From positions 5,692,227-5,756,226 of the forward strand of contig NC_037595.1 in assembly GCF_003073045.1 (NCBI RefSeq): a DNA stretch of 64,000 nucleotides, in the 5' to 3' direction. Positions within the stretch are counted from its first letter, which is position 1, and each line of letters starts with the position of its first letter. Below, piece by piece: positions 1-64,000 of the stretch. The notes under the pieces were generated by a model. That model was not told where the DNA came from. It saw nothing but the letters and a program-made list of their open reading frames with translations, and ran no database searches. The position numbers were made by a program, and so were the translations under genes. This DNA comes from Pomacea canaliculata (lineage: Eukaryota > Mollusca > Gastropoda > Architaenioglossa > Ampullariidae).

Positions 1-1500
1 AGTTAGCGGGGTATAAATTATTTTCGTTTTATTATCGCTTGCAGTCTTCTCTGCCGATGTTCTATGACTCACACTCTTATCTATCCGCTCTCTGTCCTGT
101 GTAACAAAGGCACATGACACGTATGTCTGGGAAGAACGACAGCCGTTTATGTCTGGGAGCATGGTTCCCAACTTCCCTCTCTTTTTATTCTTTGTTTCTC
201 TTTCCTTCCTTCTTGATTTGTAAAGAAGGTACGTTTCCTGGTACGACAGATGCCCAGATATGTTGTGTGGTGGATATTGGGGGAACCAACCCTGGTTGAT
301 ATGTTTTCTCTTGGTACTCTAGTCCCTTGCCCGAGTGCACAAAAGTCTAAGAGAAAGTAGAGAAAATTTGTTGTGTTACAAATGATTCGATAAGACAAAC
401 CGCACAACCTGGGGAAACACACAGTGAGAGAGATAAAGAAGGTGTGTGTGGAGAGCGACTGCAGACAAGCAAATATCAAAGGCATACAGTTTGTTTCTCC
501 ATTTATCGGTGCAACTAATTACAACAGGAACGTACGCCCAGCAGCCCATTACCTCCCTCTCTAGAACTCTACAGCCTCCCGCGGGCATGTGCCAGCCCTT
601 GGCCGATCTTGCATCTCGAGGGTTAGGGGGAAAGAACGAGGGCTTTTTCTTGCCGATAACAGCAGGGGCTTCAAGGGTCTTAATTTGTTGCCTGGATTGA
701 AGCATTAAGTCAAAGGCTGTGAACATGAGGAACGGATGGTCGTTCGGGCAGAATCGGGCGAGGTTATTCTGCCTAAGAATGCCTGAGAACATTTCAGACG
801 CTGCATTATTAACGTTATCTATGAAGGGCAAAAATAATCAGAACAAGAAATTATTCCGTACGGCTGCAGCGCGAGGGGAGGTCTTTGAACATCGGCGCGT
901 TGAGATTGTATTCGCGGACCGAACTTCAGATGATGGCTTTTTCTTCCCATGTGCGAATCTGGAAGATCTCGGTAGGGCCCCTGTCTGGCTTCATTTGGGG
1001 TAAGGGTTTTTTAAAAATATATAACTGGAAGTCTTTCTTCTGCACACCAGTTCCACATCTTCGGGTTCCGAAACCAAGGCGACCGCTGATGAATAAGAGA
1101 CCTTTCTGCTTGTCGAGTGCCGCTACTTGGACAAGCTACAAGGGTCTTCGCAACTTCTGAGCATGAAGTGCTTGGTTCGAGATCCGCCCAAGCCACTCTC
1201 AGCGAGGATGGGCTCCTGATTTATCAGGGAAGGTCAAAGACACCCGAGGGCAAGGGTTACAGTTACCACTTACCTCTGCCCTCCGGTCGTTGAGCTAGGG
1301 CATCTTGACCTTTGCCTTACCTGCTGCTGAAGTTTTACAATCGCTCGGAAGCAAATACAGTGTTGCCATAAATACAAACAACAAACAAAACAACAGTAGG
1401 ACAGTGACCTCTGGCCGCTTTCCTGTGCATGTGGTCATGGGTCCAGCGACTGGTGGAGTGTGAGGAGTTGGGAGAAGGGGCTGCCGACGCCTTAACCAAT
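1..1500. other. Intergenic sequence with no recognised gene
   Basis: Both strands carry only short open frames with no recognisable domain, no convincing run of splice-linked exons and no RNA gene I can identify. Base composition is moderately mixed rather than AT-extreme. I see nothing that supports a gene here. Confidence 0.5.
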
Positions 1501-1510
1501 AAATTGCACG

Positions 1511-2245
1511 ATGATCCCAACACCTGCATCTTGCACACCTGCGTACACCTGTCGCAGTAATCACGAGGGTCAATATCTCGTCAAATTCTCTAATGACACT
1601 TGGCTTTCTCTTCTTGGCGGGCTAGCGGGTATCCATGTTGTAGCCTTGGAAGAATTTATTGCCTGGTGCGATGACCATTTTTTAGATGTAAGTAAGACCA
1701 AATAGCTTGTTTTAATTTCCGTCAAAATTCTCAATCATGTCCAATAACTGTCATTCATGACGAGGATGTGGAAATCATCAATACATTTAAATTCCTGGGC
1801 ACTATCATCTACCGGAAACTTTGATGGGATACCAACACAGAGGCTATAGTGAAGAAGGAACAAAAGCACCTCTTCCTTCTCCGGAAGCCGGTCTTTCTTG
1901 TTCTCTTAGAAATTTCTTCAGCTCTTCTATAGATCTCATATAGAGAGCATGTTGTCCTCGTTTATCTAATTTTTACAACAGTTTATCAGCGAAGGACAAG
2001 AACTGCTTGAATCGTGTTTTATACACCTGCTCTAAAGTCATTGGGAGACCTCAGAATGATCTTCATACAATGTTTAAGAGGCAAACACTTCTGAAAGTGT
2101 CTGTAATTCTACGCGATGACAGGTGTATCGTATTGAAAGAGTTTCATTAACTTCCCTCGGGCAGTCGATTCTGCGAACCTGTCTGCAGGCCAAGAGACTG
2201 AGGCCGTCCGTTGTTTCGCCGTGCGACTTCTGAATGCTGTTGTGT
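1511..2245 (+). mobile_element. Degraded LINE reverse-transcriptase 3' fragment
   Basis: The plus strand reads as the last part of a non-LTR retrotransposon reverse transcriptase. It starts with a KFSNDT-like version of the catalytic (F/Y)xDD block, then WCDDHFLDVSKTK, then NTFKFLGTII, then a C-terminal stretch like CSKVIGRPQNDL, LPSGSRF and PVCRPR. The frame is broken by stops and shifts, and the 5' part is absent, so the copy is dead. The same family appears on the minus strand inside STRAP intron 5 (23.2-23.8 kb). The layout fits a Rex/CR1-type clade, but I cannot fix the clade by eye. Confidence 0.7.
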
Positions 2246-2315
2246 GCAAATGAATGGAGATCACGTGTGAGCCGGAGCAACGATTGTACGTAAGTCTGTT
2301 TGGTGAAGTGGAGAT

Positions 2316-5245
2316 GAATTTTTTTGTTATTGTTGTTTTGTTGTTGTGTTTTCATGTAAAACCGCGTCGAACTGTCCACTGGGGTAAAGGCAGTCTTACA
2401 ATGTGGGCCGCTATGATGGAGAGCGTAGACACCCTTTGATTTGGACAAAGGACCCGTTGAGGTTGGTCCTTTTGATCAAAGTCCGCACACAGTCCTGTAG
2501 AGCACAGCCCTGCTGAGCTGAGTATTATGGTCCCGGGCAGGGAGTAGCTTGAACGGACTTCAATATAAACTTGTCTTTCTGACCACAACTCGGCGCCAAA
2601 GCACGAGAGAAGCTCTGCGGTGTAAGGGAAGCAACTGCCAAAAACAAAATCCTATGCCTTACTCGCTAGCCTCCCCTCTACTGACTCGCTTGTTCAGTCT
2701 CAGTGGCAGCTGCGTTTTCATTCACTCAGAGATTAATTAATAACGAATATTAAATTTAAGTACTGCTGTTGTCAGAACAGTTTTTTTTTGACAGATCCAC
2801 CAGGTAAAAGATAGTGTTTTGCGTATATTTTTTGTGGTATTGTTGTTTTGTTGTTGTGTTTCATGTAAAACCGCGTCGAACTGCCACTGGGGTAAAGGCA
2901 GTCTTACAATGTGGGCCGCTATGATGGAGAGCGTGGACACCCTTTGAATGTGGACAAAGGTTGAAGTTGAGGTTGGTACTTTTGATCAAAGTCCGCACAC
3001 AGTCCTGTAGAGCACGGACCTGCTGAGCTGAGTATTATGGTCCCGGGCAGGGAGTGGCTTGAAAGGACTTCAATATAAACTTGTCTTTCTGACCACAAGT
3101 CGGCGCCAAAGCACGAGAGAAGCTCTGCGGTGTAAGGGAAGCAACTGCCAAAAACAAAATCCTATGCCTTACTCGCTAGCCTCCCCTCTACTGACTCGCT
3201 TGTTCAGTCTCAGTGGCAGCTGCGTTTTCATTCACTCAGAGATTAATTAATAACGAATATTAAATTTAAGTACTGCTGTTGTCAGAACAGTTTTTTTTTT
3301 TTTTGCAGATCCACCACGTAAAAGATAGTGTTTTGCGTATATTTTTTGTGGTATTGTTGTTTTGTTGTTGTGTTTCATGTAAAACCGCGTCGAACTGCCA
3401 CTGGGGTAAAGGCAGTCTTATAATGTGGGCCGCTATGATGGAGAGCGTGGACACCCTTTGATGTGGACAAAGGTTGAAGCTGAGGTTGGTACTTTTGATC
3501 AAAGTCCTCACACCGTCCTGTAGAGCACGGACCTGCTGAGCTGAGTATTATGGTCCCGGGCAGGGAGTGGCTTGAAAGGACTTCAATATGAACTTGTCTT
3601 TCTGACCACAAGTCGGCGCCAAAGCGCGAGAGAAGCTCTGCGGTGTAAGGGAAGCAACTGCCAAAAACAAAATCTTATGCCTTACTCGCTAGCCTCCCCT
3701 CTACTGACTCGCTTGTTCAGTCTCAGTGGCAGCTGAGTTTTCATTCAGTCGGAGACTAATTAATAACGAATATTAAATTTAAGTACTGCTGTTGTCAGAA
3801 CAGATTTTTTTTTTTTTTTTTTTTGCAGATCCACCAGGTAAAAGATAGTGTTTTCGTATATGTTTTGTGGTATTGTTGTTTTGTTGTTGTGTTTCATGTA
3901 AAACCGCGTCGAATTGCCCACTGGGGTAAAGGCAGTCTTATAATGTGGGTCGCTATGATGGAGAGCGTGGACACCCTTTGATGTGGACAAAGGACCCGTT
4001 GAGGTTGGTCCTTTTGATCCGCACACAGTCCTGTACAGATGCGGCGTTAGGAACCGTTAGGAACACACGGGGCCTGGGTAATGGAGTACGTGTATCAACA
4101 TCCCTATTTATATGATGCCGGAAGCACTGATTTATATACAGTTAGATAGGCTGGATCAATTTCGCGAAATAACGAATGAATTTAGCGTTTTAATTGTTCG
4201 TAACCGTTTGTGACAGAAGCGGTTTTTTCTTAAAGCGAAATAATATGGTGACGATAACTTAATAAACTGCTTGTTATTATTGTCGGGTTTAAAGTTAAGA
4301 CATGGCTTCAATAATTTGCTTCATTAGAACTTAGAAGTGTTTTCTGAACGTCAGTTTTTTTCTCACAACTTGTTTAACACAGCTAGCAATAAGTCATGAA
4401 GATGACCTCGGAGCTACAGCGCGGGGCCCCTTCGAGAGCGGGGCCTTGGGCGGCCGCCCCATTTGCCACCCCCTAACGCCGCCGCTGGTCCTGTAGAGCA
4501 CGGACCTGCTTAGCTGAGTATTATGGTCCCGGGCAGGGAGTAGCTTGAATGGACTTCAATATGAACTTGTCTTTCTGACCACAAGTCGGCGCCAAAGCAC
4601 GAGAGAAGCTCTGCGGTGTAAGGGAAGCAACTGCCAAAAACAAAATCCAATGCCTTACTCGCTAGCCTCCCCTCTACTGACTCGCTTGTTCAGTCTCAGT
4701 GGCAGCTGAGTTTTCATTCACTCGGAGATTAATTAATAACGAATATTAAATTTAAGTACTGCTGTTGTCAGAACAGTTTTTTTTGACAGATCCACCAGGT
4801 AAAAGATAGTGTTTTGCGTATATTTTATGTGGTATTGTTGTTTTGTTGTTGTGTTTTCATGTAAAACCGCGTCGAACTGCCACTGGGGTAAAGGCAGTCT
4901 TATAATGTGGGCCGCTATGATGGAGAGCGTGGACACCCTTTGATGTGGACAAAGGTTGAAGTTGAGGTTGGTCCTTTTGATCAAAGTCCGCACACAGTCC
5001 TGTAGAGCACGGACCGGCGGAGCTGAGTATTATGGTCCCGGGCAGGGAGTGGCTTGAACGGACTTCAATATAAACTTGTCTTTCTGACCACAAGTCGGCG
5101 CCAAAGCACGAGAGAAGCTCTGCGGTGTAAGGGAAGCAACTGCCAAAAACAAAATCTTATGCCTTACTCGCTAGCCTCCCCTCTACTGACTCGCTTGTTC
5201 AGTCCCAGTGGCAGGTGAGTTTTCATTCACTCATTGATTAATGAA
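2316..5245. repeat. Tandem array of five ~510-bp units
   Basis: A ~510-bp unit recurs head to tail. The landmark agtattatggtcccgggcag starts at 2521, 3031, 3544, 4517 and 5026, which is 509-513 bp spacing once the 460-bp insertion-plus-duplication in copy 4 is removed. Copies are nearly identical over most of their length. They differ in a T-run (about 8 to 18 T) and in a short block: GGACCCGTTGAGG in copies 1 and 4, against GGTTGAAG(T/C)TGAGG in copies 2, 3 and 5. The first copy is truncated at its left end and the last breaks off near 5240. Open frames inside are short, change between copies and match nothing I know, so I read this as a non-coding satellite. Confidence 0.9.
4036..4487. mobile_element. 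Non-autonomous hAT-type DNA transposon (452 bp)
   Basis: Copy 4 of the tandem array is interrupted by an insert bounded by the 8-bp direct repeat GTCCTGTA at 4028-4035 and 4488-4495. The uninterrupted copies carry this sequence once. The insert has imperfect terminal inverted repeats: CAGATGCGGCGTTAGG at the left end, and CAGCGGCGGCGTTAGG when the right end is read on the other strand. Ends beginning CAG and an 8-bp target duplication are the hAT signature. There is no transposase frame inside, so it would have been moved in trans. The perfect target duplication and its presence in only one array copy suggest insertion after the array expanded. Confidence 0.9.
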
Positions 5246-5507
5246 GAATTAAAGGAAGAATCATTGCGATCCGTGGAACTGTGATGTGCATTCATCCTCC
5301 CCACACATCAGTCTGGTTAACCTTTTCCTTAAAAAAAAACTCTATACAATTTGATAACTTGAAACTATTTTTATACATTATATTAATATCTGACACCTCT
5401 TTGAAATGCGAGACCAGCACGTAAGGCTGGTGTGAATTTCGTGTCTGTTGTTGTTATAACAAAGCAATTGCAAATAGAAATTACATCCAACAATTGTACA
5501 TAAAAAT

Positions 5508-5578
5508 TGCATCGACCGGGAATCGAACCCGGGTCACCCGCGTGGCAGGCGAGTATTCTACCACTAGACCACCGATGC
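5508..5578 (-). tRNA. tRNA-Gly (anticodon GCC), copy 1
   Basis: Read on the minus strand, the 71-nt sequence folds as a canonical tRNA. The 7-bp acceptor runs GCATCGG to TCGATGC with discriminator A. The A box is TGGTCTAGTGG, the anticodon loop is CTGCCAC with anticodon GCC, and the B box is GGTTCGATTCC. No intron is present. A run of five T lies directly 3' (5502-5506), as expected for a Pol III terminator. The 70-nt body is identical to the two other copies at 6.7 and 8.65 kb, but the flanks of this copy differ from theirs. Confidence 0.97.
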
Positions 5579-6705
5579 TGGATGTGAACGATTTTATCTA
5601 AGGAGTGTTTCGCGGTCTTTCCTTCACGGGTCACAGCAGGATACAGCTACCTGAATACATATATTATATTAATCTGAATTTTTTTTTCAGACGATAGGGG
5701 GTCATTAGTTCAACGTAATATTATCATGTATTCTTGAATATTTGCAAGATGACTGCAGATGGATCGCCGGACACCCAGTCTCGGGTAAACATTCAGTAAT
5801 ATTTCATAGAAAAGGTCGCATTGCCTACTACAGTGGTTCACTGTGTTTAGGGCACACCCTCACCCTGTCCTCCTGCCGACTGTCGAGCTCGCCCGCTACA
5901 CCACCGATGCCTCACCCTGAATTTGCATGGTGATTTCTGGCCTTTCTGTTGCACTACCGACTTGTCAGTACCCTAACTTTCAAGAAACATACGAAGAAGC
6001 AAAAATAAGTAATCTGACATGACCAATGCGCGGCAATCTACCCGACGAGTTTATAATTAATGCAAACTGTTTTTGAACCACACGAACTTTTTGTAAGAGA
6101 CTGCATGATTGTGTACCTCCTACGGAAATTTAGATCTTTTTGTCAGCTCTGTCATTCTCACTCGGCTCTATCATTCCTCTATCATCAGTCTCGTCACTTT
6201 TTCTGTCATCTCTTGGTTCCACAGCCTCTCTCAAGGGAACAGTAACAGTCTTGATTCCATTGTTAGTATCTGTTCTGAGATCGCCTGAAGTGTCCTGATG
6301 CAGTCCCTGTAGTCAACGTGTATATGTATGAACATTGCTACAGCATGAACAGCTGTAATTGATTAATAAAGTTGTATTGTGATCAGAGGGAAAACGAAAG
6401 AAAACGTTAAGGGAATAAAGGTAAAAACAAACAAACCACTTTTCTGTATAGAATAGATGTGACAATATCGACTGTTTAATGACATCGACAGTTCTCTCCC
6501 GCTACCATATGTTCTTGTTTGTTCTTTTGAATTAAGCGCCTCAGATATTGCGCACTGTGCCGTCTTGCGTAGAAACAATGAAGCCAACCAATGGTTTAGC
6601 ATGGAAATGACAAAATAAACAAACTCCAAGAGCATGGTAAAATGAGATACAAGACACAGAAAATGTCTGTGAAACATTATTTGCAGACGGAAAGAAAACA
6701 AAACG
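5579..6705. other. Spacer between tRNA-Gly copies 1 and 2
   Basis: No protein gene is visible. The stretch holds a tRNA-like SINE remnant near 5.85-5.91 kb. The part from about 6541 onward belongs to the segment duplicated around tRNA-Gly copy 3. Confidence 0.5.
5845..5912 (-). repeat. tRNA-like SINE head remnant
   Basis: On the minus strand the sequence begins GCATCGGTGGTGTAGCGG, close to the 5' end and A box of the neighbouring tRNA-Gly. It then departs into CTCGACAGTCGGCAGG followed by AGGACAGGG instead of a tRNA anticodon arm. This looks like the head of a tRNA-derived SINE or a decayed tRNA. There is no intact B box or acceptor 3' strand, so it is not a working tRNA gene. Confidence 0.4.
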
Positions 6706-6935
6706 TGCATCGACCGGGAATCGAACCCGGGTCACCCGCGTGGCAGGCGAGTATTCTACCACTAGACCACCGATGCTTCTATGTTCCTCTTAAAACATTT
6801 TGAAAATGTTTCCTCTTTCTCCCCTTCTTGGTGGTGGCGGTGGGATTTTATTACAGTCGTTGCAGCTGTGCTTATCCCTTGGGGTCACACAGGAACAAGT
6901 CAAGTGTGCAGCTGTGTGCCACGTGACACGATAGG
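6541..6935. repeat. Segmental duplication unit A, with tRNA-Gly copy 2
   Basis: About 400 bp here align with 8500-8935. The shared parts are the 3' flank (GCATGGAAAT, AAACTC, GGTA.AATGAGATA), the tRNA itself, the 5' flank (GAAAATGTT then CTCTTTCT) and a later block around GTCAAGTGTG and ACACGA. The tRNA is identical between copies while the flanks have diverged heavily, so the duplication is old and the tRNA has been held constant. Confidence 0.8.
6706..6776 (-). tRNA. tRNA-Gly (anticodon GCC), copy 2
   Basis: This is a minus-strand 71-nt tRNA with discriminator A and the same body as copy 1: acceptor GCATCGG, anticodon loop CTGCCAC (GCC), B box GGTTCGATTCC. A TTTT run follows within a few bases 3', giving a Pol III terminator. 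It lies in a segment shared with copy 3. Confidence 0.97.
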
Positions 6936-7442
6936 CAGCAAAACTTATCAGGGAAACGCTCTAAACCACGTCTTCAGCTGGTTGCTTTGCCGTGATATAG
7001 CTTTAGATGCTGGCTCTGCGTAAAACACCGCTTCCCCCACCTACCCACCACACACACACATCTTCAGCTCATGTATCAATTGTGTCCATCTTATCGAATC
7101 TACGCAACGCTGGCAAACTTCACAGACTGTGAAACACGAACTGATTGTACTCAACCCCTAGTCCATATGTCCGGTGTGTTTGTGAAAGTCTGTATGTGGT
7201 CGGGAGGAGTTGGGAGGGGAGTGGATGAAAGTGAAGATGAAGCAAACAAGACAGCTTTTGGGACAGACCGTTTATCATAGTTCCCTTGGGAAAAAAAAAA
7301 ACCGCACTGCCCATGGGAAAATGAGTGATAGCTGCACGGATAAAGCGCCTTCTGTCAAACGAAGCTTTTACAGAAGTATCCTACATCCCTCACCTAAAAG
7401 GTATATGGTAGACCTTGCATCTTGTGTAGTCATAAGCTGGTC

Positions 7443-7467
7443 GGGGGTGGGTGGGGTGGGGGTGGGG
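7443..7467 (+). other. Potential G-quadruplex motif
   Basis: Five runs of three to five G are separated by single T residues (G5-T-G3-T-G4-T-G5-T-G4). This is a near-ideal intramolecular quadruplex pattern with one-base loops. It sits in the spacer upstream, in tRNA orientation, of tRNA-Gly copy 2. No gene promoter was recognised next to it. Confidence 0.75.
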
Positions 7468-7788
7468 AGTTACATTCAGACACTCACTTGAACGCAAAGA
7501 CGCATATTAAGGGACTACATCTAGAAAGCAAGGAAAGTAATTCTCTAGGCAATTAATAAATGCGCAGACTAAGGTTCAGCAGCAGTAATGCATAAGACAA
7601 CAAGGTTTTATTTATAAATAATTTTACTCTGTTGTAGTTTGAATCTTGTTCATTCACTACTGTCACTTCTGTTGTTTTCATCTTCCTCCTAATCTCTGTC
7701 TTACTTGTTTTTCTCATGATTGCTCATTGAAAGTCTCTCTCTCTCTCTTTTCTTTCTAAAATACCCCCAGTCCTAGAGGTGCTAGATA

Positions 7789-7947
7789 CAGTCGGACCTC
7801 GATAAGTCGACCTTCCCTAAGTCGAAAACCTCCCTATATCGAATTAATTGTTACCTGCGCCTATTACGCCATTTTCCCTAACTCGAAAACTCCGTAAGTC
7901 GAATTTTTTTCGGATCCCTGTGAGTTCGACTTATGGAGATCCGACTG
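7789..7947. mobile_element. Foldback MITE, Tc1/mariner-pogo type (159 bp)
   Basis: The left end, CAGTCGGACCTCGATAAGTC, pairs with the right end, which reads CAGTCGGATCTCCATAAGTC on the other strand. The element is flanked on both sides by TA, the target of the Tc1/mariner superfamily. The interior repeats the theme (AAGTCGAA, ACTCGAAAA, AAGTCGAATT), so much of the element can fold into one imperfect hairpin. There is no coding capacity. The ends resemble those of pogo/Tigger-type MITEs. Confidence 0.85.
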
Positions 7948-8239
7948 TATTGAGGGTTTTCTTAGTGACTTAAGGTTTTCTCTTGCTGTGCTGCCCTTAT
8001 ATCACCAGCGGTTGAGGGGACCATGTCTTGGATACTCCGGAAGCTGGACTGAGCCGTAATATTTAGGTGGACTGTGGAGTTCTCAAGCAAAATATGTGCG
8101 AAATGTTGGGCAATACCTTCATATCACAATCCATTCGGGTTGGAGGGAGGAGTCAAACTTTGGAGAAACTACTTGCAATCTCTGAGCCTCTCAGCTTCTG
8201 GAATCAAATGACGGGCTTCATTTTAGCCTCGTTACAGCC

Positions 8240-8470
8240 TGCGTCTACATCGGGATGATCTTATTTCCTCTGTGATCACAGACCTGAAGCGCTGTAACTG
8301 GTAGAGGAGTGTAATCCATTTGATTAATGATCGGGATAACGTCAATTGGCTGTCCTTGATTCATTGTGGGAATAGAGGTTTTGTCTGTTGTAAATCAGGG
8401 CAAATTCCAGAACTTATTGTGAATTTTGTTGTTAGAAAACTACTGGCTGTGTTCTCTTTGCCGCATACTT
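8240..8470. repeat. Duplicated non-coding block B, copy 1
   Basis: This aligns with 9300-9525 through shared stretches: ACATCGGGATGAT, TGATCACAGACCTGA, TTTGATTAATGA, GCAAATTCCAGA and GAAAACTACTGGC. It lies just beside tRNA-Gly copy 3. Together with unit A it suggests that a larger segment including the tRNA was duplicated and then diverged. Confidence 0.75.
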
Positions 8471-8499
8471 TGTCGTTCATTCATTTAAATTAAACACCT

Positions 8500-8935
8500 C
8501 AAGAAATTGTAGAATGTGTCTTCTTCATTAAAAATAATAAAGGCAATCAAAAGCTTGGCATGGAAATCACGAAGTAAAGAAACTCTAATAGTCTGGTAGA
8601 ATGAGATATAAGAATCAAAAAGTTTCATGCACAATACAAATAAAAGAAAAAGTGCATCGACCGGGAATCGAACCCGGGTCACCCGCGTGGCAGGCGAGTA
8701 TTCTACCACTAGACCACCGATGCTTCTGTTCTGTCAAGGAAACATACTGAAAATGTTCTCTTTCTGCCCCTCTTCCCCGGTCTATTAAAAATAAATTAAA
8801 GTCGTTGCAGCAGTGTCTATCGCTCGCTGCTCCTTTTTTTTTTTTTTTGTGTGTGGTGGTGGTGGTGGTGGTGGGGTCATGATCTCTAGGTCACGCAGGC
8901 GCGTCAAGTGTGTCACATGACACGACACGCATGAC
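8500..8935. repeat. Segmental duplication unit A', with tRNA-Gly copy 3
   Basis: This is the partner of 6541-6935. Similarity extends on both sides of the tRNA, including GCATGGAAAT and AATGAGATA on the 3' side, and GAAAATGTT, CTCTTTCT and GTCAAGTGTG on the 5' side. A poly-T then (GGT)n simple repeat near 8827-8875 is specific to this copy. Confidence 0.8.
8653..8723 (-). tRNA. tRNA-Gly (anticodon GCC), copy 3
   Basis: This is a third identical minus-strand tRNA-Gly(GCC) body of 71 nt with discriminator A. A T5 terminator lies two bases 3' of the discriminator. All paired positions are intact and there is no intron, so it should be expressed. It lies in duplicated unit A'. Confidence 0.97.
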
Positions 8936-10513
8936 GGAGTTTAAACCGCAGTGTAGCCAGCTTGCTATCTTCTAGTTATTCTAGTACCACCAACACTAAG
9001 GTCGGTCATGTTTCCGCCCAAAGAGCGGACTAAGGACAGCGCTAGTCTACCCGGGCAGAAAAGCTGCCAAGCAGGGTGGCCATTGCTAGACCAACAAAGA
9101 TGCCAGCAAAGGGGCAGCTCAGCCTCTCAGTGGGCAGACAACTCACTTCTCCGAGCTAGGTAGCAAGGGGAGGAGTTGCAAAGATTATTGTTGCTTTTAC
9201 TAAGTTCTTATTGTATCTTCAGGCGTGTGAAACTTGTACATTTGTATCAGTACACTACTGTGAATATTTATGCCTGTCAGTTTTTGTCACCACCTGTGTT
9301 GACATCGGGATGATGGTCTTTCTCTCTGATCACAGACCTGATCTGTAAAGGGGACATGATCAAGTTTGATTAATGACAAATGAACGGGATATTGCCAGTT
9401 TGAGTCCTTGATCCCCTGTGGGGATAGTGGCTGTGTCTATGGTGACTACGCGTGCAAATTCCAGAGTTTACCGTGAGTTTTGTTGTTGTTATCGTTGGTA
9501 GAAAACTACTGGCCGTGTTATTTCTGTGGTCTATTCACCGGCGAGGTGTTCGTTGCGGCGAGGAGAAACAAGGACTAAACTAACCCAAGTGCGAAATTAA
9601 AACAGCACAGAAGACATGGATTTGATAGCATTAATAGGGTGGAAGCAGGTTAGTGATTAAAGAAACATCAATGCAAACATTTTAGGTCATCCCTTCCTTC
9701 TCACTTCAACATTCAAAACCTGTTAAATGTCTCAAATAAAGTTTAATAACTTTGCGCCCAGCGTCATCTCCACAATACAATATAAAAAGGAACTAATTAA
9801 TATCAAACCTGTATAGTAGAATGAACTAATATTAGGCAATGTATCAAAGTATAAATCTTCATATGAAAAATTCATGGTCGAAGAAAAAAATGTTGGCTGG
9901 ATGGATGGCCGCTCAAGACAGGGTTAGACACTTCCTGAATGAAGTCCGTTTCCATCTTGTAAACGCTTTACAACGCGCAGAGTGTGAGTATGTGTTCACT
10001 GTAATGAGTGTCAACTATTTTTATATTTCTGAAGAGATGTTATTATAAAGGATCTCATGAGCATTGTTCCTTAATACCTTTCGCGTTAAATATGGCACAA
10101 TAAATAAAAGTAACAAAAACAAAAACGAAGAGCCAATGAATGAAACATCTTGAATAACATATTTGGTCTCCACAAATGAACACTTTTTTGTTAATCAAAC
10201 GTTTTACTAGAGTATGTTTACAAAGATATATGCGCCAAGTGACTGACTTATACAAATATTCAAAATGAGAAACTAAAAATTTTAACGAGTTTTAGAATAT
10301 TCATTCACTCGTTTCCTCAAAAACGCAAAAACGAATGTTAATGTTTAATGGTTTGCATCTTGCAGACACAATGGAAATAAGTGCTAACGGCGATTGCTAC
10401 CGTTAATCAGCAACGTAAAACTGTTCTAGTATTAACTATTAAACAAAACATTGACACTCTTCGCTCAGAATGAATGTCGTGGAGTATGTTTACTGCAATT
10501 TTTTTTTTTAACA
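8936..10513. other. Intergenic, FLASH downstream flank
   Basis: No gene is recognised. It contains the second copy of repeat block B (9300-9525) and otherwise AT-rich sequence with short, unsupported open frames. The 3' end of the minus-strand FLASH transcript should fall somewhere near 10.0-10.5 kb, but I could not fix a poly(A) signal. Confidence 0.45.
9300..9525. repeat. Duplicated non-coding block B, copy 2
   Basis: This is the diverged partner of 8240-8470 in the same orientation, sharing several 10-16 bp exact blocks in the same order. It has no coding potential. Confidence 0.75.
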
Positions 10514-13500
10514 TCAACAACACGTTGCCTTTCTCTTTTTTTTTTTTCGGCGCCCATGACCTCGACCTACGACTTTTGCGGTGCGAGAACTGCTCTGGCC
10601 GTGGTGTCTCTCCAACCCGCAGTGACAGTCCCTTCCTCGGCACCGGAGAGGCGACCTGGAACGACTCCGAGCAGCGCAGACTGAGCGACCGGAAGGGTAC
10701 TTCTTAGCACAGCAGCGACACTTCTTCCCTTTACAAGAAAACTCACTCCCGTGTACTAATCTCGCGTGTCGACCTTGCCCCTCGTTGGACCTCGAACCTT
10801 TAGAGGACGTTGTAGCCTTTTCTCTTTCACGCCTGCAGCAACTGCAGTCCCGATGACGGCGAGGACTGCGGTAGCGGTGGTGCTGGTCGTTGTGGTGCTC
10901 TCTCTCAGAATGCCTTGGCGCTCTCGGGGCAGCTGCTTCTCGACCTGCACGAATTGGAAACCTGCTCGTCGTGATCGCAGCCATGTCGCCTGCAACCACA
11001 CGCACTCGACCGTGACCTCCGGCAGTCACCTGCATCAAAGCACCCACCACCGCCAGCACCACAACCATGACGCCTTTCCTGAGGTCTGCGATGATGCGTC
11101 AGGCGTCGGTGTTGGTCCTGGAAGTCGCTTGCAGAGGACGAAACACACTGGCGATATTTCGGCTTCTGCTTGGACTGCGCTTTGTCTCCTACCGTCCTGT
11201 CTGGAACGTTGTTGATGGGAATGCTGCTAGTCCTGCCGCTCTGACGACCATGACCACGCGAGTTGTCATTCCGTGGAACAGGCTCCAGCAAGAAAGTCTT
11301 CTCGTTGCAGGTGCGTGCGACATTTATTTCCTGCGCTTGTGAAGGCTGAAGGCTGGTGTCAAGCCTGAAGTTGCGGGTGGCTTTAGCGTCATGCTTCTTG
11401 GAAGTGACAGTATGATTTGCGTCTGGGCACGACAGTTCCACGCCCAGCTCGTCCAGGTAGCCCAGACTTTCGGCGCCCGCGCCGAGACTCAAGCAATCAA
11501 TGGACTCCCACCCTCGCCGGAAGCCAGGCACACGAGGGAAGGGGAGCGAAGCGGTCACTGTAGACATCTTGCCCCTCTCCGCCCATATCCTTTCTCTCCC
11601 TACTTCGTCTTCGCTGACAGACGAATCACTGTGAAGACACTCGCCATCCTCCATGTCTTTTCCTTTGAAAGTCAACGCGTCCTTTGTCAGGTTGTCTGTC
11701 TGGTCAGCTCCATCATCATCTTTCTGAGCATCCTTCAAACGAACTTGTTCTTCCGATAAATCGCAGGCACCTCGCTCCTCCTCTTCCTTCTCATCAGATG
11801 CCAGCCGACCGCCACAATCCTCATCAGTTTTTTCATTCATGTACTTCTCGTTCGTCTGCTCGGAAAAAAGTTGTCTTGAGGCGCCATACGACCCCTCTTC
11901 TCCTTCGCCACTAGATGGAGGCTTGTTGATGTCAGAAGCCACACCGCAGAAATAATCAGGCGTCCTCTGACTGATTGGTTTGTCGTCGTCTTCATTGGTA
12001 GCAGCCTGCGCAGATCTACCTTTTGGCTGCTTGAATTCATACCATGTTGTCCCCTTTGTCTCGGAACCAGCCAACCTCGATCCCTCCTCTTTTTCAACAT
12101 TGTTATCCTCCATACAGTCTCCCACATCCTTACCATGGCCACTGTCTCTGTTATCTGCATCCTCCCTCTCGGTCTCTAGTGGGACAAACTCGGCGTCCAA
12201 CACTCTTCCTAGCCGCCGTCTTCTAGAAGAAAATCAGTGGTGTCAGCAGCACGGCGATTTTCATTGTTCTTCTCGTCCGCGTTTTCTTCCTCCCAGTAAC
12301 CGAGGTATCGTACGCAACTCTGGCGTTCTGCCAGCAGTTCTTTCATGTCCTCTCCATGGTCCGTGTTAGACGCTCTCTGATGATCATCAGTCCTGGCTAT
12401 CTTGCTGTTTCCATCAAGCTCCTTGCTTTTTCTGTCAGAATCGCAATCATCGGATTCGGTTGTTCGGTCTCGGAGCAACATGCGCTCTCATTCTCGCTGA
12501 GAGCGGCCCTGATTTTGGACACGTACACTCGCGTCCTGGCGCAACTACTGTCTGTGGAATCATCATACGTGGTAGTATCTTTCTCATGATCAGCGACAGG
12601 CCCGTCATTTGAGGCTTCACTGTCAACGACGATGAAGGAATCGTCAAACTCCTCACTCTTCTCTGCTTCCCCTTCCTCTTCCTGGTCTTTTTACCCTCAT
12701 TATTTGAGTCTTCGGAGCACGTGGCCGCATGGTTCCGACTGTTTCTGATGAGACTGATTTCAACATGTTGTACACAACTACTGCCAGCTTCAGCAGAGCC
12801 ACATATTTCGCTGGAGCTCGGGTTGAGTCTTTCCTGGATGTGTTTTGGAAGCAGGTGCAGTTTAGCCTGGGACTCGATAAAGCCTCGCATGACATCTGAT
12901 TTTGTATCATCATACAAATCATCATACTTCTCTGTCTCGCTACCAGCTCCTAGAGTTTGTCTGTCTCGTGGGCACGAATTTAGACGGGCTTTTTTGATCG
13001 TCACACCTTTGAGAGATTCACGAGAAAGTCTTTTGTTCCGATGACTGTAACGGCCTTCTGTTCCTCCCTTTTCATCTCTTCCTGACGTTTTCCCTTTGCC
13101 AGGCACATTCATCTGCTCCTCTTTCGTAGACACCTGAAGCATATTAGGAAGACTATTGCGCAAATCCGTTACAATTTTAAGTTTCTTGTCTTTATCATCC
13201 GTATCTTCTATAAGTTGAGAACCTGAAGAGTTGGCGACTCTGCTTCTGATGCTCTCTCCCACACAATCAGTGACTCGTTCTCTTTTGTTACTCAAGGCCA
13301 AGCGTTCTGTATTCTGCTGCTTCTTGTGCAGTAAGTTCTCTCTTAGCTCTGCAAACGGGGCATCCTCAGGCCAAGAAAAATTACACACAGAAGAGTGAGA
13401 ATGCAGGGTTGGAAGATAACTGCAACTACGATGGTCTTGCATGCCATCTACATTGACCAGTTCACCTTTTTCAGGACTGAATCCCTTGAAACTGGAAAAA

Positions 13501-16500
13501 CTGTTCTTGTCTGGAGGCGATGAAGTGTTTGTCGGGGATGTGTGAAAACTTTCAATCTCTCCGTCCTTCAGCTCACAAAATCGAGCTCTAGCAGGTTTTG
13601 TAAGTACTACTGCAGTCTCCTGGAAATGACACTTTAACTCCCATTTCTTTACATTACGTATCTGATGAATGTCTTTTTGATCACTGAAGCTTAGGGATGC
13701 TTCTTTAACATCAAAAGAACACTTGCTCTCTACAACCTTCGAAGCAACACTAGGTGCAGAAGCAGACCGTTTTCTGCCTCTCGTACTGCCGCATCTTACG
13801 CCTGAAAGTGGATCCTGCAATTTGGAGTTGCCCTCTTTAATACTCTGTTTTTCACACTGACCTTTGTTGGCTGTTGAACCAGGCTTTCCAGGCTGAGTGA
13901 TGTCAGGTTTTTCACAGCTTGGCTCATTTGCTTAATTCTATCACCCAAAATGTTTTGCTCTTTATCCCATCTATCTCCGCCGTCTCTGAGCCCCGACTTT
14001 TCCACACAGAGGCATTCACTCTTACAGGCTGGCTCCTTAGGTTGGTTACGATCACGTTGTAACTTTGAGACATGCATGTTCGCCTTGCTACCTCGGGACC
14101 CCGACTTTCTGAACTGTTTGGAAGCAGCGTGGAAATCATCCACATCCTCAGTTCTGTTTTGCTGCTGCATGTCCATATCAGGGACATCTGCGATCAATTT
14201 GACAAATCGTTCTTCTGAGGCAATGCCTTCTTCAGATGATTGCACCAAGCTGGTTTCCTTTGAAAAACTTGGAGAAAACGGTGATATAGAAAGAGAAGTC
14301 TCTGAAAAAGTACTAGGAACCAAAGATGTTTGGACAGTTGAATGCTCAAACAAGAAGGTGTCAAGCCTCACCGCTGGAGAACAGTCTGTGGTATTTTCAT
14401 AGACTCCTAGCTCACTGGTTACACTTTTTGGTTTGTGGCTGTTGATTACAAGCTGTGCAGAAGAAGTAGAAGAACCATTCTTGCATATGCCTACTTGTGA
14501 AACGTCAGGTTTAGGTTCTTGGCTAAAATGTTTGGAATGTTTTGCGAAATTAAGAAAGCAGGTAAAGTCTCTAGCAGCTTCGTCGTCTGAGAAACTGCTT
14601 TCATCTAAAATCTTGACATTCGACATTTTTCTGGCAGGCTTAGTACATGTAGATGTGACACTGTTTTCAACTATGCCAAGAAAAGCTTCAAAAAACCGGC
14701 TGCTAATCGGCTGATTTAGCTTAGAAACATCTAACAAACTTTTATCTGGCGACCAGACGATGCTGCCAGCAGTTTTATGAACTTCTGACAGATTTTGCAA
14801 GTTAGAATCACCCGCTGCTGAGCCATCAGTACACAAAAACTTATATCCAGTAGATGATCCCAAAGAATATTCTGCTGGACTGACCTCCATTCTGTTAGCG
14901 CAACTGAAGGACACGGTGGTCTTGTCAGCAACACGTGTTTTCTTGCTCGGAATTTGATGTGGAGTACTCTTTCTGTTTTTGGAACAGATAACTTTCTTTG
15001 TTGCATCCATTTTGCTACAAACCTCTTTCTCACCTTGCAAAGTGTTTGTGCCCACAACAAATGGAATATCATAGTCACTTAAAGATGATTCATCAGAAGT
15101 GTCTGTTGATACACTCAATTCTAAATCTCTGCTCACAATAACAGTGTCCAACAGGCAGTGCCTGTGATCTGATGAGGCAGCATTCTGGGAATTAGTTTTG
15201 TTAAACACTTTCACAGTATCTGGTTCTAGGGAAGCCTCTGTCCCCTGGATCCTGATGTGATTCAGATGGTTATCATCTGAAGCCACAGAGAAATGCTTCT
15301 GAATTAAAGAGGATGGTGTTTCATCCTCATTCTCTACTTGGACTCTCTTCTGTCCATTTACCTGGAAGCCATCTGTTTGTACTTGCTCATTACTTGTGCC
15401 AGAAGCCTGGATTACACAGGGCTCTGGTAAAGCACCTTGTTTCTCTAAAATCCTGCCACTTGGTACTAAGGCAGTTACAATCGTTTCTGATGTACAGTTA
15501 CTTTTATTTTCAAAGTTGTTACTATCGACCAATTTTATCGGGCTGTGTTTAAAATTTATTACTGCCACTTGCATCTTTGACCACTTTGGGGGACTGGGCT
15601 TTTCCTGTTTTCAAAAAAAGTTTTTTTTTTTTTAAAAAACCTTTTTTCCACTGTTTGCTTTTCAACGTCTTTGCCCCTTTTGTGGGAATTGGCATCAGTA
15701 CTTCCGACATTTTGGCTCCTCACTTTCTTTTCTCTTTTCAGGCTTCTTTCCTTCCCTACCTTTCTGCAAAAACATCTTTTTATTCTTTTGTTTGCTTTGT
15801 GATCTGCAATCAAAATTTTCTTTGTTGTCCATCTTGTCTTTTGAGGAATCAGAGTGGCTGCTTAAAGAGCTCTTAAATTTATTTTCTATTAGGCTATCTC
15901 TCTTTTCATCTTTTTCTGCATGTTCATAACTACTGATTTGAATTTTAGCAGACTCTTCTTTGTCTTCACAAAAGTATTTCGCATTTTTTTGCACACTCTT
16001 TCTTGAAAATTTTTTCTTCTGGTCTCTTATCATATGTGAACTGGCTGCCTTTTCATGCATTTCAATAACTTGAAGGTTTCTTTGTTTGACTGTGTTCTTA
16101 TGAACTTCACCTGGCTGGCTACTGCTTGTCTTAGACAAGTTAGCATTTTGTCATTAATCTTGGCATACAAAGTCCCTTTTCCTTTGCAGATTTATCAAGA
16201 TTTAGTTGTAATGCCACATCCGGCCAAATCTTGAGGCTTCACTCACATCTTTATTTATAATCTCAACTTTTTGCACTACCTTCCTGGTCTTTATCAGAGA
16301 ACTGTTATGAATTTCTCCTCTTCTTCCTGTGGTATCCCAAACCTATTATTTTTTCCAGCGTCCATTCTCTGTAGTAATCAGATCTGTTTCCATCTGACTA
16401 CCAGAATAAGTAGAGCACGATCCTGATTTTGTGCGTATGACAGATGGGGCGAGTTTACTTGCAGTGGCATTCTTAGGGATTTTACTTTCTGCTTTGTAAA

Positions 16501-19500
16501 TTGTCATAAACCAAATGAATTCACAATCGTCTACTATAAATGTTGGAGAAAAGAAGATAACACTCGTAAACAGAGAATATCAGCAATTGTCAAAACAGCA
16601 CCATCTGAAATCTCATTTGTTGATGGGCTCTGTCAGTCAGGGGAACGTTTGTGGAAGTTATGGCAGAGCTTGATGCAATATGAATTATCTCAGAGGAAAT
16701 GTCAACAGAAGACCCAACAGGTGGTGATCCACTAACATCTTCAGAAATATGCCCAGACAATGAAGCTGGTGAAGACAATGTTGAAGATCGGGGAACCACA
16801 GATGCCACAGCATTTTTTGATCCACCTAAGTTACAATCTTTGACTGAGGAAGAGTCAGATTACATGGAGTTGTCTGCATGCTGGTGCTCTTAATTATTCC
16901 TGACAGATTTAGTTACGCCCTTCCTTGTTGGGAGAATCTTGCCTTGGCAAAGATATTGGTGTGAGAATCACCCGCATTTGGAGAAGAAATGAAAATTATT
17001 TTTGCCGATTCCGAAGAACTGAAGAGGTGTCTGGAAGGTGAACTTTGTGCTACTGTAGATTCTCCAATAGGGCCAGAAAGATCTGTGTTTACTGCTGCGT
17101 CTGATGTTCGGGTTTCCAAGGATCCTTTACAGCCAAGATTTGTTCTGTAAATTAAATGTATAAAATAACCATTTTTTTTTTTTGCTTCCAAAGAGTGCAT
17201 TACTCATGCAACACAGCCCTTAAAAAAAATGTACATGTAAGCTGCATGTGAGAGAGGATGTGCATGTAAGAGTAAGTGTGCTCTTTCCTGATTAATTTTA
17301 TAGTTAACATCACAGAATGTGCATTCCACGATGCATATGCATACATATACATGCACATGTACAGGCACGATGCAGAAAAGGTGGTATTTTTGCAAGGTAC
17401 ATAAAAACTTTCAATTTGTTATCCATGACTGTACATCTTTGATTTGTGAAACATAAAGGATATCTAGAGTCAATGAAACATATTTTTCCATACAAGCTTT
17501 ACCTTCTTGAAAAAAGTTTTTTAACTGATGCTTCAGTAAACTTTTTAAAAGGTAACGCTTAACCAGAAAGTTTTAAACCTATAGCTATTTGTGTTTTAGA
17601 TCAAATCAGAAATGTAATCACGAACCAACCTTTATTACAATTTATTTTTTCCCCATAAATGAACACAGTCATCAAACCAAAGTGTATTTTAAATCAGTAT
17701 TTTGTTTTTTTTTAACCTGAGTTTTGCAATGAGCGAGTCCTTCTTTTCCACTTCCTGGCGAGCAGTCAGAAGCAAAGATAGCATGTTTTTATTCAAGGTG
17801 ATGTATTTTTCTTCCAACTCCTTGAACTTGTTCTGCCAGACACTGAGCTGTTGCCTTGATTCCTTCAGCTGTTGTCCAAGTGATGATTCTTTACTCAGCT
17901 TTCAGAATAAATATATTTTTATTAAACATCAGGTTCACCTTTAGAATAAAACTGTATTAAATATCTCATCACTTTCAGAATAAACACATTGTATTAAACA
18001 TCTGTTCACTTTTAGTATAAACATATTATATCTGGTCACTTTCAGAATAAACACATTGAATTAAACATATGCTTACTTTTAGGATCAATAGACTGTCCGA
18101 AACAAATTGTTGCTTCTGGTGAACTCATAAATGGCTGTTACCTTCGGTCCATAATTTGTGAGATAAAATGCTTAAGTCTGGCTAAAAGGTCAGATAGACT
18201 AACAAATCTGGATGGTTGCAAAGGTAAATTAACACTTGTTTTTTATTTTAGCACGAATAAAACAAACCTAAGTATTAAACTCTCACCTTTTTACTTGTTG
18301 CAGGCACATCAGGTTTTGCATTGGAGAGACTTTCTGATGATCTTCCAGAAAGAGAAGCAGGAAAACCTACTACATGGGTTTGTTGGTGCTTGCTATCACC
18401 TATCTGAGCAAAAGTGTGAACAAGCCTTTATATTCTCTTGTTCTGCTGTTCCTTCTATGAGGCTAGCTTTTGGTTTATCCGATGCAACAGCAGCTTCACT
18501 AACACACATTGCTGTTTGATCTTCCATGTTAACCTTACGTGTGACTGTGTCTGTCTCAGTTTGCTCAGTACCTGAAGAAACATCCCTAAACTCTCTGGAT
18601 GTAACCCAATTTGCCTGGAAACACAAGACTTAATGTCAGACAATGTGCTACAAATGGCTATGAAAATACAATGTTGCACATATAAGCTCAATGAAATCAA
18701 TACATCCAAAATGCATCTGATTAAACAAGCTCCTTGATTCCAAGCAGGGGCACTGACAATCTCTTTATTCATAAACATTTCTTTATTTTATCTCTTTTTG
18801 AAGCTGATCACCATTTGACATTTATCTGAAGTTTTTACTTATTTTTAACTCTATATGGGGCTCTGCCTGGTCTGTCTTCAAATGGATGATAGCAGCTATG
18901 AAAAACTGAGGACATTACACATAAACATTGGTACTCAAACACATGAACATGTATTTAAGTAAAGGTGCTCAAAGCTTAGATGGATGTGTGTTTGGGTAAT
19001 GGGTTTTTTTCTCTTATATAATGATTATATTTAAATGTAACACACTTACCTCAGGAAGATTATCAAGCATGTCAAGGTCAGAATAGATGTCAAATGTGGC
19101 ATTGCTGTTCTCATTAACATGTAATGGTGACCTCTGGACATTAGTTCCACTCTGCAAGGAAAACACAAAAATAAAAATTGTAAAAAAAAAAAGTATTAAC
19201 AAATAGGCTACCAAATACAGCTACTTTTCCACATGCCAGATGAATATTTTTATACACTTCTCAGTTATCAGTGAAGTTGCTACTTTTTCACTACAGAAAT
19301 ATTATCACAAATGCATGATAGTTGATATAATTGATTTTTATGATACCATATATTACACAAGTTAGTATTATAAGTTTTGGTAATTTTTTAGATTTACCAG
19401 AACAAACCCACCACATGCATTTTCTCAAAATCTGGTTGATCAGCATCACTGTTAATTTAGATTATGTAACTTATAATCATTCTCTAAAAATATATGTACA

Positions 19501-19575
19501 TTTTATACTTACAGTATGATTCTCTAATGTTTCAATATATAAATCAAGGCAACAATTTGTGCTTTCATCTTCCAT
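10514..19575 (-). CDS. CASP8AP2: FLASH/CASP8AP2-like histone pre-mRNA processing factor, frame-disrupted as assembled
   Basis: FLASH binds Lsm11 of the U7 snRNP and recruits the histone cleavage complex in nuclear histone locus bodies. Supported minus-strand exons are 19575-19513 (ATG start), 19151-19050, 18614-18400, 18341-18287, 17898-17717, 17144-16972 and 16843 onward. All phases match and all have GT-AG ends. Exon 1 holds LDLY (residues 10-13), the motif FLASH uses to recruit cleavage factors, and exon 2 holds FDIYSDLD. Exon 5 encodes a coiled coil ending NMLSLLLTARQEVEKKD, strikingly like the human FLASH dimerisation helix. Downstream are long acidic, Ser-rich blocks to about 10.5 kb, with a SUMO-interaction-like SFIVVDSE (near 12.62 kb) and an Arg-Ser tail. 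The reading frame changes repeatedly in these blocks (about 16.3, 16.2, 15.6, 13.85, 12.65, 12.47, 12.22 and 11.0 kb). Assembly indels, unrecognised short introns or real decay could explain this. The 3' end is uncertain. Family assignment is good, intactness is not shown. Confidence 0.8.
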
Positions 19576-20286
19576 TGCTCAGTTTTCCTGTTTCTGAAAC
19601 AAAATAACAAAGTTTAATGTAAACATGTTACAGTCTACAGGCAAGTAAAGAAAAACATCTTTTGATAAGGACTTATTCTCTTTCAATAGATCCATTAATA
19701 AATAAAGTTAACAGCGGTTTTACTTTTACCCTGGGGAAGGGAGGAGGACTGCAGAGTGTTTTGCAACAGAAAACCACCAATATGCTAACAATCCCAGATG
19801 CATTAATTAGGGCAAAAGAAGGGTGGCAATAGCAGGAATAAAGGTTATGGCAGATATAATGAAAGGGGCTTTAAAATGCGACTGGGACTTGCTAGTTTTC
19901 AATGCACCTTGGAAAACATTAAGCTTCCTATATTTCAATCATATTTCGTCTATATCAGTAACCATGACAGTCGTTGGTACGTCTCCAAACTAAATAGCTA
20001 CAGTCCCGCATACAGCAAAAATCTCAAATGTGATCTCGCACTTTTCGCAGCGACAAAGAGTACAGATGTAAATAAGACCAAGGTAATTACTAATTACAAA
20101 CGAAGTACTATAATAATTAATATACTTAGTCAAGCGCACTACTTTCCTGATCTCATGGACGAGGTAGGCGTTAGCTGTTCGCATCCAGACTCTCGTCGAT
20201 GTAAAAGATAAATAAAAGACCTCAACTTTAAGAGTTCTTCTCTGTTCTGATAAACAAAAAGGTTTCACGTGTCAGCAATAACCAAA

Positions 20287-20317
20287 TGCTTATAAATTTG
20301 CAGCAAATCTACTTACA
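20287..20317 (-). other. Probable FLASH 5' UTR exon donor
   Basis: On the minus strand the sequence reads ..CACACTTT then GTAAGT, a consensus donor with the exon ending at 20317. An acceptor TTTTGTTTCAG lies just upstream of the FLASH ATG (near 19590). This suggests a non-coding first exon between about 20317 and the promoter. It is an inference from splice signals only. Confidence 0.5.
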
Positions 20318-20339
20318 AAGTGTGGTCACCTTTGTATTT

Positions 20340-20432
20340 CTGTTTGTCTTCTCGCGCGTTTTTCCTCTATTGCGTACTGCGCATGCCCAGGAAGGTTAAA
20401 AAAAATCAACATCCGGCGGAAGACGTACAAAG
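20340..20432. promoter_or_regulatory. Shared head-to-head promoter of FLASH and STRAP
   Basis: Only about 115 bp separate the presumed FLASH 5' exon from the STRAP ATG. The interval is locally CpG-rich. It has a palindromic TGCGCATGC (20378-20386), a good half-plus NRF1-like site, and GCGGAAG (20416-20422), an ETS/GABP-like core. No TATA box is placed suitably. NRF1 and GABP sites are known hallmarks of bidirectional housekeeping promoters. The function here is inferred. Confidence 0.6.
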
Positions 20433-23400
20433 ATGGCGAACTTTCGGCAGACACCGTTAACTTGCAGTGGTCATACCCGGCCAGTTGTTGATCTGGACTT
20501 TAGCGATATAACTCCTTGCGGTTACTTCTTGATAAGTGCCTGCAAAGGTAAGTAAATTATATATTCTATATAAAGCTTTTTTGAAAGAAGTGCTCCATAT
20601 TTTTGGACGCAGATGTTCGGGATGCAGAGTGAATGTTCCATGCACACTAGTGATGTGGATCAACCTGTACTAAAAAGTGAATACGCTTCCAATATCCGGT
20701 AGTTTGTGTACATTGTTCGTACACTTTCTTAAGATAAGGTAGTGGGATTCTGGCCATTTATAGAAAAATAAAGAGTTATTTGTAGTATTGGTGGGCTGAT
20801 ACAAGGAACTCGAGACAGTGTTATTTTCCCAAACACACCCTCGATTTTCCAGATTTTTCGAAATAAGTAACCACATAAAAAAACAAAATGACAGATGACT
20901 TTACCGATATTCCCTTTGCATTTACCAAAGTGTGTCATTTCTTGTTTGAAAGACAAAGCTTGTGCTTGTGGAAACGCTGCTTAGCTGTATCATTATTTTG
21001 CAGATGGAAAACCTATGATCAGACAGGGAGACACCGGTGACTGGATTGGAACATTTGAAGGCCATAAAGGAGCTGTTTGGAGTGCTACTTTAAACAAAGA
21101 TGCAACACGAGCTGCGACAGGAGCTGCTGACTTTACCGCGTAAATTTTTTCTTCATATTGATGCATGCCCATGCCCTATGCAGGTGTGTGCACACACACA
21201 TACATGCACACAGACTTACATGAAGCATAAGATTGGTTTCACTTGTGGTTTTAGTTTCGATAGGTGGTAACGTTTGTGATGAAAATTTATTATTCCTTTC
21301 AGGTAACTCATTGTTTATTTGTCATTGTACACACAATGATGATTTAGTTTAAGGAAATTTTTTGTTGATATCTGCTGCTGATTTGGGGGTTATGTGCATT
21401 TGTTATTATGGCTACATACACAATACTTAAGACTCTTGGAAGACTGCCATACAATATTGTCATGTGCCTGGTGTATCTAGTTGATTTCAGGAAAATATTT
21501 ATGTGGGTTAATAATAGAGCCTTCGTGGCCACCCTACAAAACTGAAGCCAGTGGTGGAGGTGGGGAGGACTTTCAAACAAAGCAGTGAAGTGACGACACT
21601 ATACTACACATGACGCATAATTTATCTCAGACAAAACTGTTTCTCTTTTTTTTTAATAGAAAAATCTGGGATGCAGAGAAAGGAGATGAGCTGCACACAT
21701 TTTCCCATAGACATATTGTGAAGAGTGTGGACTTCAACAGAGCTGGCACCCATCTTCTTACAGGGAGCAATGAAAAACTCCTCAGGATATTTGATCTAAA
21801 CAAGACAGATGCTGGTAAATCTTTTTCTCTTACCCATTTTCTAATTTTCTAATGCAATCGTTCTGTAAATATGACCTTACCCTTTAGTTTAAGTTGCTTC
21901 TGTAAGATGAGAAAAACTGCCTGACCATCTTTTGTGTTCAAATTCTGCAAAGCAGGTTTTGAGGTGAAGCAACAGGTCTGTGTGTTTACAGTCTGAATTT
22001 CCACAGTTGTAGAAAAGAATGGTTTGACCCAGGAGACGAAGGCGAGGGTATTTGTTGGACCAGATGGAAGCAATTGATCACTAGCGTAGCCAGCACTAAT
22101 GTGTTCCTCTCTTTTGGGTCAGAACATTTCTCCTGCACTAAGTTCAGCCTTTAATATTAGAAACTGTTGCTTTCAGACATAATTTAAAGGGATAGTAGAA
22201 ACAATTTGTTTGCCTTCTTTATGCACAGAGCCTTTACAGTTTGCTGGTCACACATCCAACATCAGGGCTGCTCTGTTTTCAACTGACGGAAAAAGAGTTT
22301 TTAGTGCCTCAGATGACAAAACAGTCAGGTATTAATGGATTTGCTTTGGTTCACACATTTTTTTTCCTATGGTCATTATTACATGTGTTATTCGATCAAT
22401 GTGATCACAGATGACAAAATGAGGTTAGTCATTAAAGGTGCAGTTAGTAAAGAGTTTTGATCAGTTTTGTGCATATGTTAAGTTTCATTGTGTAACTGTT
22501 ATTGTTATTTCTTCCTTATATACATGGAGTCTTTAATTTGCATCATAAAAAATAAGCTGCACTACATTTTCACCAGTCATCATGTTTCTAGATAAATTTT
22601 TGCTTCAGGGCTTGGGATGCATCAGATGGCACAGAACTGAAGAGGCTGGACTTTTCTGCTATTCCTAACAGCTTGGTACTCAGCTCAGATGGGAAAACTA
22701 TTGTTCTCACATATGGACAGTTTATAGCTTTCTACAATTCAGAGACGTAAGTAATCTAAGTTCTGATATAAATGTTTGCACGATCAAACGCTGCATTCAT
22801 CAGATATTTTAAGTTAGTAAATCAGAAAGATCTGTTTGAAGTTCTCATCAATATATCCAGTAAGAAATCATTTGTCTTTTAGAAACCCCCAGCACCCCTG
22901 TAATAAAAACAGTGATGTGTGCATGATCACAGAATCTGAAGCCTGACAAGGCAAAATATGTACAAATATTTATTGACAAATGACTAACTCTATTAGTTAT
23001 ACTATTAGTAATACTTGGGAAGTGTGCTCAATTACGAAAGTTACAAAAATAAAGACAGAACAAGTGTTAGCTACAAGATAAGGATAAGGCAAGTGGCATC
23101 ATAAAAAAACTTAACATGCAGTCTTACATCTAGAACATTCTTCACACCCTTGCATGTGCAACTGTTCTTGAGCAACTGGACTAAATGAGGTACAATTTCA
23201 AGTGCTACAGAGTACTTCTACACACGAGCATAGCATAACATCTGCTCAAGCTGAATAAAATTAATTCTCCTGCTAGTCTATGTTGCAATATGGACAAAAT
23301 GCTGGATGGCTTTCTGACAATTTGCTGATCGCAAAAGGAAGCTAAATCCTTCTTCTCGACACCAATCACAATAGAACATATATTAACAATACTGTTCAAA

Positions 23401-24959
23401 CTGTTCTTATCATGATCAGTTTGTGGATTCAGCATACAAAGGAAAGAGGTAAAAGATTTTTCAATGAATGACAGCTAAAAACAGCTCAAGACTGCTTTTA
23501 TGAATGTTCAGCTTGCAAAGAAGGTGCACTCTTTGCTGCCATGCTTAACAATATGTTCAATGTTGTTGACATCCCACTTAACCTAGCAATCAAATATGGG
23601 GTCTGGATACATGAAAATGTCAACATTCTCAACAGGTTTATTGTCTATTACATGGGAAACAACAGCACCATCTTTTATTTTTTCTGAAGACTATGCTCCC
23701 CTCTTTTGTCTTATCTACATTTAATTCCAGAAAATTTGCATCACAACAATGTACAAAATTTGAAAATGCTGTGCCATGATCTTTCTTGTGTACCTTGCAA
23801 CAGGGCCAACATCATCTGAAAATTTAACTATATATCAATTCTTCTCATTACTTCTGCAGTACTATTTCTTCTTTTGATTACTGTTTGAAATTTTTATTGT
23901 GCATGCTGCAAGATACTTTGAAGGACGGTCTCAGTGTAGTGCCGGGTCATGTGGCTGAACCAGACCCATTTACACCGTTTAATTGTTACGAGAAGGGGCT
24001 TCTGGTATCGGGGCGACCATGTTCCGTACAATGTATTGGTTTTAAGCTCACATTACAAAATCTGTAATGCCACATTTAATTGTGGCAACAGCTTTATCAT
24101 TATTGCTCAGTCAAGAGTAATGGGAGTTCTTCTTTATAACAGATTAGAAAAGATCAAAGAGTTTGAAGCACCGGCACCAATCAACTCTGCCTCACTTCAC
24201 CCATGTGAGAAATTCTTTGTTGCTGGTGGAGAGGATTTCAAAATGTACAAGTTTGATTATGAAACGGGTGCTGAAATTGGTAAGTGACACAAAATCCATC
24301 TCCATGTTTGATAATAAAAGGCAGCTCAGAAATCAAAATCTTGCTATCTTGTTTGGCTTATAAAGCTTCACAAATTGTTCTGCCACTTCAGTTGACCAGT
24401 GTGATTATGTTATTACTTGTATCGTAACACTGCATAAAAAAAAACTATTGAGATTGAAAATACACATGTAAAATCACAGCTTAGTAAATTGGGGGGTGGT
24501 AGTGGTTAGGGGACAGGGCACAGCAATCATGTTTTGGCTAGCCGTAGACCTTAGCAGCCTAGCATGTAACTAGAAAATGCAATTATATGCAGTTAACTGT
24601 GGAGCTGTAAGGTTCAAAAACCCAAAACCAAACATCCATGATTGTAGAAAATGGTGCTTTTCTAAATAAGATTTTTCACAAATGTAGATTAGATGTTGGA
24701 AGCTGTTTTTGAATTATTTGCTTATTTTAGAGGATCTTGTGCTTTTGCAGAGTCTTTCAAAGGTCATTTTGGGCCCGTTCACTGTGTGCGGTTCTCTCCT
24801 GATGGCGAGTTGTACGCCAGTGGCAGTGAGGACGGTACTCTGCGTCTGTGGCAGACCACAGTCGGCAAAACCTATGGGCTCTGGAAATGCATAGTTCCTG
24901 ATGACAACAACTCATTTGATGTCCAGAACAATACCGCAGAACTCAAAGTTGAGACTTAA
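20433..24959 (+). CDS. STRAP: STRAP, WD40 serine-threonine kinase receptor-associated protein
   Basis: STRAP is a cytoplasmic/nuclear WD40 propeller that joins the SMN-Gemin (Unrip) complex and dampens TGF-beta receptor/SMAD signalling. Seven exons are 20433-20547, 21004-21139, 21660-21814, 22229-22328, 22609-22746, 24143-24279 and 24751-24959. All have GT-AG ends and all phases match, giving 990 nt and 329 aa (human 350). The start follows a purine-rich context, and the protein opens [19 protein letters not shown], near-identical to human. Further signatures are [46 protein letters not shown], and [20 protein letters not shown] followed by the last blade. The acidic C-terminal tail is about 20 residues shorter than in human and diverged. 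Intron 5 carries a LINE fragment. AATAAA at 25681 ends a ~720-nt 3' UTR. The gene looks intact. Confidence 0.97.
23205..23835 (-). mobile_element. Degraded LINE reverse-transcriptase 3' fragment in STRAP intron 5
   Basis: On the minus strand, [10 protein letters not shown] (catalytic-block-like) is followed by a [12 protein letters not shown]-like stretch, then a C-terminal run [18 protein letters not shown] followed by [15 protein letters not shown] and [16 protein letters not shown]. This order is the 3' part of a non-LTR reverse transcriptase of the same family as the copy at 1.5-2.25 kb. Frames are broken, so the copy is dead. It sits antisense to STRAP. Confidence 0.75.
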
Positions 24960-25700
24960 CCTGAGTTTTGCTACTATGCTACTTGGAACGGCTTGTATGA
25001 CATCTAGCAAAGGTTTCATCAGACTCAGAAGAAAGTCCTGTCGAGACAGAGGTGGCTCTCAGGTTTATTCAAACCGTAACCCGAAGAGAGAGATGACAGC
25101 GTTCAGCCAGTTTTGATGGTGTCCCTAACATGGAGGCTACATTGTTGGCAGTCAGTTTTGATGTTAAATGCATTGCAATTGGCATTATTGAGTGAAGAGT
25201 TTCATTACCTGACACAGGCTGCAGAAGAAAAGTTACAAAAATGACTGAATTTTTGCAAACATAAAAAATATTTTTTAATCTTTAAAGTCCTTTTTTATTA
25301 GCTGTTTATAGTTGTCATTGATTAGTTTCTGTTTATGTAAGAATGACAAATGTACCATAGGCACATAGACTGTTTCCATATTTCTGGATTTACAGCAGTC
25401 AGCTCCCTCCCTGCTCTGCCAAAAAAATAGTCTTGGGGTTAGCAGCTTTTGTTACTCAATTTTAGTGGGAGGCGAGGTGAATCTGTTGGAAGATAACTGC
25501 AACACTATAATTTCTCTTCTACAAGGCTACATCATTAAGTTTGATCTTTTTATCCTCAGTAGTTGTCCCTCTTGTATCCTCACTGATTCACAATGTCAAA
25601 AGGTTTACAGAATACAAAATAAAAGGAGGGAACATAGTTCAGACTTATATATAATCAAACAGCTGCTGTAAACCATAGGCAATAAAATTTGGGCTTGGAG
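24960..25700 (+). other. STRAP 3' UTR
   Basis: This is sequence after the STRAP stop without further coding signal. AATAAA occurs at about 25618 and again at 25681-25686, and the latter probably ends the transcript near 25.70 kb. Confidence 0.6.
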
Positions 25701-25929
25701 TCATCCTGTTTGGAATTCTTTATTACTACTGATCATCAGTCTCTGGTTATAAGTATTGTCACTGATGAACAAGATCGGAATTGCTCATGAGACTTGTAGT
25801 GTGGTCTGTTCAGAGCATGTTGTCCAAAAATAGCTGGTGACAATAATTCTATAACACGTGTAATGAAGTATCATCCGTGTTCAATCACAAGGAACAAACC
25901 AGCACATGAAACACTTGCAGAGTAGTACA

Positions 25930-28900
25930 CGAAACATTAGTAAAATATTTATTCTGTATTAAAAACCAGAAAAGGTACCCATTACATAGAAGTGAAATCT
26001 TTGCAAATGGAATGAACCAGTCAGGGATGCCATACCTAAGTATCAAAGGATGGACCCCGCTTACCTGTCTTCATGAGCAAGCATGCAGGCGAAAATCTCT
26101 CAAAAACCTTACACACATGCAAACTGCTTGTCATTACCAATAACATTTAAGATGAATGAATAAAAGGAGTGAACATTCTGTGTAAGACAAGAACCATTCT
26201 CACATATCAGTATTTACACCTTATATTTTTTTTGTCATTAATTGCAAAATAATGCTAATGTTTGCCTTAGCCTTACAGGTAAGTAGAAGTTTTGCACTGG
26301 TGCAACAGCTGCAGTATTCAAGTTTGATAAGAAAGGCCTGCAACAAAGATGCTTGCAGTGGAATAAAAGTTGATGTTTTCTTTGAATAAATATTACATTG
26401 ATCATCAAGGCAGCAGTAGCAGCAACTAATATTTTACTGATTTCATTTTTAGACATACAAATGATGCACAAATATCTTTAAAAAAAACTTAAAATTTGCA
26501 TAGATGTGACAAAATGACTTTTTCCACTGCAAAAACAGAAATGCCAAAAAACTGCATTTTTACCACCAGAAAAATGCTAATAAAAATAGTCTTGTAACTC
26601 GTGTGAACAATTTTTGTAAAACTTTATACCCCATTCAAACATCATCTGTCCCCAGATTATTCCCAGAACAGAATAAAAGGTACAGGTGCAGCTTACATTA
26701 ATAACCCCACATACACAAAACGATACACATTTTACAATGAAACGTGGATCTCGCATCAGAGGATAATGAAGAATACTGATATGCCATAACATGAATACAG
26801 AGCAGGCTGTTTACTTTTAGTTAAGAATATTTGACATCCAGATAAGTCATTGGCAAAAATACCTAACTCACAGTGCATAAAGATTAACATACCTTCGTAA
26901 ATGCAAATTTGTGTATGCAAGAGTGATGAATATTTGTGCATATCAAAATATGCATGGCTATTAAATGTTTTACAATCAAGAAAATGTTCTGCAATAGTTT
27001 TGAAGTGGTGTCTCTTCCAGGAGATCATGACTTTTCATATTCTCACAAAGATCTATAAACCATGATCACACAAATGCTTTTGGTGTCTAAAATGCAATGC
27101 ATGAAAACAGCCTTATCTTTTATTCTTGTAATATTAAAGCAAGATTTTAATAGGCTTTAAAATTAACAATCCCTATCTTCACAAAAGGACTATGTGCCAA
27201 GTATTAAGTGTTAAGTATCAAGATGATTATTTAGAATTGTTAATATGTAAGTACACAAAAGTATGCAATGGAAATATACATATATGTACACAAACATGCA
27301 CACACACATACAATATACACATATATGCTATAATGCAGACGTAATCACAGATAGCTTCCTGGCTTTGTGAATGAAGAAACATTTCATTCATGCAGAGTGA
27401 CATAGTCATCTCTAGTAATCCTCCATCTGACAGGTGAATCAGCTTGCTTGTTCCTGAATGAAAGTCAGTCATCTGAAATCCCATAAGGGTGTTTGTGCAG
27501 TCTGTAATTATGAAAGTGATTTCCATCCAAGAATTGTTGACAACACATTTTCAACCTGGTTCACCTTGTGAAAAAGCAGTTGAACAAATTACTGCATTAG
27601 CCTGCTAGAACTGATGAAGAGGAACAGAGCAAGTACTGAAAGCTAATTTACATCTTGGAAACATTTGTTCCAAATCCAAAATCTACTTTTAACTTTGCCC
27701 TCTGTGGGTTTACAAGCATTTAGCGTTACTTTTACAAGACTTTGTGGTTCACCAGAAACTGCTCTACACCAATGCTGTAGAGTTGACTAGGGCGCCCATG
27801 CAGTCTACTTGGGAAAAAAAAATGTGAATTTCTTTATGAAAATAATAAATAAACAGAAACTACTCAATTATATGCTTCACTTTAAATGGAACATGCTTTT
27901 GAAGCTGAGCTGTTTGGGGACAATAGCCCCTGGCTACTGCATCACTGGGGTTTTTTTTTTTTTTCTTTTTTCAAACTTAACAAGTACTATTTGCCAGAAA
28001 ATTGTATCAATAATTTGACTGCAGCCAGAAAGTAGAGCAGCTCTCAGTTTTATATGCTGAACACTTTCGGTACAAAGTGTTTGATTATTTAACATTAATA
28101 ATTGCACTTGCTTCAATTTGAGACATAAATACAACAGTCAGATATGTAAGATTCAATGTCTATATAACTGCACTTCAATTCATGAAGATAAATTCATAAA
28201 CACAATTAATTAGATGTATATAAGGCTGAACAAGAGGATCATACAGAAGGAACACTCATCAATAGTTTCACTGGTCTAATATATACATAATGTCTGCTCT
28301 GTACTATGGGATTATAAAAGCTATACTGTGATTTGTGCACAGATTAAAATACCTATTATCCAAAGCTAAGTTCCCCCACCCACAAACACCCTCCATTTCT
28401 TTTAATTTTTGCATATTTTTTCCCAATGTTATCAGTGACTGACACAAACAGCAGTAACATCAGGACAGTTAATGTCCGACACAGAAGCTCTACTTTCTAA
28501 ATATTCTCTTCTGAATAAGTAAGATACAAATACACAACATCCAAAAATGAAAGGCAAGTGAACAAGTTGGTAAATATTATGACCAAGCTATGAAAGTGAT
28601 GTGGTTTGTAATTTAAACATGAGCAGTATCAATATCATCTCTCTCACTGTCGCATTCAGAACATCCTCCACCAACTGCTGTATCTCCATTCCCACAAGCA
28701 TATAAAATCCTATCCCTACTGCAGCATTATTCTCAAATACGATTATGAAGAGGGGAACAAAATGTTGTGCATTTACCCAACATCCTTTCACAATACTCCA
28801 TCACCATTCTGCTACTCCCCAACATTCAACTCTTGTGCTAACTCATTATCTACTGAATATTACCAAATGATATGTGGATTTTTCGTATGGGCGAGTTAAA

Positions 28901-31793
28901 ATTCATTATGTAATGCAGCTGGTAGGAAATTTGGATATCATCATACCAAGAAACTGCAAAATGACTGAAGAGAGAACATCCTGATGTAAGATATAGAGCA
29001 AATCTTGCAACAATAAAGTTGCACTGCATCCTAAAACCAAGAAAGCACAGGACAAATTGTTTCAGAAAAAAAACAACAACAGGGCAAACACTGCAGAAGA
29101 CAGCTGGAAAATCCTGAAATTGTTGATCAGAAGTCCACGACTATGTGATATCTGAATTCTCTCTCCCACTCACACACACACCAGCATAGTGAAAGGCCAA
29201 TCAAGACACAAATCATAAACACGAAATATAAAAAAAATTACTGACAGAGGCACACCTGGTAATTTGTCTTTTGAAAGACAATGAAATACTAACAAAAAAA
29301 CTGGATGTCTTTAAATTTGTGCTTCTCATTAATAACATTATGATGCTCCAAATAAAACTTCACTTGGGCAACCAAGCAAACAGTTAATGCAGCAAAAAAT
29401 GCTGTAACTGCAAAGATAACAGTGCAATATATCTGTGTTAAGTAGAAGCGCATTTTACACTTTATTCTGTAAGACAATAGTAAATTTATTCCAGAGCTGA
29501 GAAAGTTCTGTTAATTCTAAAGTACACTAAGTTTTTCTTTTCCAGCCCCTTCCAATTTGTGGGAAAGAAGACCACCAACATTATACAATACAGATGCTTG
29601 TTGTTTGATGAACATGTATCTAAACAATGGAACACAACAGCACAGCAATAAAATGCCTGCATTGCTATTACATTCCCTGTTAGCAATACTGTCAAATCTG
29701 ATACAGAACACAATATGAATATTTGCACTGCTGGCAAGATTTTGTTTTAAAAACACATTTTTATCATCATCAATAAATCACAAAGCAATAAGTGTACAAG
29801 ATAAAAAGTTTGTAAATGCATATACACAAGTAAACATACATACCCATGTCAGGACTAAACCCCATGGCATACCTCTCTCATGCATGTACACACACAGGCA
29901 TTAAAACAGTAATAGAAGCACAGAAAAACAAATTCCATCATTTCAATCAATAAATTATATAGTAAAATCATTGAAGTAAGCAAAACATTGAAGTAAAATT
30001 TGGAAAAAGCGGAGCATCAAGCAGCAGTAGGAGATGTAGTTAACATAGGATGATTCATAGTTTAATTAAGAAACAGTGGTCTTCATTTTCACTTAGACAT
30101 GCATATGATAATTGGCAGGATCAAACAGAATGCTCTCAATCCAAATACACCAACAACGCACCTGCCACTGCCAACAGGCAGTGACTTGTGCTTTAGTGGA
30201 ATCAAGATCTTGTTAGTTTGTTACCATCCGAACCACTGCTGGCATTCAGTTCTGCACGGAGAGCGAGCGAGCAATGGGTGGCATATGTTTAATACAAAGA
30301 TATTTGTACAATAAACTTCAGTCACCAAACTTCTGTAAGTTTTCCTTAAAACAGGTATGTGAAATGTTTTGCCAAATCTATAATTATTAAGTTGACTTTA
30401 GCTGATAGTTGAAACATACACTTCACTTGCTATTGGCTTGATTGCATTTGTCAACAGTTTATGGGGTTTGATGACCTAACACACCAACCATTGAAAGTTG
30501 GTGTCTAAAGTGGTGAAAACTGAAGAATTCACCATCTAAAGAGGGTTTCTATATTTTAATTACTGAATCTAGACCTAAGCTACTGTTGTCATATGACCTT
30601 TGGTCACTCCTTGTTAACACAAAAGCAATCAGAAGTTTGCAGTAAATAACCCAGGTCCAGTGTTAATACTTTTTATGACAACATTCTTCCTAATATGGCT
30701 AATTTTAGATTTTTTATAGAAATAATTTAAAAAGAATTTGCTTACATACCACCATACTTAACATTACAAATCTGTTAGTATCATGTTTCTCACAAGGAAA
30801 TGTACGATTAAAATTACAGAGAAAGAACCATCTTGAATAATAAAATAATGAATATGCATGGGACAAACTAATTCATTAAATAAACTAGACCCATTCATTC
30901 ACTGACCTGATACATCCTCATGCCATACTGTATCATTTTAGATACAGTTCTGGCCTTTTCTTGCAACGCCATGAAAATATGCCAGGAGATGAAAATACCA
31001 TTAAAAAAAAGTATGGACAAGCTTTCTTCTGGACAGCCAGCCCACTTCTTTAAAGACATCTTGGGATAAATTGCTTGTGTAGCAGTCAGCTAGTATATTT
31101 CTTCAGTATGCTGATCATGTTAAAAACTGAACCATTAAAAAAAAAAAAAAATACAAGCATAAAATGCAGTTTTTGGATATTGTTCAGCAAAGTCTATTTC
31201 TTTATTTTAAGAACAGTGTTATTTAAATATAGCCCTTCATCATATTTTTTCTCAAGAGCCTCAAGAATAACCATCATATTTTCTGGACCCTGTTTCAAAA
31301 TAAAAACAGAGAATGAAAGATCCATCATGGATATAATTCATGCAATGCCATTCATATTACAGACCTTATTTTACATAGCTGTCATCAGTGTGTAAAAACA
31401 TCCAGTTAAAAAAAAAAAAACACACTTCACACAAAATGTTCATAATCATTATGTCCCCATGAGGGAAAAAACTATGAATGCTGTCAACAGCAGCTAACAT
31501 AAATTTGTGCTGAAATGTATACCATATTTATTGTAGTGAACTTAATGAAACTGAAAAGTTTTAGTTTTCCAAATAATAGTGTGTCCAGCGCTCATCAGCT
31601 TAGCAATCATGGCAACAAAGATAATAGTATGTAACAAATCATATCATTTCATCCATCACTTTCATTCTCCCACCCTTTGTCAAACAGTAAAACAGAAATT
31701 AACCATTTTTCACTTGGCTTCAGTGCTCAATGAATTTAAAAGAAGGAGTGAAACTAACATTCCTTTCAACAAGAGGTCTGGTAGCTGCAGTTT
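25930..31793 (-). other. Probable long ADAM10 3' UTR
   Basis: From the ADAM10 stop (31796-31794) down to about 25.9 kb there is 5.8 kb of AT-rich sequence with no exon, repeat gene or open frame of note on either strand. A minus-strand AATAAA lies at 25953-25948, about 260 bp from the STRAP poly(A) signal, so the two genes would converge tail to tail. Some of the stretch could be intergenic if an earlier signal is used. No transcript evidence is available. Confidence 0.45.
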
Positions 31794-34700
31794 CTATTGA
31801 CGGCTCCCATGGCTAGAAGAGATCCGATCATAATGATTCTGGGTTCCGTAGCCAGTGGACATACGATCATACGGGTTCTGTCTTCCGTGTGGTCCGTAGT
31901 GGGCCATGTCTACATTTGTGTGGTAAGCGGGTGGACCCTCCTGCAAAAATGAAAAAACAAAAGGGAATAAATATAAATAATGTCTATAATACTGTCTGAA
32001 GAAGAAAGGATGATAAATATTAAACAATTTTATTGGAGTTCAATCTAAGGGTTTGATTAGCAGCAAATTAAACCATTATAATGTTACAGATACACAATTT
32101 TTTCTAACATTTAGTACTTTGTCATATCTGTGTACAGCAGAGTTTCTATGGGTGTTTTTAAGTGCCTCTGTTAAATGGTGATGACACTATATATAATTAT
32201 ATATTATAATTACTGTAACACTTTGGCTGGATATACACTAAAACTAAATATGTCATTTATATAAACATATTTAAAAATGATTCTACTGCACAAATTTTAA
32301 ACTTATTAGCAAGCAGCAAAACTGTTTGGCCATCATGTTGTTTTTATATCAGTGGAGATAGATACAAAGATACTAGAACCTCCTTAATGTCTATAAAACA
32401 TATAAAACTGAGAAATGTTTACTGAAAGTGACAAAATGACCTAAATAACTGTGTCTTTGTTTTCATAAAATACCTAGCTAAGCAATATCTAAGTAAAGCT
32501 GCTATCACTGACTGTTCTCCTGCGTTTTGGTGCCATATAATTTTTTCCTCTATCATCTCTTTTACTTCACATCCAGTGACACAGTATCATTGAACAAAAA
32601 GGCATACATAAAAAAACAGAGAAAAATAACTGAATATCAAACCACAACACAATATTCAGTCTTTAATGACATGCTGTCTTATCCCCTTATTCCATGACAA
32701 CACTGCATTTCCTTGCCATTTCTACAAAATGACTTTTTTCAAAGGCTAACCAAAGAAAAACATGCAGCTAAGCTCAAGGCTGCTAGCATGTTAATCAAAC
32801 GTAGCAATAATACAAAAAAAAATTGGGTTTTTTGAAAAAAGCACATCTGCATGGATCTAACTTCTATCTACCGACCACAGAAAGCTACAGCCTTTGTGAG
32901 AGCTGTGAGCATATGACAATGAGGTGTTGCCATATCATACTTTTGAGATCTCAGAGAAAATAAGTTTCTGATTTTTTTTCCAAAACTCAGGACAGAAATT
33001 CGCGTTCAAATGTTCTTATCTCATGAATGAAATTTTTTTTTATCCGATATGCAGAATTAGTATCTCATAATAAACATTAAGTTTACTCCTTTGAAAATCA
33101 TTTTGAGCTCCAGTTAGCCTTTTTTAAAAAAGTCTTTTTTTACCAAACAATACAAAAACAAAACAATAAAGCAAACATGCAGTGATACAATTTCCTGACT
33201 TTTTTTTAAGTCAACAATCAGTATTTTATGATAAATTAAGTCCACTCCTCAGAAAATAATTTTGGGATCCAGTGAACCTTCAAAAAAAATTTTTCATAAG
33301 CCCATTAAAAAATGAAAAAAGCAAACATTTAACTCAGTGATACAATTCTCAGACATGCTCTATCTTATTCACAATATTTGCACTGCATGTACTCTAGGCA
33401 CACTGCATGACTGTGCAAGACCAACATCCCACCAAGTCATAAAGCAAGTATGAGACTGGGATATCCTCAGGGACCATATCAACCACAAGAGAAAAATAAT
33501 CACCTCTCTACTGCCATGGCTGCTACAACAAATTTGAAAACATGCACAAGTTTAGCAACAGATAGGCTCAATATAATTGTTTTTGGAAGTAATATGGGCA
33601 TGACAGCTTTATTCAGGTAAAATGAATAATCTTTGAAGATTTATATTTTAATTTTATACAGTGATACCCAGTCAAAAATATCTTGCTTTCATTATAGTCT
33701 GGCTAGATGGTTGTGTGTGGTATAGATTTCTAGTCAGTTTCTCAGCATCAGACTACTTTACAGTTAGCATAGTAATGTGCAGTTCATTGGCACATACAGG
33801 TCATTAACAGTGTTGGGGTAAGGGCCAACCAGCAGAACTAAAATTCACACTCCCTTATGTTTTTGATGTTTTCGTTTTCTGGAGGGTTAAGAGGGTGGGG
33901 GTTACAGGTACCACAGAAAACAAGTACATGAATTTTTATTACAAGACATAAAAATTTATTATTATTATGTTCTCCAACCAATTTTTTCACTGTCAGCTAC
34001 TTAGAATTTTCTCTATGGTTACATGGCCAAACCAGAAAATTCTGAGTCATTTTAATGTTGCCAAAAGATTTCTTCAGGGCCCACCAGGCTCCATACAAAG
34101 TCGCTGATTTTGTGTTCAAAACAGTTTCTGCGGGTATTTGATCTTAATCTGTCTCAGTCAAAAGGCAGAACTATGAGGTACACATTTACTTGGAAGCAAA
34201 ACTATTGGCCCTCAGATACTGTATCCTGTTCAACCTGGCAATTACCACTTTGTAAAGTGCATACACAAACCCACAAAAAAAAGTGATTACAAAAACTGGA
34301 AGCTCTTAATGTGAAACTTTTCAATGGTAAAATGGAATTGTGCTTAAACTATTGAAATTAAATATTAACCAGCATATATAACCAGCAACACACTGAGATC
34401 ATAGATAATGAAACATACATGAATGTATAGAGTGTATACAAGGGACAAGAACTAAGTTTTAGAAGGCCAGGAAGGTATTCAAGGCAGCACATTCAGATCC
34501 AGGACACGGAATATGATAGCCTCAAGCATACAACCTTTAAAAAAATGCTTTAAAAAATGTGGTAGGATAAATATTATGGAAATTCATTAGGCTGGACTGA
34601 GTTTCTTGTTGAGGGTTAAGAAAATCTCTTTAAAAATATTATTTATATGAATTTATTTGATTAATGCATTATTTTTTTCATGTTTTTGTGAAGCTTAGGT

Positions 34701-37700
34701 TTTTTTCTGATACTCAGAGCTGAGACAAAATTCCAAATAGTTTATCAGTGCAGTAGATGACATTAAGGTAGTTTGATAATTACATATTTAAGGTAGTTTT
34801 CTTCTATTGTCTTATTTCCAAAAGTCTTCAAAAGTAGTAAAGTTTATTTTAAAACTCAATGATGATAAGAGTCAAAATGATTTGATGCTGCTGGCCATCA
34901 CAAAACATCTGACTTCTGCTCTATGTACAAAAAAAAGTTATCACAATAATACTTGAGGAAAAGGATGATTTTGTGCTTTGGAGTACATTTGAAAAAAAAA
35001 TGAGCAGGATGAAGCAAGCAGTCATATCTCTTAACTAAGCTGGTGAGAAAAGATATCCATGAAGCTTGAATGCCATAAACAAAAAGCCAGATAGCACAAA
35101 ACACATTGCTCGAGAAACATAGTATTTACAGTACATTTGATTTTCAAGTCAGAGAACAAATGAAAACAAAAATCATCCATTTAGCACTATTCAGCTTTGA
35201 TTTCCTGGCTGTCTTTGATGACTGTAAACAGGGAAGCTAACTCTTAGAAATGTACAAATGGCTATTTTTCTATCATGTGTCCCAGAGTTCAGGTACTTGG
35301 AGTATTCTCATAGTGTGGTGTTTGATCTTCACCACCACAGGTAGATCCTGGGTTCAGATTTCACCTTGGGTTCATGCACTACTCTCTCGATGTGATTGGT
35401 TAGGAGTTTCTTGGGGTTCTCTGAATTTCCCTCCCTTTACCACACCTTCCTCCCCTGAGTGCTAAATCACCAGTAGGTGAACACTTACCAACCAAGTACC
35501 AAGCAGCAGGTACTCAGGTACACTGATTCAACACCGAAATCTGAAGCTGAGTACCTGTACTTTCACCTTATCGAATCTTGCCTGCTAAGTACCCCTTCGT
35601 CTTGGTAAATAAACACTGTATGAGAGGAAACCCTCTTTTTTCGTAGGGGTGGCAAGGAGACAGGAGCAAGAAAAGGTAAGACTGCAGAAATTTACTTTAT
35701 GTTGCAAAGAAAACACTATGATTTATGTTTAAGTATTTGTTTACTTGTAACTAATACACAGGAGTAATCTAGTCATGCTCATCTACTATGCAAAGCAAAA
35801 TGAAGATGGCAGCTACATCTAACAGCAGCCTGTAAGCCACTAATGACATATGTTAAAAAGGAAATATGAAAGAGTTTCTAATTTATCTTGTTGTTTGAAA
35901 GAAAAGTAATTCCACCGAGAAGAGATTTTTCACTAAAAGATGATAAGGATGATGTAGTGGGGAGGAAAACAGAGTACCCAGAGAAAACTTTCCAACAGCC
36001 ACCCCTGTAAACAGGCATCACATACACAGTGTCCCAAGATGAGATCTCAACACCAGACCCATTAGGTATCACTGCAGCGATGACAAGTTAATATTTTAAC
36101 ACGACTGGTTGCCCCCATGTTAACCTTCCCTAAGCAGGTAAGATGATAAAGTTCACAAGGATCTGGGTGTGTGGTGTGCAAAGACTAAATGTAACAACTA
36201 TTTAAAAAAAGAAATTCTTACAAGTCAATCTTTATATAGAAATTTTACAAGGCCAGCTAGCATTTGATTACTAATCAGAAATGTTTCTTACAAACATCAG
36301 TCCCAAATAACACAAGCTCCAGCATTAGAATTTCACAAGTATACTAAAAGGGAAAAACTAAATGCCAGCAGGGCAAAAATATGTTTGTGTTTTGGGGTTT
36401 TAAAAAAAAAATTAATAAAGCTGTAAGCAAAAACTTTTACTTACAAGGTGGAGTGAAAATTTTAATCAAAATTTAGATTTACTCCCCTTTGGTATCATCA
36501 GAGACAAACCATGGGAAACCATGTGAAATTAGCTGTAAACGAGCATTTTAACAAACCATATTGATAGTTTTGAACGAGCAACAGAAGTTTCACTTTCATG
36601 CAGTAAACTACTGCGCTACACAGATAACATATTAAAAGCAGGTTCTTTTATTATTGGGTGGGTGGCGGGGAGAAAATATTTTCACCCCTTTAAACTCCAA
36701 AGCACATTTAACACAAAATAAACTGGAACATGCACAACTTTACCTGTCCTAGATATTTGCCCAGGGCAAAAACATACAAAACATAAGGAAAATTAGCACA
36801 TGACATTTAAGGTTTGAAAACTACAATAATCTTAAAGTTAATGCTAAGCAAATGAAATAAAAATAACATTTTTTTACTTTATTTTTTGTGGCTTTTATAT
36901 TAATTTTTAATCTCAAGTTATCATAAAAAATTTTGCATTTTACTGTATTGTGAATGATGAATAAGAACTTAATGCTCTAGATACCTGGGGATGGCTCGAC
37001 TGTTTGGCATTCCCTCGTGCATTGCCCTGTGCTCGGGCTCTCTGCTCACGTGAAGGCTTGTATTTTGGGTCCTCACTTGGTGTGTTGTAACCAAATAACT
37101 TGATAAAGCCTCCCATGAAGACCACAAGCCCCACACACATCAAAAGTACTGCCCACCAATATTCCTGCAATTATACAACATATAATCCTAGACCATAAGC
37201 TGTGTACTCTCTACGGAGATGATGATGATGGAATAACGGAGATGAAAAGCAGAGCTTCCATCTAGTTGTTATTCAATTTGCTGATGGTCATCAAAGAAAT
37301 CACGTCTGTGATATAGCATTCCAGTCTTTTGATAGTGTTGCTAATGTCAGAGTTGCAGCATGAGGCATACAGCAGTGCATCATCAGCAAATAATTAGCTA
37401 CAAATGGTATACTCTGTTACTGCTGTTACATCTATGTTACATCTGTACACTATGTTACAGCTTAGGGTTCTGAGGGCTGATCTATTAACATGAGAAGCAT
37501 ATAGATATTATAAATTACACATCACACTTTTCAACAACAAAATAATGATAATAATAAAGTTTCAACAAAAAACAATTATAATGATAATAATAAAGGCAAC
37601 CAAATGATTCAGGATAGACTGAATTAATTTTTTAGATGTTTTATGGGAAAATCTGTCTGAAATGTACACTTGAATGACTCTCTTGTCTGCTGATGGCATA

Positions 37701-40700
37701 TAGCACAAGGGAGGAGTTCTGCAAAAACTGACGCTGAATGGTTGAACTAAATGATTTTGTTTTGATTCTTGGAATGGAAAGGCGGCGACCATCTGCATAA
37801 GCATTGAGTTGCTTACTGGGGATATACTGAGTAAGTAGGTCTTAAATGTAGAAGCAGAGCATTTAACGAACCTGAAGTAGAGTACAACCCATTTAAAGTC
37901 TATGCAACCATGTACAGGAAGACAAAAGAGAATCACGAGAAAAGGTTTTGCATGGGAGATCCCTGTTATTTCTGTGAGCTATCAACCTGGTATACCATAA
38001 AGACCAGTAAGGCGATGGAGCAAGATTGGAGGCTGCAGACATCATACTGAAGGCTGCAGACATCTAGCATGGTGAGTGTATTGATACTTGCCCTTTATCC
38101 AGTGCACTCAAAATATCATTAAAGACTTTCAACATGTCTGTGCTACAGAACGGGCTTTAGACAGACTGGAGAATGAGGAAATAGATTGTTAGATTTAAAG
38201 CAGATTAACAATAGTAAGCCTTTATTATGAATGTGTGAAAATGAATTCATGCCAACACTGTTAATATTAATTAAAAAAGTATTGTAAATATGCTGCCCAA
38301 ACCAAGGGTGAAATTACTCACAACAATCCAATCTTTAACTCGTCCAAGTGTCACAGGGTTGAAAATCAAGTTTGTTAGTTGGTTGAAAGGACCCTGAGCA
38401 TCAACTCGCTGACATTTGTGGAATGCATCACAGTAACCACGGTAATTGTCACAAGCTGAACCAGGGGGCAGGGTCAGCTGGGGTTTCGATGGGTCACTTC
38501 CTCGGTTTTTAGCTGCCTCTTCCAGTAGCCTTTTGAAGTCTATATTTTCAGCTTTTGCTAGTGCATCTGAATTACTTGAGCTGACACACACACCACTCAC
38601 ATTATTTTCTGTAAAAAAAAAAAAAGAAGAAGAAAACAGTCTTCCTGCTGCTTGTCTAAGTATGATCAACAGTTATCTAAATGCAACATTCAAACATGTT
38701 TCTATCCATTAGTTTATAAAGAAGCACAAACATCACATGTGGAAATTAGTTCCCATAAATAAAACTCAACCCAACCCGCACACAAACACTTTCTACCTCT
38801 CCGAACTTATTTTTGCCTTTCTCTCTTTCACTCACAATCACTCACCCTCCACTCCACACATACCTTCTACCTCTTTTACTCCTCCAACTTTGTCTCTGCC
38901 CCTCCACCCTCTCTCTCACACACACACATCATGCTCATACACACTCAGATTGCATTATTTTACTCATCAATGCATTTTCTTTACTTTTGCTTAGATTGCT
39001 GACTTGCTTAAGTGTGACTTGCTTAATCTTAATGGTGGCATTTTGTGAATTTGGCATGCCTGATGACTTTTATATGTAGAGGAATGGCCGGCTATGTATA
39101 TCGTGTAGACTCTGTAGACCTACAGAAGAATTGCACAAGTGTGCCTGGAAGTGACTGGTCTGGGCTCTCAGTACTAATAGGCATGGGTCTACAGAAGCAT
39201 TGTGGAAGGTTTAACCCTGTGATAGGTTTGCAAGGGCACAGGTGAGATGAAATGGGATGAGACAGGCTGAAGATTTGACCAGCGACACAGAAAGAGACAG
39301 TGACTTTCTCACCGTTTATGATACAATGCCACAACCTGCTGTAGACAAATGTAGTTGTGGAATTTATTTAAGCCTGTTCAATAAAAGACAATACATTCCT
39401 GCCTCTCTGTCCTCTCTCTGAGTGTGTGGAAGGTTTACATACTCATATAACTCCAATTACCGGGCTATAGATATAAAGTATAATAAATGTGAAAGTTTGC
39501 TGCACCGACCAATCATATGTAACGTTAGCCTCTGCATATTAAACCATACTCACTACAAGCCACGTAACAGAAGTCTGCAGCATTTCCAGTCTCAGATGTC
39601 AGGAAACACTCCTCCCACGAAATTCTTTTACAAAGAGGTGCAATGCATTCCTGAAGAAATAATGAGATAGTCATAGAACCAGACATAAGAATCATATTCC
39701 AAAAAAAGATAATCTAACTAGGTGATGCTGTTATTGACAAAAGCATGAGGCAGCCCTTTCCTCTTGAAGTTAGGTATAGACTTAACCAGGCCAGAACTTC
39801 CCAGTTGAGATACAATTTTTTTGCTGACGTAATAACCTTCCTGATATTGTTCTGTCTCTTCCACCATGAAGTCATATTCCAAGTGCTGTGTCACTTGGCC
39901 AATGAACAAATTCTTATTCTGTTATTCTCACAAAGAAATGCAGTTTATCACTTGAGGACAATGAACCACAACTGAAAAACTTAGATCTGTGGTGTACTTA
40001 CGTACCAACAAATGGTTAAGGTGGTGATAAAAGAAAACCCCATAGTGAATGGGAAAGAGAACTCACCCCCTTGGAGCACACTTTTGTAAAAGTGTTGCAG
40101 AAATTACCATCTGGTTTGTGGCGAGGTGCTGGGCAAGTGAAATTAATGCCAGTGAATCAAGTTACGGAAACTGTAACTTTTTTTTTTTTATAAAATAACT
40201 GAAAAAAAGTAAGCCATGCACTCGGGTTGCTTCTACACGCTCAACTTGTTATTTTGCCACCATCCATCCAACAAAAACAAAAAGAATGACAACATGAAGA
40301 CAGTTACAAGATTCAGAGCTTGCAACAACTTATGGAAGAAATCTGTTCTGTCATCATGTGTGACAAGAGTTAGGGTTGACAATAGATACATCCACACAAG
40401 TATATTTACAACAATAACATGTGAAAGAGTTTTTAAAGTGTATATAGTATGTAATGTAAAGAAGATATTACAAAGCTATAACTTCCCAAAAAAGGATATT
40501 TGCATTGTGAGGCATATGAACAATTTGTTTCCGCCTGGCACTCAACAGTTTCATTAGGCTGAATCAGTTTGCAGCCTTCCTTACAACAGGGGCCAGAATC
40601 AGGACTGAAAAATATTTCAAAATTATAGAATATTCAAGCCAGTAAGAGAATCCTCATGTAATGATGATGTTTAAAAAAACCTATAACACAGATGATCCAA

Positions 40701-43700
40701 TATTCTTAAATAACTGTAGACACAAAAACACATGACCGTGCACATGCACACACATAAAAATAACCCAACTATTCCCATCCTTCAGTATTTCAATTCTACT
40801 GTGATACAATATTGCTTCATTACAGAGGAAAGCTACCAATTTATGGTTTACTTTAATGTGATCCATTCTAATTCAGTTCATGTGTCAGTCAGTAAGTCAT
40901 CATCTGTCAGTCATTTGTTTCTTGTCTGGTACCTGTTGTTGGTGGAGCACATAGACTGATACAGCAGCTGACATATCCTGTGTACTTATAACTGTTTCAC
41001 TAAGTATGTATCACTGGCAATCCCAATGTATTTTTGACAAATGGCTGTACAAGTTAAAAAGTACATCAAGAACACAGATGGTCTGAACTGTGTAACTGCA
41101 AATGTTATTAAGATACCAATGCAGTAAAACCTCCTTATTAAGATCTTCCACAGTGTGACCCTCTTAGCCACAAACCTAACATTTTTCAAGTTTGTATTTG
41201 CAAAAGTCAGAATTTTAAAATAGACTACATCTGTCCGACCATTGGCACTATATTACAATGTAATGCAGAAATAAAATAAATTACATCCATTTTGAAAGAG
41301 ACTGCTTGTCCATTGGGTCACTGGTCATTTTAACCCAAACCATATCAACCCAGTCAATATCAACATCGACCTAAGACCTCACCATGACTGTATTGTCTCA
41401 TGTAAGAGCATATTATCTCAACACTTGGGAATTCCTTAAGCCTGGGCCTGAGTCTTCCCTTTTCAGTGTTGGGATGATGTGGTCTTACATGGGACAATAT
41501 GATTATGGTGGGGTAGATTTGACTTAGGTGGGAGGTTGATATGGCTGGGGCAATATGGTTTTTAGTCAAAATGACCACCTCAAACTCTACCCCAAACCCA
41601 GTTCATTGTAATCTCTTTACCAGCACACATCAGTCGATTGTGCTTCATCAATGATGTTTATAACAATATGTATATGTATATTCTTGTGACTGACTGTCTG
41701 TACCCTATTGTGACTTTCTTGGTGCAGAATTCATGTTTGTTTGCTTTTTTATTAAACAGTGCATTGTAAGAGAGCTTTGTTGTCTACCACAATCCTAGTG
41801 TACGGATCGATTGCTCTTATCTAGAGAGTTAGTTCCCTCTAAATCCCCTACAGATTTCAATTATGTGCAACAATGGTTTAATAAGCAAGGGAGGGGAATT
41901 GGTGGTTTAATCTGAGCCAGCAACTAAGGCTACATCATGGCAAGGCAGCCAGCCCTGTAAACAGATGCCACATGCAGAGAAGGAACAGGGTGCCCAAGAT
42001 GAGATCTGAACCAAGGGCAGCCAACCTTCACTGTGTTGGTGACAGGTGCTAACTGTTGCGCCACTAAACAAGCATGACTGAGCAAAGGTGAAAACAAAAA
42101 AGTAAAGAATAAGAACTATACTTTCAACATTAACAAATTAACTTTAATTTGAAGACATAGGTATTTGAAGACATAGTTTGTGGAATGAAAGCAGAATTAT
42201 TGATTTCCAACTAAGACCCTTCTCGTGATGACCTGATTTCTTTTTTAAAAATAAACCATGGTGGTTCCAGCTGGTGTTAAAAACCTGATTATAAAGGTAC
42301 ATGTATTTTTATATTATTTTAACACCTAAAAATGTGACAAATTCACCCCACCTGCACTCCGCACCAGAATTCAGTTTACACATATTTCCATCATTTTGGC
42401 CTTCTTTTCGAGGTACACAGCAACTGGTAGCTGTGTTGCATTCATTTTCAAATCCACAGTCACACTGCTCTCCTGGCTCTGTGATTTTGTTCCCACAGAA
42501 TGCTTCATCAGAGGCTACAAACACAGATGCATGGTTGGCAATTGGCAAAACACCATTTTATGCTTGTCTTTATGAAGCTGAACAAGAAAGGTTTATCAGA
42601 TGCCAAAAAAGTCCAAGAACTAATGTGAAATATAAACTAAGATGACAAGATCAAACAGATCAGACAGATCAAACCGCAATGCTGGTCTCAATGCTTGAGT
42701 GTTGTGTTCTAAACACATGATAGCATATGATCACTGGCTCACTTTGCCATTAAGTAAAAACCAGATTTCCTCTTATGCACTTATTAAGCTTGCCCTTCTG
42801 CTGTAGGTGAAAAAGTCAGATTATCAAAATCTATTGTCACCTCAACTAGTCCAAACCAAAGTTGTTTTTTCATATACATATTACAGAAAGTAGTTTATAA
42901 AACAATATAACTTACTAATGAAGCATGAAGTGCGTATCCCTGAAACACCTGCTTAAGGATGCGAGTCATATTGTCCTTGCTGCATCGTGAGAAATCATCA
43001 TTGTGAGGCTGGTCTCCACCCGTTGCACTTGGAAACATGATGTAGTTTCCATCTGAGGCATCACTTCTCCTTGTGCCATAAGGTGCACACTCATCTGATC
43101 CAATGTCATGCTGCCATTTGCCAGAAAAAAAAATCTTAGGGAAGTCATATAATAAAACCTTTAATTGCTGACTCAGCAATAAACACTAATCCCTCCCCCC
43201 CACCCTCTCTTTTGCACTTTTTTCACTCTCACTCACAAGCACACACACACATATACAGACATTCCATATGATCTTTTATCAACTAACAACAAAACGTAAG
43301 TATTACTTACAGGAGATCCAAAGTTATGTCCTGCTTCATGGGCAAAAGTGAGCTGGGAAACACGGTTTGGAACTGTTTTACCAAAGTTAATGATTGTGAC
43401 AATGCCAGTGTTTAGACTTTTTTCTTTGCCGCCAGTAAATGTGCTGTGGCGACCACATACACCACTCTGTATACCTATGACCAAAAACAAAAAAATGAAC
43501 TAGAAATGTGAAATAAAATTCTGCAACAATCTACATTAAAAAATAAAATTATAAATTAGTTCAAAATAATTTCTTCAAAAATATTTCCAAAACATGAAAA
43601 AGAAGCTCATAAGGGGTTTGAACCTGTTAGGATTTACATTACTGTTGATCAGCATGTCAACTGGTCAGGTAAATACTCAAATTTTATCAAAGAATGAGTA

Positions 43701-46700
43701 AAGGGTGTTAGGAGTCTGGTTATATGAAAATATAAACACATCATTCTCTCTTTCCAAAAGAGATTGTTCAGGTACCAAGTTCATGAACCATAAGAAATAT
43801 AATTTTGCATCCAAATAATATATATCTCAACTGCATTTAAATAAAATTTCTATATGTTGCTGCTTAGTCTTACATATAATTATGCTTTTATAGCCTTAAA
43901 ATCAGGTACACCCTAATTTAGCATTCATGATATATTAAACTAGAAAAAAAAAGTAAAATTAACAGATAAGATTACTTTGTTCAGTGGCCACCCAGGCCAG
44001 GCCCAAAGTCCCACCACTGAAGTCTCGATATGTGAACGTGAATGCAAGACAGAAGTTGTCATGGTTGTCAAGAGATGTCAGGTCTAGAAAGTTGCTGACA
44101 TCCAGATTGTTAGCGCAATATTCTGTGCGGTATGTTCCACAAGTTGACGTGGAGGATTTGGTTGGGTTCATTATCTGTAAATGAGACATAACAGCCAATT
44201 CAAAGTCCATAAAAAAACTGAACAATGATTTTCAGGAAACTAAAACAGAAAAGTATTTCAATAAAATTACTTTCAAGATTCTAATTGATAATGTACAATA
44301 AAAGTCATTTGAAGTCTGTTTTAGGCTACAGGATTCAAAACTAACTGAATGATGGGTAAGAGTAAGGTGAGATAGAGGACAGAACAGCTGAATCAATTTG
44401 TACTTTATCCATCTCATGCCACCCTAGTGAAAACACAAAATTAGGATGTTCCTTCACTGTTACAAGTCAGCTATGTTTAACTGGTTATATTCAAGGGAAC
44501 TCCAAAATATTCTACAGGTTATTTTTAAACGTTCTGTATATTTATATAACAGAAACTAGTAACTAGACTATAAACTCAGCTTGATAACATACTGTTGTAC
44601 GATGTATCTGGAAACGTATTCCTGTGTAGTTCATAGATTTGTCATATGTTTCAAAAAATGTTGTAGAGTAGATATCACTGATAGCTTTCACATGGGCAGA
44701 AAAGAATCCTATAATGTCCTCTTCTGCCAGGTCATCAGTCTGTAAAGAAGATTAAGCCAATACAACAGAAATAAAATGAAACAATATAAAGTAAAAATAT
44801 GTGTATTGATATTTTGTGACTATATATCATATGATTACAACATATACAATTACTATACAGCTGTGCCTACCCTGTGATTTGCTATGTTTGTTTATTCTCC
44901 TGTGATACATTGTGCACATACTATCATACGCATATAAACATACTTATTTTCTGTAAGCATATGCAAACTCCATGGTGCAAGCAGATGTGCATGCCATATT
45001 AAACTAGCAAAAAGATTTAAAAATTTAAAAGGACCTTTAAAACACATCACGGCTAAACAGTAGTTTGATATTCAACAATCCATGCCTTTTAATTTTAAGA
45101 TTAAAACCATTGGTTATTCCATACAAGCAGCAACCACTCGAACATAAATAATACTGTTGACAAGGAATCTAAAATCAAGGCTGAGCTATGATGATGTCAT
45201 TTCCTGCCAATACTGATAAAAGGAACTCACAACTGTCTGACCACGCCTCTTGTTTTTAAAGAAGTCGAAAAGTAAAGGATCTGCAATCATATGCAATGAG
45301 CAGGTTTTCTTGGTGTCATCAGCCCGTTTCACACGAATATTTGCTGCTGCATTATTGTCAGCTGAATACATGTGATACGGTTGATTTAGCTGCTCATCTT
45401 CAGTCATCAGCATATCCTAGAAATGCAAAAGTATTTGAGTTTTGCACAATTTTTTTTCAAGAAGAACTCACTGTACAAAATTATGTATTATATGGCTAAA
45501 GTGACACTTACTAAAATCGTAAGACACCCAAATTATATTGGAGGCACTCTCCGCACCAATAAACGTATCTTTACACATTTCTAATTAAAAAAAGAAGAAA
45601 ACTAGAAGAAACTAGGTTTTACTGAAACTAGCTTTGACTTAATGCATTTGTTTGCAAAACCTGCTTGCAAAATAACCAAAGAGTTATAATATTTTTCATG
45701 ATATTGTTTAATCTGAAGAAAACATTTTGAGAATATAAACTTACACATTACATTAATTTAATTCTTATGCCTGGATATAATCTTTTGAACAGACCTTTTG
45801 GAGAATGGCTCGCTTGCTTATATGGGCAGGTTCTTCCAACTGTGAACTTGCTGCCATCCATTCTTGAAGATGGTCTAAAGCACAAGATCCCACTTCAGCT
45901 TCCCGTCTTGCTCTGAAATGGACAATAAACATCAACTTATCAGAAACATTCCTTCACATTCTACATCTGTAGAAGGCTGGCAGGCTGGTGTTTGTTGTTA
46001 GAGTTGGCACTCGAAACACATTGGTGCAGGTCTGATTGGGCATCATGAAAAAGGGTGCTCAGCAGTAATTGGCTGGGATTAAAGCTCAAAATTGCTCCGG
46101 CCATACAAGAGTATCGCAGAAAGTTTAACCTTCGAGAGGTATACAAGGGAAGAACTGAAACAGGATGAGGGAGAACAGATGTGGGGCAGATAAGAGAAGA
46201 GACAGCCTCTGACAACGTGAAGCAGCCGTGGCCATTGTACAAGCTCGTCGATTAAAGGAGTAGTACGCCTGCAGGCTGTTCCAGTGTGTTGAAAGTTTGT
46301 TGTTGTCTTACAACCCCACCACTTGGTTTCACATCTACTTTGTTTTAAGGTCAATAGCAAGGAACAGCAACTAAACGTTTTCCACTTAGAGACTCAAAGG
46401 AGACCAGAAAACTTCATCTAAACAAAATTTTTCTTCACTATGAACTCAAAATTTCATATAAACTAAAGCCTCAAGTTTCTATTTTCAACCAGGATTGCTG
46501 GCAGACAACTAGTACACTAGACACCTATGATGCCGATGACAGTTGTTTTATGTACAAATCTTCAATTCTACACAAGGAACTACTGACAAGAAAGCAAAAA
46601 AAAAAGAAAAAAAGGTGGAGGGCTAGTAGAATAGAACTTTGCAAACTCATAATTACATGATTAAAAACTACTCACTTCTAACCACTTTTGTTTCTTTGCC

Positions 46701-49700
46701 TGAATAGAAAGATAGTTGTGCCATTCTTTGACAACCTTTACAGTTCACACTGTTAACACTTAATGTTAAGAGAGAAAGAATACAAAATTAAAGGACACAA
46801 TGGAACTAAGTGAATACAACTTTAAAATGTAATCCTTCACACCTGTACGGGTCTTTGTCCAGATGAGTGTCTGGGTAGATGACAGTATGAAAGATGGGTG
46901 AGTTGAGGTATTTGGAAGCTGGCTCAATGTGAAAAAGGCTGCCATCAACTTTTATATGTCCTTCAATGCTGCCATTGTGAACTGACAAGTGAACTGAGCT
47001 GTGTGGGTCTCCTGTGTAAGAAGAACATAACACATAAGTCCCAGATTTTACTTGCGCATGAAACAAACCAAACACACATTTATAATACAAAGTAATAAAT
47101 AATACAAAGAAAATAATTTGTTTAAAGAGTAAAAAGTTTAAAAAGTACCCTAAACGCACTTCACCAGAGTGTGCGTGCCTGTGTGCATGCATAAGCACAT
47201 TGGAAAGGAGGTGATTAAAGACACAGGAAGAGAAGACTACAAGGAAAAAAGAGAATGTTTTCAAATTCTCTGCATATTGAACAATATAACCTCAGTAATA
47301 TATCACATTAAAAGAATACAACATAAAACATCTACTTCCAAGAATCTTATTTCGGATGGCTCTTTGAGATTTGGCAAGGGTGTGGTGGTGTTGCCATTGC
47401 CACAGAATATGCTCATCGCAAATGGTTTTAAAACTGTCACAGTCATCTCTATAATGTCAGAATATCATTCTGATGCTGTACTGAATGACAATCACCTATT
47501 ATTAATTGGTTAGGTTAAAACCAAAAAAAAACCCACACAATAATAAGCAATTGTTTTAAATTAAAAAAACTCTTCTGTTTAAAATTATTAACAAACTACT
47601 ATTAACTTAACATAACTAACTTTTACAAACTTATGTACGACAGGGGCTGAAGAAGGCAAACATGTGGGGAAGAGACTGAAAGATCCATTTAACACCAAGA
47701 GAAGTTAAGACTAATGTAGAAGCCCTATGATGAATTTACATTTTTTTCTGTTTACCCAGACTGTCAGAATGTTACAACCTTAAAGGTCTAATGAGGAGCA
47801 ACATTTTTTCTCATGATTGGGTAAAGCTTGTATGCTATTTCCCCAAATCTAGGTGAACAATCCCCATCCATTCTTGAGATACACACCTACAGACAATCAG
47901 GCACAGAAAACGTTCAGAATCATGTTTGTACGGTCATGCCTAATTCACATTATGGTCTCACCCTTTCCAATGGCTGAGGCTTTCCTAATATAAACCTATT
48001 CATGTACAATCCCTATATCTGTGTTGTTGATCTCTGTCTGTGGGGATGTTTTCAGGCATACATTTTGAGAATGGAAAGTGTATTCACCCTGATTTGAGCT
48101 TTACCCAATCAATGTAAACAAATTATGCACCCTGATAGTCCTTTGACTTTTTTCCCAGACATTTAAAACAGATCTATAAAGTGGCCAAAATTAAAAAATA
48201 ATAGGCACTTGAATAGGTTATATACTGTGACAAACTGATGAATCATATCATCTGTGCCTACAAAAAAAAAAAAAAAATTGATTTTGAGCACAGTCTCCCT
48301 CTGTGACCTACAACCATAAATATACATCTATAGATATATAAATGTACACACAGGCTATTTTTTAAAAATATTTTACTTTCAGACTCTTGACTGACAGTTT
48401 GCTGACAAACCAGATTAGCCCTTGGTCACATGCTGCAGAAAACAGAAATGCAAAGTTTGCACTTTTGTAAAAATGTGAAAAGTTTCTACCAACCTTGAAC
48501 TGTACCCTGGTAAATAAAAGATGTATCTGCAGTATGGATGCCTACACCATCCCTATATACTTTATGGTCATTGCTGAATATTCCCTCTGCTGGCTGTAAC
48601 CTCAGCTGAAAATCTCTACGAAAAGGAAACAAAAACAAAAAAAAGGAAGTAAATAGTATTTATCAGCTAAAACTGATTGTGGGCAAAACTAAAGAAAAAC
48701 ACTTCATCTCTTTGTGTTGAGTTTTCCAGGAGTTATGTTTACATTATTTTACTGGATCACAATCCCTTATTCACAGTCATCTTAAAATTTTGCCAGCAAA
48801 AATAAATTTTCTGTCCTTAACATTTGAAGTTGCAGATCTTGAAGACACGTTAAAAATTCACAGATTCTAAGGAGGGTGCTGCTTCAGCTGGACCAAAAGG
48901 TCCAACTCTGACCCACCCTTTTATATTTTTGATGATTTACAACTTAAAAGTCAATAACTCACCTCTCATATGCATTAAATCTAATATGCAAATCACTGTC
49001 CAAGGATCTGCGAACACGATGGTGGTTATTATGCACAGCAACTCGGTCATAGGTCAAAGGTCGAAAATCAAGAATGTAGTCATTAAGCTTGGCACTTTCT
49101 GCAAAAATACATATGCAAAGTAAATAGCTTGGAAAACAATTAGAACAATTTTTAGGGCACAAAAGCATTATGCATGGTATCATGATGTTAGTTCTGTCAA
49201 CTAATTATTTGGGACAGTTTTCAAAATAATTATATAATACATAATTATATTATCCATTATATTATAGTCTCAAGACTGCAATTAACAGATTCAAATCACA
49301 TATGCAAGCTTTGAGATGATGCAGTAGCAAAATTACACATGTAAAATGTGGTCAACTCTTTGCCCAGTATCAATGAAAATTATAATATTTTAATGTTACT
49401 GGTGGCATTATCGTGTGTTGGGTATGCAGGTGGCACATGGAAATCTTCCACAATTAGGAAATGCACTAAATAACCTCAGTAATGTCTATAGGCAGACTTG
49501 TGTAAATGTAAACAAGAGAGTTGCTTAAGAATGTCTGAACGTGTTACACAAGGTAGACTGCCATAGCCGGTCAGAAAAAAGTTGGGCAAACTTCAGCAGT
49601 GTATGGAGCCATCAGCTGAAGTCACATCACCATAGAGCAGGTGCAAATGAAGGGTTATGGAAATTGGCACCCACTGTCCTTTAAGCTCACAAGATGAAAG

Positions 49701-52700
49701 ACAGTCTCCACTACCCTTCTGGCATATACAGTACCACAAGTGCTACGGCAACAGTACAGACGAGTGTGCAAGCAGAAACCACAAAACATTCCGGACTAGA
49801 CAACATTCTCTTATCCTGGTCACGGGCCTGGTAGCTATTGCTCCCTGACTTGGAAGGTGGAATTGAATGCACAGATCATGGTGTTTGGCCATCAACAGTG
49901 CCGTGACTGTCTACTGTAAACTTGATATTCATCCCTAAGGATTGGGATGTTGCTGCTACAACACCAACCCCCAGGGAGGGATCTCCACAAGTGTGGTGGT
50001 AGAAATGGAAAGGCAACAATAAACCTGTCACATGAAAGTAGAAATGACCATTCCAGTGGATGCTGTTTGTGTGCCTGTGTTCATGGCTGATGCAACAAAA
50101 GATAGCAGCACTGTGTAGTATATGGAGTACACAGAGCAGATGGTACCAGGATACCCTTAGAGGAGCCAATTTGAATGTTTAAGTATTGTGCTGTGTATTC
50201 TTTAACAAATACTTCACTTAATTTAATTCACAATGGACCAGGAAAGAGGGGTAGGGTTGTGTGATGTTATTTTTAAATGCAGCCAGCATTGTGATCATAT
50301 TTTGTTCTCTTCATGTATATGTTAACATGGGTGGCCAGTCTAAGATACAGATTTAATACAGATATAACTCTTCATCCATGTGGCCGGGTCCCTGGAGCCA
50401 ACACCATACATTTGATTAAAAAAACACAGAATATGTGTTTGTATATTTGCAGCTGCAATAAGCTGGTTCAAACTCAGCTATCCTTCACTTCATTGGCATT
50501 CAATTATTCACCAGCATTGAAAGCTTGCAATTCCACCTTGAAACAGTTGTGTTATTACATTGGTTAAGAGTCCGACCAGCAGACATTAACTCTTTATCAT
50601 TACACTACTAGGTGCAAAGTCTAAAAATCAATAAAGTCCTTTAGTTATTGATCAAAATTTCCACCCTTGCAAATCTCCCACTCAAAATTCTTTGTTCATA
50701 CAGAAGTGAAAACACAACCCATGCTTCATAAATCTGCAACAGTCAACGACACTGATCACTAACAGTTAATGACGACATGTAATTGCCGCCTGGAGTATAT
50801 CGCCCCAGTTCAAAACTTCCTTTCTCAGGAAGTACGCACCACTCTGCCACAAGAGAAACAAGCCATTATCCTTAATGCAAAGGGTTGCTGATAATTCTTA
50901 GGTACCAAAGCACTTCACCTCTTTCTTTCATTGCTATGGTGACCTGCTGGCTAAACAAAGATAACAAAAATCTGTTGCGGCTGTCTAACGGTTTTCCTGT
51001 AAACCAATCAAATTTAGATTCTCTTCACCAACTTTTTTACCTCAGTAAACTGAAAGTCTTTGCAGAGACTGAAATGCTAGAAAACTTAAAACTGGCTGGC
51101 TCAAACTAGCTCAACATTATTAAGCAAGTTTTTTAGCATGAAAATAAAAGATGAAGGAATGAAAGATTGAAGGGAAGAAATAAAAGTTTATAAAATAAAA
51201 CCAAAAAAGTCTAACTCAACAGCAAAATGGTAAATAAAGTAAGTAAAAATGTTGGAACAAAATCCATTACAATTTCTTTGAAATTTAGCAGAAACAGATT
51301 AACAGAGACATTTATAACAAACAAGGAGGAAAGTTAGAAAGAGCTGAAGCCACAGATATCAATCAATGGCAAGGTAGATACAGACTATGTGGCAGATTAA
51401 AAAAGGCAAAGACAGAAGACCAGAAAGGCCAAAAGCGACAGTGAATGAATCATGCAAAGCAAAGTTCAACAAGGCTTCCAGACATGAAAGAATCAAGAAA
51501 CAAAGAAAGAAAAATGAATGAATGAAAGACCAAAGAGTTGAAACTCATGTGAAAAACTGCCTTGTGCAAGTGAATGCAAACCAGCTAGCACAAAGTAAAA
51601 CAATTTGTATTGATCTACAAGTTTTGTTCCTGCACAAAATAAATGTGTCACCTACCACGGCAACAACACAGACAACTCCTCCTTATTCAGCATGCTGCCA
51701 TAGATAATCAATGCTCAAACATGATCAAAAAGTTTTTCTAACCAGCAACTGAGTGAATTGAATGTAAATTATTACTAGTAATAAAAATAATAAAAACTAA
51801 CATGTTGTATGTACCCCAGCAGACTGGAGAAATAAAACATTAATAAGGTGATAGCATCTTGCAAAGAGTAGTCTAGCCAGTTTGAGATAATCAAGCCAAT
51901 TGTACATTAACTAAATCATGCCACAGTGACAGAGGAGCGAGTGTAAGTGGGACATCAGACTGGTTGCACCATCCAGATTGAGATTTTACTCTGGATATTA
52001 ACAGATTTCAGTAGGTACTTTACAGGAAACAAATCATGTGCTCTTTGTTTCCTGTAAGGTACCTATTGAGATCTGGATACTAATAGACTTCAGTAGGTAC
52101 TTTACAGGAAACACATTAAAACTCTTTGCTTCCTGTAAAGTACCAACTGAACTCTGCTAATACTGAGAGTAAACTTTTTTGTGACATGAATTTGTCATGT
52201 TTCGTTCACCAAGTTTACATTCTCGTAACATTAAGTCCTACATCTTATTGTAGAAAGTATCTAGTAAACCACTTTGCAATGAAACTCACCAAAAATGTTC
52301 CCTCCCTAAGTCACTGTAACATTCATACATAAGTATTGTTCCCCACATCTTTGGAATAAAAAGTCATGAAGGTGGCTGGAATGAAAAACATGAATAGCAA
52401 GCTAATCTTGCCCTGGTAAAACGTGCTGAATGGGCAAACGGAGTCAAGTACAGCTCTGACATAAATACTCTCTTCCATAAATATTCTCTTACATGAAAGT
52501 TTTAATTCTATGTAGACTTCCTCTTTAAGCTTTTTCGTGATCTCAAGACTACATAGCTTCTTGAATATGGCTATTTGGCTGTATAAGGATAACAAGACAA
52601 ATCTTCCACTCACATCTTAGCAAACTTTCCCATTGTACAAACGAACACTAATTCATATTAAAGAACACTAATTCATATTTGGCTCTGTGGTACTGAACAA

Positions 52701-55700
52701 AAAAACAACAGCAAAAGCCCAAAAAAAAAAAAGTGCAAACATGCCTTTACAATTTGTTTCTTTGATTTCCTAAGACTTTGTTTTTGTTGATTCTGTAGTT
52801 GTGTTAGTGAAAAAAAGCCTGAGTATTAAAAAACAATGCCTAGAGCATAATGGGATTGGATACGAGTTGCTGCTTAATTCAGATCAAATAGGGAAACAAT
52901 TGTGTTGTCCAGAAAGTTTGCAGGGTTGTCCTACTCCTGCTTATAGTGTCAAATTGGAAGGCATGGAAACTTTCCAATTTTCAGCAGCTTGGTTTCATCT
53001 AGTCACAGATTAATCAAGTTCTTGAAACATAAACTGGGCTGCAAAATGCTGCAGTGACTAAAACAATAAAAGGCTAGTAAACACTTTTTATTACTACCAT
53101 TCTCTCTCTCAACAGTGAAGAGCTCATGCATATAGCATGTTACAGATAAACACTATGACGCAGATATTTTCAGCACATCAATATAGACAAAGACCATGTT
53201 TGCTGCTTCAAGAGACTTTATATACCTATGAAGGGGTGGGTTTCATAAGCCTTAGGCATCAGTAACAACTCAAACAGCTTGCAGTGTCATCTATTATTTG
53301 CACAAGATCAATACTCTCAGGAACAGAAACCAGAATCTGTGTTGCCATAGTTGCCAGAGGTCTAATCTCAAAGGGCAGTCACCTGTTTTCTCTGTAAATA
53401 CTGGAACATTAAACTCCAGCACAACACATGCAAGTAATACTTTCACATTACAAAGAAATGAAAAATGTAAGTACGCCAAAACTTTACACAGTTTATCCCT
53501 GACAATTCACACTTATGTGTGTTGAGGAAAAAATAATTAAAAAACAAGTATGACTATTATGGACCAGTAAGGCAAGTAATGATGAATACGAGTGGGAAAA
53601 TACTTTTGGTAGCTGGGAAAGAAGTGGAATATAGTCAGATTTAAAAAAAATTATCACATAGCTCAAAATTTTACACTAATGAATTGTCTACATTTCTTAA
53701 CCATGAAACAAAACAAAAACAAAAAAATTATGCTGAGGGACATTTTCAATATGTCAGATGACATAATGTTCTATTTAATTGGACAACATGTTACAATTAA
53801 TGTTCTTGTCATGTATGGCCAGGAAACCAACCATTGCACTTTAGTTAATGTTAGTTAATGTGCATTTTAAAAACCTCAGCATAGCAAAGGGGCACAAGCT
53901 AGAGCACAGTTCTAAAGTAAGATAAAAACACTTATCATTGCCTTTAAAAAAATATTAGTCATAGTGATAAAATGTGTTGAATCCTTTACACATGCTGTCA
54001 GTCCAACACAACTTGTAAGCAGTGCATAGGAACCTGTTCATTTATGTATTGTTCTTCAGCTGGTGGAAACCAATCTGTGTTCCTTCCTTAAATAGTTTAA
54101 CATTGCTTTAAAAATTTGAAAAAAAAACATCGGTTACATGAGGAAAGGGTGGGCGGCTGGAAAACTTGTGAAAGGATGGGTTTGACTTAACAAATCAAGT
54201 GTTTGTATTTGTAACCATTCCGGGATATAAATGCAGGCAAAGCTACCTTCTACAGTGAAGGTGTCAATAATATGAATATGTTAAAATCCAAAAATCCAGC
54301 ATGTATGTCTTCATTGCATGAGCGTTGTGTATAATCCATACATATGAGCGCTCGGATGCATTAGCAAAGTTCACCCACACCTTTCCTTCGATGCCAAACT
54401 AATGGGAATTAAAATACCAATGTTCCTACATTAGTTTAGTTTTTAACTAAACGGACTAACAAAAAAACAGTAGTCCAGACTTTAGAACATGAACCAAGGT
54501 TGACTATATTTCATGGGTTTTCAGAGTAAGAAGATTTTATCTTAGTGGAGACATTCACAACACTGACATGCTACTGTGATATGACCTGGAAAGATCCTGT
54601 CACAGGTGTCACAGGGGGTCTGGGTCAAACACGTAGAAGCCCTAACCAGGAAGTCCTATGCAATGGTACCCTGAGTGGGGTCCAGGCCTCAAGGGCTGCC
54701 ACTTCAGATTTACTTTAGATATGGTGCCCCTAATGGTCAGCCAGCCTGGACTGACCATGAACTCTGGCTGTGCACGTCACACTAGCCATAAAGATTCATG
54801 CATACATGTAAAGATTAATCTCAATGTACAACTAGCATGAAAACAAAACAAAGTTTCTAAAAGAAAGTTCGCTATTTAGATTATCATTGAAGAGAGCTTT
54901 TCATAAACAGCTACCCTTTCAAAATATTGATTGCATTTCCAATCCAATCAAGCTTAAAGTAAATGCAAAACTCTGGTTCTTTGATTAATTTTTGTTTCTA
55001 TTGTACACAGCTGGTGTGAGTTATTTTTATTTTAGTGTCAATTCTACTTGCTAAACTTACAAGGGCTGATGATGTTCATTTACACTTATAATGATGTGAA
55101 CCTACCAAAACAACTACAATATAAAGTATTATTGTTAGTAATGAAATACTAAAGATTTACTCATTCATGTGTACTTAAAAACTAACTTCCAGGATGTTAA
55201 TAAATCTCTCACACACACACACAGAATTAGAGACAAATGAAAGGGGAGCAAACTTTGAGAAAGTTTGAAACTTCAATCAATAAAATATGTTGAAGTCCCA
55301 CTAAATATCCCATCCTGTCAATGAAAACCCCAAACGAAGACATTTCTGCACTGCCATGAGTTCACATGTCACAACGGGCGCAATGTACACAACACACATC
55401 ACACAGGACTTGTCAACACAGCATCTGCATCACTAACTTTTTTTTCTCTCAAGACTCCGATGGCTTGAGTTGATCGATCTCGGTTACATTCATACTCAGA
55501 CCAAGTTGTCCAACAGAAAATAAACACCAGCAAACAGCTCAGATTTTAAATGTTGGTGATTGCGGTCTGTCTTCTACGTCTAGACTTTGCTGCCAAGTGA
55601 TGGATGAGCTGCTGTTTCGACGAACGATGAAGATCGAACTAATTAAAACTTTCGATCAGCATCAATCGATCAAACAAACACATTTCCCAAAAGTTCAAGC

Positions 55701-55931
55701 ATCAAGTGCCTATGATACAGACACACAGACGCTTAAATAAACTGTGTTGTCAGGTGTGGATGTGGTTTCGACAAGAGGCACTCCTTGCTAGGTGTTGAAT
55801 GGCATGTGACACAGACTGATGAGTAATTATTTTTTTGGAAATTTGTCATCGTCGGACGACTTACCTGCGGGAGCTGTAACCAAAACGATGAGGACGACAA
55901 GCAAGCTGGCGAGGGGTAAACACCAATCCAT
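31794..55931 (-). CDS. ADAM10: ADAM10 (Kuzbanian) membrane metalloprotease
   Basis: ADAM10 sheds Notch, cadherins and other ectodomains at the cell surface. Minus-strand exons: 55931-55865, 49098-48963, 48615-48494, 47011-46843, 45912-45795, 45416-45231, 44739-44593, 44174-43976, 43474-43311, 43110-~42916, 42514-42352, 40604-40500, 40151-40067, 39650-39554, 38608-38322, 37164-36985, 31940-31794. This gives about 855 aa (human 748). Order: signal peptide (1-22), prodomain with RVRR (50-53), furin site RVKR (232-235), metalloprotease with HEAGHNFGSPHD (427-438; the last zinc His lies in the next exon), disintegrin (CGNKITEPGEQCDCG), Cys-rich region, transmembrane segment (WWAVLLMCVGLVVFMGGFI) and tail with PPAY. 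The start is the ATG next to the hydrophobic leader. An in-frame ATG 138 nt upstream exists but adds no signal-like sequence. Phases agree throughout except exon 10 to 11, where a short exon is probably missing. The CACH pattern and stalk match ADAM10, not ADAM17. Confidence 0.95.
32950..33365. repeat. Diverged tandem duplication in the last ADAM10 intron
   Basis: Two ~165-bp blocks share ordered landmarks: TTAAGT(T/C)(T/C)ACTCCT, then (G/A)AAAAT.ATTTTG.G(C/A)TCCAGT, then AGCAAACAT, then AGTGATACAATT. They lie at about 33.06-33.20 and 33.22-33.36 kb. The blocks are AT-rich, non-coding and about 75-80 percent alike by eye. Confidence 0.6.
35295..35445 (+). repeat. tRNA-derived SINE copy, plus orientation, fragment
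   Basis: This contains a B-box-like GGGTTCAGATTTC followed by ACCTTGGG, matching the 3' half of the tRNA-like head in the copies at 36.0 and 42.0 kb. The A box is poorly preserved. It lies in the last ADAM10 intron. Confidence 0.5.
35930..36115 (-). repeat. tRNA-derived SINE copy, minus orientation
   Basis: On the minus strand the stretch GTTGAGATCTCATCTTGGGA, followed by CACTGTG and a block reading CTGTTTACAGGGGTGGCTG, parallels the copy at 41.9-42.07 kb, which has GGTTCAGATCTCATCTTGGG and CTGTTTACAGGGCTGGCTG. It is diverged and lies in the last ADAM10 intron. Confidence 0.65.
37210..38170 (-). mobile_element. Degraded CR1/L2-like LINE reverse-transcriptase fragment
   Basis: The minus strand, read from high to low coordinate, has the RT order: TDMLKVFNDILSALDKGQVS (about 38.15-38.07 kb), later LFADDALLYASCC with the catalytic FADD at 37390-37379, then IKRLE.YITDV and KLNNN.MEALL. 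This is the CR1/L2 reverse-transcriptase layout (usual forms: FNDIL..LDxGQVSILTLLDLSAAFDT, then FADDxxLY, then NKLKLN..KTEALL). Stops and shifts are many, so the copy is dead. It lies sense to ADAM10 in the intron between exons 15 and 16, and differs from the LINE family at 2 and 23 kb. Confidence 0.75.
39070..39420. repeat. GC-richer insert of unknown class in an ADAM10 intron
   Basis: A ~350-bp block of clearly higher GC than the surrounding intron starts near TGTAGAGGAATGGCC and carries an AATAAA close to its end, followed by a pyrimidine-rich stretch. It has no coding content. The abrupt composition change suggests an inserted element, but I find no convincing terminal repeats or target duplication, so the class is open. 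Confidence 0.3.
40152..40499 (-). other. U12-type AT-AC intron of ADAM10 (348 nt)
   Basis: On the minus strand the exon ends CAATGCAA and the intron begins ATATCCTTTTT, the canonical U12 AT-AC donor. The 3' end reads TTTCCGTAACTTGATTCAC then TGGC. TTCCGTAAC at 40169-40161 is a U12 branch-site match whose adenosine is about 10-11 nt from the AC end. Splicing there joins AA to T and gives C-N-G-I-N-F-T-C-P, aligning with human ADAM10 CNGFTALCP. No GT-AG choice in this interval keeps the frame and the two cysteines. Confidence 0.88.
41910..42075 (-). repeat. tRNA-derived SINE copy, best preserved
   Basis: On the minus strand there is an A box TGGCGCAACAGTTAGC (42063-42048) and a B box GGTTCAGATCTC (42012-42001) at Pol III spacing. 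A body reading CATCTTGGGCACCCTGTTCC and CTGTTTACAGGGCTGGCTG follows. This is a tRNA-derived SINE head. Related copies lie at about 35.3 and 36.0 kb. It sits in an ADAM10 intron. Confidence 0.8.
45965..46370. repeat. Unclassified GC-richer block in ADAM10 intron 4
   Basis: About 400 bp of higher GC than the flanking intron, with no coding signal, no splice-consistent exon and no recognised termini. It is probably an old transposable element. I cannot name its family. Confidence 0.3.
49099..55864 (-). other. ADAM10 intron 1 (6.8 kb)
   Basis: This intron separates the signal-peptide exon from the prodomain. The donor is GTAAGT at 55864 and the acceptor TTTTTGCAG ends at 49099. The content is mostly AT-rich non-coding sequence. 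GC-richer unclassified blocks at about 49.54-50.17 and 54.60-54.79 kb may be old elements, and a tandem hairpin pair lies at 52.0-52.16 kb. No other gene was seen inside on either strand. Confidence 0.75.
52007..52151. repeat. Tandem pair of foldback hairpins
   Basis: The arm TTCAGTAGGTACTTTACAGG (52007 on) is followed after an ~11-nt loop by TGTTTCCTGTAAGGTACC, nearly its reverse complement. The whole ~82-bp unit then repeats, with arms from 52089 and about 52130 and the loop changed. Stems are about 24 bp with 2-3 mismatches. There is no coding content. The unit is probably a small foldback transposon or a duplicated one. A structured intronic RNA is possible but unproven. Confidence 0.75.
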
Positions 55932-56350
55932 AGCTGAGCTTACAAGAAAGGTGACACACACTAAAAACACACAAAGTTTTGTCTGTGGACGGAAGATAAA
56001 GCTTGAGCACAATCCAAGCGAGCAAACAACATCCAGCCCCGCGGTGAGCCCCACAGCTCCACTTCGCATCAACTTCGCTCCAGATGGGAAGCGAGCGGTT
56101 TACAACCTCAGGTCGCGAATTCACAGCCGTAACAGTCAACTGTAGGTACTATTTTCACTTATGTGTGATGACAGATCCGGCTAGAAGGAGTAGACAGACG
56201 TGTACACACGCGAATCCCAGTGTCGTGTGTCGACCCTCGCTCACTGCCCAACGCCGCGCGCCGTGTTGTCGGAGACGCGTGCGTACGTATGGCAACCAGC
56301 TTGTGTCACAGTCACAGTTTCTGTTCCGCCATCGTTTTGAAATCTAGCTA
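55932..56350 (-). promoter_or_regulatory. ADAM10 5' UTR and promoter region
   Basis: The sequence upstream of the ADAM10 ATG becomes clearly richer in CpG than the introns, with clusters such as CGGACGAC, GCGAGCGG and CGCGCGCCG up to about 56.3 kb. This is consistent with a TATA-less CpG promoter. The transcription start was not located. Confidence 0.45.
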
Positions 56351-56905
56351 CACGGCACAATTTCTCAATGCTTTTATGACAAACCAAAGCTCCACAAATG
56401 AAAGAAATACTTTCTCTATAAGTGAAGATACTTTTTAAAAAACGCCAGCCATGACAAAGTGTAATGTTAACTTTAAGGGAAGCTACTGTCGACTTTTTTT
56501 AAAGTTCTGAAAAACTCACACCGATGATGGCATTATTTCTTATGAGAGAATACAGTTGTGTAAATCTTGTAAGAGTGTCTGCCCCCAGAGACAATGTTCA
56601 CTAGCCAAGCCTGAATCATAGTCATAAATATCTTTGGTAGAAAGACTGTTATCTTTCTGCAGGCTATATATATACGTACGTATAGAGCGTGCGATGTTTA
56701 TTAAAGGAAAAAAAAGAATATACTAGATAAGACAAAAAGATATATATATACAGATGTCTTTATTTTTGTTGGAATTTACTGTTTAAAGGGGGGGGGGTCA
56801 AAGAATAACTGATATAATTTGCTCCTGTACGGATTTTTATAAAAGTATATTCTTTTACGTCGATCTGCTTTGCACAAACTTTTGTTGATACGTCAGCTAT
56901 GTATA

Positions 56906-56954
<49 letters not shown>

Positions 56955-58030
56955 GCTGCTGCTGCTGTTGATGATGATGATAAGAAGAAATAATTTGTAT
57001 AATGCTCTAATACAATACATATATAGTGTCAAGCTCTGATCACCAAACAAATGTATGAACAATATGACATTGTACAACAAATTATAAAAAAAAAGCTACA
57101 GATGATGTGGAAACTTCCTTTATTGCTCTTATTGTTAGCAATCATTTATAAATGTGACACTAAAGGTGGAGGATTCTGACACAGCTACAGAGCCATACGA
57201 TAAACGTCTCCGCGCCGTCTCGCGTTACGCCTGTCGATACGTACGTGGAGTCGCGCAAGCTGTTAGTCACATCATGACCTTTCACCTCTTCTCCTACCTC
57301 GTGTCAGTAAGCCTCAAATTTTGAACAAGCAAGTCACGATTTCGGCCAAACTTACTCGCCTCCTTGCCTCCTGCAGTCGATGTCGAGACCCACCCTAGCG
57401 ACGTTGAGAGCAAAGATAATGTGACACAACGAGGGAGGGCGGGAGGGGAAAACTACTCGTGGTCGGTCTCGTTATCAAAACAATAACTTGTTGACTTTAA
57501 TCTGCAGTCGAGCTTCAGTATGACCTCCATAACGGTGTTGCTTTGTAGTCCACCCTGAACATTTTTTAAAATCAATATTAAATCGACATTTGAATGTTTG
57601 TGTGTGCGATGATATGATGAGTACATGCGCACACACACTCTTAATTTCCTCCTCTGTCTTCCCACCCCCTCTCTATCTCTGCTTTTTATATTCCTCTCTC
57701 TCCGTTACTCTTGTGTGCGTGTGTGTGAAAGACAGAAAGTGGTCATGCACATTCAGTTGCAGATCATTCGGTGTGTTTGTCATAACCCATGTAATGAATT
57801 ATATATAGGTGTCAAACATCTGCAACATTAGGGAAGAAGGAGGTCGACCATCTGTCTCTCGCACCTGTTGGAAGAAGCTTGAATCAGAATGTGCGTAGTT
57901 GTTTCACCATCCTCCACCCCCACACCTTTCTGTTGTTAGAAGTAGGGAACTGGCACCCACTGCTGCGGCAGTCAACTGCTCGTTAACACCGAAACTCTTG
58001 CTTTTTCTCCCTGTAGAAATCCAATCTTAG
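56351..58030. other. Intergenic flank with microsatellites
   Basis: No gene is recognised. The interval includes a GTT/CTG/ATG microsatellite (56907-56981), AT dinucleotide tracts and a short CpG-richer patch around 57.2-57.4 kb without a supported exon. Confidence 0.45.
56907..56981 (+). repeat. Compound trinucleotide microsatellite (GTT)n(GCT)n(GAT)n
   Basis: About 20 uninterrupted GTT/TTG triplets run into four CTG and then four ATG triplets. The minus-strand open frame through it is a poly-Asn artefact. Confidence 0.95.
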
Positions 58031-58034
58031 GTAG

Positions 58035-58265
58035 TCTCTACGTGTATTCTGTAGTCTGGGTTGCCAGTATAGTACAGTATTCATGTAGTCTAGAGTAACC
58101 TGTAGAGTACAGTATTTATGTAGTCTAGAGAGTAGAGTAGCCTGTAGAATTCAGTATTCATGTAGTCAGAGTAGCTTGTAGGGTTCAGTATTCATGTAGT
58201 CCAGATCGAGTAACATGTAGAGTACAGTATTCATGTAGTCTAGAGTAGTCTGTAAAATTCAAGTA
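58035..58265 (+). repeat. Minisatellite, ~5 degenerate copies of ~45 bp
   Basis: The core GTAGAGTACAGTATTCATGT, followed by AGTC(T)AGAGTA, recurs about five times with small indels and substitutions. It is non-coding and likely length-polymorphic. Confidence 0.85.
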
Positions 58266-59214
58266 CAATCTCTTACCCTTCCCTGATATGCATGTAAAGT
58301 CTTATTTCGTGTGTTTATTTGTCTGTACGCTGATTCACCCCATGTTGTCAACCACTGAAATCGACATCCCTCTTGAATTGTTTATTTATACACAAGAGGC
58401 GGTTCCCGGATCTTAGGCGGCACGTGAACGAGAAGTCTATAAAGTGCACACTGTGTACACAAGTAAAAGGCAAGTTTTGCAAACCCCACTTTGTCACACC
58501 TACAGGAGGTCCTGGATTCGATACTGTGAAACCCCACCCCATCCACCCCACTCGCAATACGTCAGGAGGCGTGAACCCATCGAAGACCTAAAAATAGAGA
58601 TTTGGGTGCAATAATTCTGGGTCCCAACTCATGGACACATTCAGATAAGATACCATCCTTCAACTACACTTGATTCAATCATGGAAAAAAAAAAAAGCTA
58701 TAACGTGTCCTTAATGTGAAGGGTCAGAGATAATTGTGCCATTTGCTATCAGAGACTGGTAAGTTTGCGCGCTGTGGAATCAGTGTTTGTGTGTTTGTTT
58801 GGGTTTGCTTTTTTTTTTTTTCTTCATTTGCAGAGGTCTGTCATTCGTGAAATGAAAGCTTACTGCGCTAACTTTCACATCGTCTTTCAAGTTTTACCGT
58901 GTGAAAGGTTCACTGAACTCGTGGAGGGCAAAAGCCACCTGCTGAGAGGAGGAGAGCAGTGAAGCGAGTGCACTGCCAGCAAAGCGTGACGGCGTCCTCA
59001 GCACCATCTCCACAAAGAAACAACACTGAGGATGGATGTCAGCAGACAGTCTTAGTAAGACTGAACAGTATGGCATCTTCTGAGGCTTCCAAATATGTGA
59101 TGGAACATACAGATAAAATGTGATTATAAATGTTCATATGTGTGTGTGTGTCTATATATATTATAAATAGTAATTAAAATCGTGGTAAATCGTATTACGA
59201 TGGCGATTTCATTG

Positions 59215-59280
59215 TCGAATTCTTAGCTGCCAAGATGGCGTCTTGTGTCTCGGCCACAGTTTACTCCCTGCTAGGTTGAG
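59215..59280 (+). promoter_or_regulatory. Possible TSS-proximal YY1-type element and first exon
   Basis: CAAGATGGCGTC (59231-59242) matches the YY1 consensus AANATGGCG. YY1 sites commonly overlap start codons just downstream of housekeeping TSSs. The ATG at 59235 opens a 40-nt frame ending at a GT donor (CTAG then GTTGAG). No downstream exon was found inside the window, so a gene running off the right edge is possible but unproven. Confidence 0.25.
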
Positions 59281-61700
59281 TAGGTTAGTGTAGCTATTGC
59301 TCCGAACTGAAGACAGAACTTTCCTTAGTTGACACGTCACCTTTGTGTGATAAAAGTGATCGATCACCTGTGTGTTCATGTCGCCATTTTATTCTCGGCT
59401 CGAGGCTTACCGCAGTCTCCACAAAGATTTTGCGCGCCTACATGGTGGGTTCATGTGCAAGTTTTATTTAAAAACAAAAATCCACCACACGTCGATCGAC
59501 ATTAAAGCAAAAGGGACTGGTAGCGGGACTGGCGACCCGAGGCGAAGGACAGTCAGCCATCCTCATGTCACCAGGCTGCTGCCATGACTACTTTGTCAAC
59601 GCAAGGGCCGACCTGTGTTTGTCTTCGTCTGTCCTGTCCTTACTCGTGATGATCCCTATAGTAAAACCAATGATTAGATATATTACTACTTATGGTAAAG
59701 GCAGAAGAGTATGTGAAAATGCCCCAGCTGGTCATGATCATCAGACAACCTATAAATTACCAAACTGCAGTGTCAATATTAAAAATTTATATTCACTTGT
59801 GTTTCGAAACGCATATTCGCAGGTGGACAATGTAAGTGTTTGCATTATATTGGCGTTATCTTGATGTCAATATTCGACTCAAACCAATGCTGGTTCAGTT
59901 GCTTGTCAGAAGTCTAACAAATCAACAGTCGCGCAATAAATTAGAAGCCTTATCTGGGCATTGTCCTTGTTTTCACCCCACCCTACCTTCCTTACTTTAT
60001 CTAAAGTACTGCCAGTTGCATGGCAAATTCTAATTAACATGCCGTGTTCCCTACTGTGACGAAGGTTTACCTTGAATAGCCGTCTAATCAATATTTGAGG
60101 TGAGCCGGGCTTTGAAGGTTTCGAGTGTAAAGATAGGTAGGTGCACTTGTGAAGCCCCGAAAGGTGCAGCCTGTAACCCTGATGTAAAGGTGATCACCTG
60201 AGCAGCGATGACTGACCCAGTGATGTCAGTGCCATTTCCTGCGAACATAATAGTCCAGCTCGAGAAGGGAGGGGGGAAAAGAATTAAAAAAAAAAAGAAG
60301 AAAAAAAAACCCAGGTGCGATCGCTTTCTAAATAAAAATGTCTTCAATATAATGAAATAAGAAATAACTGTCTTTATATAATGTTTAAAAATGTAGTTCT
60401 CTGCATGGCCGGTCTGTAAGAAGGAAGTTTGATTTACTGAAGTGAACCTATAGAACATCAAACATAGTTATGTATCTACTGTAAAGATTATATTTTTGTT
60501 TGCCTTATGGGACTGAAATGGGAGGTTTGCTTGTGTGTGTGTGGTAGACGATGGGTATTAAGTGTGGCCATCATTGTAGCATATTTCACGTACATAGTCA
60601 CGGCTGAAATAAATATTATGTGTATGTATTTGTTTATATATATATATTATGAACCTTACTTTAGCTTTTATTCCCTTTTCTTTTGTGCAAAGCATGATCT
60701 TATGTGGATGCTAGAACTACGGCATTTCCACAGGATATATAACACACAATTCAGTTTACACTTTTGGTCCAGATGATATAGATAAACTAAACTTAATAGG
60801 TTTTCTCAAGGTTTCATCGAGAGCACTCAAAAACGCGTGTAACCTCGAGTGTGAGCTGTACTCATCCCCCATACTGTTCACGCAGTACATATACTAAATA
60901 TGAGTTTGTGCGGTTGTGTGTTTACTTCGTCACGGTCTATACACTTAGCTGTATAGGCTAAACACTGCCCCCACACTCATCCCCCTCTCCGGAGGTAGGA
61001 AGTTTCCTGGCTGCAGGCGTATAGCAAGGTATGAAAAAAAAAAGTGTGGGAAGAGTACAGCACATTTTCGCCCACAAACTGACACTTTTAACTGGAGGAC
61101 GGTTGGGGCACACTGATGACTTGATGTGCAAGATGGATTGTTAACCTGTGATTGGTTCTCCGATTCCCGAGTCAAGCGATTTGATAAACTGGAAGAAACT
61201 TTGAAAGGTGCTAATTTCAAGTTTGAGGAACAGAAGGAAAGTATAAGAGTTCATGAAGAGCAGAAGTCTGAAGAATTATTAAACGAAAAAAGTGATGAGG
61301 GTAGAATAACGAGTAGGAGAAGAAGAAGAAGCAGAAGAGTAGAAGAATGAGTTAAAGGAGGAGGAATAAAAGAATGATTTTCAGATGGAAGTGTAGAAAA
61401 ATGAGTTCAGGTGAAGAAGAACACTGATGAAAAGAAAGATAAGAAGCAGAAGAAAAAAATCTGCTTTCGCTTTATCTTTTGACTTTCACCGTCCGGCCAT
61501 CCTGTTTTTGGATGCACAATTTATTCCTGATACAAAAAGCTCTTGCAGTCGCTGTGAGGAGGACTTTGGCGTTCATACATTCCTATGCCATCAAATCAGT
61601 CAGCACTGTCGCCTGTGGCCCCACAAGTCCTTGTCAATGAAATGTCGCTGACTGTGGGTTTGTGACTTGCTGTTGATGCGATGTGCGCTGCAAGAGAGGA

Positions 61701-61760
61701 CAGGTGATCATAATCAATGCAACAGGTGATCATAATCAATGCAACAGGTGATCATAATCA
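61701..61760 (+). repeat. 22-bp direct repeat, 2.7 copies
   Basis: The unit CAGGTGATCATAATCAATGC plus AA occurs at 61701 and 61723, with a partial third copy at 61745, all identical over the shared part. Each unit contains CAGGTG (E-box) and TGATCA. Confidence 0.9.
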
Positions 61761-64000
61761 GAGACGTTATACCACGTCTCTGTCATAATCCAAACGTGAG
61801 CCTGCAGGTTACAAGCAAGTATTTTTGGCTGTGTTTTATTGTACAAAGTTTTTGTTGTAGTATTTGAGTAAATCACAGCACGTGTTCGTTCACGCATGAG
61901 CAATTTAGTCAAGCACATCAGAAACTTATCCAACTCGAGCGACCGGTACATAAGTTCCTGTGCTGAGACTTGCAGTAAAGGAAAACCTGAGTTCAAAATT
62001 ATGTTTGAATGAGTACAGTTCATAAAAACAGCGGAAAAACGTCTCATTTGCATAGACCAGAAGCCTTCGTGCTGCTGACAGCCTTTAATGAGCAGTAATT
62101 AGAATGAAGTCCATGCTTTTTTTTTTAAATGGGGAAAACACTGATGAAAGCGCTGTGTTCTGCTAGCTAGCCTTATTAATGATCAATTTCATATTTGACT
62201 CAATTTAGCCTTAAGGTCTGTGTGCCAACCCTCGAGTGCCCTCTCCGTATTGTGCAATATTTGTATGACGGTGACAACTCACACACCAGCAGTTCAGCTG
62301 AGGACCCGTGTATCAAGCCAACCGATATTTATGTCGTTTAAAGGGAGTGGGGAGGTGGGAAGGAATGAAATCTCAGCAAACACTAAAGGAGACTCCAGGC
62401 GGTATAACTACCGACAAAAGGTCTGTGTCAGCGTGACACAAAAATTGTGTCATTGGCTGGGTGAGGTGAACAGACACGGATAAATTAAAAAATATCTATA
62501 AAAATATTGTGAAAGAATGAAAAGGAACATTCCAAATAGTTGATTCTTGACCGCAGAAATGATGAGAGTTGTTATCACTGTTAGCGATGCTCTGAGCTGA
62601 GTTTTTGTTATCACATTTAATGATAGATGGAATGGTTTTCTGGCGATATCCTATGAGGCATTTGAGTGCGAATTTCCTCCGAAGCCTCCTTTATTGAATT
62701 CATACTCTTCTCAATGTTAAGCGATTCCTTTACTGCGACAAGCAGAGACAACCATTGCACGGGTGGTGGGTACAACTAAGGACAATAATTTTGCTGGCAA
62801 ACCATATAGTTGATCGGAGAGTAGAAGGACTTCCCTGTTTTCAAAGAAAACTTTTTTTTTGTCTCCTGGCAGTCGGGAAAAAGACAGGGAAGATACAGCC
62901 TGTGCCAAGGGAATCAACTTTGTGGATCACGACTGTTTTCACAGAAGGAAAGAGCAAAAAACAAAGATTAATTACGTTGAGCCTAACAGCTGTGAACGAA
63001 TCATTACAAAACTTTTTTTCCCAGTGTGAGCCGAATGTATTCTACCGTGAAAGCATTTTAAACACTAGCTTGGACACGAAGTGTAGTCAAGGGACAGACT
63101 TGGCGGTCAAAGGTTGCGGCTTTTTAGAGGTTCAAAAGAAACAAAGATTGCTGCCAACGCCCTCTTTGTTGGTTTCCGTGTAGTGGTGGGAACATTTAGC
63201 CTGGAGCGCCGGGTACACGCAGGTAATTCCGTATGACAAATAAGCTTCAACACGTTAAATAATTAAAGCTCTATGAGAGCACAAATACTCTCTCTCTCAC
63301 ACACACACACACGCGCATGCACACGGCATACCTGAGCTCAGTGCAAGATATTGTCCTCCAAATCAGAATGATTAACCCTAATCCATTTTCGAGGTTACAA
63401 CCAACCCAATGCCACAAATATTTTAATTAGTCATTTCTGTAGACATTCGTGACCTGACAAGGTTGATTTTTTTTCCTGTCCGCAGTAATTCTTTAGTTTT
63501 ATGTTGTACAACGAAAACGGATGGGAAATGGTATTATGCACTGAACTCAACTCAGTTATCTAACACGGATATTGTACTCCTGTACGCCTTTAACGTGTCA
63601 GGCTCCTGGCGTGCAGGTTGTGGTTGCGAGATCGAACGAGGCATCGATCGACAAAGGTGATAAAGCGAAAGTCATTAACACAGCCCGGCAATGTCAGACA
63701 AGCTTCTACCAGAAACTTTGCGGTTCTATCCGAGATCAGGTCTTTTTATTTTTATCTTACCCATTGTTTAGCATTCCACGTTCTCCAAAAGAAAGCATAC
63801 ATAATCAACACCTTTACTCACGCTCGTTCTAGAGGAACAATAGTCCCTCTCTAGTTCTCTCCTAACCTTTAATCAGAAGTTACAGGGTCAAGTGTTCGGC
63901 GCAAGTTCAAAGAAGCAGCCAGGATGTGCAACGGTGAATATACTGAATACAAATCGATATTTTATTTAAATGAAACATTTTGTTTTAACAAGGTATTGAA

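What the first reader, a model, noticed from the sequence alone, without database searches (positions are those of the whole stretch)
40152..40499. U12-dependent AT-AC intron inside ADAM10
The donor (ATATCCTTTTT), the branch site (TTCCGTAAC, ~10 nt from the end) and the AC acceptor all fit the minor spliceosome. Only this splice restores the frame and the CNGxxxxCP cysteines of the ADAM10 Cys-rich region. A minor-class intron would make this Notch sheddase depend on U11/U12 function. Whether it is ancestral or lineage-specific is an open question.
Basis: partly seen in the sequence, partly recalled or inferred. Interest (0 to 1): 0.8.

Follow-up and report, generated by a model that had tools for sequence, protein, structure and literature searches.

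The report
Minor-spliceosome intron in an ADAM10-like gene
An animal ADAM10-like protease gene appears to contain a rare type of intron removed by the cell's minor splicing machinery, and a second, closely related gene in the same genome carries the same kind of intron at the same place, so it is probably older than their duplication.

Summary
On the minus strand, 40499-40152 begins ATATCCTTTTT and ends TTCCGTAAC + 9 nt, last two AC. Removing it joins ...SQC-N-GINFTCP... in phase 2, restoring the Cys-rich motif of solved ADAM10 chains. Of 70 in-frame, stop-free GT-AG, GC-AG or AT-AC joins tried, this one alone keeps NGINFTCP. U11, U12, U4atac and U6atac genes are present.

New here: a second ADAM10-like gene, on contig C2, has an AT-AC intron at the same codon and phase, ATATCCTTTAC...ATCCTTGAC + 9 nt. 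It is nearer to human ADAM10 than the window gene (49.9% against 41.0% identity). The intron is therefore most simply older than this duplication.

Against a wider claim: three more divergent relatives (C8, two on C12) have no intron there, and the four searchable pieces of them match human ADAM10 better than ADAM17, so not every ADAM10-related gene here has it. No other animal genome and no RNA were available, so deeper age and splicing itself are untested. A well-supported new member of a known kind.

The parts
40152..40499 (-). U12-type AT-AC intron, 348 nt, phase 2, between exons numbered 12 and 13 here (my numbering)
40489..40499 (-). 5' splice site ATATCCTTTTT; CCTTTTT is complementary to AAAAAGG at the predicted 5' end of this genome's U11
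40161..40169 (-). branch-site-like TTCCGTAAC (one mismatch, G at position 5, to TTCCTTAAC)
   Evidence: both U12 copies carry GAGTAAGGAAAA
40500..40604 (-). upstream exon (S)PDSGPCCKEGCKLIQPNETVECQAETNCSYASQC(N)
40067..40151 (-). downstream exon (N)GINFTCPAPRHKPDGNFCNTFTKVCSKG, followed by GTGAGT
36985..49098 (-). ADAM10-like gene body as far as matched, prodomain to transmembrane segment; first exon, a small prodomain exon and the 3' end not resolved

Best explanation
Window 40499-40152 (minus strand) is a U12-dependent A-type (AT-AC) minor intron in the Cys-rich region of an ADAM10-like gene. Most likely U11 recognises ATATCCTTTTT and U12 recognises TTCCGTAAC, U6atac then replaces U11, and the minor spliceosome, probably helped by CENATAC, removes it. 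It was most simply present before this gene and the C2 gene duplicated. If it is retained, the frame runs 22 residues to a stop, upstream of the transmembrane exon, so a membrane-anchored product of either gene should need minor splicing. Shown: the sequence elements, the single join that restores the motif, the shared codon and phase, the snRNA genes. Inferred: splicing in vivo, CENATAC use, any effect on protein level.
For: Donor, branch site, spacing. The join aligns to ADAM10 chains at E 2.4e-10 and the assembled protein to human ADAM10 8esv at 1.7e-89. 1 of 70 in-frame joins keeps NGINFTCP. C2 gene: ATATCCTTTACTG...TTATCCTTGACTTGCCAAAC, 371 nt, phase 2, joins LCGGKSAMCP. 8 junctions tried in both genes, 7 located in both: all 7 share place and phase, 6 GT-AG in both, this one AT-AC in both. 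U12 (2 copies), U11, U6atac, U4atac above Rfam cut-off. CCDC84/CENATAC family in 4 stretches; U11-48K zinc finger in 2 (this short model also matched 1 of 14 control genomes, Sulfolobus). CENATAC promotes splicing of AT-AN minor introns in human cells (PMC8280824, passages).
Against: No RNA. Branch site has G where consensus has T, a mismatch to this genome's own U12. The C2 branch site also departs once (A for the first T). An in-frame AC acceptor 15 nt further on (40137) would drop GINFT. In the C2 gene GT-AG joins keep MCPKAQQKP, one with only 1 extra residue (5598/5231), though its donor fits 4 of 9 consensus places and its acceptor has 7 of 20 pyrimidines, against 6-8 and 11-17 for 7 GT-AG introns of the window gene.
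Confidence: 0.95

Rival explanations
1. A U2-type AT-AC intron: AT-AC ends but spliced by the major spliceosome.
For: Such introns exist (PMC6717393 and PMC8280824, passages).
Against: The donor is ATATCCTT, the U12 form (U2-type AT-AC donors resemble ATAAGT; recalled); the stretch before the branch site is a run of A, not of pyrimidines; a near-consensus U12 branch site sits 9 nt from the end. The C2 gene repeats donor and spacing.
Confidence: 0.02
2. An ordinary GT-AG or GC-AG intron with other ends.
For: 12 GT-AG and 18 GC-AG joins are in frame without stops in the window gene.
Against: All 30 were printed and none keeps NGINFTCP; their acceptors are three AGs (40129, 40111, 40081) inside conserved coding sequence. 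GT donors fit 3-5 of 9 consensus places, against 6-8 for 7 GT-AG introns of the same gene; the best GC donor fits 7 but cuts off the conserved Cys.
Confidence: 0.02
3. The window gene is a decaying copy and the site is a relic.
For: It is the more diverged of the two (41.0% against 49.9% identity to human) and its branch site has a G mismatch.
Against: The matched exons are open, HEAGHNFGSPHD is intact across a junction, and all 8 window junctions tried join in frame.
Confidence: 0.04
4. The two AT-AC introns arose independently or were homogenised by gene conversion, so that they say nothing about age.
For: Only one genome was seen; age was not tested elsewhere.
Against: Same codon and phase, six further shared junctions, different branch-site departures and different lengths, 348 and 371 nt.
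Confidence: 0.05

Closest known systems
U12-type (minor) introns, AT-AC subclass
   Same: Donor, branch site, spacing, AT-AC ends, phase other than 0
   Different: G at position 5 of the branch site; the host family was not tied to minor introns in the paper searches made
ADAM10 (Kuzbanian) protease family
   Same: Best solved-structure match is human ADAM10, ahead of ADAM17; zinc site, disintegrin, Cys-rich and transmembrane segments matched
   Different: The more diverged of two close copies in this genome; function untested

Membership tests
U12-type AT-AC intron | 5' splice site RTATCCTTY (consensus recalled) | tested here: met
   ATATCCTTTTT
U12-type AT-AC intron | Branch site near TTCCTTRAC close to the acceptor (consensus recalled) | tested here: met
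   TTCCGTAAC, 1 mismatch, 9 nt gap
U12-type AT-AC intron | No pyrimidine tract as in major introns | tested here: met
   read directly (A run, then TTACAGTTTCCGTAACTTGATTCAC); the last 20 positions before AC hold 13 pyrimidines, largely the branch site itself
U12-type AT-AC intron | Score with published U12 matrices | not tested
   consensus matching only; no matrices were loaded
U12-type AT-AC intron | Genome encodes the minor spliceosome | tested here: met
U12-type AT-AC intron | Spliced in a U12-dependent way | not testable with these tools
   no RNA
ADAM10 | Nearer to ADAM10 than to ADAM17 | tested here: met
   8esv 304.2 bits against 8snl 145.3 bits
ADAM10 | HExxHxxGxxHD zinc site | tested here: met
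   HEAGHNFGSPHD across the 9/10 junction
ADAM10 | One-to-one orthology with vertebrate ADAM10 | tested here: inconclusive
   two close copies; C2 nearer to human; five-sequence tree
ADAM10 | Sheds Notch | not testable with these tools
   no functional data

The most novel reading that the evidence does not exclude
An old A-type minor intron kept in both close ADAM10 copies is a shared control point: its retention stops translation before the transmembrane segment in both, so U11/U12 and CENATAC activity sets the level of membrane-anchored ADAM10, or makes a soluble truncated form, and so tunes Notch-type shedding, while the divergent intron-free relatives escape this control.
Probability: 0.08. 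Interest if true: 0.6.

Novelty: new member of a known kind. Interest (0 to 1): 0.38.

Why it matters
It puts a protease family that sheds Notch among likely targets of the minor spliceosome in this animal, in both close copies, and gives a natural contrast with divergent relatives that lack the intron. It can be tested directly with RNA-seq and with other animal genomes.

Tried and rejected
The own genome has no relatives on hand. So age beyond the duplication stays open.

Label mended on review: I first called the C8 and C12 loci ADAM17-like. Cys-rich pieces of all three and catalytic pieces of two match human ADAM10 better than ADAM17, so they are divergent ADAM10-related genes of unsettled place; no gene was shown to be ADAM17 here. 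That withdraws the reading 'every ADAM10-like gene carries the intron', and I lowered the novel-case probability from 0.10 to 0.08. It also weakens the tree, where two of them served as outgroups.

Alternatives mended on review: (narrow range) gave 0 GT-AG/GC-AG joins, (wide) 12 and 18 but printed 6 of each, one search printed all 30. In the C2 gene 20 GT-AG and 18 GC-AG joins exist and 44 of all 69 keep AMCPKAQQKP, so there the restored motif does not single out the AT-AC join; donor, branch site and the window gene do.

Papers (listings only, none of these opened): ADAM10 + minor intron 1, ADAM10 + U12 3, ADAM10 + minor spliceosome 1; no listed title is about a minor intron in ADAM10. One search listed 25 of 152 papers, ADAM10 count 0 in those 25; one search listed 15 of 289, kuzbanian count 0 in those 15. 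Human ADAM10 exon layout: nothing usable in the listings. Notch + minor spliceosome + sheddase: 0. Opened, passages only: PMC10639083, PMC7367187, PMC6717393, PMC8280824; the first three have 0 occurrences of 'adam' in the main text.

Junctions: of 8 tried in both genes, 15/16 was not found in C2 by the script; 3/4, 4/6, 7/8, 10/11 and 14/15 were not tested. The plus-strand candidate at 11584 lies opposite long minus-strand frames and is taken as chance, not followed up.

Full report
What is there. On the minus strand coding sequence runs to ...TCACAATGCAA, is interrupted by ATATCCTTTTTTGGG...GTTTCCGTAACTTGATTCAC, and resumes at TGGCATTAATTTCACTTGCCC. Removing 40499-40152 joins ETNCSYASQCNGINFTCPAPRHKPDGNFCN in phase 2. 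The joined stretch matches ADAM10 chains in 6 distinct sequences, best E 2.4e-10, with CNGINFTCPA over CNGITALCPA.

The gene. Exons match from the prodomain (49087) to the transmembrane segment (37048) with a recalled human guide. The assembled protein is nearest to human ADAM10 (304.2 bits), then ADAM17 (145.3 bits). HEAGHNFGSPHD is complete across a junction. The first exon, a small prodomain exon and the 3' end were not resolved.

Chance. R+TATCCTTTTT: 1 perfect and 4 one-mismatch sites in about 128,000 positions. RTATCCTTY: 3 sites, the chance level. Branch-like sites with at most one mismatch: 32. What chance does not readily give is donor and branch site at the two places fixed by protein homology and reading frame. 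Of 70 in-frame stop-free joins 1 keeps NGINFTCP. GT donors among the 12 GT-AG joins fit 3-5 of 9 U2 consensus places; 7 GT-AG introns of the same gene fit 6-8.

The second copy. A genome-wide protein search gave 42 matches, among them a second ADAM10-like gene on C2, matched from prodomain to transmembrane segment, 405.1 bits to human ADAM10 and 146.5 to ADAM17. At the same codon it reads CTTTGTGG|ATATCCTTTACTG...TTATCCTTGACTTGCCAAAC|AGGGAAAAG, 371 nt, phase 2, C2:21650610-21650240. Both introns have AT-AC ends and 9 nt after the branch-site C; their single branch-site departures differ (G at position 5; A at position 1, with the accepted G at position 7). Seven junctions located in both genes share place and phase, six GT-AG and one AT-AC. 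In C2 a GT-AG join with one extra residue is also in frame (5598/5231), with a weak donor (4 of 9) and few pyrimidines (7 of 20). One intron inherited through duplication is the simplest reading.

Relatives without it. Three more divergent loci, L029 and L030 (C12) and L031 (C8), read straight through the site. Their pieces match human ADAM10 better than ADAM17: L029 Cys-rich 75.8 against 30.9 bits and catalytic 53.7 against 40.7, L031 catalytic 147.8 against 91.1; for the L030 and L031 Cys-rich pieces ADAM10 is best and no ADAM17 chain is listed. They may have lost the intron or never had it.

How old. Identities: window-C2 54.0%, C2-human 49.9%, window-human 41.0%; in a five-sequence tree window and C2 group apart from the other three (97), the C8-C12 pair has 49. 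This favours a duplication after the split from the vertebrate line, but the tree has few, long and partly incomplete branches and uncertain outgroups. Nothing tests a greater age of the intron.

The machinery. Two U12 genes 2.7 kb apart (117.1 and 66.3 bits), one U11, one U6atac, one U4atac, all over the Rfam cut-off. Both U12 copies hold GAGTAAGGAAAA, U11 starts AAAAAGGGC, U6atac holds AAGGAGAGAAGG. CCDC84/CENATAC matches in 4 stretches on C7, the U11-48K zinc finger in 2 on C4 (1 of 14 controls also rings).

What follows. Retention would read KYPFLGSYSFVISSLHYILYTL and stop in the window gene, and GYPLLYKLLYSMLKII and stop in the C2 gene, upstream of the transmembrane exon. A regulatory role is inference.

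Known or new. AT-AC introns are about 24% (mouse) and 22% (human) of minor introns (PMC6717393, passages). Minor introns lean away from phase 0, and molluscs and the brachiopod Lingula are relatively rich in them (PMC10639083, passages). The kind is known. No paper tying ADAM10 to a minor intron showed in the listings, but supplementary gene lists were out of reach.

Noticed in passing
L002 and L003 (G000:C6:27472237-27475147): Two U12 snRNA genes 2.7 kb apart; the second scores lower (66.3 against 117.1 bits) but keeps GAGTAAGGAAAA.
   Followed up: partly
L031 (C8) and L029, L030 (C12): Divergent ADAM10-related genes with few introns in the matched parts (one open frame of 533 aa in L031) and none at the minor-intron site; possible intron loss.
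   Followed up: partly
G000:C1:12084805-12557793: Nine weak hits to the zinc-site region spread over about 0.5 Mb, suggesting a cluster of metalloprotease genes.
   Followed up: no
window 10517-15610, minus strand: Several long open frames, parts rich in Arg and Ser; the plus-strand U12-like donor at 11584 lies opposite them.
   Followed up: no
L027 5581-5238 and 5598-5231: In the C2 gene GT-AG pairs nested near the AT-AC ends are in frame with 9 and 1 extra residues; possible weak U2 alternatives.
   Followed up: partly
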